Assembly: GCA_018902385.1 (NCBI GenBank) | Contig: JABSSW010000020.1 | Span: 379,546 to 443,545, forward strand | DNA length: 64,000 nucleotides | Direction: 5' to 3' | From: Physcia stellaris | Lineage: Eukaryota > Ascomycota > Lecanoromycetes > Caliciales > Physciaceae | The notes under the pieces: model-generated | Seen by the model: only the letters and a program-made list of their open reading frames with translations | Told to the model about the DNA's origin: nothing | Database searches by the model: none | Program-made: the position numbers and the translations under genes | In this document: positions 1 to 64,000 of the stretch, one piece after another | Layout of the letters: each line of letters starts with the position of its first letter | How positions within the stretch are numbered: the stretch's first letter is position 1

Positions 1-1327
1 ATCTTCGGCTGATCAGGCCATTCCATGCCCTGTTGTGGCACTAATTCTCTACGCAGCTCTGGAATTCAGTGGCCGTCTCCGCGGAAGAGAGTCGGTGACA
101 CACTAGGTCATAGGATAGGGGTTGCGATCAGCTCGATGGGACCATCATCCCCATCGCTCTTTTAGGTAATGAGATGGACGATTGGACGAAATGTGATACT
201 CCGTATTGCAGGTGAGTTTCTGCCTTGCATGTTTGGCGCATCAATATGTCAAACCAGTGCCTGGCTCGATGACTTTTGGCGAGGCCGCCGGCTTGGAAAA
301 CACCCTGATTTGTGCGCCTGGGATCAAATATCTTGCACTTCCTCCGTCTGAGGACCATGAGGCTGTTTTATATTCGTCAATCAGCTCGATAATCAACACT
401 AGAGCCAACGTCGGAAGATGTAGAAGCATTTGCAATACCAAACTGTCTGCAAGAATCATTATCCCATCGATAATTAGCCTTCACATATGTTCAGCCAAGA
501 GAGGAAGGAATCGTCGTACGATACTGCGGGGTGCATACGCCTCACCTGACACCTGCAGTAGTTTCCCTGCTGCAGGGGATTCGCTTCTTTGACTACAGCC
601 TTCGATCAATCAACGACAGCTGTCCATGTTTCTTGGAGAAATGGACTCTTTCTAAGCATCTTATAGTTTGTACCAATGCGCTGCTCGTACCACAAAACTA
701 AAGCCGTTCGTCAAGTATCATAGGAGTAAAATCGCAGTCGCGAAGCGATTTCTGAGTCAATTGTCAGTGTCTCGCCTATCCAATGCAACGTGGGCCTCGC
801 TGGAGGGTCTGGGCTTTTCTGTGGAGGTTCTGGGCTTCAGTGGAGGGTTTGGGCTTTGCTGGAGGGCTTGGGCTTCTGCAGGTTGAGGCTTCGCTGCAGG
901 TTCTAGACTTAGCTGAATGCTTTGGGTCACCAATTCAGGAACACACGAACTCACGAAAACCGTGCGGAGGCTCTTGGCTTCGCTGATATTGAGTTTCGCT
1001 CAAGATTTCAAACCTCGCTGAGAACCTTCAAGTCTCTGACTCCTTGACGTATCATATCACGAATTCCACGACTCAAGTCAAAGCACATGAGGAAGCTGAA
1101 GCGGAAACGGTCACTGAATCTGTACCACTAAATATGGGATCTTGAGCAAGAGACGACCAGATTTGCCTAGATGAGCTTGCCATCGTCTATCAAAGTGATA
1201 GAAGCGTGATGTGATTTCTGTAAATCTCTTGCTTTCCATTCAGTGATGTTGTGCTAGGCTTTTAGATGGATCTTTGCATGCTTCGTGAGCTGGGAAATCC
1301 TGCCGACATACAGTACCTTTTTGCTAT
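1..1327. other. no recognisable gene
   Basis: Open frames here are short and match no family I recognise. The longest, on the plus strand at 206-592, reads through a possible donor (GTGAGT at about 211) and could be the tail of a gene entering from the left, but nothing else supports it. The only clear structure is a small GC-rich minisatellite near 0.8 kb, listed separately. Confidence 0.5.
786..892. repeat. minisatellite, about 20-bp unit, 4-5 copies
   Basis: Imperfect tandem copies of a unit close to TGGAGGGTCTGGGCTT follow one another: GGAGGGTCTGGGCTT, GGAGGTTCTGGGCTT, GGAGGGTTTGGGCTT, GGAGGGCTTGGGCTT. Degenerate pieces (GGTTGAGGCTTCGCTGCAGG) continue to about 900. It lies outside any supported gene. 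Confidence 0.75.
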
Positions 1328-2314
1328 TCATTGCTTTGATGCAACAGGCCTCCTGATGCTCGCACGATTGGCCTCCATCTGCCGATTCATTGCACTCGAT
1401 TCTTTGAGTCTACGTTGCTGTTCTGCGTAGACCTCAGCACCCTCAGGGTTTAGCAAGATCTCCCGCAACTTCTGAGCGCATGCATCCCTGTCGACTTTCT
1501 GCCAGAGACCAGGTCTAGATGTATGTTCCGAGATCCGAAACGCAACCTCAGCGTCGGTTAACGGCAAAGTTGAAAGTTTCCGTAACCCCTCGGTGAAGCT
1601 GGTACTTTCTAGGAAATTATCCTTCACGTCTTGCCAAAGATATTCCTTCAACTCATAGAGAATGTTCAGTCGTAATGTTCGCAGTCCGATCATGGATTTT
1701 ACAAGCGGCATGCTGAGAGCCTTGTTCCAGAGTTTCCAATCACCAAATTCCCAATCCATCTCGAAGCGCAGGTTTCGAATAAGGCGTTTCTGGCTGAGGG
1801 TTCTCGTCTTCATGAAACGTTGGAAGGTGATGCCATCGCAACAGGAAAAGGTGTTCGTGGTCCAGAGGATATGATTGGCTTCTGCATATATCTGGTGGGA
1901 CACAGCTAACACGGTCAGGCGCATGGTCTCATGTTCGTCGAAATTTATTGGGCTTGAAGAACTTGGTTTTTCGTAGTGGAGATCACAGTCGTGATGTGGT
2001 CCATGATAGAGGTCTGGGCCGGGAAGGCGAATGTAATATCGAGGATTGGGTATCCACTTCTTCTTCGGTCCGTCTTCGGGTCCATCATCTTCGCAGACTA
2101 TATGGCGCCATGGACTTCTGTCATAGCAATGCCAATAGATGGTATCGTGGTCCTCAAAACTAAGGTCATCGTCGATATAGATATATTTCAGGTGAATGAG
2201 TCTTTCTCCCAGTACCTCCCTCCAGACTCTATCGCGAATCTCGGGTGGGAGGCGGAGTAGCGGGGAGGTTATCGCATTCCGTTTTATGCTGTAGGCACAC
2301 GAGCAATTAGCCAA
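1328..2314 (-). CDS. DUF7730-type fungal protein with F-box-like start
   Basis: This intronless gene encodes 328 residues. After about 20 residues comes the sequence LLRLPPEIRDRVWREVLG. This short F-box-like helix opens a very large family of fungal proteins annotated DUF7730 or '2EXR-like'. The middle shows the usual family pattern: a statement such as LTVLAVSHQIYAEANHILWT (residues about 132-151), then a region of aromatic and charged residues describing exposed helices. The biochemical role of the family is unknown; the F-box-like start suggests but does not prove a substrate adaptor. The C-terminus is basic and probably disordered. The start codon is the first in-frame ATG and places the LPPEIRDRVW motif at the expected distance. 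No signal peptide or membrane segment is visible. Confidence 0.8.
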   Translation of the reverse strand: MANCSCAYSIKRNAITSPLLRLPPEIRDRVWREVLGERLIHLKYIYIDDDLSFEDHDTIYWHCYDRSPWRHIVCEDDGPEDGPKKKWIPNPRYYIRLPGPDLYHGPHHDCDLHYEKPSSSSPINFDEHETMRLTVLAVSHQIYAEANHILWTTNTFSCCDGITFQRFMKTRTLSQKRLIRNLRFEMDWEFGDWKLWNKALSMPLVKSMIGLRTLRLNILYELKEYLWQDVKDNFLESTSFTEGLRKLSTLPLTDAEVAFRISEHTSRPGLWQKVDRDACAQKLREILLNPEGAEVYAEQQRRLKESSAMNRQMEANRASIRRPVASKQ

Positions 2315-2772
2315 TAGTGCAACCGTAGGGATTGAAGGATTTGGACGTAGCAGAAGGCTTACATCGCCCTTGTAGCTGCCTTAGGAGCGGAAAATGCGAC
2401 ACGCTTTCTTGCTTGAGGCCTCGACGTCGTTGGTCCATCTGGTTTCTCTCGCTTCATTCTTGTATCGACTACGGTGCAAAGGCCCAAAGTGCGAATACAA
2501 GGAGAATATAAATTGAAAGTAGGCGACTGAAGACTTAGGGTACTCCGTAAAAATGACTGGGACGCGTAGTAGCGCGATTTCGTGTTGTACGGTAAGGTCT
2601 CCGTACGAAGTACCTTATTCTGTAATCGTGCAAATTATGTAATAAGTTCAAGCTAAAATTCTTGGCAGATTATGTAAGTAGATAGCCTCTGTCTGTACGC
2701 ATGTCTATTCATCCTTTCTACTTTACTACATCGTTCATTCAGTATAATCACACGCTCTTTACTCAACTCACA
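2315..2772. other. intergenic, nothing recognised
   Basis: This is AT-leaning spacer between two minus-strand genes. It would hold the promoter of the DUF7730 gene and the 3' end of the small gene to its right. I see no repeat or RNA gene. Confidence 0.5.
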
Positions 2773-2985
2773 CTAGTAGTATGGTCGTGAATGAGAAGCA
2801 AATGCGCCGGTCATGTTAGCATGCATCTGAGGAGGCATGGAACGCCTGTTTGACCTCTTTGGCGCCTCTGGAGCAATCCGGCTTGCTGCTCGCTGACGCG
2901 CGTATCCCTCGCGAATAGCTCTCGCCCGACGCTCCTCGTAATCGCGGCCGTAAGGATCGGAGGGACGGGATGGTGCGCAGCCCAT
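2773..2985 (-). CDS. 70-residue basic protein with MGC dual-acylation start
   Basis: This short open frame begins MGCAPSRPSDPYGRDYEE. Glycine at position 2, cysteine at 3 and serine at 6 fit the N-myristoylation consensus with an adjacent palmitoylation cysteine, the usual way to tether a small soluble protein to a membrane. The rest is rich in Arg, Ala, Pro and Met and has no recognised domain. Expressed genes of this size are common in fungi, and the acylation motif directly at the ATG makes this more than a random frame. No homologue is recognised and there are no introns. The alternative is a chance frame; DNA-level conservation would decide. Confidence 0.45.
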   Translation of the reverse strand: MGCAPSRPSDPYGRDYEERRARAIREGYARQRAASRIAPEAPKRSNRRSMPPQMHANMTGAFASHSRPYY

Positions 2986-4274
2986 ATTAGTTTCTGCTTT
3001 GCTATACCTTCGGGTTGACTGTTGTGATTCTGTGATGAGGTTTTTACTCAGTTTGATGCTTGTGCTGATTATGTTGTTGGGTACCAGGGTGGGAATGAAT
3101 GGTCATGCTACTGCTGAACTTCATAGGAACGAAGCCTTATATGCTTGCTAAATTGTAGAAGAGACAATACCATTGTTCGCCTTCCCGTGGGAGTTGCCAA
3201 AGCCATTGTCTGGAGCCACCCAAAAAGGGTGAAAGAGAAAAGATGAAAGGGAAAGGAGCAAAGCGAAAGGGTGATTCCTAAAAGTGCACAAAGAATGAAC
3301 CCGAGGAAGAATTTGAGACGAAGGAACAAAGACATTGTATCTTCGACTCTCGCTAAGGAACGAACCTGTTTCACTGCTACGAGAACTTCGGCATTCAATA
3401 TCTTTCAATAAACATGGCGGTGACCTGATCTCGAGAACGCAATACATCCAGCTTCTCCAGTGGCTTCATTGCAAATATCAGATCCACCCAGATATCCTAT
3501 TGGAATTCTAACGGTACAGCAGCCCCTGGAGTTTTCCTTTTTACCTGCAAACTTTAGATCTTTCTTATTGTCTAGCACCAAGGTAAGCAAAGCTTCAGCG
3601 GTAGTCAACAGCACCTACTGCTAGGAACTCGACAGGAGTGCGATACACGCACATTCATTAGGTCTTATGGCGTAGCCGAGTCGCTGAGATCAGACCAGAC
3701 CGAGCATTTGTTTATGGTATTGGCTTTCTTAACCCGTACAATAATACTGCCAGTCTTAGGTATCATGTCGCTGTTGCTTTGCTTTGATCGAATATGCTAG
3801 CTTTCTCTTGTGGAGCAAATGCGGATTCATCTGCACATTTGCTAAATATTATTCTCCATCGAATGTTGAGGACAGTATTACTCCCACCTTTCCAGCAGTG
3901 TCGCTGTTCTTACTGGCTACACAGCCAACACTTCTATCTTCTGCATGCTTACATGCTACAGCATGGCTCTCGAGTGTAACTATTTCCTGCTGCAAGACAA
4001 GGCTCAAGGTTTCTCCGCAATATACGCGGCCGCCTGGACGGCACATCTCATAGTACATAGTGTAAGTCGGCTATTGGTGAGTGCGCTTAAATACCCAACC
4101 GCCCTTTCCTGCGCTTCTATTAATACATCCGGTGTCGCTTACGTCTGACATGCGTCCCGACGTCGTTGAATGAGGTTGTCACTGTTGACTGTAATCTTCG
4201 AGCAGTCTGCAGTATCAATATTTCTATCACTGTAACAGTGCGTCCTGCAATCTCCCTCATAGCTTGCATACCCA
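2986..4274. other. intergenic, no convincing gene
   Basis: Several overlapping frames of 60-100 codons occur on both strands with low-complexity or unstructured translations and no splice pattern that joins them. The right end should contain the promoter of the secreted-protein gene that follows. No repeats were noticed. Confidence 0.45.
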
Positions 4275-5779
4275 ATGGATCTTATTTGTCACCTCGCCAA
4301 ACGCCACTTGTTGCTCTTAGCTGTTCTCGTCATCCCACGTGCATTTCTTTGCAACGCCCAAATCAAAGTCTGCGGTGTCCACTATGGTGTTCGGTTGCAA
4401 AAGCCCCGGTGTGAAGCGGCACTCTCCAAGTTACCAGAAGGCCATATACCAAGCATCTTCACGACCCGTGAAGGAAGGGTCCCACCCAACTACGTACAAG
4501 TACCTCAAATCTTCCATGATAATGATGAAAATGCAGAATGCACCATAACGGTGGATCTGGATGGGCATTCTCTGAGCGACATTTTCGTCTTGGTGCCGTG
4601 GAATAAAGTCAGGCAACTTGCAGCCGTGATCATCGAGGATTGTGTCGCACCGTATATGAAGGGTGGTTTTAATACGTTCGGTCTGAATCGAACCTTTGAA
4701 GCACTTATTCCCATGACGCCGTATGATACAAGGGTCAATCCTGTCAGAGGTAGACCAGCTGAGGTTGAGAACCCTGATGGTACAACGGATGATTCCGTGG
4801 CCATGCCAGCAGGCTATGACGATGGCCCCAGTGAGTATTCCTTGTTTCTTGCAAGATTTGTCAATCTTCTCGCTTGCTCATCGGAAGAGACTACATCTCA
4901 AGCACATATCGTCTGCGCTCTCAGGCTAACGGTTGGTAAAATTCACAAAAAGACGTTCCTTTATACATGACGATCACAGTCTCAGGGCCCCGATCTTCTC
5001 CTCGAAAGTACTACGCAGACTACTATGTTGGCGATGAGCTTTTCGAATAGTAAGTTCTCCTCATTCTACATACTCGAGCACGCAGCATCCTTCAAGCTTG
5101 CAAGCGCTGACTTAAGTCAACCCCTAGTCTAAGTGAAGCCTTCCGAAAAGGCATGGACTCTGACTCTATGCAGCGCCTCGATGACATCATGAATACTAAA
5201 AAAAGTCTCGATACTAACTATTTCAGGCGGCTCTACTTTGGAAGAGGGCAAGCCCGTTGGTGGGAATCACTTTCATTATCACCTACCGCAAATACGTCCA
5301 CAACCCCGCCAGCATTCAAAACCAAAGTCACCTGCGCCCCGAACTTCGGAAACCCCAATCTTGCATCCTGCGCCTCTCTCCTTTTCGAAGTCGCCGATTT
5401 GGGTCCAGTGGTTCTAGACCCAACCGCAGGGCCCCTGAATCGCCGCTCCGGCAACTGCGCCATCGGCATCGACGCTTCGTCAAGGGTGAGTACGACTTGG
5501 AGCGCCATCCGCGACTCGGTGGAGGCACTGATTGAGAGCTGTGCGCGGAGCCCCGTGGTCGGTGTGATTGGCGGCTTTGCCGTTGCGAGTGCGGTCTCTG
5601 GGAAACCGAAAGTGGGACGAAGGCAGGTGGAAGACGCGAAGAGTTTTACGGTCTCGCTGTACCGACAGGATCCATTTCGGGGGCCTCCGAACGATACATG
5701 TGCATGGAAAGTGGTTTCTGAGCGGGTGGGCGATGTGAGACAGTGTCCGGTTCCGAAAGGAGCGTCGACGCCTCCTTAA
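4275..5779 (+). CDS. secreted protein with two similar cysteine modules
   Basis: My model has three exons: 4275-4830, 4986-5049 and 5128-5779 (423 residues). Both introns are GT-AG and restore frame exactly. Residues 1-29 form a signal peptide with a Leu/Val-rich core (LLLLAVLVIP). Two modules follow. Each has a cysteine, then Tyr/Phe-Gly, a second cysteine near Ala-Leu, then a C-x-I-x-(V/I)-D block, a tryptophan, and a Leu/Ile-Glu-(D/S)-Cys, ending in a Gly-Gly stretch. Examples are CTITVDLDG and CAIGIDASS. The layout resembles fungal secreted proteins of the Ecp2/Hce2 style but I cannot assign a family. It is presumably extracellular; function is unknown. The first intron is long (155 nt) and its acceptor is the least certain part. 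A CTAAC-TTTCAG string near 5226 could be a further acceptor but gives a stop when joined to the 5049 donor. Confidence 0.6.
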
Positions 5780-6490
5780 GCGGAGGTGAAGGGGAAGGGA
5801 ATGGATTGTAATGGGGAGTGGGAGGGGAGCTAGATAGGAGTAAGGATAAAAATGCGGTAGACTCCTGCCAATCTGCCATCGCCTGAGGAGCTTCGATAGC
5901 GATGTCTACTCATGCTACGCGGCGGTATCCTTCCAAATCAGCTATTTCCATGGAAGAGGTGAGTGTATGTCTCCTCACGAATGTCACCACGATGATCTCC
6001 ATGAAAATATATACCAGCATCTCTAATGCCCCTGAAAACTTCTCAGTCTTTGGCTGAATCCAAAAGTCTCCGTAAGCTGCCTCGCTTTCTTGATCTCCGT
6101 ATAACGCGTGATAGGGAAAATCAAGTTCTGTAGAATTATGACGACTTTGAGTGCGCATGAGAGAAAGGCTGCACGATAGTAGACAGTGGTGTGGCGAAGC
6201 TATGCGGGTTGCAACCATTACGAAAAGTGACGGCGCATCGCAAGGCTGAGCTGCATCAACTTATGTGCCCCTCCCTAGCCTCAGCATCTCGTTTTCATGT
6301 CGTCTGTCATATCGATGAGATTCTTACAGACTCATTTTGTCTTACATACTTGTCTGAAAAGTGCAATGTTTTTAGGAGTCAATAGATAGAAAGAGAGCGA
6401 ATTTGTTGGAGCTTCCGGCCCAAAGTGGCTATTGGTATCTATGCTCGAACACATATACTACTCAGGCTTATTTGAACCTGTCCGCCACCC
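5780..6490. other. intergenic
   Basis: This is the 3' flank of the secreted-protein gene and the upstream flank of the STAND-like fragment. No gene, RNA or repeat is supported. Confidence 0.5.
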
Positions 6491-6977
6491 ATGGCTGAAT
6501 TAGGAGCCATCGCAGCAATCCACCCGGTTGCGGAGGCTGGATTGCGCCTTAGTACGACGTTGTTCACTTTCTCCGAGACGGTTGCCAGAGCTGACAAGGC
6601 GGTCACTGCTATCCCCAAAAACGTCTCACTGACATCTGTTGTTTTCAGAGAGCTAGCCGATAATTTGAAGAAGAATATCGACTCTCAGGAGCATTCTACA
6701 GCGGCCCTCAACTCCGCCGTAGCAGTTGTTAAAGAATGCTCGGAAGTCTTTCAAGAGACTGGAATTCTATCGGTGGAAGTTTCCTACTCTCAGCTTAGGT
6801 AGCAACAACAAAGCATATAGAGTAAGAGCCGCCTTGGAGCGATTTAAATGGCCTTACCTGCAACCCAAAGTCCGACTCCTACAGAGTAACCTTGAATGGC
6901 TGAAGTCATGGACGATTAATGGAGTACGAGTAGGATTGTACTTGACTAGAGGCATGGGCATCTACGCGGTTGTATAG
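6491..6977 (+). pseudogene. broken N-terminal domain of a fungal STAND-like protein
   Basis: The first frame begins MAELGAIAAIHPVAEAGLRL and continues with the helical pattern (LYTF-like segment, 'SETVARAD', 'VSLTSVVFRELADNL') that opens many fungal STAND/NACHT and ankyrin proteins. It stops at about 6800. The natural continuation, with LERFKWPYLQPKVRLLQSNL (the family's usual KWPF-x-PK-x-x-LLRSNLERL block), is in another frame from about 6800 to 6977, where it ends without any downstream domain. I tested GT donors against the nearest AG acceptors. None gives both correct phase and an intron of 45 nt or more, so I call a frameshift plus loss of the C-terminal part. What remains is about 150 codons. 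Confidence 0.6.
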
Positions 6978-7374
6978 TTCTTTTATATAACACTTTGATC
7001 TGGGGTCTGATCTCTTGTAGGAGCTTGAAATTATAACAGGACGGGAGTTAGCGGGTACTGTCCGCTAATCTTTCCCGCACGAAGCGGACTTATTTCATTG
7101 ATATCATGGATCATTTTGCTAAATACTGCTGACAAGTTTGGATTGCTTCGTTTCAACCGTTCGAAGACGCAACAGACTTTGCAATTTGCAGATTATGGAG
7201 TCGTGCGAAGTCCTGATAAGGGAACCTCCGTATGTCCATATCCTGGATCATGGTTTCATTTTCCGGAAAATACTGAACACAGAGAATGTCCGATTTGAAC
7301 GGATGTGGTTATTTTAACCAAATAAGTTTCAAACAAGCCATGGAGACTATGCTGATAGGCTTCAAGTTAGGATA
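6978..7374. other. intergenic
   Basis: No gene is supported. A small inverted pair (TCCGCT ... AGCGGA, around 7060-7090) is too short to interpret. Confidence 0.4.
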
Positions 7375-9120
7375 TCAAGATCCCGCTTCTGTTAGCCATA
7401 CCATTCCATCCGAGGACCCACAGCATGCCGGAGCGGTATACGTGGCGTTACATGGGCACTGATAGTTCAAGCCTCGTTCATCCAGATACTTCATTTCATT
7501 CCTCCCAGCAAGCGACCCAACCGCAAGACCAGCCATTACCAGACACACGGGAACTGGCGCCACCACATCTAGCCCCAACGTCCTCGCGTCCTGAGGTGAA
7601 GGAACAGCACAGAAACACTGATCTTCAGCGTTACTGGAGCCACAGTCTTGCGGACCGTGGCAATACTGTCCACACTGTGTAAAGTTGTTTGACGGGACTG
7701 CAGCTGCCGCTGCCGCTGGAGGTTTGACGATCAAGGTTGCGCCTACCGGTGTCTGGGGAATAGGTCCGATAGCTTTGGGCCACTTCATAGGGCAGAATTG
7801 CCTTTTATCTGGGCCACATGTGCCCGCTGGTGGCCCATGAGGGTTGAGGCGGTTTCTTGCGACATTTTGGGGTGGGAGAATCGCCATAGTTTCCAATGGC
7901 CAGGCAGGATCGGTCTCATCTGCATCCCAAAACAGCGTCATCGATCCATCGTTGCTATTCTGCTCGATCCAGGTTCTGGACGAGAGCCGCATCCCTCGAT
8001 TTATAAATGCGGAAGTTCGATCTGGATCGCTAGGGTCTTTGGCGCAGGCGCAGCGTTGCCAGCAGTGATACCGTATAGCGGACGATCCAAGAAAATTACC
8101 GCCGTTCCATGTCCAGTCGTATCGTGGAGTGAACTCGTCGGAAAACCAGACTCGGCGGATGGCTGCACCGTTGACGTCCTCGCTTCTGTGGCAATACCCG
8201 CCCGCGTTGGCGTAACTGAAATTACCCTTATCGTTAGCCAGAGCGAAGGGATCCTCGAATTTTCGAGAGAAAGGAACCCTCAAATCTTTAAGAATAGGGA
8301 ATTATGCTCACCCTTTTCCTCCAAAAGCTTGGACAGCGCACAGTGACTGCAGACTGTCGAAACCCGACGGATCGTACCCGCCTGGGAACGGAAAGAGAGG
8401 GAGATCTCCAACGCATTCGATCTGATTTTCAACGCTCATACCGACATCAACCGCGGGACTTTTACCAGGTCTTGGACTTCGCGCCGATCCCGTCAAGGGG
8501 TAGGGTCGAAAGTAGAGACGAGTACTATTCACCAATTGACCAGACGACCCAATCTGATTAGGAGGCCGAGAGCAGAAAACATTGACATTGTCAAAGACAT
8601 TCGCGACCAGGAACGGCTCTAGCTGGTCCTGCCATGCTTCGTTGAAGTCTGTCACTACGTCGATGGTCACCTTATGGGTTTGAGAATCTAACGACTTGAT
8701 CAAATATGGACGGCCGCGTGGCTGTTCATTGTAGTCGGGGAAATTGCACCAGCAACGATAAGAGCAAGCGAGCATCACCCGCGGGTTGGCTAGGATGCGG
8801 TTTGCCCCCGATGCTGGGCTAATGTCGAAACTCAAATGCCATCGAGAGGGTTGTCTGTTGCTGGCATCGCACCAGCCGCCGACGTGCTGATCTGGCTTGC
8901 CACCATATTGAGGCAGCGAGCAGAGTTGCTGCATCGTGAGGTCATTGGGATTGAATCCATCGATAATGGGGAGATCTAGATCATATTTGTCGCCGACACA
9001 TGTGATGTTGCCTTCGCGATCTGGCGGAAAACCTGGTGGCGGCGTAGGTGTCGTGGAAAGGACTCTGTGGGCGATAAGAACGGGCACGAGGAACCAGTAG
9101 TGTGCGAGAGTCCATTGCAT
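7375..9120 (-). CDS. cysteine-rich secreted protein with internal duplication
   Basis: My model has two exons, 9120-8312 and 8215-7375, joined across a 96-nt intron (donor GTGAGC, branch GCTAAC, acceptor TTTCAG). The product is 549 residues. The N-terminus has a hydrophobic signal (HYWFLVPVLIAHRVLS). A module starting CVGD, then LC, YGGK, GGWC and ending CSYRCWC occurs at about residues 40-125. It recurs as CVGD, LCAVQAFGGKG, GGYC and CWQRCAC at about 230-335, with the same order of cysteines. A Ser/Pro/Ala stretch and a third cysteine cluster (CGQYCHG ... CFC ... CPC ... ACC) end the protein. I do not recognise the family; it is probably a secreted or wall-associated fungal protein. The intron lies inside the second copy of the module. 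Confidence 0.75.
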
Positions 9121-10766
9121 GGCTCTGCTGACTGACTTGCTTTCGTGGAGTCCCTAGCACAGGAAATGTGTCACAGGGATGGATGTGTGCTAGCCTTGTA
9201 GGTCAGAGTACGATTGCAAGGCGACTTCATTGCTATTCTCGACACAGCGACGACCGCATCTGTGATAATCAAAGAAATCGTCTCCAGGTGTATACATACC
9301 ATTATTGTTTCTGGGCTGTGTATGCGTGGCGACTTGCTTCTAGCGACTCGCATTTGGCGACAGGCGTTTTGCGTCTGGTGGTCGCGCTTGCGAGATCAGT
9401 CGAATCAGAATAGGCTGTGGTACCGATTTACATGGATTAGCCGCAAGACGGGACATACTCTATGGAGGTAGACTGAAGGATAACGTTAAGCCGCACAACA
9501 TTAAGCGAAAGACCCCTTTAGACCTTATACTCCTTCCGCGATACTTGGGTGGAAAAATGTTTTCCGCAGGACAATATAAGCCACTCGGAACGAAGCCAAC
9601 CCAGGACCTCACAGTGTCTTACAGGTAACACGATACTCAATCTGATAGCAGGATGCGCGTAACCGAGGTCTACAAGGCTTGTACTCGAAGAATAGAGTGA
9701 GTGCCTTAATCTTGGTGGTCGGGGTGTGCACGTTAACCACGAGACGGTTAACCACCAATAATCTACATGACCTCAGGCCATGCACATCGGGCCAACTACA
9801 TAAGCAAATCCGTTAGTCAGCTTTACTTCCTCGAATTTCTTCTCTCAAACACCTGCTAGGGTTTATCGTTAAGGACATCTGAAATTTGAAAGATTAAGAT
9901 CAATCTTTACATGATTCCGAAAGGACTGACACAGGTTCTGTACGACCAATTGACCTTTCATGTTCAATTCTGTGCATAGGAGCTTGTACCGCACAACAAA
10001 CGTTGAATAGTAGCGTCAAGAACGCGAGGATGAAATCCAGAAAGCAAATTACTCAGGACTTGATGAGCTTCATCAGGTGTAGACGTTCTGAAGTGAACAG
10101 AGTGGAATCTCTCGAAATATGAGAAAGCAAAAAAGCTGAAGACGGGTGTAATTAGCACGGCTTCGTATTAGATTCTGTTCTGCAGCTATCTGTGCGAAAA
10201 TCTCCAATGCAGAAGCTAAGGAACGGCTAGCGATTTCTCACCTACATTGGCAAGGCCTCTGACTCATTCCCTTCCACCCATCAAGAGGTCATGCTAAGGA
10301 AAGAAGTCGCAACGGTTCCAATGGAAAGAAACAAGAGAACAGATGGGTTTCGCTTCCGATATCAATGGATGTGCCTAATCTGGAAGATGGACATGCATCT
10401 GCAGCATCTATGCAATGGCTGCATCTGCATAATGCGCTTGTTGTAGATCTGCATTGCATGACGACAGGACACATACAATCCAAGCCTCACGCAGTGGTTC
10501 ATTGCAGAATCATCCCATGAAGAATGATGATGCGGTACAAATACTGGGAGCAAGTCCAGTCAGTCAGCGGACTGCAGTACCGAGTACCTAGTGAGCGCGC
10601 CAAGTCGAATCTTCCGTATTTTCTTCAAATCCATCCCAAATCCACATTTGTCTTGTTCTGTTATTCATCTTATCAATTGAATACCGACTTTTGGCCCCGT
10701 ACCATGCAGTTTCCTCCATCTCTCTACGCTCTAGTCTAGTAAATTTCCAGTTGGTAGCCTCCGAAA
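9121..10766. other. intergenic between divergent genes
   Basis: The secreted cysteine-rich gene leaves to the left and the GMC gene to the right, so both promoters lie here. Frames on both strands are short. No repeat or RNA gene was recognised. Confidence 0.5.
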
Positions 10767-12872
10767 ATGCAACATATCTGGCAGCTTTTCCTACAAGGAC
10801 TTCTAAGTTCCTTCTACTTGGTGAAAGCTCTTGACTTCACCGAACATTTCGACGCATTTCAGCTGATCGGCTCCCATTTCGGTGTCCCCAACGTTTCGCG
10901 CACTTACGACTACGTGATCGTTGGGGGTGGCACCGCTGGCCTGGTGGTAGCGCGTAGACTGGCTTCGAATGCCTCGCTCAGTATCGCTGTTATTGAAGCG
11001 GGAGGTTTTTATGAATTCGACAACGGCAATTCTTCCGAGGTGCCCGGATATGCTTCGCAGCTCACTCGTAAGTTCCGTCGGCGAATGTTGCAGGACCATG
11101 GAAGTTACATGTTATTGAAGTAGAAGTAACGGAGTTCCCTTTTATGGCTCTGAAGTGCTAATGTAGATCGTTTGATAGAACCTGTTCCGGGATCGGGTAA
11201 GAATCCGCTCGTTGATTGGTATCAATACACCACGCCTCAGCCGGGACTCGGTGGTAGGGCTCCTTTGTATGTCGTGGGCAAGACGTTTGGGGCTGGCAGT
11301 GCTCGTAATCTCCTCCAATATACACGGTGCGTCATTGCTAATCTACTCGATACCAAGTCGAACGGGTTGTGTCAGCAGACTAAGGATCTGAAATAGCTCA
11401 TCAGTAGGTGCGTTTCAGAAATGGGCGGATGAAGTTGGCGATCAAAGCTATACATTTCCGAATTTACTGCCCTTTTTCAAAAAGAGCGTCCATTTCAATC
11501 CCCCTAACCAATCTTCAATACCGTCAAATGTCTCGCTGCTTTATAACCGAAGCGATTTCTCGAGCACTGGAGGCCCTTTGGAACTCTCCTTCCCAAATCA
11601 CTTGAACGGTATCTCGTCGTGGCTGGGTAATGCCTTCAGCACCTTGGGTTTTCCGAGACTTTCTGGATTCTTCGACGGCAGACTCTTTGGGTGGTCTTAT
11701 TACGCTTACACAGTCGATCCCAAAAGCCAGACGCGATCTTCATCCGAAACGTCGTTCATGCGTGAGGCTCTGCGTCAGACGACAAACTTGTATTTTTACA
11801 AGTCGACGGAAGTGAAGAGAATCATCTTGAAAGACTGTAAAAGGGCTAGCGGTGTCCTTGTCAGCACAGCCGGGGTTGAGACCACTATTCTTGCGAAGAA
11901 AGAAGTTATTTTGTCGGCTGGAGCAGTAGGTTTACATTACGGCGTTCTCTGCTCGTGATTATTGACTGTACCTATCCGTAGATCCGTTCTCCGCAACTGC
12001 TTATGGTCTCGGGGATTGGGCCTGCCTCCACGCTCAGAGCACACCATATCCCTGTTTGCGCCGATCGTCAAGGTGTTGGCCAAAACATGTGGGACAACAT
12101 CTTCGCCGGCGTTACTTACCCTGTGAACGTTTTGACTCACAACTCTCTCGCCAACCCTGCAGTTATCGGCCCTGCTATCTACGAATACAACACAAAACGA
12201 ACGGGCATCCTGACCAATACGGGAAGCGACCTCCTCGCCTTGGAGAAACTACCCTCAGCTTCCGTGTCTCCAGCTACGCGCTCGGCACTAGACACTACTT
12301 TCGGCCCAGATTGGCCAGATGTTGAATATATTGCTCTAAACGCTTACTTTGGGGATAAGCTCCTGCCACCTCCGGCAGATTCAGTGGGCAAAAACTTCGC
12401 AGCTCTCCTCGCAGGTCTCACCGCGCCCTTTTCCCGCGGCAACGTCACCATCGCCAGTAACGACACCTCCGTCCTCCCCATCGTGTCACCCAACTGGCTC
12501 GAAGATCCCCGTGATCGTGAAGTTCTCCTTGCAACTTTCCGTCGCGCGAGACAGGTCTGGGCTACGGACGCTATGCAAGCTGTCATTACGGGGCCAGAGG
12601 CCTATCCTGGCAGTAATGTTACGAGCGACAGTGCTTTGCTGGCTGCTATCCAGCGTAGTGCACAGACCATCTGGCACGCCAGCGCTACGAATAAGATGGG
12701 AAGAGTCAATGATTCTATGGCTGTGGTGGATTCGAGAGCAAGGGTCATAGGCGTGCAAGGCTTGAGGGTCGTAGATGCGAGTGCTTTTCCGTTCTTGCCT
12801 CCTGGTCAGCCTCAAAGCATAGTTTATGCGTTGGCGGAAAAAATCGCGTCGCACATTCTGAATGGCGACTGA
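10767..12872 (+). CDS. secreted GMC-family flavin oxidoreductase, second catalytic His replaced
   Basis: Four exons (10767-11067, 11167-11326, 11397-11925, 11982-12872) give 626 residues, typical for GMC enzymes. Introns are 99, 70, 56 nt and all phases close. A signal-like N-terminus precedes the FAD-binding motif VIVGGGTAGLVVARRL (residues about 50-65), then a variant of the GGSSARN signature (GAGSARN), the second GMC signature SPQLLMVSGIGP, and the C-terminal substrate domain. The catalytic His is present in IWHASATNKMG (H562). The second position, usually His or Asn 40-45 residues later, reads PPGQPQSIVYALAE, so Q606 stands where the family normally has His. GMC enzymes oxidise alcohols, sugars or aryl alcohols using FAD, usually making H2O2. 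This one may be altered or inactive. Substrate cannot be told from sequence. Confidence 0.88.
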
Positions 12873-14844
12873 AGGGTGTTACTGGGAATTTTCGGACAAG
12901 AATTTGATTAGCATGGCTGGATTCGATGGCTTATGTTATCAACGAACCAAGTAGAAGAAAGTCGTCCTTCGCTGACTGCAGGGTTGTCGTTCATTAGTTT
13001 AGGTCAGTGAAGATGTCCATCCACATAGCTGGCGTGTATGCTCGAATAAAACATGCTAAGTATTCTCTGGTGGCGAGTGTCTGGTGATCGAAATTTGTAT
13101 CTCTGATTTTATTAGCTTCAGCTCCAGCTCCAACTCCAGATACTTTGCAGGAAATAAAGATATACAAAAGCATATTTACATCATCTAATCTCGATTTTCA
13201 ACATGCTTCCTATCTGTCTGAAGCGTCCGAGCTTCTAAACTTGCAATGTATCTGGACGGTATTTGTTCTGTGGTCTCATAATCTTCGTCTGATGGTCGCC
13301 AAGTCTTCTTCGTTGCCAGAGTCTTTGATAGTTCAATGCTCTGCTCTTGGTGATTGGTCTCCAGATCAAGTGTGAAGAAGTTATGATGTGTGAAGAATAT
13401 GATGGGACTTAGCCTTTCGACCCAACTTCGAAGCACAACCTCCAAAAAGACTAGGTGATAGAAATGTTGCAGAATTACCTCTACGTACGATAAGCACTCC
13501 ATCTAAGCATGTCTTCTTGGAAGTCAGGTATACATACTTATTCAAGGTGATCTGGTGTCTGTGGATGTATTCACCGCTTCTCGGCTATGACAACCATGAC
13601 ACAGCGCCACGCCATTTGAGGATATATACCTCTCCAAGTCATCCTCTCCGGGTAGTTGCAAGGCACACTATTTCTTCGTGGAATTGTGTCTGCTCAATTC
13701 CAGTCAATGATAACAAACGATATCAAAGGATGGAAACCCGACAAGCGTACTGTTAAGTTGCAAACTCAAGCCTTGAGATATCATTCTTATCGTGGTCCGG
13801 ATAATCTTGCATTTCCATATATTTTTATATGCTATAATGGTAGTGTGTGACACTAGCAGGAAAATTGTCGTTATCTCTCACAGAGGCGTCCCTAATATCT
13901 TAGTTTAGTTTCGTGAAAGGCCATCTCAGCACCTTACGGTTCGAGATGGTGCTATTCTTTTTGAAATCCCTTCCAAACCATAGGGTATGGCCTCGTAAAC
14001 ATCTGCAGATATTATGATGACACGCAGACCGTCTTTACTCAGTAGACCGACGACTTTCTTTTCATTATTTTTATATTTCAACCCACTCAGTTATTGACAT
14101 TTGTTAGCGTTTTATAGATGCGTTGTTACCTAACTAGTTAGGACCTGAGAATGTACTCATTCGCTGTGCACATGCAGGAGGCTTGAGTGAAATCTCTGTG
14201 CTAGCTCTTTTTAAAGGTCAGGAGTGATGAGGCATACTGATTTTTTCATTACATCTTTTGGATAGCTACTCGGTTGAAAAATCCTAAGACAATCATTTTA
14301 ATGAAACTAGGAAGGAATACTTCAGGAGACGATCTAATATCTTGAGATACTCCAGGAAGAGAGAGACATAGTAAGCTTGTAATAAAAGCACCAAGTGACG
14401 AAACGTCAGCCTTTGCTGTTGACGTGCGATTACGAGATCGTCGGGGACTCGTAATTTCCACAGTATCGAATCGGGCGCCTGGACAAGTACACTCTTATCT
14501 CATCATCACGATTTTCGCCCGGACCGGGATGTCGCCTTGGTCGAGGGTTTCATGTAAAACCTTTTCCGTCCGGAGTTGATCAGTATGAGTTGCCATCGGT
14601 AGCTACTTGTCAGATAAAAAAAGACATGAATTTATGATTAGATGATTAAGACTGTCAAATCGCGAGAACTGTGATGTCGAATGTGGTCGAAGTCAAAAGC
14701 ACATACGCCACACGCCTTGTAAGGCTGAGCGACTCTACCGTGCTCAGATATCCGTCCAGCTCTAGAACAAAATATGAACTCGTCATCACCCAATGCAGCC
14801 TGTCAACTCAGCTGCACTCTCTCGTACTCATAATCTTCTCAACA
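12873..14844. other. intergenic, no supported gene
   Basis: About 2 kb holds only frames of 60-105 codons with no family resemblance. A continuous frame runs into the next gene from 14671, but its first 58 residues look unlike protein and the ATG at 14845 is preferred. Confidence 0.5.
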
Positions 14845-15336
14845 ATGCCTACCATCATCCAAACCGCCTTCCTAGCTGAAGCTCTTCTCAATACCCCTGG
14901 CATCATCGCCTCCATCATCTTCCCCTCCGCCACCCTTGACCTTCTCCTCGTTCCCACCATCCCCTCGTCCTTCAATCCATCCAGCATCCTCCTCACCCGC
15001 GCTCTCGGCGTCATGTTCCTAGCTCTGACCCCGCCCCTCCTTCTCGCATATCCCAATACCCCAGACGCGGCGGGAAAGAGAAGGATCGTCTATTGGATTC
15101 TGGGGCTCGGAGAAGGCGGCCTCGTCCCGCTTTTACTCTGGGAGGCGTTCAGGGCGAGCGATGAAGAAAAGGTTACGGGTATAGGAGTAGGGGCTGGGGG
15201 GTGGTCGAGAACGGCTGCGTTGATGGGCGTGGCCTGTCTATTGCCCTTGCTTTTATGGAGGATTTACGTATTTACAGCTCAGCCCTCCTGGTTCTTGGGC
15301 GTCTCCTCTCGCGGTACAGGCAAGAAAATTACCTGA
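14845..15336 (+). CDS. small membrane protein, about four helices, unknown function
   Basis: The product is 163 residues from the ATG at 14845 (context CAACAATGCC, good for a fungal start). Hydrophobic stretches fall at about residues 5-25 (AFLAEALLNTPGIIASIIF), 50-70 (GVMFLALTPPLLLAY), 80-100 (RIVYWILGLGEGGLVPLLLW) and 125-145 (ALMGVACLLPLLLWRIYVF). The short loops and lysine-ending tail (TGKKIT) fit a small integral membrane protein. The frame is open upstream to 14671, but that segment lacks membrane character. I do not recognise a named family. No intron is evident. Confidence 0.6.
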   Translation: MPTIIQTAFLAEALLNTPGIIASIIFPSATLDLLLVPTIPSSFNPSSILLTRALGVMFLALTPPLLLAYPNTPDAAGKRRIVYWILGLGEGGLVPLLLWEAFRASDEEKVTGIGVGAGGWSRTAALMGVACLLPLLLWRIYVFTAQPSWFLGVSSRGTGKKIT

Positions 15337-17334
15337 TATCGGGCATAAAGCGATTTTACGCCCTCACGACCTTCGGCGGCCGCCCGAACTCCATATGTCA
15401 AGCATTGTCCATCAGATACCAATACATCCACAAGCCGACATCCTGATGCGCACCCTTCATCCAGCTGATACCCCCCTTCGTACAACCTTAATCGGCTCTC
15501 CATTCTCCCCCTCCGCCACCTGCTTGTACTCAATCAGTCACTGTGGCTTAGGGTCCCAATCTTTTCAAATCAATGTCGCGAAACCGTCGCTGGGAACCGC
15601 TGTGTCCAGCTTTCCACCGTGCTACCTAGCGTCTCTTCATCAAACATCAACAGAATCTATACCGCTGTACCATTCCCACCTGGATCCACCTTGCTCTTGT
15701 GCCGTCGGTGTGGTTTCTCAGGTCGGAAAATGACCGCGCATGACCAGCAGGTCATATACACTTCGCGATGATGGATGTTTTCTTGACTTCATCGTGGCCC
15801 TAAAAGCGGCCAGGGAATGGTTACACAAGCATCCAAACAGGTCGCAAGGAGCGTGCTAAATAACGTTGGCCCCGAAAGAATTGCGTGATAAGCAACACCT
15901 GTGGCTGAAATGCTTCAATTTTCCTGATCTCGTACAGAGGCATAAACTACCGTATTATTCGGCGGAGATGACAACGGTATCAAAGGCGACCATAGCCCTG
16001 AGGCCTCTTTTTGCAGCACCAGCATGATAAAGGACTCGCCTAGCCTGGGATTTGTCAAGATTCCAAATCCTGCCTTGGACATATTGGATAATATCTTACG
16101 TATCTTGCAAGGCGAACTCCAATGCCCCTGGGATCTATTCGCTATAGCCTTCCTGATCTATGTATCATTTCAGTAATATTCGGCGAAGCAGCATGCAATT
16201 CTACCCCATGTGGTCAGATCGTCATCGCGAAGATCCAAGATCCCAACTTCCTTTCTGAGGTGCGGTTTTGAAGTAAACCCTTGAGATAGGGCCACTCTGT
16301 AATATACCCCTTTCTCCTTCAGGAGGGGAGTTGCCAAGAATGCGTAATTTTGGCCACGTTCGGAGACTCGTTTGCAGTGCCCCTCAATGAGTCTGTCTCC
16401 TACAAGTAATTGTTATATACGTATATTTAACACACTCCACAAGCTGTAACATCAAGATATATTGTTTGAGCCTGATCAGCGCTCCAGAGCGTTCTGCTGG
16501 TAGTTAGAACATGAGCAATTAGATCGTGGGACACCATATACGTCAGTTGCTTGCGAAGGATTTCGGAGGCGTTTCGGGACGCTCAAGAAGCATATCAATG
16601 GGGACCAATACCTGGTTGCTGAGTATCAACTGCGACAGCAGGTGTCATATATAAACTACTCTGCTCGTGCCCGCGGCGGAACGGTACGTCCGCAACATGG
16701 CTCCCTTTTCGCACTTATAACCGACGACAATCAGGCTGGCCGTCTGCCATTTCAGTACATAACACGGCATGAGCGATATTTCACATAATTGCTCTTTAGA
16801 AATCGATGCTTGGAAAACATGTGATGGTGACGCCTCGCAACCAATCTCATTCTGCCTGTTTTCTATGGGTGGCTTCGGTAATCTCAGTACATAGTGACGC
16901 CAGTGAGTTTAGTTTTCCTTTAAGATGGTGATTCATTTTTCATGACTCGAAAGCAGAATCTCGAAATGCCAGAACGAGCATGCATCCGACCAAAAGCGAG
17001 CTCACATTCGCGTACTCTGATGTTCATGAATTACTTAATGTCAGAAAACTTCGGGAATTTTCCGGTAAAAGTAGGCGTAAAATGGGATTAGCGTGACATG
17101 CGGCGCATGGGCAAGAAACAAAAGATGGGTCGCGACTTCTGGGTTCTTCGTTGATTGTTACGGATCATGCCATGATATTGGAATGGGATGCCTCTTGGTA
17201 TTTGGGAGCGGAGATTGTCCGTCAAAATCCGACAGCCCTAACCCTCTCGATCAAAAAGCTCCAAGAGCGCCCGGATCACGGTAGCCACAGCTTGAATCGT
17301 ATCTACGGAGTACATATCACTCTCATCGTTCAAA
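15337..17334. other. gene-poor stretch
   Basis: About 2 kb has no frame of note on either strand. The right end should contain the SRP19 promoter. No repeats or RNA genes were recognised. Confidence 0.55.
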
Positions 17335-18335
17335 ATGTCTCACCACGCCCGAATAGAAGAGCTATCCTCCAGCGCCAGCGACTCCGACCCCTCCGAACAA
17401 GACCCCACCGAATTCCTCACCTCCCCTCTCCACCCCGCCTCTCCCCCCACCCGCACCTCCTCCTCCCAAACCCAAACCAACCCCACCCTCCTCTCGCCCT
17501 CTTTCCTCCAACACCAACAGCAACAACTACAGCCTCAATTCCGCGCCCAAGCCCCCTCAGCAGCAGACACCGAGCGGCACAAATCCTACCAATGTATCTA
17601 CCCTGTGTATTTCGACGCCACGAGAACAAGGGCGCAGGGCAGGAGGGTTGGGGCCGAGAGAGCGGTGAGGAATCCGCTGGCGAGGGAGATTGTGGATGCG
17701 TGTCAGGGATTGGGGCTCGATGTGGTGTTTGAGCCGTCGAAGATGCATCCCAAGGATTGGGCGAATCCGGGGAGGGTCAGGGTGGGGTTGAAGGGGAGTC
17801 GGAGGGTTAGGAATAGTGAGTGCTTTTCTTCGTCTTGGTTTGTCCTTTGGGTTTGGTCTGGGGGATGGGCGTTTGGGATTTTTGGATGCAGGGGACATGG
17901 ACTAGAAAGGAGGAAGATCAAGGGAGACAAAACGGGACCGAGCAACAGACTATCAGGATCGAACCATTTGCTAATGATAGATATTAACCAGAACACCACC
18001 TCTACAACCTCATCTCAGACCACCTCCTCGCGCACCCAACGACCGCTTCCTCGCCCATGCGTCTCCGCATCGCAGGCATGCCCCCACCCAAAGAACCGAT
18101 CCCGGCACCGGCGGTGCCGAGGGGGTGGAAGATGGGCGATATACTACCGCTTCACAGTCCTGCGCTGAGCGGTGGTGGGGTCAGTGAGAATATTCTGAGG
18201 GATATGATGGCGGAGATGCAGGGGCAGGCGGGAGGGGCGATTGATGGTGTTGCTGGTGTTGCTGGTGGTGGGACAGGTGGTGGAGGGGGAGGGGGAGGGG
18301 GAGGGAAGAAGAAGAAGGACAAGGGGAAGAAATGA
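17335..18335 (+). CDS. sec65: signal recognition particle subunit SRP19/Sec65
   Basis: Two exons, 17335-17815 and 17992-18335, are joined across a 176-nt intron (donor GTGAGT, branch CTAAT/TTAAC, acceptor CCAG) to give 274 residues. After a disordered Ser/Pro/Gln-rich N-terminus comes the SRP19 fold: CIYPVYFDATRTRAQGRRV (residues about 87-105), then LAREIVDACQGLGLDVVFEP, HPKDWANPGRVRV and, across the splice, RNKHHLYNLISDHL. These are the family's hallmark blocks. The C-terminus has a Gly-rich run followed by KKKKDKGKK, the usual lysine-rich tail. SRP19 binds helices 6 and 8 of SRP RNA and allows SRP54 to assemble, in the nucleolus/nucleus and then cytosol. The plus-strand poly-Gly tract comes from GGGGGA-type repeats at about 18270-18305. 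Confidence 0.95.
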
Positions 18336-18701
18336 AGGACTTTTCCAGATGCAGATCACAAGCAGCCATCACAGCGTGAGATGCTAAGTCCACATTATCA
18401 GGTTTCTAAAGATTGCTGCAAGAACATCACGATGGATATTTCCGAAAGTATGTGCTGAGCTGTTCACAGTGATGACGCTAGATTCGTGCACTGACTTGCG
18501 GAGCTGCACTATTTCTTGGCGGAAGATGCAAATAATCAGGGTCGATTCTGTCGCAGCAGCCTCCGCTGAGATGGCGATGGTCCGGTGACCGCCACGTTCC
18601 TTCGCGCGAGGAGGGTTGCATTCGCCGACCGTGCTTCCTCGCTCCGCACAGCCGATTTCTGAAAATCATTGGCGGTAAAGTAGAATGGAGCTATGCCATG
18701 A
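18336..18701. other. convergent intergenic spacer
   Basis: This spacer lies between the 3' ends of SRP19 (plus) and the repeat protein (minus). No gene is supported. Confidence 0.5.
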
Positions 18702-19424
18702 TCATCGTCGCCGGAACTTGAGGTTGCGGGGATTGGTGTCGTAGGGCCAGGGGGCAGAGGAAGTGAAGTTTGACGGACTTTCCTCAACAGCGCTGCTGGC
18801 AGTGACCGGATGGCTACGCTTCGTGGTGGATCGGCTTGAGACTCTGGGTGTCGGGTCATTAGATAGAGGTTGTTGACGCGGGGAGACGCCGTCGTCTGCT
18901 ACTAGTCGTTCGAGCAGAGCAAGGGATTCGGCATCTGATTGGGTGCTCGCTAGTGCGTTTGGAGGCTCCTCGATGCCTTTTGGATCTAGGGTCATGGTAG
19001 ATGGAGGCTGTTCACGCGGAGAGACGCCGTCGTCTGCTACAGACCGTTCGAGCAGAGCAAGAGATACGGCGTTTGAATATTCTTTCAGACTCGAGGATTG
19101 AATTGCGGGCGTGTTCGTTGATGCGTTTGGAAACTTCTCGTTGCCTTCTGGATCTAGGGTCATGATAGATGGAGGCTGTTCACGTCGGGAGACGCCGTCG
19201 TCTGCTACGAATCGTTCGAGCTGAGCAAGGGATACGGCGTCTGAATATTCTTCTGGACTCCGAGTTCGAATTGCTGGCGTGCTGGCTGATGCGTTCAACG
19301 ACTTCTCGTTGCCTTCTTGGATTCTGTGCAACGCTTTCTGCACCCAAGCTCTGAAATCCGTAGAACATGCCATATTGACGCTGGAGCCTTGAACCGGGGT
19401 TTGATTGAGTATGTATGTGGACAC
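18702..19424 (-). CDS. protein with three 56-residue tandem repeats
   Basis: This intronless 240-residue frame contains two full copies (residues 37-92 and 93-148) and one shortened copy (about 149-191) of a unit. Each unit starts EGNEK-like, contains SLALLER-x-VADDGVSPREQ and ends TLDP. At DNA level the period is 168 bp and is visible on the plus strand as repeated CAGACGGCGTCTCC-like blocks. The third copy lacks about 13 residues. The protein is hydrophilic, Ser/Pro/Glu-rich, and ends in a basic RNLKFRRR tail. No known domain, signal peptide or membrane segment is seen. Period conservation in multiples of three supports real coding. The function is unknown. Confidence 0.6.
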   Translation of the reverse strand: MSTYILNQTPVQGSSVNMACSTDFRAWVQKALHRIQEGNEKSLNASASTPAIRTRSPEEYSDAVSLAQLERFVADDGVSRREQPPSIMTLDPEGNEKFPNASTNTPAIQSSSLKEYSNAVSLALLERSVADDGVSPREQPPSTMTLDPKGIEEPPNALASTQSDAESLALLERLVADDGVSPRQQPLSNDPTPRVSSRSTTKRSHPVTASSAVEESPSNFTSSAPWPYDTNPRNLKFRRR

Positions 19425-20332
19425 GGTGAGATCGAGATGTGTGCTTGTGGTGGGTTTGGATAGGATGTTTCTGAGGTCGGGTAATCATAGGTCTGTCAGG
19501 GCGTTTCCTCAGGCCACGGGATAAGAAGAAGGGTCGTGTTGATCGAACCTATCTTAGCTACCTCACACATTTTCCTTCTTGACGTTCAATTAACCAGGAC
19601 AACCTCCCCTGAATTCCATTCAACCGCTCAAATGGGCGTGATTGTTCTCAGCAATTATTCTTCATCATTGTTGGCAGAAGTCTGTAAGCTACGGCTTTTG
19701 GTCCTGATGACCAGGTCGGTCGCCGCCTCGTGGATAGGCATCTTTCGCATAGATTTGGAATGGGCTGGATCTCTAAATTAGGAGATTCTTTTCGCTTGGG
19801 CTGTGACTGACGTTGGCCATGCTGTCAGCTTAAGGTAGACGTGTATCTACTTAACCCATTCTATCGAGATTCTATGCTTTGACAGCGGGTTCGAAGTTTT
19901 CTGCCAATCGACAGTGATAGAAAGATATGCGCGTGTAGCATATTTGGCATGGTTCTAGTGCCTTGGCAAGAATGTATGCAGGAATGCTCATTTCTTGCTC
20001 CTAAATAAAAACAGACCTACTCCCTAATAAAAAGCATCTTGAATACCTCAATTGTACTCCTGTAGCGTATACATCCGTTTATCAACAACATGTATACATC
20101 TTACCCAGGCTCACAGGTAACCAACGTCAGAGTTGAGACATGCAACGCTTGGCATCTTTAACAGAGGACATAGCCTCATAAAGGCAGGACACTGCCCCTC
20201 TGCCGATTATGAATAACCAAGATGACGATTAATATCCACACCCCCACGTCAGCATGAACCTTCCGCTTTTTCAATGCGGGCATCTCGCCCCCAGCCATCC
20301 TCATGGACTGAGCGCTGACGAGCACTGGTCCA
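19425..20332. other. divergent intergenic region
   Basis: The repeat-protein gene leaves to the left and the OSGIN-like gene to the right, so both promoters are expected here. No gene is supported. Confidence 0.5.
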
Positions 20333-21982
20333 ATGCCTTCTCAAGACGAAGCATCATTAACACAAGAGATCAATACTGTCGTCGTCGGCAATGGACCTTC
20401 CGCCCTCATCCTGTCCTACATCTTGCACGGTAACATTCCGTACTACAATTCCACCAAAGCCCACCCGGACCCAATCCTACACCAGAAACTTTGCAATCGA
20501 CGATGCCTGTTAGATGTCGATATCGCCGATCTCACCACCCACTTCACCGCCTCTAGGCTGTCTTACTCGACGCAAGCACTCCCAGTCAACGTCCTGCTCG
20601 ATACCCTCCTACGGCCATTGGCTGACACAAACCCTGATCAATACCATTCTTGTGTCGAATGGCGCCATGAGCCAAAGAAAAGAGTATCGCATCTGGTACT
20701 GGGTAACGCCTCAAAACCTGGTGGGCAATGGGCGGACAATCCGGTTCCTGGGAGCTGGGACATTGGTGCATTGAGTTATGCGGAGATGCTGTCGCTTCCC
20801 GGTTATAGCTTGACTGAGCATAGAAGAACGAGCCATGTAGCTTGCGCAGAAGATTTCGCACGACCAAGCCGCCGGGAAGTTGCAGAATACCTAGCCATTT
20901 ATCCCGAGATGGTGGGCATCAGTGATTCAATCCATACGAACACCAAGGTCGAAGGCATCTCGCAGATCCCTACGGGATTCCGCATTGCGTCCCACAACAT
21001 CCGCTGCAAGCATCTAGTCCTGGCCTCGGGCACTTTCTCCAACCTGATTCCTGCACGTCCTTTGCTACAACCTCTGTTGAGCTTACCATCCGCACGTCGT
21101 TCCATTGAGCATCCGCTGTTGGTTATCGGTTCCGGCTTCTCGGCAGCCGATGTGATTCTCTCCGCCTCATCAGATCAAAGAATACTGCATATCTTCAAAT
21201 GGGCTCCGGACGAGCATCCTTCACCTTTACGTGCCTGCCATCCCAGGGCTTATCCAGAATATGCCGGCGTATACAGGAAAATGAAGCTCGCGGTGAGGGC
21301 TTGCTCCGGCCTCCAGGAAAGTGTATCTCCATTCCGGAGGAAGAAATCGGATCCTTTCGAGCGAGCAAATGGGCAAGCTTTGTACGAGGGTCTGCCGAAT
21401 ACGTATATCACAGATGTCAAGATGTGCAAGAGAAGCGCGATCATCACCTTGAGGCAGAGCGACGGTCAATGCGTTGAGCGAGAGATAGGTGCCATGCAGT
21501 ATGTCATTGGCCGGCGCGGATCCCTGGATTTCATTGACCACGACATGCGCTGCGACATCTTGGGATCTGAGGCTGTCAATGCAGACTTTCCTGTCACGGG
21601 CAAAACGCTTCGAAGCAAAGCAGAAGAAAGCCTCGAAGTTGCTCCCAAAGTGTTCATCGTCGGTAGTCTAACAGGGGACTCATTGATTCGCTTTGCTTTT
21701 GGCGGATGCGTCTCCGCTGCACGCGAGATTATAAGGCGGACGAAGCAAGGGGATGAACCTACAGCAGGAATAATCCGGACACACAAAGAGCTAGCGCATG
21801 CAACAGATACTCAAGCGCGGATAAACGAGAAGGCGGAGGCCTCGGATTACTCTCTTACAAATGGCCACGCCGATCTAGGCCGGGCAGCCAAACCGCGATC
21901 AATGTCGATAGATATGGTGATGAAGAGGTGCGAAATCTGGCATGAGTCCGGCTGGTGGTCTGGAGGCTGCATCGTCTCTTGA
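20333..21982 (+). CDS. OSGIN-like FAD/NAD(P)-binding protein with C-terminal CAAX box
   Basis: This intronless gene encodes 549 residues. The N-terminus has a Rossmann motif VVVGNGPSALILSYIL (residues about 16-31), and a second one, LLVIGSGFSAADVI, lies near residue 262. In between come WADNPVPGSWDIGALSYAEMLSLPGY and FARPSRREVAEYL, blocks shared with the oxidative stress induced growth inhibitor (OSGIN) family of flavin monooxygenase-like proteins. Near the C-terminus KVFIVGSLTGDSLIRFAFGG completes the flavin-binding fold. The last residues are WWSGGCIVS. CIVS fits a CAAX prenylation signal (Cys, two aliphatics, Ser, favouring farnesylation), so the protein may be membrane-anchored. The enzymatic substrate of the fungal family is unknown. 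The ATG at 20333 is the first in frame and places the Rossmann strand at residue 16. Confidence 0.85.
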   Translation: MPSQDEASLTQEINTVVVGNGPSALILSYILHGNIPYYNSTKAHPDPILHQKLCNRRCLLDVDIADLTTHFTASRLSYSTQALPVNVLLDTLLRPLADTNPDQYHSCVEWRHEPKKRVSHLVLGNASKPGGQWADNPVPGSWDIGALSYAEMLSLPGYSLTEHRRTSHVACAEDFARPSRREVAEYLAIYPEMVGISDSIHTNTKVEGISQIPTGFRIASHNIRCKHLVLASGTFSNLIPARPLLQPLLSLPSARRSIEHPLLVIGSGFSAADVILSASSDQRILHIFKWAPDEHPSPLRACHPRAYPEYAGVYRKMKLAVRACSGLQESVSPFRRKKSDPFERANGQALYEGLPNTYITDVKMCKRSAIITLRQSDGQCVEREIGAMQYVIGRRGSLDFIDHDMRCDILGSEAVNADFPVTGKTLRSKAEESLEVAPKVFIVGSLTGDSLIRFAFGGCVSAAREIIRRTKQGDEPTAGIIRTHKELAHATDTQARINEKAEASDYSLTNGHADLGRAAKPRSMSIDMVMKRCEIWHESGWWSGGCIVS

Positions 21983-22814
21983 ACTGTATATATCAAAACA
22001 GAGCATAGCACGGCGTTTACTGGTTCGATAGACTAGGATTGGAGATTTTGAGCACATTTTCGCATAGCGAGGGGATAAGATGGAGGGAAGGGTCAAATAT
22101 GGAAGACAACCTGAACACTGCCCATAAAAGAGTATCCTACGTTTCCTCCCAAAGTTCTAGACTTAATCCAACAAAGAACTTTTCAGGGTCCAGACAGACT
22201 ATTGCACTTATACAATGTTTCGCAGCTTGCACATCAACCAACAATCAGGTATGATTTCACTTGTCTAGCCAAAACTGTGAAGCAGAATGAGCGCAATTGA
22301 ACGCTGCAATAATAACAATAGAAATCGACTCACGATCGCAATAGTTTTGAGACTTGAAAGATTGTGCTGCTGCCGAAAATATGCCTGCGCAACAATGTGA
22401 TACCTGCAAAGCAACCATGCGATTTCCATCACGATTCCATGCAATCACGTCGACTTTTCGAAATCGTTGATTATTTGGATAGTGCTCATTCCGTGTTTCA
22501 CATCGAGTCTTCGGTTGTATGTTTTGCTTACTAGGTGCAAATGCTATGAAAGTGCATAGTCGATGGTGTTGCAGAAGGAGTGCGAAATCATCGAAATTTC
22601 GCAATCTTACCAGATCTGATCCTAACTTTGAAATATTTTTTGAAAAAATCCGGGCCAACTTATAATAAACTATAATAAGTACTTGACATTTACGTTGCCA
22701 CTCCGTGTCATGATCTCTTAAGTTCAACACTACTATGTGACGTGAGTAAACCGTCCAGGAAAATCGGACGAAAAGATCCCAATTACAATTTCAAAAAGCA
22801 AAAAACGAATAAAT
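21983..22814. other. intergenic
   Basis: A 157-codon minus-strand frame (22730-22257) has no recognisable family and a mixed composition. I do not call it a gene. AT-rich flank of the tRNA follows. Confidence 0.45.
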
Positions 22815-22887
22815 CGATCACGATGCGATTCGAACGCACAATCTTTGGTGCCGAAAACCAACGCCTTAGCCATTAGGCCACGCGACC
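22815..22887 (-). tRNA. tRNA-Arg (anticodon UCG), no intron
   Basis: Read on the minus strand, the sequence folds as a complete cloverleaf. The acceptor stem GGTCGCG pairs with CGTGATC (two G-U pairs), with discriminator G. The D arm GCCT/AGGC encloses AATGGCTA. The anticodon stem TTGGT/ACCAA has loop TTTCGGC, giving anticodon TCG. A 5-nt variable loop follows, and the T arm GTGCG/CGCAT has loop TTCGAAT. The internal A box (TGGCCTAATGG) and B box (GTTCGAATC) are intact. No CCA is encoded, as expected for a nuclear gene. It reads CGA codons, with wobble CGG. Confidence 0.95.
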
Positions 22888-23145
22888 AAACTTATTTGCT
22901 TGATGCCGATTTGAGCAGAATTTTAAAATATAATGTAATGTTTAGTTTCATCCGATGTTCGTAGTTTGTGAGATGAAGAGTTGACATAGATTAGATCTTT
23001 GTATTTCTCTTTCGTTGACGCAGAAATCTGGTATCTAGAAATTGCTCTATAGAAAGTGTAAGGCACTCAGGGTCCAGGCCGGCAGGAAGTATGGCCGAAT
23101 CCCGATAGCGCTGGTTCGGCTGGATATCCAACATGGCCGCATGCA

Positions 23146-23745
23146 GCGCCAACACCGAATCAGGAGGAATGCTGTTTGCATCTCTTTGTACCACAACAAG
23201 CAGACCCATTATATAACTGAGGTTCTGCAAGGCAATTATTCCTGCAGTTACTAGTTTTAGGAATAATATTATTGTTTCTTGCGGTACATGCCCCTTAATA
23301 ATATTATTGTTTCTTGCGGTACATGCCCCTTACATTCTAACAACTACAATGATCTACCGGTGACCACCACTCGTGCATAGCTAGCAGCTTCTGCTACGAG
23401 ATGTGCAATGATGCAGGGAGAAATGAAGAATATCAAGACCTTGATGGAGATTCCCGTCGAAGGCGGCGACCTGATCCCGAAAACGAAAGGTTATTACAGC
23501 GCCAGACTGAGGCGAAAAGGAAGCTGAAGCAGACGAGCAAGGCAGTCAATTTGATTGACCGCTTCGGAAACTAGCCGCCATCCAGCGATGACGATCAACG
23601 AGCTTTCTTCACGATATACGACAAGGTTCAAGTCAAATGCAGCAAACGTGAACAGTTAGACACACTTTGTCGTCTGTGAAAATACCCCGTCAAAGGCATT
23701 GAGATCGAGCACGGTGGAAGAGTCTTTGCCAAACGCTTCAGGGCG
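23146..23745. repeat. dispersed repeat, copy A (internally deleted)
   Basis: This segment aligns by eye to 30899-32150. The shared run starts at GAATGCTGTTTGCATCTC, continues through GTTCTGCAAGGCAATTA, CATGCCCCTTACATTCTAA, TAGCTAGCAGCTTCTGCTA and CAATGATGCAGG, and resumes at ACCTTGATGGAGATTCC through to GAAGAGTCTTTGCCAA. Copy A lacks about 660 bp present in copy B between these two blocks. I see no terminal repeats or target duplication. It may be a decayed mobile element or an old segmental duplication carrying part of a STAND-type gene. Confidence 0.75.
23262..23331. repeat. perfect 35-bp tandem duplication
   Basis: The unit running from AATAATATTATTG to ACATGCCCCTT is present twice head to tail with no mismatch I can see. 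Copy B of the dispersed repeat has it once, so the duplication is recent and specific to copy A. Confidence 0.85.
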
Positions 23746-25321
23746 AGCTACTTCGAAACGCATTTCTTCATACGTAACCACACGCAAAGTATCGGGAATC
23801 AAACACCCCGGAAGCCGCAAGGCAGAGGCTCACGCGTTGGAAGGTTCGAGAAACACTTCGTCGATGGCCTTGAACCGCGAAACAACAGATACTGGAGTCA
23901 CCGAGAGTGTCCATCTCCTATGCTCGAGCGTACGTTTCAGAGTAGCCCAACATCTGCACCCCCGGATCGCGTCTATGGACTATCCACTGTTGATTCTTTC
24001 TCTTCCAGGCCAACGGGCACGACAGCAGCGACTCGCGAAATTGAATCATCACGAAGCGACTCGACGCCTGAAGAGCGCTCCGAGACTACATTTGAAGAAC
24101 TCATAAGTCAAATCGGTCACACTGTGTGTCGAAAGATCCCGACTCTTCAAAGTCCAAACGCATTCCTAATACTGGTGACTGCATGTCATATCTTCAATCT
24201 CTGTTTATTAGTTCACAATCTATGGGTCGCCGTTGTTGGCTTCCCGGCCCATTTGTCCTTTCTAGCAACAACAGCTGCCGCCAGCGTCGCCTCTTGGATA
24301 TTCGGCACCGCTACATACGGGATCCAAACCGGCGGCTCTTGGATAGCCGACATTGCTACATATGGGATTCGAGCCGGCGGTGAGTCGATCAAACATCTCA
24401 CCTTGCCACAACCTCTGATGAATGTTCCTTTGCTATGTTTGAAGGCATTTGCGTGTCCCATATGGCATCCACTTCTGCAATGTCTGTCGCAGCGTTGGTA
24501 GAAGAAGTTGCGAATGATTTCGTCGCAACCGCAGAGCGAAATGGGAAACTGCGATCTACATCGGTAAACCTTGCTGTGTTTGAGACTGAGATACATAGCT
24601 TGGAGATGTCTCTCAGAATTGGAAAGTATGAGTCACAAATAAAGATGGAGGATTATACGACTCGTATGCCGGCACTCTCCAACAGTCTAGGAGATTCTGT
24701 TTCCAATAACTCGGCATCCTCTGGTATTTTACTGCTCGCCACCGAGTCATTGAACCGGACTTTAAGCAGTCTAGCTCAGGAGCAGTCGGAGCCTAGCCTT
24801 TCGTATCTTATCAAGGAAGCCTCTCGTAGACTTCTCGGATTCTGGTTTCCATTCATCTGTCTTCAAGCCGAGTTGTTAAAGCGTATCAAAAATGGTTGAA
24901 TGTTCTGGAAACAGAGAGTAATCTTCGCTTGATTCAGTCTCAGCAAATTCTAGGTCAGTTCGATGATCTTGAAGGTCGTCTGCGAGAGATCAAAGTCGCT
25001 TTCCACATGGCCAACGAGGAAGACAAGGATAGAAAGGCATATTCATCCGGATGACTTTTTAATTATGAACACTGGAACGGGCACAATAATCAAATCCTTC
25101 GCCTCATTGATAAACGTCTTGGCAGTGTCGAGGAAAACCACGCACACATCAATCTTGCACAATAGTATCTTCGTTTCACGCACATGCAACATCAAGAGCA
25201 AGATGCCAAAATCAAGAATCTACGGGCGTTTCTTGTAAGCCCGGCGGTTTACACAAGTCATGAAATCGAGGACGTGACCGCCGCTCTCAATCTCATCGGT
25301 CGAAGTGTTGCAATTTCATAA
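23440..25321 (+). pseudogene. decayed STAND-type or membrane protein gene
   Basis: Reading frames here make sensible protein only if several breaks are crossed. From 23680 an open stretch runs to 24501 (KYPVKGIEIEHGGRVFAKRF ... then two hydrophobic segments around AFLILVTACHIFNLCLLVHN and LATTAAASVASWIFG). A stop (TGA, 23677-23679) sits just before it, in frame with KCSKREQ upstream. The sequence continues in other frames: ATESLNRTLSSLAQEQS and ASRRLLGFWFPF (to about 24870), VVKAYQKWLNVLETESNLRL with coiled-coil FDDLEGRLREIKVAF (to about 25054), then NNQILRLIDKRLGSVEENH (to a TAG at about 25170) and HEIEDVTAALNLIGRS (to 25321). At least three frame changes and two stops mark it as a relic. 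The left part belongs to dispersed repeat copy A. Confidence 0.6.
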
Positions 25322-26492
25322 GCCACGCACAAATATCCCCAGATTGTTCAAGATCGTCATGTGAAAGCCTTGAGACGATCAACAGTGGAGATGGGTACTG
25401 TTATGGCACTATGACCACCAAGGAGAATTTCCTATCAGTTCGAGATTTTGCCCAGTAGCAGAACGAGACATCATGTAGGTTGAGTCTTCGAAGAATTTCC
25501 AATATTGAGAATTTCTCGTCTAAAGAGCGATCTTTGTAAATTGCTTCTGCAGCATCCGTTGTCGTTAAGTATAAATCTTCTTAGTCATCGGGTTTCCCGC
25601 TGCCTGTACAAAGCTTTGGCTGTGAGGCAGTGGTTGTAGTTGATGATAGAAAAGCTATTGCGAACACCATGTCAAAGATTTTGTTGATATCTAGCACTAA
25701 TCATATGCGCCTCAGGACAGCTGCCTTTGATGCAATGCGGGGAGCTACCAAGTCCACTCGCTGGTCGTTCAACGGCTTATCTTCCGCTGTTGTCTCAGCA
25801 CTTTGGTGGAGGCACGGCATTGCCACTATTTCCCCTATTCTGACAAGGCTCAGGGGGTGTACTGGGACCTGTTTCTCTCGGGAAGCGTGCATCCCCGGGA
25901 GTTATGATCCTCCTTGCTCCTCCTAGGAGTTGTGCAGATTGGGAGGTCTAGAGACAAGATGAGAAGATTTTAACTTTACCACCCTAGAGCTCAATTTATT
26001 CTGCTGAGTAGATCTCTCACCTTTGCATATCGATTTCCTCCGCATCTTCCATTCCGACAATTCAAGCATTTACAGGCATGAACTTGGATCATGAGATGCG
26101 CGATGCTTCAGCAAACCATGACACTATCATGGGATATTCTGTCGCTACCCCTACGTGGCAATTAACGAAACGAATAATTAAAAAAAAACAAAATTTTGAA
26201 CGAGAAACATTTTGACATTCTTCGCTCGATGCACAGGCTCGTCGTCAGCTACAGCGAGATGAGTCGAGGACAGGAGGCGTTGCAGTTGACGGAGAAGCTA
26301 TCTTATACGAATTCTGGAAAGCTTACTGTCAAGCCAGCTGCGATCCTCTGATTCACCAGTAATTCCACCAATGTAGGCTATGATTGTTATATATAAAAGG
26401 ATTCAACTTAATCGAGATTGCATATCATCATGTTTCTGCTTTCCTCGTGAAACCTTCCCAATAAGTCAAGCTTTTTTTTTCTACAGCCCTTC
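25322..26492. other. no supported gene
   Basis: There are only short frames; one of 98 codons at 25630-25926 has no family resemblance. An A-rich run lies at about 26180. No repeats were recognised. Confidence 0.45.
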
Positions 26493-27875
26493 TCATAGTG
26501 CAACTTGATCTAATTGAAAATACTTTGGTGTCTCACGATTCCTCGCACAATGAGCAGGCTCTTTGTAACCGGCAGGGGCTTCTTGAGGGCGTTTAGCAAA
26601 TTCCGCAGTCCTCCTTGCGGCTAGGTAGAGCGGATCATTGCTTTTGTGACAACAGAATCTTTAGGAATATCCTGTGGAGTATTGGGGAGCAGCGCTCGCA
26701 GAGCGTCTTGCACGGTATGGATGAATTCCTGGTCGTCCGCATCCTCGTCCAAGAGTAAAAGCGTACGAGTATTAAGTGTTCCACGCGATGCGCGGCCAAC
26801 CTCGATTATTGTCGCGCGTATACGTGACCGATAAAGTGCCTTCTCTTCCTGGCAGTTCTCACCCCCTGACGGGAGGCTCTGCAAACCTAGGTCAAAATGG
26901 GTGGCTTCCTTTTTCAGTACACTTCTGTAAGCGGCCTGCACGTAAGTGTACGCTGCGCTGAAAGACTTTTGACTCAGACTCCGGGCGAGGATGTGAGAAA
27001 CCGGCATTGCTGCTTCTTCGCCCTCGCAGGCATCGATGTCTCCGTAATGTTGGCAAATACCATTGGATGATCCTGCAAAGGCGGCGTTAACCTCTGAAAC
27101 CTTATCGCCAATGTGGTTGTGGGTGGAAAGCATCTTGAGATCTGCATACTCCATTGCGTCCTGCAAATCCTCATACAAAAGTCCGGGCAGATTGGGAACC
27201 GAAACAAGTGCCTTTTTGGCACTATTCAGCCCAGTTTTGCGATCTACGGCGGCATGGAGCGATCGCAGAAGACCGGCAATCGTTCCGACTTCGGGCGTAG
27301 AGGGACGACCGAGCAATTTGTTCCGCTGTCGCTTTGCGCGTGATACACGACACTGTAGGGCGTCCCAATTGCTTTGAGCACTAGTCTGCCATTAGACCTT
27401 CAATTTGCCGGCTACCTCTTCAACAGAGTGACCACCTTACCATTCTGGTTTCGATGTTGGATCAGATTTACGACGTATCAAATGCTGGTAGTCATCGGCT
27501 CCGTCGATCTGATCATGATATTGTCAGCGGCCTTGACGGCACGGGCACAATACCACAACCCACCTTGACCAGGTCCACGACAGTACCATCATGGTAGCGG
27601 ATGGCAGCGCTTGCGTAAGAGGTGGTCAGGTCAAAGCCAATCCCGGGGCTGACGATTTGCTCGTATGGAACGCAATTAAGGCACATGGGAAGAGGTTCGA
27701 AGCGTGGCCGGCGTCCTGCTGCTGCAAGATGGACGATGGTCAAGATCAGGGCAGGAAATGAACACGTGTAAGCGACCGTGACTCCGTTTTGCAGCGGATT
27801 GAGTCGATGCCCATGGATTGAAAGGGGCAAAGTCAGAAAGGAAGACTCGTTGGATGGAATTTCTAATCTCTGCAT
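26493..27875 (-). pseudogene. fungal Hsp70-like (actin-fold ATPase-like) gene with one frameshift
   Basis: Exons 27875-27564, 27508-27441 and 27380 onward join across 55-nt and 60-nt introns with correct phase. The protein starts with a hydrophobic segment and then FEPLPMCLNCVPYEQIVSPG, GFDLTTSYASAAIRYHDGTV, WDALQCRVSRAKRQRNKLLG and RPSTPEVG. These blocks are typical of a fungal Hsp70-like family that lacks most chaperone motifs. Residues LLLLDEDADDQEFIHTVQDA and LRALLPNTP follow. The in-frame model ends at 26621 (379 residues) as VVTKAMIRST. The expected C-terminus, DPLYLAARRTAEFAKR then EAPAGYKEPAHC, lies in another frame to the stop at 26493. The break is at an AAAA run near 26642, so a single-base indel explains it. 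It could be a real recent frameshift or an assembly error. Confidence 0.7.
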
Positions 27876-29386
27876 TTTCGTTGAAGAGGAATATAATCTC
27901 TGTTGGCAATAGCGAGGATAAGTACCGCTGCCCGCGACACCAGCTGAGCTGAGCTGAGATATTGCGCAGGATTACTTCAATACAGCCGGCGAGAACCGTA
28001 CCGCTTTTTCCATCGGTCCATTAATTGCTACTTTTTCAGCGCCGCGAAAGCATTACCTTTTCGCCCGTTCATTTTTCAGTAGATTATGAAACGGGCGACG
28101 GATATTCAGGCCTCATGATCTTCATTTTTGAACATGTCAGAAGGTCGCATGTGTGGTGATATCAGTTCTTCGTCAGCTTTCTTCCCGAGATGTACGAGTA
28201 CATTGTCCAATCCCGCATTTTTCCCTCCTTCTGCCCGTCTCCCCGTTCTAACTTTTGGTGCTCGAAGTTGATATACGGAACCAGTGTTTTCTGGCTTGTT
28301 TTCCGTGCTCCATTTGTGGGTGTCGGGACAACGGAGTTATATGTCGGAACAAGTGGTGGCGATGGGTATTCGTGGGCCTGGAGCAGAGACCTATCGGGAC
28401 TTGTTAGCGAGCAGTGTGCTAGAATCAGTTGATTCATTGCTTCTGAGGCGGAGGCACTGGATTGGAGAGCGCCTCCCCTTTTCTCGCACCTCGGAAAAAG
28501 GGTTCGTTGTTACTTGGAAGGAATGTGCAGCTGCAGCGCTGATCTCGTGCTTCGTTGCGTTGTTACACAATAGCTTAATTCCACGGGTTATATTACATCG
28601 AGGATTGGATGAGCGGACGGGAGTGCATCGAAAATATATAAGTATTCAAGACTTCTACTGGCTCTCGGTCTTGAAGCCCGGTCGCGGCTATCATGTCAGC
28701 GAGAAGTAGAGTTTGTTCAGGATTCATACCCTGCCAACAAATCGTCCAGGCTAGACATGGGTGCTAATGCAGGGATGACGAAATGAAAGGGGCTTGGAGG
28801 GGCTGGCCTCCTAGTTAAATAGGAGGTCAATGCCCCATTCATTCCATTCCCCATCTTTCGTCTCTTCTTTTGCCCCGCCCACCCACTCCTTGTTTTTGGC
28901 CTCCTTCGGCGTTTTCACCTCCTTTGGAGGCTTTTCTTCGCTCCGTAACCCAGTCGCAGAGGCAGGGGGAGTAGCTAGGCTCTGAAAGCTGCTCTGCTGG
29001 GCCACTTTGCTCAGCGGGGCCGGCTCTGCAGGGCCACTTTGCTCTGCAGGGCCACTGCTTCAGGCCGGCCATGCCCAAAACACCAAGGATTTTGTACATA
29101 GCAATGAAGGAAGTACGCAGCATTAGCGCTCTGGCAAAGAAAGCTACATGAGACTGGAATGGCCGGTAAAGTGAAGGAAGCACTATATTTGAATTGCTTG
29201 ATTTACATCCGAATTGATATCGTCCTATTTGTGCTCAACGGCTCTGTCTCTCGACTTGGCTTCGAAAGCTTTGGTTTTCACCAAGGGGAATGGATGAAAT
29301 CCTAGCTCCAGCATGTGGTCAAGAATGTACAAAATCCCGGTCTGACGCTCGACGAAAACACCACCGAACCATTACCTCCACCCCTT
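27876..29386. other. no supported gene; small GC-rich tandem repeat
   Basis: A plus-strand frame at 28284-28709 has no recognisable family. Around 28995-29060 a short tandem repeat (GGGCCACTTTGCTC with CTGCAGGGCC variants, about three copies) lies in the minus-strand frame but has no protein logic. GCTGA is repeated several times near 27945. Confidence 0.45.
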
Positions 29387-29810
29387 TCAATATGTGTCCA
29401 GTGTTTCAGGCAGCCGCACATAACCCCTGGATCCCGCCCCGCGGATGTTGCATCTAAGCCCCGGACAACATAGGCCCTCCAGACCACCACATATGGCTGC
29501 ATCGTGATTTGACAATTAGCTATCGCTGTCCTCAACTCTCTCTCATCAGCGGGATAGCTGGCACTTACATCCTGCACTTTCGCAAGAATCTCCCACTTCT
29601 GTATTGCATGTGTTTTGGTTCGTCGTGCCTCTGTTCGGCACGCAGTAGCCGCGACAGCAGTCGGCGGTCGCACTACATTTTCCTGTGAACGGCTTAACAG
29701 CTAATCTACACGCGTCCAGGATGGCATGACCACTTACCTGTAAGCGCCGTACAGGCTGCATAGACCTGGAGTCCGGAGGACAAGGCGACGAAAAGGATCG
29801 CGAGCTTCAT
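29387..29810 (-). CDS. small secreted double-knottin-like protein
   Basis: Three exons, 29810-29738, 29682-29569 and 29496-29387, give 98 residues. Introns of 55 and 72 nt have GTAAGT donors and TTCACAG / GATGCAG acceptors, and both phases close. A clear signal peptide (MKLAILFVALSSGLQVYA) precedes a mature part with cysteines spaced C-x6-C-x5-CC-x3-C-x11-C, the inhibitor-cystine-knot pattern. A second C-x6-C-x6-CC-x4-C block follows, containing GGLEGLCCPGLRC. Intron 2 falls between the two cysteine blocks, so one exon encodes each. Small secreted cysteine-knot proteins of fungi include effectors, antimicrobial peptides and peptidase inhibitors; which applies here is unknown. If intron 2 is retained the protein ends earlier, as CKCQLSR. 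The second block lacks an obvious sixth cysteine, so a further 3' intron is possible. Confidence 0.75.
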
Positions 29811-29836
29811 CGTCGACGAGGAATTTTCAAGATCGA

Positions 29837-30229
29837 TCAAAGGTGGTGACTTGAGAGAATGAGAGAGTTACAAAGTGGGATGGAATTGTAGACAGAAGGG
29901 AAGGGAAAAATCAAAGCTTTATGTATTGAACTGCCTCCGTCTGGCCCGCAAACACTCGGAGGACTCTTGAAGGCTTCGAAAACATCCATTGTCGTCTTGC
30001 CCGATTCGAGGAACTCCGGAGTGCTTCCACGCACCATATTTGGCATGGATGGAGCCATTGGCCCGCAGACGTTCGGAGCCCTGTTGGGCGCTTTTGTAGA
30101 TTCGATCTTGGTCTTGCTTAAACCGAGGAACTCCGAAGTGCTATGATTCATCACAACTCGATTAGTAGCTAGGCTCGTAGCGATCCATTGAGTCAGCTGG
30201 GACTTTTCCCTCAAGCCTTGGTGGGGCAC
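29837..30229 (-). CDS. hypothetical protein with two 39-residue repeats
   Basis: This 130-codon frame carries two copies of a 117-bp direct repeat (period exactly 39 codons; the plus-strand GGCCCGC anchors lie at 29943 and 30060). The copies share EFL, a Lys-Thr/Ser pair and NVCGP/SVCGP. Divergence with frame kept suggests coding, but no family, signal peptide or domain is evident. It ends 27 bp upstream of the knottin-like gene's start on the same strand, so it might instead be untranslated leader of that gene. Confidence 0.3.
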   Translation of the reverse strand: MPHQGLREKSQLTQWIATSLATNRVVMNHSTSEFLGLSKTKIESTKAPNRAPNVCGPMAPSMPNMVRGSTPEFLESGKTTMDVFEAFKSPPSVCGPDGGSSIHKALIFPFPSVYNSIPLCNSLILSSHHL

Positions 30230-30898
30230 TCATGGATGGAAGGAAGGAAGAAATAAGATGAATGCATGAAGACATATAGCTATTTACTCAATCGTAGCCG
30301 AGAATCCAATAACATAGCGGTGGTACTTTGTCCATATACTTGTGAGTGATACATTTGTTGGGCGCGCAACATGCAACGGGCACAGATCTACTCAGCAATT
30401 CGGCATTCATCTATCCGGAACTCATCACTATTCCGCTTGTTGTTAGCTAGGGACCGATGTTTCGTGCAGGTGTGGTGAGACTTGAGGCTAGCCGTACGCT
30501 GGTTTGGTCAGAGGATCTGACATGCAAGACAGCACTTGTACGGCTACACAATATAGCTAGTATGCAGATGTGGCGTTCAGCCACGGTATACAGAGGTTCG
30601 ATGATCAGCTTCACATGGAGGATGACCTGATAATATGAGGCCAGTTAAACTGAAGGAGAATAGAGTATGACTTGTACGATTAGACCCTAGCTTGGTTGGT
30701 ACAAGAAGCTCATTGCATGGCATGATACAGTAGAATGTACTGGAAATACCGAAGGGCTGTTGAGATTCTTCTTGACTCGACTGCAAGATTACCAGATTTG
30801 ATATACGAGTTCCAAATTGAGACGTCCTCGTCAGCCACGAGCGGTCTTAACCCGATTGGATACGAGATCTTGGCAGGGGGAAAGGACGATAGCTGGGG
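30230..30898. other. intergenic
   Basis: No gene, RNA or repeat is supported before the start of dispersed repeat copy B. Confidence 0.45.
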
Positions 30899-32150
30899 TG
30901 GAATGCTGTTTGCATCTCTTTGTACCACAACAAGAAGTAAGTCGAGGAACTTGCATTTGGTTCGACCTATTCGTACTATTGAGTATGCAGAACAATTATA
31001 CAATTGACGGTCTGCAAGGCAATTAGTTCTGCGGTTGTTAGTCTAGGAATAATAATATTGTCTCTTGCTATACATCTCTGGTGCCATGCCCCTTACATTC
31101 TAATAGTAAAAATAACCTACTGGTTAGCATCACTCGTGTATAGCTAGCAGCTTCTGCTATGAGGCGTTCAATGATGCAGGCTGGAGAAAATCCTCATCGT
31201 TACGATACACCGCGTTGTTTATAGAACAGCTGACGAGCTCATGGATAGTTTTCTTTCAGTCTGTTCAGCTCCTCCGCCCCCGCTCCTCCTATTCCTCCTG
31301 AATCTGGAGCATGCCTCTAAAAATTGATAATTCTTACGACACTTGGCTCCTTCCGAGCCTTTGTCATCCTACGCCTCTCTCTTCCTTTGCAAAGAGACTC
31401 TTAGCACACTGTCAGCCAGAAGTGCGGCTCGGAACAACTCCGGAGACTCCGGAATATTGACCCGAAACACTCAGTAGACCAATGCGGACAACGGCCACTT
31501 TCATCTCTGCAACTTGCTAGATGTTGCGTTCTTTGGTTCCCCATTACCAGCTTCACAACGTGCCGACGTCCTTAATCTTATCAACGAGCTGTGACGCTTA
31601 AGCTTCCAACCGATGCTCGGTGCTGATAAGTGCAAGGTAATGTCGCATCGGAAGCTTCTAGTTTTTCCAAGTTCGAGATCTGGAAATCTGACAGCCAAGT
31701 AGTTGACCCAACTTGCCTCCAGAATTTGGTCAGCGTTGTATCGTCAAAAATGAAATCTGAAAGAGCGAATCGATTACGTTCTGTCTTCAGCACCGCAAGG
31801 ATCCCCAGCGACGACCAGAACGTAAGTTCCAGCGGCCAACCAAGCTCTCAAGGATACCAAAACCTTGATGGAGATTCCGGTCGAAGGCGGCGACCCGATC
31901 CCGAATCCGAAAGCTTGTTACAGCGCGAGGCTAGGACGAGAAAAAAGCCGAAACAGACGAATAAGACAATCAGTGTGAACGTCTCAGAAACTAGCCGTCA
32001 TTCAACGATGACGATCAAAGACAAGATTCAAGTCAAATGCAGCAAACGTGAATAGTCAGGCACGTTTTGTCGTCTTTGAAAATACTTCGTCAAAAACATT
32101 GAGGTCGAGCACGATGGAAGAGTCTTTGCCAAGTGCTTCAGGGTCGTCGA
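30899..32150. repeat. dispersed repeat, copy B (longer copy) with gene remnant
   Basis: This copy matches copy A at both ends and has about 660 bp extra in the middle (about 31180-31845). A plus-strand frame at 31630-32055 (141 codons) reads RRRRPDPESESLLQREARTR and IKDKIQVKCSKRE. The natural continuation, KYFVKNIEVEHDGRVFAKCF, follows after in-frame stops, including a TGA at 32077-32079 at the same aligned place as the TGA of copy A. It is therefore a remnant of the same broken gene. No terminal repeats were found. Confidence 0.7.
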
Positions 32151-33482
32151 GAAGGTCTGACGGCGTTGGTTCATGCAGTCCAAATCCTTCGTCGGGCTCC
32201 CTTGCTCTATGATGCAATGGTCCTCTTGACCACATATGAGGCCTATCATAGGCGTTCAGTGTATTAATCGAGCAAGAGACATTTGCCGCTTTACCACCCC
32301 TGAAGCTAGCTGCCATTCATCTGTCACTAAATGACGCAGTAGGACGTTAAGCTAGCTCAGTAGTGGACATTCTTCCTGGTAGTCTGCCATTGGTTTGAAG
32401 CGTGAACAGCTCAAAGGTTACTAGGTCGGTCCGTATCTTATCCCATCAACATGGGCAATTGCACCTCAATCAAGGCTCGAGGTCGAGCAACGTATAAGCC
32501 GAGCACGGTCATGGCTGTACGGCTTTTCTCACTGGAGAATGGCTGAAAACTCCAAAAGGTAAGGTCTGCATGCTGATGTACTGGTCCCCCCGCACTTGAC
32601 GTTTTGGATGCGCTGGGCCCGTTATGCTGGGGTAATTCTAGCATTGAAGCTTTTCTGTGTTGCACTGCAGGAATGGAGCTCCGGTGTTGCATGACTTGAC
32701 TGCCCCTTTCAATCACCGTGGGAAGGCGAAATCCCGATTGGGCCGTCTTAGATGTCGGGGCCAGGACATCAACCACACGGTCACACAGCCGCTGCACGCG
32801 CTAATCCCCGTCAAGGCTTCCGTATAAAGACTCTGGTGGTTGGCCCGACCAGCGAGCACCGTCTATGCAAGAAACACCCACAACAAGAGCTCTGCTGAGC
32901 AATAACATCGTCGATTAATTTTCTTATTTACGCGGCCGAATTATGGAATTGATATGTACATGAAACGATTTTTCAAAAATGAACAAAAAAAAACATTTCG
33001 AAAATGAACAGAAAAAAACCGTGAGCGATCGTTTGTCATATAATGAGCAGAAGATTCGAGCATTTCTTTTGACGGTTGGGCTTCCATGCGTCTTCTCTGC
33101 ATCAGCACCCCTGTCCAACTTGCTGTGGAGCGACATCTCAGCCTCAAGCTCTTCCATTCAGGCGTCCATCGGAACTGAGACCAACCAAGCTAACCACGAG
33201 CTGATAAGTGCTTGAGTTGTATGACAGAGACCGGGAAGGAAACATGCTGGGGTTGGTATCCGAGGTCTGAAGTAGGGTAAAAGAGGCGAATTTTCTCTAG
33301 GCGGCAGCGCAGGCGATCCTGACCTCCTTTTCGGGTATTTAACCTCCCAGCAAACGCCCTTCGAGACCTCTTCTCGTGCGACATCTCCTACCTTAGGAAT
33401 TGCACCTACACCAGCATCTGCTGGGCTCAATTGAATTCACTGGACCCTTACGAAAAACGCTATCAACCTCTCCAGTGTCCAG
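32151..33482. other. no supported gene
   Basis: A 119-codon minus-strand frame (32797-32438) and shorter frames lack family signals. The right end should contain the promoter of the second GMC gene. Confidence 0.45.
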
Positions 33483-35337
33483 ATGGACCACACCGTCAAA
33501 GAAATCAATCTACTTGCAATGGCCGACTATGTAATTCTTGGCGGTGGTCTTGCTGGGTGCGTTGTAGCCACCCGTCTCAAGGAGTATGAACCCGCCGCTT
33601 CCGTAGTCCTCGTTGAAGCTGGCCCAGATGAACATTCGAACGCTCTGATAACAGACCCTATGGGAACGTTCCAATTACACTTAAGCCAGTACGAGTACAA
33701 CTACCAAACGGTACCTCAGACGCATTATGACGGCCGGAAAGTATTCAACGCCGGAGGCAAACTCCTGTCCGGATCCAGCTCGGTCAACTACGCCATGTGG
33801 AGCCGCGGCGGCAAAGAAGATTACGACCTCTGGGCCGACATCGTGGATGACCGATGCTGGAGCTACGAAGGCATGCTGCCTTATTTCCGTCGAACCGAGA
33901 GCCATCACGACCCTGAGGGCGCGGATCCGCGTCAACATGGCTTCGAAGGTCCAATACACACGACAGCCTCGGAACGTAAGTACCCTCTCCAGAAGACTCT
34001 CCTTGCGGCTTTTGTCCAGGGGACTGGTCTGCCGACCATCACTGATGCCAACGGAGGAGCTCCTATCGGCATCGCCCCCTATACTGAGAATTGGTATCAG
34101 GGTAAGAGACAGCCGGCCGGAAAAGCATATGGTCTCAAAGGCGTAGATGTGATCACGAACGCCAAAGTGCATCGAATAATCTTAGAGGGTAGCATTGCAA
34201 AAGGTGCTGAACTGGTGGATGGTCGGAAAGTCATGGCCCAGCGAGAGGTCATCGTGTCCTGCGGTGCTTTGCGCACCCCGCAACTACTCATGCTTTCGGG
34301 CATTGGAGCCGCTGAGGAGTTGTCCGAGCACGGTATCACCCAATTGATCGATTCGCCCGAAGTTGGCAAGAATTTCCACGACCATGTTTGCATGTCTCAA
34401 TTCTACAAGGTGAGCGAGCATTTTGCAAGCAGCAGCTTCACGTTCAGTGTTCCTACTGGTCGTATCAGCATTATCCTTACTAATATTGTTCTAGATCAAG
34501 AATGCCGAAAAAGGCCTGGCCGCAGGTGCTGAAAATTGGAACGACCCAAGCTACCTCCTGGGTATCCCAGCCCACCTTGTCGTAACTGCCAACGCGACCC
34601 ACGACTCTCTCAAAGCCGGCATGATTGCAGACGGGCACAGCGACATCGCAGATTCGCATCCTCACTTACAGCCTACGCGGGGCCACATCCAGGTACGCTC
34701 CACTGTCCCTGACCCATCATATCGTGAATGACAAAGGATTTTGAAAAAAAAAAAAAAATTGAACTCATTAACCATAACCACACAGATCCTGCCCGTCTAC
34801 GCCCCAACCGAAGCCCCTTTTACGGACCTCAACATCCCCTTCGATGGCACCTGCATCTCCTCCGGCATTCTGAACGTCCTACCCACCTCACGCGGTAGCA
34901 TCCGCCTGGGCTCTGCGGATCCCGCCGCCGACCCGCTCATCGACCCCAACTACTACGCCACCGAAGCCGACCGCGTCGTGATCCGCGAGGGCATGCGGCT
35001 GTCGATGCGCGCTTTCGAGACAGCCGAGGGCCAGAAAATCGTCGATCACGAGGTCGTGCCGGATGGATTCTCGCCGCTCAGCAGCGCCAGTTCGGACGCC
35101 GAGATCGATGCTCGGGTCCGCAGGAGCGCGGCGACGTGGTTCCACCCCGCGGGCAGCGCGGCCATGGGGAAGGTGGTGGATACCGAGCTGAGAGTCGTTG
35201 GGGTGCAAAGGCTTAGAGTCGTTGATGCCAGTGTGTTTCCGTGTCCGGTGGGGGCGGCTTATCAAGTTGCGACTTATGCCGTGGCGGAGCAGGCGGCGGA
35301 AATCATTACGAAGAGTTGGAGAAGTGAGGGCGTGTAG
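33483..35337 (+). CDS. GMC-family flavin oxidoreductase, second catalytic His replaced by Ala
   Basis: Three exons, 33483-34409, 34495-34692 and 34786-35337, give 558 residues (546 if the ATG at 33519 is used, which puts ADYVILGGGLAGCVVATRL right at the start and has a good context). Introns are 85 and 93 nt in phase 0; the second contains a long A run. There is no signal peptide, so the enzyme is probably intracellular. The FAD motif GGGLAG, the GMC signatures GGKLLSGSSSVNYAMW and GALRTPQLLMLSGIG, and the substrate domain are present. The catalytic His is in TWFHPAGSAAMGK (H495). The partner position in the C-terminal block reads PVGAAYQVATYAVAEQ: alanine (about A533) where relatives have GHPQ or AHYQ. 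Overall length and fold are intact, so the gene is not simply decaying. Confidence 0.88.
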
Positions 35338-35919
35338 GCTCCTGGAGGTACGGGCGACAAGAGTGCCATTTGATGGAGGAATACTTAGTTTTCAAAATCG
35401 AAGCTGGCTGAAGTACGTTATACCCTTTTTTCACATCTTTGCATATAAATTACAATTGATAGACAGAAATTTCAAGCCATCTACAGTGATTGAGCTATGG
35501 TTCCGACTCGTCATCCCGTAATCACACCGAGCTCTCAACCGACTTTATTTCGAGACCGAGTCTCTGATGTAGCTTACAATTTCTGGGAATTGAGCCTGGA
35601 TCATATTTAAAGAATTTAATTCGCTTTTGCGATCAGCTTGGTAATGTGCACCAAGTCCGTAGAGAGGACAATTCCAGTGTGCTGTCGATTAGTCGTGCAT
35701 CAATAGAGTTCAAATGCACCATGACTCACACACAGGATTAAAGTATTTTGATTGCTTTCTCGTTGTTCTTTTCCCATCAGGAGGCTTTTCCCTTCATAGC
35801 AACACATCGTTGAAAAAGTTCTTTCCGCCTTACGTATCAGGATCGGCGACATTTCAATCTACGTATAACGACCGAACGCCCAATTGCCCAGAAGACTCGA
35901 CCAATCCTCCGCTGTATGA
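35338..35919. other. intergenic
   Basis: This is the 3' flank of the GMC gene. No gene is supported. Confidence 0.45.
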
Positions 35920-36697
35920 CGGGATGAAACTAATTCTCAGAGCCCCGACCAACTTTCTTGTTATTTTGACACGCACAATTATCAATTCCATGATACAGAC
36001 GGGGAGTCATACCCGCTCCAACCAATTTGGCTCCAACTACCTATACAAAAGGCTGCTGTATTGTGGAGACCTGACCCAAGTTGGCGGAGTGTCTTCTTTC
36101 AAAAGGGTCCTCGGATGCTTGGGAGCATCGACGCAGAACTAAAACTCGTCATAGCCGGTAACCATGACCTGGAGCTTGACGAGAAATACTGGGAAGGTCA
36201 ACGTTCCGACACAGAGATAGCGGGAGACCCAGAAGATCATCTCGCCGCCATTCAAATAATGACGGCGAGTTTTGCGAAGGACGCTGGGATTGCCTTTTCG
36301 AGCGAAGGAACACACAGAATCATCTTGGGTAGTGGAGCCACATTCACGGCATGTTTTCCCTTACATACAAGCGTTCGGCGAATGGGCTTTCGCTTACGGG
36401 CACGACGAAGATCCATTCAATGCACCAGATTGAAGCGTTGGCGATACTTACGCACATGTTGCTAAGAACCCAATACTAGACGAGGTTGATATCGTCATGA
36501 CACACGAACCACCGGAAGGAATTCTTGATCGTTGTCAACAAGGCAATGTGGGGTGCGAGAAACTGTCTCAAGCTTTACGCAGAGTCAAACCTATGATGCA
36601 CTGCTTTGGGCACATTGATGAGGGTCGTGGCGCTGCAGTTATCAATTGGAAGGAACCGGTCATGTCGCCAGGAAAGGAGAGAGCAGTATATTTATGA
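35920..36697 (+). pseudogene. decayed calcineurin-like metallophosphoesterase
   Basis: Metallophosphoesterase blocks appear in order but in changing frames. FLVI and then THNYQFHDTDGESYPLQ (about 35955-36025) come first. LLYCGDLTQVGGVSSFKR (about 36053-36106) carries the GD metal-binding motif. MLGSIDAELKLVIAGNHDLE (about 36115-36174) has the GNHD motif in another frame. QAFGEWAFAYGHDEDPFNAP is in a third frame with an in-frame TGA near 36450, and VDIVMTHEPPEGILDRC with HCFGHIDEGRG lies at about 36487-36630. At least three frame changes and one stop rule out a functional protein. Introns cannot explain the shifts because the blocks abut directly. The family cleaves phosphoesters using two metals; the intact parent is not in this window. 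Confidence 0.8.
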
Positions 36698-37668
36698 TTT
36701 GAGTAGAAATCAATCATAAATTCCTACCCAATGCCACTTCAATGGACTAGGAAGGGTGGGGAACAGACACTGTCTGTCAATGCTGCATACATGACCAGGA
36801 ACAACAAGCCGGAGAATCCACCTTGGCTGATCTGTCTAGACCTTACTCGCGGTTAGCTTTAGTTAAACTTGGCACTTGTGACTCGATGGCTACCTAGCGT
36901 TGGTGCTTGCACTCAGAAGTCCTCGGAATATCAGAAAATCCTACATTGCAGGCTTCTAGACCCTAGATCATGTGCTGAGACACTCTGTTGGCACCTTGCA
37001 TTCGAGGTGCGTTGTCGATACCCGCTTAGGGAGTAGATGGATGGACCAAGACTTTATTTGTACATTTGCCAATAGCCTCAATCCCCTTTAGCTACCATTT
37101 CACGAGCATACAGTCCTCCTTGGCCTGCAGCTCACCATATCAACTCATTCACGTGATTCAATATCTCCTTCTAATATTTCTGCCTACAAGTGCTACTTTC
37201 AGTAAGACAGGATCCAGCAAAAGCGTCAATCGAGGCTGCGCTCTAGCCATGTTTGGCCTCCCCATTCTTCGAAGTCTGCCTTCGCAGTTGGGAAGCCTAT
37301 GCCGTTCCTCAGAGTGAGAAAAGACACGACGAGCATAAGAAGTTTAGAGCAACATCATCAATTCCAATACTAAACTAAATGACTCGACAAAGCAGACCAC
37401 TGTTCCATCATTAATACCACCGGGTCCTGAAAAGACTGTGAAAACACTATACGCTCAAAGAAATCCCAGGGATGATCTACGAATCGAACGAATATCAATG
37501 CAATTGAATGTTACATTGATTGTCGCACCAAGTTCCTCAACGCCAGTAGATTACCCCGGTATCTGTGTTACCTGCTCAGACCCTCCGGGCGATTCGACCC
37601 ATCCTGGTATAGCAGTACCAAAGAGCTGCTGAGCCGTCTGAGACTACTGTGAGGTAATCAATGTGCAC
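36698..37668. other. spacer before the cassette-exon locus
   Basis: No gene is supported. From about 37360 the sequence (GTGAAAACACTATACGCTCAAA at 37438-37459) repeats at about 39567-39588, marking the left edge of the tandem duplication described separately. Confidence 0.5.
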
Positions 37669-37726
37669 CTGCGGCAAGGCGAATGTATTAGCATTGCGCA
37701 TCCCAAGGGGCAGGTGATGCACGTAC
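37669..37726 (-). other. relic cassette intron after the stop of the smaller gene
   Basis: Downstream of the stop codon at 37739 there is one more copy of the cassette intron (GTACGT ... GCGCAATGCTAAT ... CCGCAG, 58 nt). The exon before it would be 64 nt, one more than a multiple of three. The gene may therefore once have continued further and been cut short by a one-base change. Confidence 0.55.
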
Positions 37727-37738
37727 AAATTTGCTACA

Positions 37739-38455
37739 TTAGTGAGTAAAATACCCGTTAACAGCAGCGGGATCAACTTGTCGTTTCCCACTGCAATAAG
37801 GCAAATGCATTAGCGTTGCATTATTCAAGAAACAGACAATGGACGTGACATACAGATCCTCGTCTAGGTTCGCTGAGGCCAAAATCTCATCAATCTCAGC
37901 AGGGGTAGTAACACCAACTTCTAGTCGCTTGACGCTACGACGAGGCAAATGGATTAGCACTGCATAATTCAAAAAGGCAGACAATGGACGTGACATACAG
38001 ATCCTTTGAAGTTTTAAAGAGGTTTGCGAACCGGGGATCTCCAGGAAGAGGCACAAGTTGTCGCTTCACCCTGCAATAAGACATTAGCGTTGCGCATTCC
38101 AAAGAGACATTGGCCGTACGGTAAAGGGATGTTATTTTCGTTCCCAATATTAAGAAGCGAAACTGCTAGTTTATTTATCCTGCAGTAAGACAATGCATTA
38201 GCACTGCGTATTCCAAAAGACACCGAACATACATATCTATTGTTGCTGGGTCGATGTCCGTCGCACGATTCGTAAGAACAGCGGAATCAAGTTCTCGCCT
38301 CGCCCTGTAGTAAGACAGACGCATTAGTGTTGCGTACCTCAAAGGGCAGGTATGTAATGCACATACAGACTGTTGTCAGGACTGGCGACAGGTGCCGCGA
38401 AGACAGCAACTGGAGACGTCGCAAGAAGAGCTACGAGGAGGTTGTTCAAAAGCAT
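37739..38455 (-). CDS. secreted cassette-exon precursor, smaller paralogue
   Basis: Six exons are 38455-38367, 38304-38233, 38179-38120, 38070-37999, 37934-37854 and 37790-37739 (141 residues). All five introns (49-64 nt) are phase 2, with donors mostly GTATGT, branch GCTAAT and CAG/TAG acceptors. Internal exons are 72, 60, 72 and 81 nt, all multiples of three. Exon 1 encodes a signal peptide (MLLNNLLVALLATSP...) ending FAAPVAS. Cassettes then begin with a dibasic site one or two residues after the junction: ARRELDS, VKRQLVPLPG, VKRLEVG and GKRQVDPAAVNGYFTH, which ends the protein. Only the third exon lacks one. Kex2-type processing in the Golgi would release peptides of about 20-25 residues. 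No known peptide family is recognised. The paralogue lies about 1.3 kb upstream on the same strand. Confidence 0.75.
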
Positions 38456-39749
38456 GATGAGAGCGTCGTCAATTGTTTCAGGTGGTCTTCTGAAGAAGGT
38501 GCGAGTGAGAGACTGTTGGTGGCTTGAAGCTGGAGTGGGAATAGATGGGGAAGATGGATACTCTAGTGTGAGAGAGAGGCTGTTGGTGACTTGATGCTGG
38601 AGTGCAAAGAGACGTGGAAGATGGGCACTCTAATACAGGCAATGAGGGTCTATGCGGCAAAACCAGAAGCAAGCCTCAACTCATGCGGTTCCAACATGGC
38701 GTCTTCAATGTCCGATATTGACGTCGTCCAAGTTTCCTTTGTGTAACCTGAGGGTGTCGGACGGTTGGTTGGGCGTGGCTAAATGTAATTCGAACCGGAT
38801 TTCGTCGGATGTTGTGACGATCACGGATGTTCCAGGAAATCTACTCGACATCGTCCTCCGGGGTACAGAATCACATTTGGATCGACTTCTAAAGCTTAGC
38901 CGCAATACTTCGTACACGTTCTCGGCTTGTGACTCACGAGATCGGCATTCGACACACCATCTCGATGAACTTTGACATTTCACACACCATCTCATTGAAC
39001 TCTGGCCGCCTTTGGATCATGACGATGACCAGCTGGCTGATCCGGGCGCCACATGAGCCGATGAAGACGTCTCTATTCGGATGTACGAGGATAGGAAGAT
39101 GAAAAGGAAGCGACTTGATAGGAGACTCGTTGAGCCAGAATCAATGAGGCGATAATCACACAAGCATCCCATGAATCCATCAGGATTAATCTGCAAGATC
39201 GACCAGCCGGCGTCAGCGATCAGGGAGCGTTATCATCGATCACGATCCACGGGATCGGACACCATCCCACGGAGAACCCCAGACGCCATCTGCGATCCTA
39301 TATCCATCGGATGTAGATCTTGATGTCTTGACTGGATCTGGATGTGTTGAGTATCATCTGAAGTTATTGTAAAGGGGGTGCCGCTGACATCAACCTCAGA
39401 CATCGAAGATGTCACCACGAGCACTCGTGCATTGAGGCTTGGTAATGACTGCGCCATTCACCCATTGAGCTCAGGGAAACATCATTCATTGTATTACCAG
39501 TCTTAGATACTCGACGCAACAGACCACTCATCCAACATCATCGCCATCAGATTCCGAAAAGAACGTGAAAACACTGTACGCTCAAATCAAAGTCACAGGA
39601 TCCGCCATCGACCTTTCTCCGAGGCTTTACTTGCTGCTTAGCGCCTGCATCCTGCACTTTGCATCTAGCTTAGACCTAGAGACCATAGAACATTGCACCA
39701 GAACATCATTAAGACACACCATCCGAATCGTCTTCCCCCAAGCCATCAT

Positions 39750-41303
39750 TTATTTCCTGTAGTAAGGCAAATAGTTAGCGTTGCGCATCCCAAGGGGCAG
39801 GTGATGAAATTACTCGTCTTCCTTTAGCTCGATGTCCAGAGCAAGATCAACAGGAATAGCGGGAACATCTTGTCGCTTCAATCTGTGGTAAGACAAATGC
39901 ATCAGCATTACATCGCCCAAGAGTCAGACTGTGAACATACACATTGTTTAACTTGCCGATAAGTCCTTGGAGAGGGGGACCCAGATCTAACAAAGGCTTG
40001 CCTGAATCTCGCTTGATTCTGTAATGCAGACAAACGCATTAGCGTTGCGCATATCAAGGGGCAGATACGGAGTAATGAACGTGACCTACAACATCCCCGA
40101 CCTGCTCGTAGCGAGGGACTCATTAAGATTAGCTAGAGCGTTTCTGTAGTATGGCAAATGCATTAATAGCGGTGCGCATTTCAAGGGATAAACAATTAAC
40201 GTGACATACAATAGATCGTTCCTGTAGTAAAGCAAATGCATTATTAGCGTTGCGCATTTCAAGAGATAAACAATGAATGTGACATACATCAACGACGAAA
40301 GTGCACCGTTCCTGCAACAAGGCAAATACATTAGCGTTGCGCATGTCAACGGGCAGATAATGAACGTGACATACAACACATCCACATCGGACTCGCTCGA
40401 ACGAGGTACCTTGGATCCTCTGGAACATGACAAATGCATTAGCGTTGCGCAATCCAAGGGGTAGATCATGTGAACGTGACATACAAATTGGGTAACGATG
40501 CAATAGTATCGACGAAATCAGCAATATTAGAGAGATCGCTCCTGTAGTAAGGCAAATGCATTATTAGCGTTGCGTATTCCAAGGGGCACATAATGAACGT
40601 GACATACGACACATCCGCCTCGCTCGAACGAGCTACAATGGGTTCTCTATAACATGACAAATGCATTAGCGTTGCGCATCTCAAGGGGTTGATCATGAAC
40701 GTGACATACATTTTGTTTGGGAGCCGAATAGGACCGGCGGAGTCAGCAGTATTTAATAGATCATTCGTGTAGAAAGGAAAATTCATTATTAGCGTTGCGT
40801 ATTCCAGGGGTTGGACAATGAACGTGACATACATCACCTTTGACCCATCCGAATCCAATAGTTTTGAATGAAAGACGTCAATTTGTCGCTTGGCCCTGCA
40901 ACATGACAAATGCATTAGCGTTGCGCAATTCCCAAGAGGTAGATCATGAACGTGACATACAAGACGTTCGACGAAAAGGGTTTTGTCAAGGAGTCAGCAG
41001 TAACAGCGACACCTTCCCTGTAGTAAGGCAAATGCATTATTAGCGTTGCGCATTTCAAGGGGTAGACAATGAACGTGACATACAACGCCGTCGAAAGTGC
41101 ACGAAGAGTCTCAGTAGAAATCATATTACTACTTCTGCAAAAAGGCAAATGCATTAGCGTTGCGCATCCCAAGAGGTAATCATTTATTGAACATACAGAT
41201 CATCTCCAGAACTATCACGTTTTTCTGGTGAGGCGACAGGTGCCGCGAACACAGCGACTGGAGATGTCGCAAGAAGAGCTACGAGAAAAGTGTTCAGAAG
41301 CAT
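39750..41303 (-). CDS. secreted cassette-exon (micro-exon-like) precursor, larger paralogue
   Basis: The model has 14 exons: 41303-41197, 41134-41084, 41017-40961, 40895-40833, 40766-40710, 40646-40608, 40541-40485, 40419-40375, 40311-40288, 40221-40210, 40143-40090, 40018-39941, 39882-39814 and 39756-39750 (239 residues). If the last intron is retained, it ends at 39810 with 238. Every intron is phase 2. Internal exons are 51, 57, 63, 57, 39, 57, 45, 24, 12, 54, 78 and 69 nt, so any can be skipped without frame loss. Exon 1 encodes a signal peptide and EKRDSSGDD. Dibasic sites recur as LAKRQIDVF (exon 4), IKRDSGKPL (exon 12) and LKRQDVPAIP (exon 13). Exons 3, 5 and 7 resemble one another (57 nt each); exons 6 and 8 share RSSE-x-DV. 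The acceptor before exon 5 reads CTACAC instead of CTACAG, so exon 5 may be skipped. Function is unknown; the product is presumably a secreted protein or peptide precursor with splice variants. Confidence 0.75.
39757..41196 (-). repeat. array of thirteen near-identical phase-2 introns
   Basis: The introns of the larger gene are copies of one sequence, 57-71 nt long. The start is GTATGTCACGTTCATT, the middle CCCCTTG then GCGCAACGCTAAT, and the end TGCATTTGCCTTACTACAG. Two subtypes alternate: one with CTAATAATGCATTTGCCTTACTACAG-type ends (66 nt; introns 2, 4, 6, 9, 10) and one with TGCATTTGTCATGTTGCAG-type ends (63-65 nt; introns 3, 5, 7). Exons between them are much more divergent. Intron coordinates are 41135-41196, 41018-41083, 40896-40960, 40767-40832, 40647-40709, 40542-40607, 40420-40484, 40312-40374, 40222-40287, 40144-40209, 40019-40089, 39883-39940 and 39757-39813. 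No other intron in the window resembles them except those of the neighbouring paralogue. Confidence 0.88.
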
Positions 41304-41453
41304 GGTGGAGAGCGTCGTCGACTATTCGAAGGAATAATTGAAGTGCGGTGTAGATGAGAGGCTTCTTGGTGAATTGCTGCTGGAATGGGAAAAGAAGGAC
41401 CTTTCTGTGCACGAGGAGAACTCTGATATCCCATGGACTGGTCTGGGAGTCGC

Positions 41454-41466
41454 TTATATATATAAC
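41454..41466 (-). promoter_or_regulatory. TATA-like element of the larger cassette-exon gene
   Basis: GTTATATATATAA on the minus strand lies about 150 bp upstream of the start codon at 41303, a plausible core-promoter position. This is inference from position and sequence only. Confidence 0.4.
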
Positions 41467-42033
41467 GGAGGCTACCCCCTGAATGTACGCCACGCCAGTG
41501 CATGGGATATGCCATGGGTGCCGGTGTGACACTCTCGTCATCGAGCCTCAAGTCGGGTCACTCCGTGATGATAATTTCGGAGGTTCGATGCTGACGTCGT
41601 CAATGTGTCTTTGGCGGATATTGAGAGGTTCGAAGGATTGATGACTTTAGATTTTCTGTGGCTGGCTGTACGAGCTGTACGAGGTTAGTCTACACTCGGA
41701 TTTCGTCGGACGTTGTGACGATCACGCGACTCCAAGCAAAACTACTCCACAACAATCCTCCGAGTCTAGAACCACAACTCAATCGAATCTTAAAGCTTGG
41801 TCAATCCAACAGATTTTTTGCTTCGAATCCACTGAATCGGCATTGGACACACCATCTCAAGGAACTTAGTTTTTATCTAGCGGCCTCAGAGTCAATATCA
41901 TGACGAGATGGAGGATGGAGGTGTCGCATACGTCGATGAAGAAATCTCGATTAGTATGGTTAAGATATGGGAGTTGTTCATCATGCGACTCCATTGAGAA
42001 TTTCGAGAAGCCGATGACGATGTGGAAAAAGTC

Positions 42034-42440
42034 ACACAAGCATCACATGACCTTCCAGAATGAATGCCACACTGGATCGGAAATCCTCCCATTGAGATCT
42101 CAAGACGCCATCGTTGGTGTGTTTAGCCACACAAGCATCACATGAACCCATCAGAATGGATTCTGTAAAAACAATCGACTCTTCACGTAGCTTTACCGTC
42201 GATCACGCCACAATGGATCGGACAACCTCCCATTGAGATCTCAAGACGCCATCGTTGGTGTGGTTCAAGGCACAAGCATCGCATGAACCCATCAGAAAAT
42301 TACCTTGATCGATCAACCCTTAACGCAGCTTTACTACTAATCACGCCCCACTAGACTCGACATCCTCCTACCAGAGCTTCAAGACGCCATCGTCGGTATG
42401 GCGAAAGCCTCACATGCAACACATGAGCCGATCAAATTAT
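42034..42440. repeat. diverged tandem repeats upstream of the cassette genes
   Basis: Three to four imperfect copies of a block of roughly 100-140 bp follow each other. Anchors are CACAAGCATCACATGA (about 42034, 42130, 42271, and a degraded copy near 42405) and GAGATCTCAAGACGCCATCG (about 42096, 42235, 42378). A related block lies in unit A near 39160-39300. No coding is evident. Confidence 0.7.
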
Positions 42441-42869
42441 GACCTGCAGCATCGATCGCCTCTGCAAGAACCCACTGGACCGCACACCATCTCTTTCCGG
42501 ATCCCCAGACGCCAATTAGAGTGCAGTGTCCATCGGATGGAGATCTCGATGTCTTGACCATCATCTGAGATTACTGTAAAGAGGGTCCCCCTTACATCGA
42601 TATCGGACACTGAACGCTACGAATCCAATGAAAATCTCAGTGTCTTGACGATCATCTGAGACGATTCTAAACGGGGTGCGGCTGATATCGATATCAGACA
42701 TTGAAGCCGTCGCCACGAGGACCCGTACATTGAGGATTGGTACTAATTGCGCCTCGACAACCTGAAAGGAGCCATCAAATCGTCGGCCTTGAAAACTCAG
42801 TACCGAGATTGTACCTGTGACCTTTAGCAGCGTTCAGTGGTCGTATGTTGAGCGTTCCCGACAGCCGTA

Positions 42870-43013
42870 CAGTGTCCTACCACAGCGAGTGGTCAGTCTC
42901 TCTAGTGACTCAAGGATGAAATTCCTGCTTAGCAGGGATATTTTCTGTGAAGCTTACTTCTTGAAGTTAGAAGACCCTGGTTCGCGCTAACCACTCGTTG
43001 TGGTAGAACACTG
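42870..43013. mobile_element. 144-bp MITE of Tc1/mariner type, TA-flanked
   Basis: The ends are inverted repeats of about 25 bp with two or three mismatches: CAGTGTCCTACCACAGCGAG on the left against CAGTGTTCTACCACAACGAG read from the right. The element is directly flanked by TA on both sides. The CAGTG terminus and TA target are the hallmark of Tc1/mariner elements. The 90-bp interior has no coding capacity, so it would need a transposase supplied elsewhere. Confidence 0.82.
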
Positions 43014-43015
43014 TA

Positions 43016-44626
43016 TTCATAGAGTTAATCGGACCTTCTTTCAATGGCATCAAGTAACTTGTGGGGTTTCGAAAGCTTGCAAGTCGTGCTATCAATGGTC
43101 GAGTCGTGGATCACGAGTGGTGCAGCGCTGACTCTGGATGGCGAAGTGATTGATTGGTCGAAGCAGGGCTCCTGACTCGAAGCGTATTAGCTCCGAACAA
43201 CCTGTTTAGCGCCTCAATAGGAGATCTACGGATACGAGTTCCAGATACGGAAGCTCGTATAACAGCCTATATATATAAATCTCCAAGTAGGCCCATTAGT
43301 TCAATCAAGTTTTTGGCACCTTTCATGTTCCTGTAGGTGGCTCTCGGAGAAGCCAAGGAGTAATCTCACAACAAATGTAAAAGAGTGTCGCAAAGGGAAC
43401 TACGGGCACGAGAGATGCGGCAGGGAAGAGGGGGTCCCGTCCCATTTATGTTTAATGGAGTGAAGCTGCTGTGAAGAGAAGACTGGCAATTTATCCCCTG
43501 TATCTCCCTGAAGATGGTCACCATTTTTTTTAGCGCAAAACCCAACAAGAGGTGCTATACCTAGTAAATAATAAGCAAGAAGCTGAGAAGAGACCTTGAT
43601 CATCGAGCTGTCCATTCCCTACCATCAACTACGGTAAAAAGTAAATAGACCCGAAAGCTAGCGGGTTTTTGGGAGTCGGGCTTTATGGGGAGAACTGGAT
43701 GAGGGTTGAAGATCCGTGGTGTGAGTTAGAAGAATTGACAGAACGCGGGCTCTTTTACAGTATGTACAACACAATAACTCTCACTTACCAGAAGTTGAGG
43801 CTTTTCAGTTGAGGCTGGGCGAGTTGTCGCATAGGAGCTAAGGCCTTTGAACTTTCGCTTTCCGAATGTGATATCAAGCTAGGAACATAAGAACTGAGAA
43901 GAAGCCAGACAGGAGTAAATTGAGCCGTCTTGAGATGTTAAGAGTGGGAGGGCAAGGGATATTGTGAATGTTGTGAAGAAAAGTGAAGGGGATGGAGGCA
44001 GAAAAAGCGATGAGAAGCTCGAGTATGATGTTTGGTGTTATTGGAGAAGGGGATGGGATTCGCTTTGAATTGTTCTGACGGAGAAGAAGTAGCAGGACGA
44101 GTGAGGGTTTTTTTGAGAGTGAATGCGGGGAAGATAATAAGGGAGTCTACATAGACACCACTAGGGAGGGAGCCTCTCTATAGACTGTAGTATACACTGA
44201 ATATATATTCGCATTCATCCTTACCCCGAATACGGCATCAATTCAACGGTGCATCTGTTGAAATGTTATGGCACTTAGGATGTAATTGCTATGGAGGTGA
44301 TTGGAAAATTTATCCTAGTGCCAAGACGTGTGCCAAGACGCTAGAGGACTCAAGCGAAGTCCTCGAAAGACCTGCAGCTTCGAATCGCACTTATGCGCTA
44401 CTCTTTGCCCATTTCTTCGTCGTTGATGCAACCCAAGTCTGTGATCATGCTGTCATCATCAGCTGCATGTGGGGTATTGCTTTGGAGATCTGAGGTGTCA
44501 GATTCTGTGGAAGCGATCAGAGCTTCTGTGGCGACGTAGGAGCTGCGGCGTGCGACTGCCTCAGATGGCGCCCGGGATTTGCCGCATCTGCAGCCGCCCT
44601 GCGCATCAGTCCCTGCAATACAACCG
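43016..44626. other. intergenic between the two mobile elements
   Basis: No gene is firmly supported. A minus-strand frame from 43615 starts MDSSMIKVSSQLLAYYLLGIA, which looks like a secretion signal, but the rest has no cysteine pattern or family and no splice model I trust. Confidence 0.4.
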
Positions 44627-44634
44627 TAGGATTA
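44627..44634. other. target site duplication, left copy
   Basis: TAGGATTA directly precedes the left terminal repeat of the Mutator-like element and is repeated exactly at 47870-47877. Confidence 0.9.
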
Positions 44635-44768
44635 GGCTGCCAGTACGCGCACCCCCCATTCCGGTATGCGCACCCCCAGTCCGATACGCGCATCCTCCAT
44701 TCCGGTACACGCATTCTCTCTGTTCTAACCCTACGGCTATATCAACTTTTTCGTATTTGATGTTGAGT
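44635..44768. repeat. left terminal inverted repeat with 21-bp subrepeats
   Basis: It pairs with 47736-47869. Inside are about three subrepeats of about 21 bp (ACGCGCACCCCCCATTCCGGT, with variants containing CAGTCCG), which may be transposase-binding sites. Compared with the right copy it shows many C-to-T and some G-to-A differences, for example CATTCTCTCTGTTCTAACCC against CACCCCCCCTGCCCTAACCC. Confidence 0.88.
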
Positions 44769-45142
44769 TATTCGTGAAGTTTGCGATCGAAACATCTCGA
44801 TTTCGGTCGCATTTTTCGAATCACAGAAGAAGTGAAATATTTGCGATAAATATGCAAAAGAAATTTTCGAAAATTTGATGTAAAACAAATCAATTGAATG
44901 AAATGTTTTCAACTTTTTCGATTTAATTATTTTACATTTTCAATTTTTTTTTTTTCGATGCATCGCAAATCGATTCGTTCAAAAACGAAAATTTCGAATC
45001 AATGTATGTCGTTTTACAAGATTGATTGTTTTTATTCAATTGACATGTTCAAATTTTCGTTCAAATTCGATGTCTCGATCGACGTGATTTTGAAAAAGAA
45101 CACGCTAATTGAATTCGACGATGCTTTTTTTTTGCGTATTTC

Positions 45143-47638
45143 TTATTTTTCATCGCGTATTTCTCGTTTTCGTGTTTCGTCGCGATCACGTTGACGAGTT
45201 TCTGTATACACGTCTTGATGTTGAGTTTTCTTTTTTTCGAATGCGTGTAATTCTTGATTTTTTTCGCGTTGATTTTTTTTTCGTTCGTTGTTTTCTCGTT
45301 TTTTGCTTTTTCGTTTTCTGTTTCGTTGTTTTCGTTGACTTTGTCGTTCTTGTTCTAATTCATTTCGTTGCGTGACATCGTTTTGTTGATGACGTGTAAT
45401 TTGAAAACGTTTTTTCACATGTTCGAATCGCGAAAAGTTTCGTCGAGTAAATTTGATCGTTTTTTTCTGAATTTTTGTCATGAGTGATTTTTTTTTTTTA
45501 GTTTCTCGAAATCGTTTTTTTGTTTTCATTTTTTCAAAATCATTGACATCAAGAAGATCATCATCAATTAATTCGTTCTCGACGAAATCGTGTTTCTCAA
45601 TTGAAAATTCGATGTGATTGTCATTTTTCATGTTTTGAACAATAAATTCGACTTCAAAAGAAGTTTCAGATAACGCGTCGATTGAAAACTCGATGTGATT
45701 GTCATTTTTCATGTCTTGAACAATCAGTTCGACTTCGAAAGAAATTTCAAATATTGCGTTTTCGAGTCGCTCAATAATATTATCAAAGTTTTCTTGAATG
45801 ATGCGTTTGAATTTATTTTGTTCGTATTTTATTCACGAATTTTCGTCGTTTTTTGAAATGCGAAATTCATCATCTTTTTTTTCGATCATTTCGACAAGAA
45901 CGTGATTATCATCAAAAAGCTCGTTGATTTCGAACTGACGATGAGTTTCAATTTTTTCGATAAAAGATTTTTTGAAACGTCAATGAAAATGTACATTATC
46001 AATATGCAGTTGATCAACATCGTCGTTATATTTTGTCGTCGTCTTGATTTTGTGAACACAAAATAAATTCATGATTTTTCTGTATATTTTGATGCAAAAT
46101 TTTAACGATTGATGAGATGTTGCGATTTTGTAAAATTTTCATTGTTTATGCATCATTCACATAGCGTGAAATGTAATTCGATTTATTAAGAATTGAAAAA
46201 TTTTCGCTTTGAATGCATTAAATCGTTTCATTTTTTTTCTCTCAATATTGATGCGATAAATTTTCAATTGATTCATGATCATTATTTCAATGTCGTCGAC
46301 AACGATCATTAAGTCGTTCGTTGAGAATTTGATCATCGATTTCAATATTCGATGCATGATTTTCACACGAAAAATGATAATTGTATCGAAATGAAAAATT
46401 CGATTGATTCAAACTTTGCAAATCTTATTGCGAAAAAAAACGATTCAATTGTTTCGAACGTAATCGTAGCAATGTTCGTAAAAATTCGAAGAATCACGAT
46501 AATACGCATTTTCGAAATCATGCAAAATCGTTCGATATGCAAATTTATCGTGAACATACATCAAACGCTCGTAAATCGCATAGAAAATATTAAAATTTTT
46601 TTCGTTTTCGTCGAATTCGAATTTGCATCAAGCGCGAACGTTTCTGTTGACGTGAAATAAACAAAACAATGTTGTGATTTCAAAATATTCGATTTTTAAA
46701 ACGTTGATCAATGTTTCGTCACGATCAGTGACAACGACGATCGAATCTGAAAGATCGAGTGTTTTGTACAATTTCTTCAACTGTTGTAACATTCAACGAT
46801 ATATTTTCTCTTTTTTCGTTCAAATGAAAGCGAAATCGATGTAAAAAATAATATTTATGAAGATATGATCGACGATGTTTAACAAAAACATATCATATCG
46901 ATTGATTTTGTAAATACAATTCATTATAAGCATTTCGAAATTTTTGCATAAAATATTCATCATTTTTTTGTTCACAAAAAACAATATTTTCACACGTTTG
47001 AAGTTCGCGACGAATTGTACTTTCACGTATCATTTTTTTCGATAGAGAGCACGTAATATGATTTGAGTTAAATTGTATTTATTCAGTCTATTTCGCTTGA
47101 TGATTTTTTTGACATTTCAAATATTTTGATTTTGAAAAAAACAATTGAAATTTTTCTGACGAAAAATGATAAAAATTTGTGCAAATGTATTTATTTTTTG
47201 TTAACATCGTTTGCAAATAAACGAAAATATTGAACATTGATTGTTTCTCGAAAGGCGATCAATTTTATCAAGCATATTTTTCGTCAACTTTTCATTACGA
47301 TATTGAAATTGAGTCGAAATTTCTATATTCTCGTGATTATGATTTTCACGAACGACTGTAAGCGTTCAAATCTCGATAATTATGTAATAAATGACGTTGA
47401 ATTTGAAAAAACAATCGCATTTTTTCGTGAACGTTTTTTTCGTCGTGATATCGTTTTGTTTGAAAAAATCGCTTCGATTGCAATCAATGACTATCTTTTT
47501 AAAAGTTTTGATTTTTGAATTCGTTCTAAATCGTTTTTTAACAATTGCATAGTCGTGACGCTTTGCGTGAACATGAACAACTTGTTCAAAATTTTCAATT
47601 GACGCGTAATCGTTTTCGGCAAATGATAGTAAATTCAT
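45143..47638 (-). pseudogene. RIP-degraded MULE transposase
   Basis: From the ATG at 47638 the minus strand reads MNLLSFAENDYASIENFEQ and then HAKRHDYAIVKKRFRTN and CDCFFKF, the FAR1-like DNA-binding start of fungal MULE transposases (open to 47366). Around 46820-47026 the MULE domain is recognisable: MLIMNCIYKINRYDMFLLNIV followed by FYIDFAFI. Families have Asp where this reads N (MN-C-x-YK), and Thr, Pro and Gly positions have become Ile, Phe and Asp. This is exactly what C-to-T on either strand produces. Around 46157-46366 LMIVVDDIEIMIMNQLK matches a conserved helix after the catalytic domain. The end, 45143-45712, is Lys/Arg/Glu-rich. Several stops separate these pieces. It is inactive. 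Confidence 0.82.
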
Positions 47639-47735
47639 GATGTTGTGAGATTGAAAAGATGTGAATTGCAAAAAGTAAACGTGACAAGTAAATTGGCGGA
47701 GAAGCGGCCGGAACAACTATAATCCGGACATCAAA

Positions 47736-47869
47736 TTCAACACCAGGTACGAAAAAGTTGGTATAGCCGTAGGGTTAGGGCAGGGGGGGTGCGTGTACCG
47801 GAATGGAGGGTGCGCGTACCGGACTGGGAGGTGCGCATACCGGAATGGGGGGTGCGCGTACTGGCAGCC
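47736..47869. repeat. right terminal inverted repeat, little mutated
   Basis: This is the inverted partner of 44635-44768. It keeps C/G at nearly all positions where the left copy has T/A, so it is close to the ancestral sequence. It ends at 47869, followed by TAGGATTA. Confidence 0.88.
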
Positions 47870-47877
47870 TAGGATTA
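47870..47877. other. target site duplication, right copy
   Basis: This is the exact copy of TAGGATTA at 44627-44634. Confidence 0.9.
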
Positions 47878-48168
47878 TCCTGCAGCTATGGATGTCTTGG
47901 TCCTGCAGCCACCATGAAGTGCTTACATGATGTTAGACACTTCATCCCCCGCAGTCCTCCTGGTCAAAATCACTCTAGGTTCGGACTCTTATTATCATAC
48001 TAGCTAAGTGGAAGTTCTGCGATTTCTCTGTCTTTTAGCTGCCCACGATCAGTCAAATCAATTGGAGATATTCTTCTCGAGCTCGCTTTTCACGAGTATC
48101 GCTTGCACCGTTGTTGTTTTTCCAACGACCTTATCAACCAAAAGTGCAGCGCTTTCTGATTTAGCTCA

Positions 48169-50823
48169 ATGGAACACTTACCCTACCCTAAAGATGTTGC
48201 GTCAGCAGGGCCTGGGCCTGTGCCATTCGTCTGCAAAGAAGCCTATGATGGAGGTCCGTTCCTGACGTATCCGCTGCGTAGGAAGGAACCAAACCCACTG
48301 GCCAACGGGACTGAAATGGTGGATACGGTTTCTAATCAGGTATCTTCGCAGCCCGTTGCAAGACTGGAGGCCTTCATACAGACATGGCTCTTCTTTGGAC
48401 TTTTGCAGGAAATATTTGGTGATCTATTCGACGCGTCACAGTTTGTGCGGCCCGCCGCCTCGACAAATGAAACTCGAAATGTATCGAAAACTAGTCAATT
48501 GGTGTCAGTCCTGAAATCATGGATGGCCTTCGGTCCTCGGAAGGTATTGGACACTAGTCAGCTAGTGTCAATCGTTGAGAAGTGGATGAACCGGGTTGAA
48601 TTGTCGAGGGACTCCCAGGACGAAAAGCGATCGCAGTACGAGCATGTAGCTTCTTGTCTTCGTCTGACAGTAACCGTTCTGCAAACCGTCAAAGCCAACG
48701 TGCGGCCAGATTTCAACCCTTGGATACGACTATCCATCGCCACCATCGGTGAATTGCTAACCCAGGCTGCGAATTGGGCATATGAAATCGATTTCGGAAA
48801 GGATAATAAATGTCCTGGGAATTGGAACCTTGTGTCTGAGCAGCCTCAAATGTTTGATCAGATGAAAAGAAATGGTCTCTGTCCCTCCGAGATCCATCGA
48901 CTCCGCAGCTCGCATCTGACATTACAGACGTTGAACTTCTTGAGTTGGATGAGGAAAGAGGCGCCAGGCATGGGACACCAAAACTGTACTGAACGGATCT
49001 GCCGGGCCAGCCATAACAACCTTGGGCAGTACGTCGCAAAGCATCAACATCAAGATTGTCAATGCACCAACTTTCTGGTAGATGTACCAGAGACGATCCG
49101 TATTCTGTCACGAGGTCTACTGCCATTGCTGAGAATAAAGCCAGGATCGACCACTGAGGACATTCGGGTCGACGTTGTTGAGGCATCGTCAAATCTCAAA
49201 TATATCGCCCTATCTCACGTTGTAAGGGCACTGATTTCTTGACTTCTTGACACCGATACTAACACTATTGAATAGTGGGCCGATGGACTCGGGAATCCGT
49301 ACTCCAATTCTTTACCCAAATGCCAGCTGCAGCTTTTGTATGAACTTTCACGCCCTTTCGCTGATATGGAAAATGAAGATGATATGCTCTTCTGGATTGA
49401 TACTCTGTGCTGCCCCGTCGAACCTCCGGAGGCCAAAGCTATGTCGCTCAGTCTAATGAAAGTTCCCTATACTAGCGCTTCGCACGTTTTGGTTCTCGAA
49501 AACTCCCTTCGAGATCTGAAAACCTCGAACCTTGATCCTACAGAAATCTGCATGCGAATCTTCACTTCAGGATGGATGCGCAGATTATGGACGCTACAAG
49601 AAGGCGCTCTGCCCGGCAAACTCTGGTTTCAGTTCAAAGACTCAGTGAGAGAGCTGCGGCAGACGTGGCTAAAAGCCATGGAGATATATAATACCGAGAT
49701 TGGTCGTAGATGGCTTGCTCATGATATCACGATACTTTACCAAGATTTGCGAAACTTTTTCCACTCGGAAGGAGAGTGGGCTTTTGACCGCAGTTTAGAA
49801 TCTGTGGATAGTGCATTGCAATTCCGCTCTGTCAGCGTCGCTTCTGACGAACCTTTACTAATTGCAGGTCTATTGAAGCTTGACACGGCTTTCATCCTTG
49901 ATGGATCCGAAGACTCAAGGATGCAACGTCTGTGGTCATTGATACCTTCCGTTCCCAAAGGAATCCCTAAAAATGTCCTTTTCAATCGCGGCTCAAGGCT
50001 TCCCCAGTCCGGCTTTCGGTGGGCGCCGGCATCCCTGCTATCTTTTACAGGTGACCGAGATGGAAGTTTACGCAGTACAGATATCGATGAGTACTCAGGG
50101 ACTTTGACACCGGCTGGTCTTCAGATTCATCTTGCTGCATTTCCATTGAAAATGGCTGCAGCACCCAAGGGCTTGCCCAAGAATCCTTGGAACATGTTCA
50201 ACAATGTGACAGATAACACCATTTTCTGTAGATACGGGGACGGAGTATGGCTTCAGATCTGGGAAAAGTATAGTGACCAAAGCGTGGACTCTAACCAAGA
50301 TCGCCCGTCTCTGCTTGGAATCCTAAGAAAAGCATCTCGGTCGTACACATTGCTGTTAGCATCCCCTTTCCACTTCGATGGGAGTCATGAGACGTCTGAG
50401 GCCCTGCTGGTACATGACGGTGATGATCAAGATCAAGACAGTGTTCGGAAGGTAATCTCGGATATAATTGTCGGTATAGGAATCACACCAGGGAATTCGA
50501 AGATATTCCTCGAAGCTGCCTTTCAAACTTCGCGAATGCTTCTTAACGATGAGATCACAAGTCAATATATTGATCTCGGCATCGAAGACGAAAAGGTTCA
50601 GAAAGAGCACCCTGGGTATATGAACCTGGAACCAATCCTCTCACAAAAGCTGTTTGATCTAGCCGCAGGCATCAAGGACCCCCAAATCCTGGCCGCGATA
50701 CAGACGCAGAATAGCAAAGGTAGCAATACGTTCTTCCCAGTGTTCACAGCTCGTGCCTACTTGGGGTTGCATTGCGACCTGGCGCCAATGCTACCTAAGA
50801 CCAGAGAATGGTGTGTCGATTGA
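48169..50823 (+). CDS. HET-domain (heterokaryon incompatibility) protein
   Basis: Two exons, 48169-49221 and 49276-50823, are joined across a 54-nt phase-0 intron (GTAAGG ... TTGAATAG) to give 866 residues. The intron splits the HET hallmark: exon 1 ends LKYIALSHV and exon 2 begins WADGLGNPYSNSLPKCQL, together the classical ALSHVW-x-DGLGN motif (residues about 346-358). FWIDTLCCPVEPPEAKAMSL and SGWMRRLWTLQEGAL, later HET blocks, follow. The first 330 residues contain a Cys/His-containing segment (CTERICRASHNN and HQHQDCQC). The C-terminal 400 residues show no known domain. HET proteins trigger programmed cell death on fusion with genetically different hyphae. The gene starts about 300 bp from the end of the Mutator-like element, so that element may supply or disturb its promoter. 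Confidence 0.92.
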
Positions 50824-51276
50824 AGCAAGCACTATGGTAGTGGGTTCGTACCTTGGGCTCCACAGTTATCCCAGTGGTTGTCGACGGGTGATAAGAGTTT
50901 GCTGAAATATACGAACTACTTGCTGCCTATGAATCGTGGTAGCAATCTGATACCAAAGATCCACAACAAACCACGATAGGGATGAATAGATCCTGCCATC
51001 CAACCCAGAGTCACCGCAACTCTCATCTAGCAACTGCACGATGACAAACAGACGTGTTGAGAATCCGTGCCCAAAACTTGCAGGAGATAAGGTCCAGGGC
51101 CACTTTTTAACACACGCCAATTGGACCGTCGAGCTTGTACACCACGCCGCAACCGTCCGGTCCAAGCCTCCCGCCGGGTTTCCCCGACCTCCATAACTCG
51201 CCAGCATCACGCTTGGGCGTTGGGGCGGCGGACCAGACGGAAGAGAGCTGGTACCGGGTTCACTGGCGGAGTTGGG
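50824..51276. other. intergenic
   Basis: This is convergent spacer between the HET gene and the small cysteine-rich relic. No gene is supported. Confidence 0.45.
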
Positions 51277-51690
51277 TTAAGAGGTAGTGGGCTGGGAACA
51301 TGTGCAGTATTGTTGACAGCGTGAGCCTGCTCCCGGAACGTAATCATGCGTTTGCAATGGACCACTGATGCACTTGGCGGCGGCATAGTTGATGCAGTCG
51401 TCTAGAATGGAGCCACTGTAGCCTGGAGCATTGCAGGTGAGGCCCCCCTATCGTGCATAGAGTTAGCTTTGTTGCGATACGAGATAGAAGGATGTTGCTA
51501 CTAATGGTTTAGATGAATCTGGCAATGGTGTGCGGTCGAGGATAGATCTACCTGCTGTCGAGGCTGCCAGTGAGGTCAGGGCGAAAGCGGTAAAGATCTT
51601 TGAGGTCGCGAAGAATATAGTGAGGGTCTGGAGTGGGAAATAGCTTGTGTGGATATTCTCAACCGGGAGTGGAGAAGATTGGCGACGGAA
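51277..51690 (-). pseudogene. small cysteine-rich secreted protein, start and frame lost
   Basis: Exon 51447-51277 encodes a convincing C-terminal part (GGLTCNAPGYSGSILDDC, then AAAKCISG and CQQYCTCSQ), with six cysteines in 56 residues. Upstream, past a 104-nt intron with ideal signals (donor GTAGAT, branch GCTAAC, acceptor ATAG), lies a hydrophobic stretch TLTIFFATSKIFTAFALTSL like a signal peptide. But that exon has no ATG in frame, and its end is in the wrong phase for the cysteine exon. A point change at the start plus a small indel, or a wrong exon model, would explain this. No family is recognised. Confidence 0.45.
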
Positions 51691-52437
51691 TATATTGAAT
51701 GGAATATGAGCCTAGTTGATCGAACATTTATATAGAACGAAGTGAGAATGCCTAAATAGCTTTATATGTACATGGAAAGCAGACTGGGATACTCATTAAT
51801 ATGGTTTTGTCACAGATGACCGGGACTAAAGGTGCGGCATCCATGGCTGAGACCGTCAAGCCCCATTCCGCGTTTTCTCGTTCCCACATCGAAACGCTCC
51901 CTACTGCACATACAGTACTGCGATGTCCGGGACGAAGTCTGGAAGCCAAAATAAGTTAACGAAATCTATTGCAGTTTAACCTCGATGACAGTCGATAGAA
52001 TTAGAGGGATGAAAATTGAATGCTGGATGAAGGCGATTGTTTATAGCGGTTCTTTTATGGGAATGGGAAAACTTCACATCACAAACATGTAAATACGTAG
52101 ATCTCGACGACACCGTTTCAGAAGCCCCTGGGGTCAGGTATCGCGTATACGTAGCAGATTTGGGTCCCCAACCCTGAATAAGTAGACTTGTCTGATGAGA
52201 CAGTGAATAATCAAGGAGAGATCTCTTGTAAGAAATGGATTGTCATGATTTGAATATTGAACGATAAACGCGCTGATTGGTCAACAAGCGCTCCTTGGCG
52301 AATGAACAACAGTGATTGGTCAATTAGCCGATCTGGCCAGGTACCTTGGGTTCAACGGCTGAACACCGAATTGGTCTTATCATCAGCTTTCCTGCAAGGC
52401 ATTTGACCTTGTCGGACCTCGAGACGCTGGTTAAACG
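51691..52437. other. divergent intergenic region
   Basis: No gene is supported. It should include the sideroflexin promoter at its right end. Short direct repeats around TGATTGGTCAA (52275 and 52312) lie about 130-160 bp upstream of the sideroflexin start. CCAAT read in reverse (ATTGG) occurs three times here and could bind the CCAAT-binding complex. Confidence 0.4.
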
Positions 52438-53749
52438 ATGTCCGCATCTCTTCCGGGCAATCGCGATATACCAGCTTCGCAGTACGATCTTAACACGTAC
52501 TGGGGACGCGTCAAGCAATCAGCCCAGATATCTGATCCTAGGTGAGGAACCCTCGGGAACAGACTTGACATACCTCAGCATGCCTCAATGTGGTAGGTAG
52601 ACCGCCACCAGCCTGTTTCCTGTCGTTCCTCAACCCAGAATGTCCCGATCCGAGGCTCCAATGCTAATTATATCAGAACGCTCTTCGTCTCCGCTGCCGG
52701 CCTTCAAAATGCGAAAAGTTTGGTCTCGGCCTACAAGCAGGGACAGGAGAAATCGATGACTCCGGAGTTATGGCGGGCAAAGAAGATTGTGGACTCTACA
52801 CTGCATCCTGGTATGTCCGACATGTGCGGCTGGGGGATCGAAGCCGGCTTATTCGTCTTAGACACGGGGCAGCCTGTCTTCTTACCTTTCAGGATGTCCT
52901 GCTTCGTCATCTCAAATCTGGTCGTCACCGCTGGCATGCTCACGCCCGGCCTCACTGTAAGATTCCACCACACTTGCAGTTTGGATCATAATCTTAAAGG
53001 CTGACGTTTCGCTAGACGACCGGCACACTGCTTTGGCAGATAACAAACCAATCACTGAACGTCGCCATCAACAGCGCCAATGCCAACAAGTCCACCTCGC
53101 TTTCCACTTCTACCCTGGTCAAATCCTACTTCCTCGCTGTCTCCGCTTCTTGCTCTGTCGCACTTGGCCTCAATGCGCTGGTACCTCGCCTGCGCAGAGT
53201 ATCGCCCGCTACCCGAACAATCCTCACTCGCCTCGTGCCATTCGCTGCAGTAGCAACTGCGGGTGCATTGAACGTTTTCCTTATGAGGGGGGAGGAGATA
53301 AGACAAGGCATAGACATATTTCCTGCTTTGAGCGAGGAGGAGAAAAGGAAGAAGGAGAATGAAGGCAAGGAGGTACAGAGCCTAGGCAAGAGCAAGAAGG
53401 CAGCTACACTGGCCGTAGGGGAAACGGCTGTCAGTCGGGTCCTGAATTCTACCCCAATAATGGTTCTGCCACCATTGGTTCTGGTAAGGTTACAAAAGAC
53501 CGAATGGTTGAAGGCGCGGCCGCGGATGGTGCTACCGGTCAACTTAGGCAAGTTGGAATACATGGGTCTCATAATCTGACAGCATGTTAATGAAGACTAG
53601 GACTGATCCTCACAACTTCGATATTTGCGCTGCCGTTGGCTTTAGCAGCATTTCCCCAGAGGCAGGCAATCGATGTACATAGATTGGAGGAAAACTTTTG
53701 GGGTCAGGGAGGTGAGGAGGGAAAAGTAGAATTCAACCGGGGGATCTGA
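52438..53749 (+). CDS. fsf1: sideroflexin (mitochondrial serine/tricarboxylate carrier family)
   Basis: Five exons, 52438-52541, 52677-52810, 52862-52956, 53016-53547 and 53601-53749, give 337 residues, the family length. The start MSASLPGNRDIPASQYDLNT leads into TYWGRVKQ, DPRTLFVS, ELWRAKKIVDSTLHPDTGQP, VFLPFRMSCFVISNLVVTAG, LLWQITNQSLNVAINSANAN, KSYFLAVSASCSVALGLN and, after the last intron, GLILTTSIFALPLALAAFPQ. These are the sideroflexin signature blocks, with about four to five membrane helices in the inner mitochondrial membrane. Human SFXN1 imports serine into mitochondria; fungal Fsf1 is the orthologue class. Intron 2 (51 nt) is in frame and has no stop, so retention would insert 17 residues. 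The last intron begins GC, not GT (TAG|GCAAGT ... ACTAG); no GT alternative keeps frame. A MRGEEIRQGIDIFP block precedes a charged linker. Confidence 0.93.
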
Positions 53750-54166
53750 TACTCGGTGATTGCCATGTTAAAACGAATAATGCAGCTCGTGGCATGTCGC
53801 TCAAGCATGAGACACTACGAGTATTGGTGGAAATATACACCGATCGCATGATATATGCTGTACATGGCACTGGACTTCCTGAGTGATACCTTCATCGTCC
53901 AAATGCTGTAACGGCTCCACAGACATTTGTCCCGGTCTAAGCGTATCTTACATACTACTAAGCAGTAAAGTATTTAGTACGTCTTGGTCTAGATTTCTTC
54001 CAACTCTCTTAGGTAATCTCTCCGTCCGGAATTTCTCTTCATCGACCGGCGGGAAATCTCACAAAACAGCAACATCAAGTTTAATTCAAAAGCGACCTTA
54101 CTAATCTCTTGAAGCCTAACACCTTCTTCATGATCTCTCTGCGGTTGATGCGTGCTGATCATCATC
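53750..54166. other. intergenic
   Basis: This is 3' flank of the sideroflexin gene and promoter of the NACHT gene. Nothing else was recognised. Confidence 0.45.
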
Positions 54167-57100
54167 ATGGCAGATCTGAGCGGCCTTGTTGTAACCGTTC
54201 TCGGTCTGTCATTCGAGATCGCTTCTACTCTCTACAGCTACTCCAAAGACGTCAAAGGAGCTTCCAAGCAAATCCAACAATTGAGTAACGAGCTCTTCGC
54301 ATTGATTGGCGTCATTGAACACATCAAGCTACAACGCGAGCGCGGAACCCTGGACCAGCAGCCGAGATCGTTCTTCGATAATGACTCGGATACCCTTGAA
54401 AGAGTGTTGAACGAGACGATCGAGTTCCTGCAAGAGCTGCAGGACTCGTTGGCTGTACCGAAGAGCCGCTTCCATGCGATTGCGCAGAAATTGAAGTGGC
54501 CGCTGCAAGAGAAAGAGACCAAAGCCCATCTTCTGCGACTGGAGAGAGTTAAGAGCTATTTTGTGCTGTCGCAGGTCACTGAAGAAATGTTGGTGTGACG
54601 CTTTTCATAGAGTCCTGATTCCATCTCTGCTTGGGTTCGGCCCTCCTAGGCGCGGGTGATAGAGTTACGTTTCATGGATCAATCGCTTACTGTAGCCAGC
54701 GATCTCACTCGCCAGATCGCATCTCAGATCTCGGAACTCAGCTCTCTCGTGCAGCAAACTCAGCTTGACCGGGAAGCAATAAGGAATCGTAGGTCAAATA
54801 CTCTTTTCCCCGAACGTTTCGAAGTGAGAGCGATAACCGGGTCACTAATTGTATGTACAGAGGATAGGTATGCCCAAGTTCTAGAATGGCTTTCGCCCGT
54901 CAACCCAACAGAAACCCGCGACAAAGTCTCAAAGTCTCGCATTCTTGGAAGTGGTACATGGTTTACTGCTGGCGAAATTTTTCAGAAATGGAGTTGCTCC
55001 GAAGCGTCATCGACATTCTGGTTGAATGGAATAAGTACGGCGGATTTTAATCTGTTGCTTACTCGGGTCCTGGGCTGATGTTGCATATAGCTGGTGCTGG
55101 AAAAACGTTTCTGATGTACGCCATTCAGTATACGCGGAATGGAATCGCCAATAATGCTGATAACGCGTAGGACCGCTGCTATCGAGGAACTAAGTCGCAA
55201 AGATACAGGCATCACTCTAGCCTACTTCTATTGCTCCTTCGCCAACGCCGAGAGCCTGAGAGCGGAAAATATCCTAGGATCCATCTTAACGCAGCTCTGT
55301 GCCAATGATACGGCCATCCTCGAGACACTTACAGGGCTCTTTACAAAAAACCAGGGAGCCAGCACTGGTGCAGCCAAACCCCGACATCTTGAGGAGGCAG
55401 TGACAGTGGATTTCATCATTCAAAGCTTGAACAAACGTAAGTCCGTTTTCGTCTTGCTCGATGGCATCAACGAATGCGAAGATTCTCACGCTATCTTGCA
55501 ATGGCTCTCGGAGATTGTGGCCTCCTCCTCAGACTGTTGTGTTCGTCTCTTCATCTCAAGCATAAACGAAAAAGATATTGAGTCGGCTGTGGAGCTACTT
55601 CCAAATGTGATAATGGAGACCCTAAGACAAGTCGACATCCGAAATGACGTCCGCAGCCTTGTGCTGGCTAGCCTTGACTCCGATCCTCGTCTTCGGCGTC
55701 ATAGCCCCGAACTCAAAGGAGAAATCGAGAGGGCGCTGACAAAAGGCGCAAAGGGAATGTAAGATACTATCAATCCCCTTCTTCTCATCATCGGCTTATC
55801 TTGGCAAAGGTTCCGATGGGTGCAATGTCAACTAGATATCCTTTCAAAGCTCCGAACTCCTGGCGCTGTCAGAAAAGCTCTTGAGAATCTACCACCGACC
55901 CTGGATAAAACATACGAGGGTCTACTAGACCGCATCGACAGTGATGAAGACAGATCCTTGGCTCGTGAAATTCTGGAAATCTTATGCTTCTCTTATAGAC
56001 CATTCACACTTCATGAAGTTCGCGAGATGCTTCAGATAACACCTGGCTATCGCCAACTCGACGAAAGTAAATGGCTTGCGGATCCCAAGGACATACTGAG
56101 CATCTGTGGCAGTCTCCTGAATTTTCAGCAGCACACTGGGCTCGTATCACTGGCACACCATTCAGTCAAGACCTATCTTACATCAGATCTGCAGGGGAAA
56201 GCCAAGTTCTTTCGCTTGACAGAGGAGGAAGCCGACCGAGCCATTGCAACAAAGTGTTTAACGTATCTCTCTTTCGATGCATTCTCTGGTGGGCCTTGCC
56301 GCCCACAATCCGCCTTAAGGGAATTGTATCGCAAATACCCATTATTAGGCTACGCGGCACAGCGGTGGACGTTTCATGCTCGATACGTCAAAGAGCTTGG
56401 TGACACTCTATGGAACGCAATGAAAGACTTGCTTCTCAGCCAAGATGCAGGTCGAGGTAACTTCTCGGCATGGGTTCAGATGCTACTTCCATCGGCTAGC
56501 GTCGAGACCATTGGTAGAACTCCGCCATTGTACTATGCCGCTTCGTACGGCCTGACAACTGTTGTTCGATATCTGATCGAGGCAGGCGTAGATCTCGAGG
56601 TTCATGCCGGTCGCTGTGGTGCCACGCCGCTCAATATCGCCGCCTTCAGAGGACACTACTCTGTAGTGAAGCTACTGTTGGAGCATGGAGCAAACCCCGA
56701 AGCTACCGACGAGATTCCCGGCTGGTCGGGTCTACAGTGGGCACGATACAATGGACATCTTGATGTCTGCAATCTTCTCGTGGAATCGATCTCGACACAA
56801 CCACAGTCATTTGACCGCCAAGCGGCGCTCTCCGACTTGCGATCTCGATTGGAACGGCCAGCAGAACTTGGAGTGCTAGTCGCGAAAGCGGAATTAGAAC
56901 CCAATTGGCCTAGTCGCTTGTGGTGGACCCTAGTTGGTCTCGCAGAGTCAGGTTCTCCTCATCCATTTGCCTTAGCCATCTATAAAGCAGCGAAGAGTCA
57001 TCTACAGATCATCGGTGACCGAAACATCGATGGATCCGTTACCCACTTCGAGAACATCGACGGAAAAGGTGTTCGGGCACAAATTGAGATTGACTTTCCT

Positions 57101-57307
57101 AACGCACAACCTCACTACTCCGTCATCATTGGAAGCCTAGCGTTTCTCAGCGTCCAGGGCCTCGAACCTCCTGAAAGCCTTGTCGTGGACTCGACATTCC
57201 GACCTGAGGAAGACCTCAAAAAGCCAGCATTCAGGAACTATGCGCATGTCGGTGTTGCTATTGACGGCGCCTTTGCTGGAATGCTTTTCTTGGACAATCC
57301 TGTGTAA
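54167..57307 (+). CDS. NACHT-ankyrin STAND receptor (fungal NLR-like) with unknown C-terminal domain
   Basis: Six exons (54167-54592, 54650-54788, 54861-55034, 55091-55127, 55171-55758, 55810-57307) give 953 residues. Exon 4 is only 37 nt and carries Walker A. The fungal N-terminal domain (MADLSGLVVTVLGLSFEIAS) is followed by WLSPVNPTETRDK and FWLNGITGAGKTFLM (P-loop, about residues 244-251), FVLLDGINECED (Walker B, about 352-363), a winged-helix-like ILEILCFSYRPFTLHEVREM and the SLAHHSVKTYL motif. Three ankyrin repeats span about 692-783. The last 160 residues (VTHFENIDGKGVRAQIEIDF, SVIIGSLAFLSVQGLEPPES) match nothing I know. NACHT-STAND proteins act as ATP-driven switches in non-self recognition and cell death. 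Exon 2-3 could be read through: that 72-nt intron is in frame and open, but the spliced form fits the family better. The 43-nt fourth intron is short. Confidence 0.88.
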
Positions 57308-57549
57308 TCAGGGGAACAGGGCTGACCCTGTTCTGTGGCGTTGTAGAATTCTACTCTGTTCCCTGCATCGTTGAGAGCATGAATATCTCGCATCGACTGA
57401 ACACTGCCCACGGTCCCCGGGGCTCGAATATTTATATACACCACCTCCCCAAAGAATAATCGCTTATACAAGGTACAATCAAAGGACCCACACTCACCAA
57501 GATCGCGCCTCAAGAACACCCAGCACTCCTTCCCCAAAAGGGAGGGGAA

Positions 57550-58968
57550 CTACACAATCTTCAACGGACACCCAAAATCCTTAAACACTGGATTCAATTT
57601 CCCCACCGCCCACCCCACAACCTGAAGCGGCAACTCCAGGACTCCACTCAAACTACTCGGGACATCATCCACCGCAAGCTGATAGATCAAGCACAACACA
57701 TTCGCCGTCGTCGCCTTCAAATTCCCGCCCTCAATAGATCCAAAACTTACGGTATCAAAGCTTCCCTTGCCCGTATTGCCCCCAAACAGCACCGGATGCT
57801 CCAGATACTGTGCCACGATCTCCACCGCCGTCTCTGTAAGCGTATACGGAGTTTTGCGATTATACCAGTTGGGTGGGATGCGCTCTCTGTTGTTGAATCT
57901 CCAGCCGCCTTTGCCGTCGCTCTCGGCGCCGAAGAAGGAGGAGATGGTGGCCAGATCCGGGACGCCGGCGTTACCGAAGGACGGAAAGAGTTCGTAGAGG
58001 AAGGAGGCGGCGCCGTAGAGAAGGAGTGATTTGGGCCCGAAGTAGAAGTTCGGGTTCGAGGCGAGGGATTGTTGGTAGCGCTGGAGCCGGTAGAGGGCGA
58101 GGTTGTCGCGGTTGAAAGTGTTGTGGCAAGTGGAGGCCATCATGCCGAAGAGGGTGCCGTTGAAGGTGTAGTCGTCGCCGGCGGCGGGGAAGAAGTCGTT
58201 GCGGGTGAGGGAGGTGTCCGATTCGAATTTCTGGGAAAAGTGTTAGTTGATGGTGGACTTTTGTTGAAGTTGCAAGGAACGGATCCAGGTAAGCCATTAC
58301 ACGATTTCCCTTAGCTTAGGAATTTTCTTCAGAAAGGATCAGGGAGTTTCCCATGAGGGCGATCTTGCTGGTGAGAGTCGGGGAGCAGAACATGGAGAGC
58401 AGCTTACGTTGTGGCCATTGAGACCGAGCTCGCGGCCGAGCAAAGATCCAGTAGCAGCGGTCCTGCTGGTCGCGTCGCATCCGAGCGACAACTTCCCAGT
58501 CACGACATCGCCGTCCAACCCCACCCCGAGCGTCGCCAGAGTCACGGCGAGATCATAGCCGACATTGTACAAGTTCTGCTGGGCATCGACTAGCTCATTG
58601 AAGGTTGTGATACCGTCGTGGCTGAGGAAATGGTGATTGGCAGCTGCATTCAGACCCGGACACGGCCCACGGATATCATTCGGTCCTGGGGCTTCGAACG
58701 CATGGGCAGTATCACCATCAGCTGGAACCTTGATGCCGCCTATGCCAGTACCCGGTAGACCATCTCTAGCACCGGTATAAGGATACTTGGGGTTGTAGGG
58801 GGCTGCGCCTGGGTGATTCGGGTTGAAAGGGCAACTCGACTGACGCTTATCGTTCGATGGTCTTTTGGCACTGCGGAAGGCGGACGAGTCAACACCAGGC
58901 AGATCAGATACAAATGGGAAAGCTGCCGCCGTGGCCGTCAAAATTGCTACCAGTATAGAGACCGACAT
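57550..58968 (-). CDS. heme-thiolate peroxidase (chloroperoxidase/UPO family)
   Basis: Two exons, 58968-58408 and 58230-57550, are joined across a 177-nt phase-0 intron (GTAAGC ... TTCCCAG) to give 413 residues. A signal peptide (SILVAILTATAAAF) is followed by a pro-region with KR at 41-42. The heme-ligand motif is RGPCPGLNAAANHHFLSHDG (residues about 100-119), where C103 would be the axial thiolate. The splice joins GLNGHN to KFESDTSLTRNDFF, a conserved family junction, followed by GDDYTFNGTLFGMM. These secreted enzymes use H2O2 to halogenate, oxygenate or epoxidise organic substrates. The acid-base Glu of UPOs (Glu-His-Asp type motif) cannot be placed with confidence by eye. It is transcribed convergently toward the NACHT gene, with 242 bp between the stop codons. 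Confidence 0.92.
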
Positions 58969-61900
58969 CTCTGACCGCGTACGGAATTTTTTCCTTCTGT
59001 ATGGAAGCTACGGATATGGTTTCACAGAAGAACTGAGGGTATTTACATTACTCTGCAGGTCCAACAACTCGGTGATCACCGTTCAGAGAGATCAAGCCTC
59101 GGCAAGCCCCGAGGTGGAAGCTGAGCAAGCCGTACGAACTCCCCAAAGAAGTCAAAAACCACAAATGAAGGGGGAGAGTTGAGGACGAATCATAACACAG
59201 ATCAGCTTTCCGTGAAAGCTGATTGGACGAATTGCCGGCATGTGTGGCTGCGCATAAGCCCTCGATTCGGCCGCGATCGACCAATACTAGGTTGCACTCG
59301 GTCACGTATATGCGGACGACAGACCCCAAACGGAAGCAGGGACCAAAGTCACGATATTCCAACGTTCCGAGGCTGACCGGCACTGTGGGTTTTGCGTCAT
59401 GGTTCTTCGAGTTCTAGATTCGGACTTCCCCACACTACTCTTTCGCTTAGACTTTCCTCTCGTCATTTGAGGGGTGATAGGTGACCGTTGTTCGTCTCTC
59501 CCTGTTTCGACGCAGGCCAGCGAAAATGATTCCGTCGTTAGGGTTTTCCTGGATGCTTAGTGAAGCCCCACAGTTGACGACCCTTTCGAGGCTGTAACGT
59601 GCCTCCTCTTCTAGCTGAGAAAAACAGCATCCGTTCCCCTGTCAAAGCGTAGACCTCAATCAAACAGAACGACAGCGAAAAGCCGCAAGCGAAGTTGAGA
59701 GCAAATAGTAGTATGGAAATAATATAGAATCAAGATATCGAAACACCTTTCGTCCATTTCCCGGCTTTTCCAACTCAGGGTATTTGCCGGCTTTTGAAAG
59801 CTTCAAACCCTTTGCTCTCAGGATGTCATGGCGAATTGGAAAGCAACAATTTGCGAGATGGAGGCGCTCTTTCCGAATTAGTCACCCATACTCCGTACTG
59901 CACCTGCTTACCAACTGTGGGCTGGCTGATGTAAACACAAGGTCTCCATTCTGAACGGACGAGAAGACCTGTATGGGCTACCCATCGCCATGTGTGGCCC
60001 ATTTCCAAGCGAGCAGATTGGTATTGGACAGGCACTGCCACAATGATGCTGATCACGCCTTGATCACTGCCATGATACCCTTGTTGCTTATCGGGAAGTT
60101 GCTGCAGGTATACCACCGAGCGGCAGTATGACTCGTTCCAAAATAAAAGCTCCCAGAATATTGAAAACCAGCGACGACTGCGGAGCGGGTCCACATTGTG
60201 TTGTATCGATAGGGTGGAGGGAGGCTTATCCGAGGGCCCTGAGGCAGAACGCAAATATGCTGGGAAGTGAACATGTCTCTTGGGGTAGGTTGATTCGTCA
60301 ATTCGGTCGAGCCAGCTCTTCTACATACAAAGTGCAGAGCAGTATTTCTCCCCACAGCGCGGAGGCTCTTCCATCTGGTGGAGTAGAGGAGTCCAAATCG
60401 CTAGTTTCTATGACCCAAACGAAGTCCAAACACCCCTTCGAAAGGAGAAAGGAGACAAACAGGCAACCACTCTTCGCATATAAACGTAATCCCTAAGCTC
60501 CACCCTTCGAACATAAGACCTCTGGCACTGGTAAATGAAATAAAACTCCTCTATCCTTCCTTTCCGAAGCCGGAGCATTTCATGCAGAGCAATTACAAGC
60601 CCACACAGAGTCTCATAAAGCGCTTGCTTCCCCCTTCCCCAACTCAGCCACCCTCTCATCCCCGTGACACAAGCCTTGAACCCCCCAAAGTCATCTTACT
60701 ACCCGTCTTGTCTTGTCTAGAGATGAGATGAGATGAGAATTCCGGATGACTAATTTGCTTCGGAGCGCGAGAATGAAACAGCGCGGCGGTTTTGGCATAG
60801 CTGTGTTTTGTAGCTGCTTCTGCGATGGTGGCGAGGAAGGTTTTGGGGATTTGGTTTGGGAGTCTTGGATATGTAGGTGTATGTGGAAGAAGGGGAAGGG
60901 AGGGAGGGATGAGGTTTCTTGCGCTCGCTCTCTGGGAAGACCGGGACTCTGCTGCTGGAGGGATAGCAGGGTAGTCGTCAATGCTGGCCCCACCCCTTCT
61001 CGGACATGAAAATCGCTCAAGACTAAAGTATGCTAGAAGCTAGAAGGGCGAATGCACCCCTCCCCATAAATCGAGACACAAAGTGAATAAAGAACGAATC
61101 TAGAAGTCCTTTTCCTGCGATTGGTGAGGTGAAGAGGTGGATGGGGAGAGGGAGTGGGTTGCAGCTTTCCGCTCTTTGGGAAGGGACGTGGGGGATGCTG
61201 ATCTTTGAAGATAGTTCTCTTTGGGCAGCAAGACTGGGAATAGAGGGTATGAGGGTAGGAGGGGGAAATCCAGCCACCCTTTCTCTATTTATCGGATATA
61301 ATCGTAATGACGGTATGAACCCAAGAGATGGAATGTTTTGCTAGCTACAGTAGTCTAGCACCTTGTCTATAATCATAGGAGAGCAGCTTGGTCATGAGAT
61401 TTGCACCTTTTAAATCATTGAGCGCGGGGCTGACTAAGGTAGGGGTTGGGTGAAGGAGAGGGCTGAGAGGTGGCCAAATGTGTCTTGTGCTGGCCAGACT
61501 CTGACCGCTTAGCTGCTGGTTCGGGAGTATATCTCGTTCCTTGCATTGGTCTTTGCGTTGGGGATCTGCGAGTTGAGGGCTGGGATTATTGTGGGATACA
61601 TCTTGAGGAAGGAGAGAAAGGGGGAGGGAGGAGGGGTGGGGAGGGAGTGTTGTGGTTTGGGTGTAGAAGGCGAGGGGAGGAGGGGTAAGAGTATTGGCAC
61701 TGGCTGGAGTGAGGGTATCGAGGAGTCGGTAACCTGTGCTATTTGGATACATGGAGGGAGAATAGTGAGGGTGGGAGTTTTTGGATTATTGGGAAGGTGA
61801 GGACTATGGAATGGTGGCTTTAGATCTGCGTTGTCGGAAGGGAGGGAGAGGGAAGAGGCGATGGCGAATTGAGACTGGTATGTGGTGGTGAACCCGGAAT

Positions 61901-63359
61901 CCTGGCCTCTGTAGCTCCTTGTTCTATGACAAGTTCCTTTGGTGGGGGTTGCTCGTGAAGCTGGACAATACTTGGAAAAATCCATGATTCCAGCATGATT
62001 CTGTTGTACTTTTTGGGTTATCGTATTCGTTCTTCTGTTAACCAGCAATCAGACGGAACCTGAGCTTCCGCCAACGGTCCTAAATCTATCTAGCTTCTAA
62101 CACCTCATCCCATATTCAATGGTCCTGCAAGATTTCTGGCGTAATATGTGACTTGACGCCCCAAGTCCGGGCAATATATGAAGCCACAAAACGCCAGTCC
62201 ATGAGACGCCTGCCTGGTTCCCTATCAGCGTATAGGTTGAAGGAAATCTCCTTTCAGCTCCAAGGTCACTTCAATACCAGAGCCCATCAAGCCAGTCTTT
62301 TCCTGGTAATAACGAAAGACCTGCCAGATGCCAGAAAATGGGGATTCCTTAGCTAAAGACGGTATCTTGATAGTCTGCGCTTGGCTCTTGCATGAACCAT
62401 CCCTTGTTGGAAAGCAAGCCGCAAGGAGTGCGCCACTAAGTTGTTTCAAGCTTCAGGAAGGACTAATGGTGGTGGCAACTAAGAATAGACGTTAGAGGTA
62501 TTATTACGTCTGGATGGGCGGTCTCAAATGTTATGACTTACGATCTTTGTCTCTGGAGGCTTTCAACCGCTTTAGGAAAATTTGCACTGCTTGGGTGGAT
62601 GAAAGGTTTAGGTGAGCAACGCTGTGAGGCGCTAGGTGGGGTTAGTAGCTGAAGGGAGGGAGCAGGTAGACGACCTACAGGAAGCCGAGAGAGAAAATCG
62701 ATGCAAATTCAAACGACAACGCAGTGATCGATGGAGTTTTCTGACACGCACATTACTTTAAATGCTCAAAGCAGTGCGTTTATTTCTAGAGGCTTGGGAT
62801 GTTTGATTGAACTAGTGGACACTAGCTCCTAGTAGAGAAAAAGACTATACAAGGGAGATAGATGAGGTATCGAAAATGCAGTCAGTCATCCAATCTGGAA
62901 TAGCGAAACCCACGTTTAGTGTCAAAGTGTTCAACTTTTAATGTTTGGTTCTTGTTTGGTTCTTCGATAGACGTCCACCAGGCAGGGAAGGGTGTTCTAC
63001 AAAGGAATCAGGACCTAGACAGAGCGAAAATAGCCAAGCAACGACGATCACTGAAAGAATGTTGGTGCTTATGTTGAGAGCGCTTGTGTTTGGACTGCCA
63101 CAATCCCCCGAATGAAAGTGAGATGAAGCCAAACTTGATTGAACCCGGAGCGTGCATCTGAAGCAGCTCGGAACCTCATCGAATCTACCATGGTTCGATT
63201 TTAGTCAATGCTGACCAGTCCAAGGGTGAGCTCGCGCTGACCTGTCTGGTGGTTCGGAGCTGGTGGTCGTCAATATGTGTAAGAGGTTGATTTGGATCAA
63301 GGGAAGGGGGAGCCGGGCTGACTGAAGATCTGCGAGCAACTCCTGAGGAGGTATGTCCG
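58969..63359. other. 4.4-kb stretch without a convincing gene
   Basis: Open frames of 60-180 codons are present, the longest on the minus strand at 62048-61509, but they are Pro/Ser/Thr or Arg/Gly low-complexity translations of purine- or pyrimidine-biased DNA. None has domain signals or a coherent splice pattern. A (GAGAT)n microsatellite of about four units lies at 60720-60738. The left end is the promoter of the heme-thiolate peroxidase gene. No RNA genes were seen. Confidence 0.5.
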
Positions 63360-63732
63360 TTATTCCTTGACAATTGTACCACCCACCAACAATCGAGGCA
63401 CTGCACATTCCAGTTGTGAGCAGCTTTGACGTCGGACTGCGTCATTGGAAAGAAGTCGATCGACATAGTCGCACGTGAAGACCGACAAAGGGAGAAAATC
63501 TAGCCAATCACCTGGGTTGAGTAAGTCTCGCGTAAAAGCGCAGAGTGATGGCAATTACACTCAACGCTGGCCGCACCGCTCCAGCTGCAATCACATCCGA
63601 TGTATCCGGAGAGAGATCACATGGACGGATATGCCAAGCTTGTGATTTTCTTCCTTGGTGAACGCCATCCTGCCATTCTCTTCCATCCATGAACAGAGTA
63701 GAAATGATTAGAGCAGGAAGCCGACCTAACAA
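63360..63732 (-). pseudogene. possible SAT4/rhodopsin-type membrane protein fragment
   Basis: A minus-strand frame to 63508 reads CDLSPDTSDVIAAGAVRPAL and then SVIAITLRFYARLTQP. This resembles the first helix of fungal 'integral membrane protein, rhodopsin domain' (SAT4) proteins, which usually continue GADDWL. The sequence here continues NPGDWLDFLPLSVFTC in a different frame (63554-63360), so the frame is broken. No further helices could be traced. Weak call. Confidence 0.3.
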
Positions 63733-64000
63733 ATCGCGGTCATCAACTCACGATCACTAAAAAGTTTCTGAGACGCTGGAAGAACATAAGTACTAGAGCA
63801 TTAAATTCTAAATATTTGAGCTTCTCACGATAGTAAAGAAACGGCGATAGCCGAAGGATAATGAAGGATCATCCAGGACGAGGATCAAGTATCATACTGA
63901 AGCAACGAGATTACCGTTGAACTTGAGCAATCACGATACGCAGAATGCTATTTCATTAAGAGGATGATGCTTTGCACGGGACATCAGACATGCCCAGCAT

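Follow-up and report, generated by a model that had tools for sequence, protein, structure and literature searches.

Tandem intron-plus-exon cassettes in a small family of predicted secreted-peptide precursor genes from the lichen-forming fungus Physcia stellaris

Introduction

How might a fungal gene gain peptides unlike those it already encodes, without harm to its reading frame? Fungal multi-peptide precursors are so far known from protein repeats. A sequence-only reading of DNA from the lichen-forming Lecanoromycete Physcia stellaris raised the question for a different arrangement: two neighbouring genes in which short exons come after a signal-like exon 1, many of these short exons being said to open with a Kex2-type site, one cassette to each peptide, in the manner of the schistosome micro-exon genes. 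Here, we analyse this locus in a window of 64,000 nucleotides (positions 379,546 to 443,545 of JABSSW010000020.1, here contig C20; 730,981 bases) from the 44-Mb genome (GCA_018902385.1), and ask how the genes are built, how they grew and what they may produce.

Results

Anatomy of the two genes

Both genes lie at the coordinates given in the sequence-only reading, on the minus strand, each with a signal-like first exon and then short exons. Gene A (41303-39810) has 13 exons and its neighbour gene B (38455-37739) has six; position 41303 is the A of the gene A ATG, and 37739 is the final base of the gene B stop. The signal exon reads MLLNTFLVALLATSPVAVFAAPVASP in gene A and MLLNNLLVALLATSPVAVFAAPVASP in gene B. 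The symmetry that had been claimed for the exons is complete: all 15 internal exons (A2-A12, B2-B5; 12-81 nt) are divisible by three, and every junction in both genes is phase 2. The introns are 49-71 nt long, with a GTATGT donor in 15 of 19 and a CTAAT-like branch site in most, and only 9 of the 19 have lengths divisible by three, versus 15 of 15 internal exons. This count of introns includes the two 3′-most intron-like stretches, A13 and B6, which overlap or follow the stops. Because the conserved intron pins down the splice sites, the exon-length test is a fair one. In a generic intron scan, the locus chains eight introns separated by exons divisible by three; with the locus masked, the longest chain of this type is two on the minus strand and one on the plus strand, and 50 Markov windows give at most two. 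At the DNA level the gene structure is real, and well beyond chance.

In gene A, exon 1 (41197..41303; identical in the deposited model P0004) encodes the signal-like peptide, ending VFA/AP, and the first KR site (PEKR/D). Intron 1 (41135..41196, 62 nt) leads to exons 2-4 with introns 2-3 (40833..41134; exons of 51, 57 and 63 nt), of which exon 4 begins LAKRQ. Intron 4 (40767..40832, 66 nt) is stop-free in phase, lacks a 3′ AG in this assembly and is retained in the deposited model; either its retention or the skipping of exon 5 (40710..40766, 57 nt) keeps the frame. Beyond intron 5 (40647..40709, 63 nt), exons 6-11 with introns 6-11 (40019..40646; exons of 39, 57, 45, 24, 12 and 54 nt) are free of KR/RR and hold the two-cassette and 78-bp duplication units described below. 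A KR site opens each of exons 12 and 13 (IKR/D, LKR/Q; 39810..40018 with intron 12), and the gene ends at a TAA (39812-39810), as does P0004. Our initial model had a 14th exon, which we dropped, as the frame hits this TAA, where the deposited model stops too. An intron-like stretch (39757..39813) overlaps and follows the stop, with 85% identity over 52 bp to another that lies 3′ of the gene B stop (37669..37726). These stretches, and that of the third copy described below, look like relics.

Gene B is simpler. Its signal-like exon 1 (38367..38455; present in the deposited model P0001) and intron 1 (38305..38366, 62 nt) precede exon 2 (38233..38304, 72 nt; LARR/ELD..., present in P0001 and in the related fragment P0003), intron 2 (38180..38232, 53 nt) and exon 3 (38120..38179, 60 nt), which has no KR/RR and is readable in P0003. 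Intron 3 (38071..38119, 49 nt) has the donor GTACGG. Exon 4 (37999..38070, 72 nt; PVKR/QLV...), intron 4 (37935..37998, 64 nt), exon 5 (37854..37934, 81 nt; LVKR/LEV..., readable in the fragment P0002) and intron 5 (37791..37853, 63 nt) follow, and exon 6 (37739..37790) reads LGKR/QVDPAAVNGYFTH and then stops.

Deposited models and relatives

A search among 5.8 billion proteins returned the deposited model of each gene, together with three fragments from ENA contigs of 2464 and 2242 bases. P0004, the model for gene A, has all 13 exons and differs from ours only by keeping intron 4; P0001, for gene B, has five of six exons and skips exon 3 in frame, in an ab initio prediction only. Since the P. 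stellaris gene models come from ab initio Augustus with Aspergillus nidulans training (PMC7513301), these structures are not RNA evidence. The deposited annotation names both genes alcohol dehydrogenase [acceptor], neither has a Pfam domain, and a GMC oxidoreductase lies near them at 33.4-35.3 kb.

The fragments P0002, P0003 and P0005 are close relatives of parts of the locus, and the exons are kept in all three. Together they differ from the window at 7 of 150 residues in exons, 4 of 146 in introns and 1 of 14 at junctions, part of exon B4 being read out of frame, so that exons are not clearly faster-changing than introns when the latter are translated. All three of the cassette-start sites that can be read in frame are still dibasic, one RR now being KR. 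A homologue with one uninterrupted frame, which the sequence-only reading had named as telling against it, is not among these relatives: they read through some introns, but P0003 shifts frame within intron B2, as one would expect if that segment is spliced out, a sequencing slip being another possible cause. At the lost acceptor of exon A5, P0005 has Arg where the window has Thr, which is compatible with an intact acceptor in that relative.

Kex2-type sites and predicted products

Eight KR/RR sites are found in A and B, four per gene, and their products contain neither KK nor RK. Seven of the eight lie exactly four bases past an acceptor (A4, A12, A13, B2, B4, B5, B6), and the eighth is in gene A exon 1. 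The probability of seven of eight sites at one offset is 1.3e-5 if positions are independent, which duplicated cassettes are not. The idea that many cassettes start with KR or RR thus gains a fixed offset in seven exons and loses some breadth, as only 7 of 17 downstream exons start this way and ten are without a site. Likewise, one peptide per cassette suits gene B (4 of 5) but does not hold in most of gene A, where 3 of 12 downstream exons have a site.

The products are acidic (gene A counted without exon 5). Cysteine is absent from the deposited A model and from B, and the mature parts hold no tyrosine in A (exon 5 excluded) and one in B. By eye, the sequence has a hydrophobic N-terminus ending VFA/AP. 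Neither deposited model matched a Pfam family, and the gene A model matched no PDB chain. The proprotein-convertase P-domain has one partial match in the genome. Going by these motifs, A and B likely encode secreted, kexin-cut peptides from duplicated intron-plus-exon cassettes; the description of both as secreted-type precursors with Kex2-type sites at cassette starts agrees with this prediction.

Introns are alike, most exons are not

Mean pairwise identity among the 19 introns is 73% versus 55% when shuffled, and among the 17 exons 47% versus 45% (with exon B6 extended past its stop to the relic intron). The conserved intron parts include the donor, branch and AG signals. Gene A matches itself over 675 columns at 72% when shifted by two cassettes, and a 78-bp intron-plus-exon unit occurs twice at 40134-40288 with 88% matches. 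Similarity extends to particular exons, namely A6/A8 (z 8.2) and A5/A7 (z 6.4). Growth by tandem duplication of intron-plus-exon cassettes is well supported.

Pooled, these two exon pairs have pS 0.30 and pN 0.34, over only 23.5 synonymous sites, so that cassette divergence looks near-neutral. The signal exons of A and B (26 codons) have pS 0.34 and pN 0.08. At the two-cassette shift (A1-A3 to A6-A8), identity is 85-92% in six intron pairs; the introns have thus changed less than the silent sites of A6/A8 and A5/A7, which suggests that homogenisation or constraint acts on them. RNAalifold predicted no base pairs in the introns, and Rfam at gathering scores had no match in 36-43 kb. Within gene A, Mantel tests showed no correlation between intron similarity and exon similarity (r -0.02, P 0.46; r 0.14, P 0.23). 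We read this as weak power, the exons being 12-78 nt long, yet it counts against a simple cassette tree.

A third, reduced copy

A third copy lies on contig C18 (L040, about 8028-7797, minus strand). Its signal exon, MLLNSLLVVLLAAAPIAVFAAPLASP, is followed by one cassette, LKRQQYLDELL..., that ends at a stop, and then by a relic cassette reading AKR-stop, that is, with a stop in cassette two. All three copies resemble one another in their upstream pieces, in the signal exon and first intron, and in the relic last intron; the number of downstream exons is 12 in A, 5 in B and 1 in the third copy, bearing out the proposal that cassette number varies, here between paralogues. The protein of the third copy found no candidate among the 5.8 billion proteins.

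The stretch upstream of gene A (41304..42719, minus strand) contains pieces that are found again 5′ of gene B (38456-39332) and 5′ of the third copy (L040 8029-8892). Related, partly tandem stretches lie 5′ of all three (42066-42719, 39157-39332, L040:8653-8892), and may be promoter repeats that were copied together with the genes. Near both loci there are also AT-rich blocks (GC 0.25-0.38; 44000-48000 and L040:1-7000), perhaps the remains of mutated transposons.

Neighbourhood

A Pfam scan covered 20 of the 95 stop-to-stop frames; nine had no family and one had a match below the cut-off only. The rest were GMC oxidoreductase, bare HET, sideroflexin, NPHP3_N plus ankyrin, peroxidase family 2 and SRP19. 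Among the frames scanned, the GMC oxidoreductase (33.4-35.3 kb) and the peroxidase frames (57.5-59.0 kb) are conceivable partners of A and B. The bare HET match (49276-50823) scores 23.1 bits against a cut-off of 22.5, and it and the NPHP3_N plus ankyrin frame (55115-57307) are of a kind that we take to occur in fungal allorecognition genes.

Past the window end, at C20:444.0-445.8 kb (L044:997-1233 minus and L044:2320-2818 plus), there is an intronless short frame of secreted type in which DPPVLNA occurs twice around GFAFHPSALKAR as a near-repeat; UstYa exons lie about 1 kb away. The stretch is likely a separate ustiloxin-type RiPP locus; the P. stellaris genome paper lists one fungal-RiPP (PMC7513301).

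Discussion

We consider it fairly probable that A, B and the third copy form a small family of secreted precursors, grown by tandem cassette duplication and subject to Kex2-type processing. The cassette would be one phase-2 intron of about 60 nt plus one short exon. Alike introns would have kept the copies splice-compatible and offered a substrate for recombination, so that cassettes could be added or lost without damage to the frame; the symmetry and the repeated intron-plus-exon units are there in the DNA, and the recombination step is inferred from them. To judge by its N-terminus, the spliced product would enter the secretory pathway, where kexin would cut after the KR/RR that 7 of 17 cassettes encode four bases from their start, and release linear, acidic, cysteine-free peptides. 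Gene B would give four of these, of 13-44 residues. Gene A would give four pieces of about 20, 26, 46 and 100-140 residues, the last depending on how exon 5 is handled. Our conjecture is that such peptides probably have extracellular roles, either as signals or in dealings with the lichen partners. The effector, pheromone-like and defence roles named in the sequence-only reading would be no more than candidates.

It is also possible, if unlikely, that we are looking at decaying relics, a former secreted-peptide family now drifting, its cassettes neutral debris. The near-neutral divergence of the cassettes, the acceptor lost at A5, the stop in cassette two of the third copy and the nearby AT-rich blocks would all fit. 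Against this, A and B keep long open spliced frames, the signal exon is constrained (pN 0.08 versus pS 0.34), and the three readable cassette-start dibasic sites are retained in the relatives' fragments. Partial decay of the family is possible, since the lost A5 acceptor and the third copy's stop point to decay under way. That the introns are alike while most exons are not could instead reflect an invasive, introner-like intron inserted repeatedly into one precursor gene. This is disfavoured, and in our view very unlikely: every insertion would need to fall in phase 2, and homology extends through the exons too. No copy was seen in an unrelated gene, in searches insensitive to diverged copies. 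A one-intron query matched six places, all in gene A, and left 13 of the locus's 19 intron-like stretches undetected; a 20-base core missed 11 of the 19 and had 34 matches, comprising 8 in the locus, 1 in the third copy, 21-22 accompanied by another 20-mer and 3 isolated ones without splice-site context. The accompanying 20-mer, GCGCAAAAATAATGCATTTG, marks a different repeat family found at those 21-22 of the 34 places (C2, C4, C5, C6, C16 and others); 18 compared copies form one family with 77-95% mutual identity.

Two further readings concern the nature of the product. Were the introns coding, the locus would encode a single uninterrupted repeat protein. Nine of the 19 introns do have lengths divisible by three, the 66-nt ones are stop-free in phase and the deposited A model retains one, but the other ten are not multiples of three, several have in-phase stops, and the exons all are symmetric. 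As donor (GTATGT in 15 of 19), branch and AG are among the conserved parts, and the frame change between relatives sits inside an intron, this read-through frame is disfavoured too, and we hold it extremely unlikely. A signal-like peptide with Kex2-type sites, and UstYa matches on the same contig, would also suit precursors of ustiloxin-type (dikaritin) RiPPs modified by UstYa. That reading has only the slimmest chance of being right. UstYa (DUF3328) genes are reported at an average of 3.09 genes from the precursor (PMC7329392), whereas the window holds no UstYa match, and the nearest on the contig, among the matches listed, is outside the window about 24 kb from gene A (C20:445320-445818). 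Moreover, the UstYa matches adjoin their own precursor-like frame, the mature parts have no tyrosine in A (without exon 5) and one in B, and the cores are not repeated.

Returning to the secreted precursor family grown by cassette duplication, we suggest, tentatively and as the less probable of its forms, that it is a fungal counterpart of the micro-exon genes. The peptide set would then differ from paralogue to paralogue, and perhaps from transcript to transcript, through gain, loss or skipping of symmetric cassettes, with the introns held alike by conversion or selection as splice-safe recombination sites; the lost acceptor in A would be tolerated because skipping and retention are both in frame. 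In the precursor family that we favour, what is repeated is an intron together with its exon, and this would account for the gain of unlike peptides without damage to the frame. Such a class would be missed by surveys of protein repeats, because its peptides are unlike and gene callers skip or fuse its exons. Secreted peptides of this type, in a lichen fungus, are candidates for talk between the partners.

In the open-licence literature, judged by titles and abstract openings, we recognised no described fungal equivalent. Schistosome micro-exon genes share with A and B a conserved signal peptide followed by short exons mostly divisible by three, but their introns are described as 100 to almost 5000 bp long (PMC10526429). 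The likeness that had been drawn is thus structural and stops at the introns, which in A and B are short (49-71 nt) and alike. A and B also have Kex2-type sites, and no sequence kinship with micro-exon genes was found. Alternative splicing, a mark of the micro-exon genes, would be a candidate feature only in A and B.

The bicycle genes of aphids carry cysteine-tyrosine-cysteine motifs; the deposited A model and B both lack cysteine. Like A and B, they are described as having many small internal exons, almost all phase 2, and fast-changing products (PMC9168663); A and B differ in being fungal and in their KR/RR sites, and no sequence kinship was found. The introner-like elements of fungi, as described, are short, alike introns too (PMC4457414), but in A and B such introns occur in one gene family only and in one phase, duplicated together with the exons, and within the limited sensitivity of our searches no copies were seen in unrelated genes.

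Finally, A and B can be compared with the KEX2-processed repeat proteins (KEPs) of fungi, which as described likewise have a signal-like N-terminus, several KR/RR sites and a predicted release of multiple peptides (PMC6339444, PMC7329392, PMC9769878). KEPs were defined by a signal peptide, several Kex2 sites and, between these sites, at least three tandem repeats that are each 8 or more residues long, with a repeat score over 0.6 (PMC7329392). A and B have four Kex2 sites each, but their best self-shift identity, a simplified stand-in for the published score, reaches 0.16 for the deposited A model and 0.18 for B. Neither "exon" nor "splic" appears in the main text of PMC6339444 or PMC7329392. 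A and B would thus resemble fungal KEPs in predicted action and not in repeats: their peptides are not repeats of each other, and the unit that has been duplicated is an intron plus an exon.
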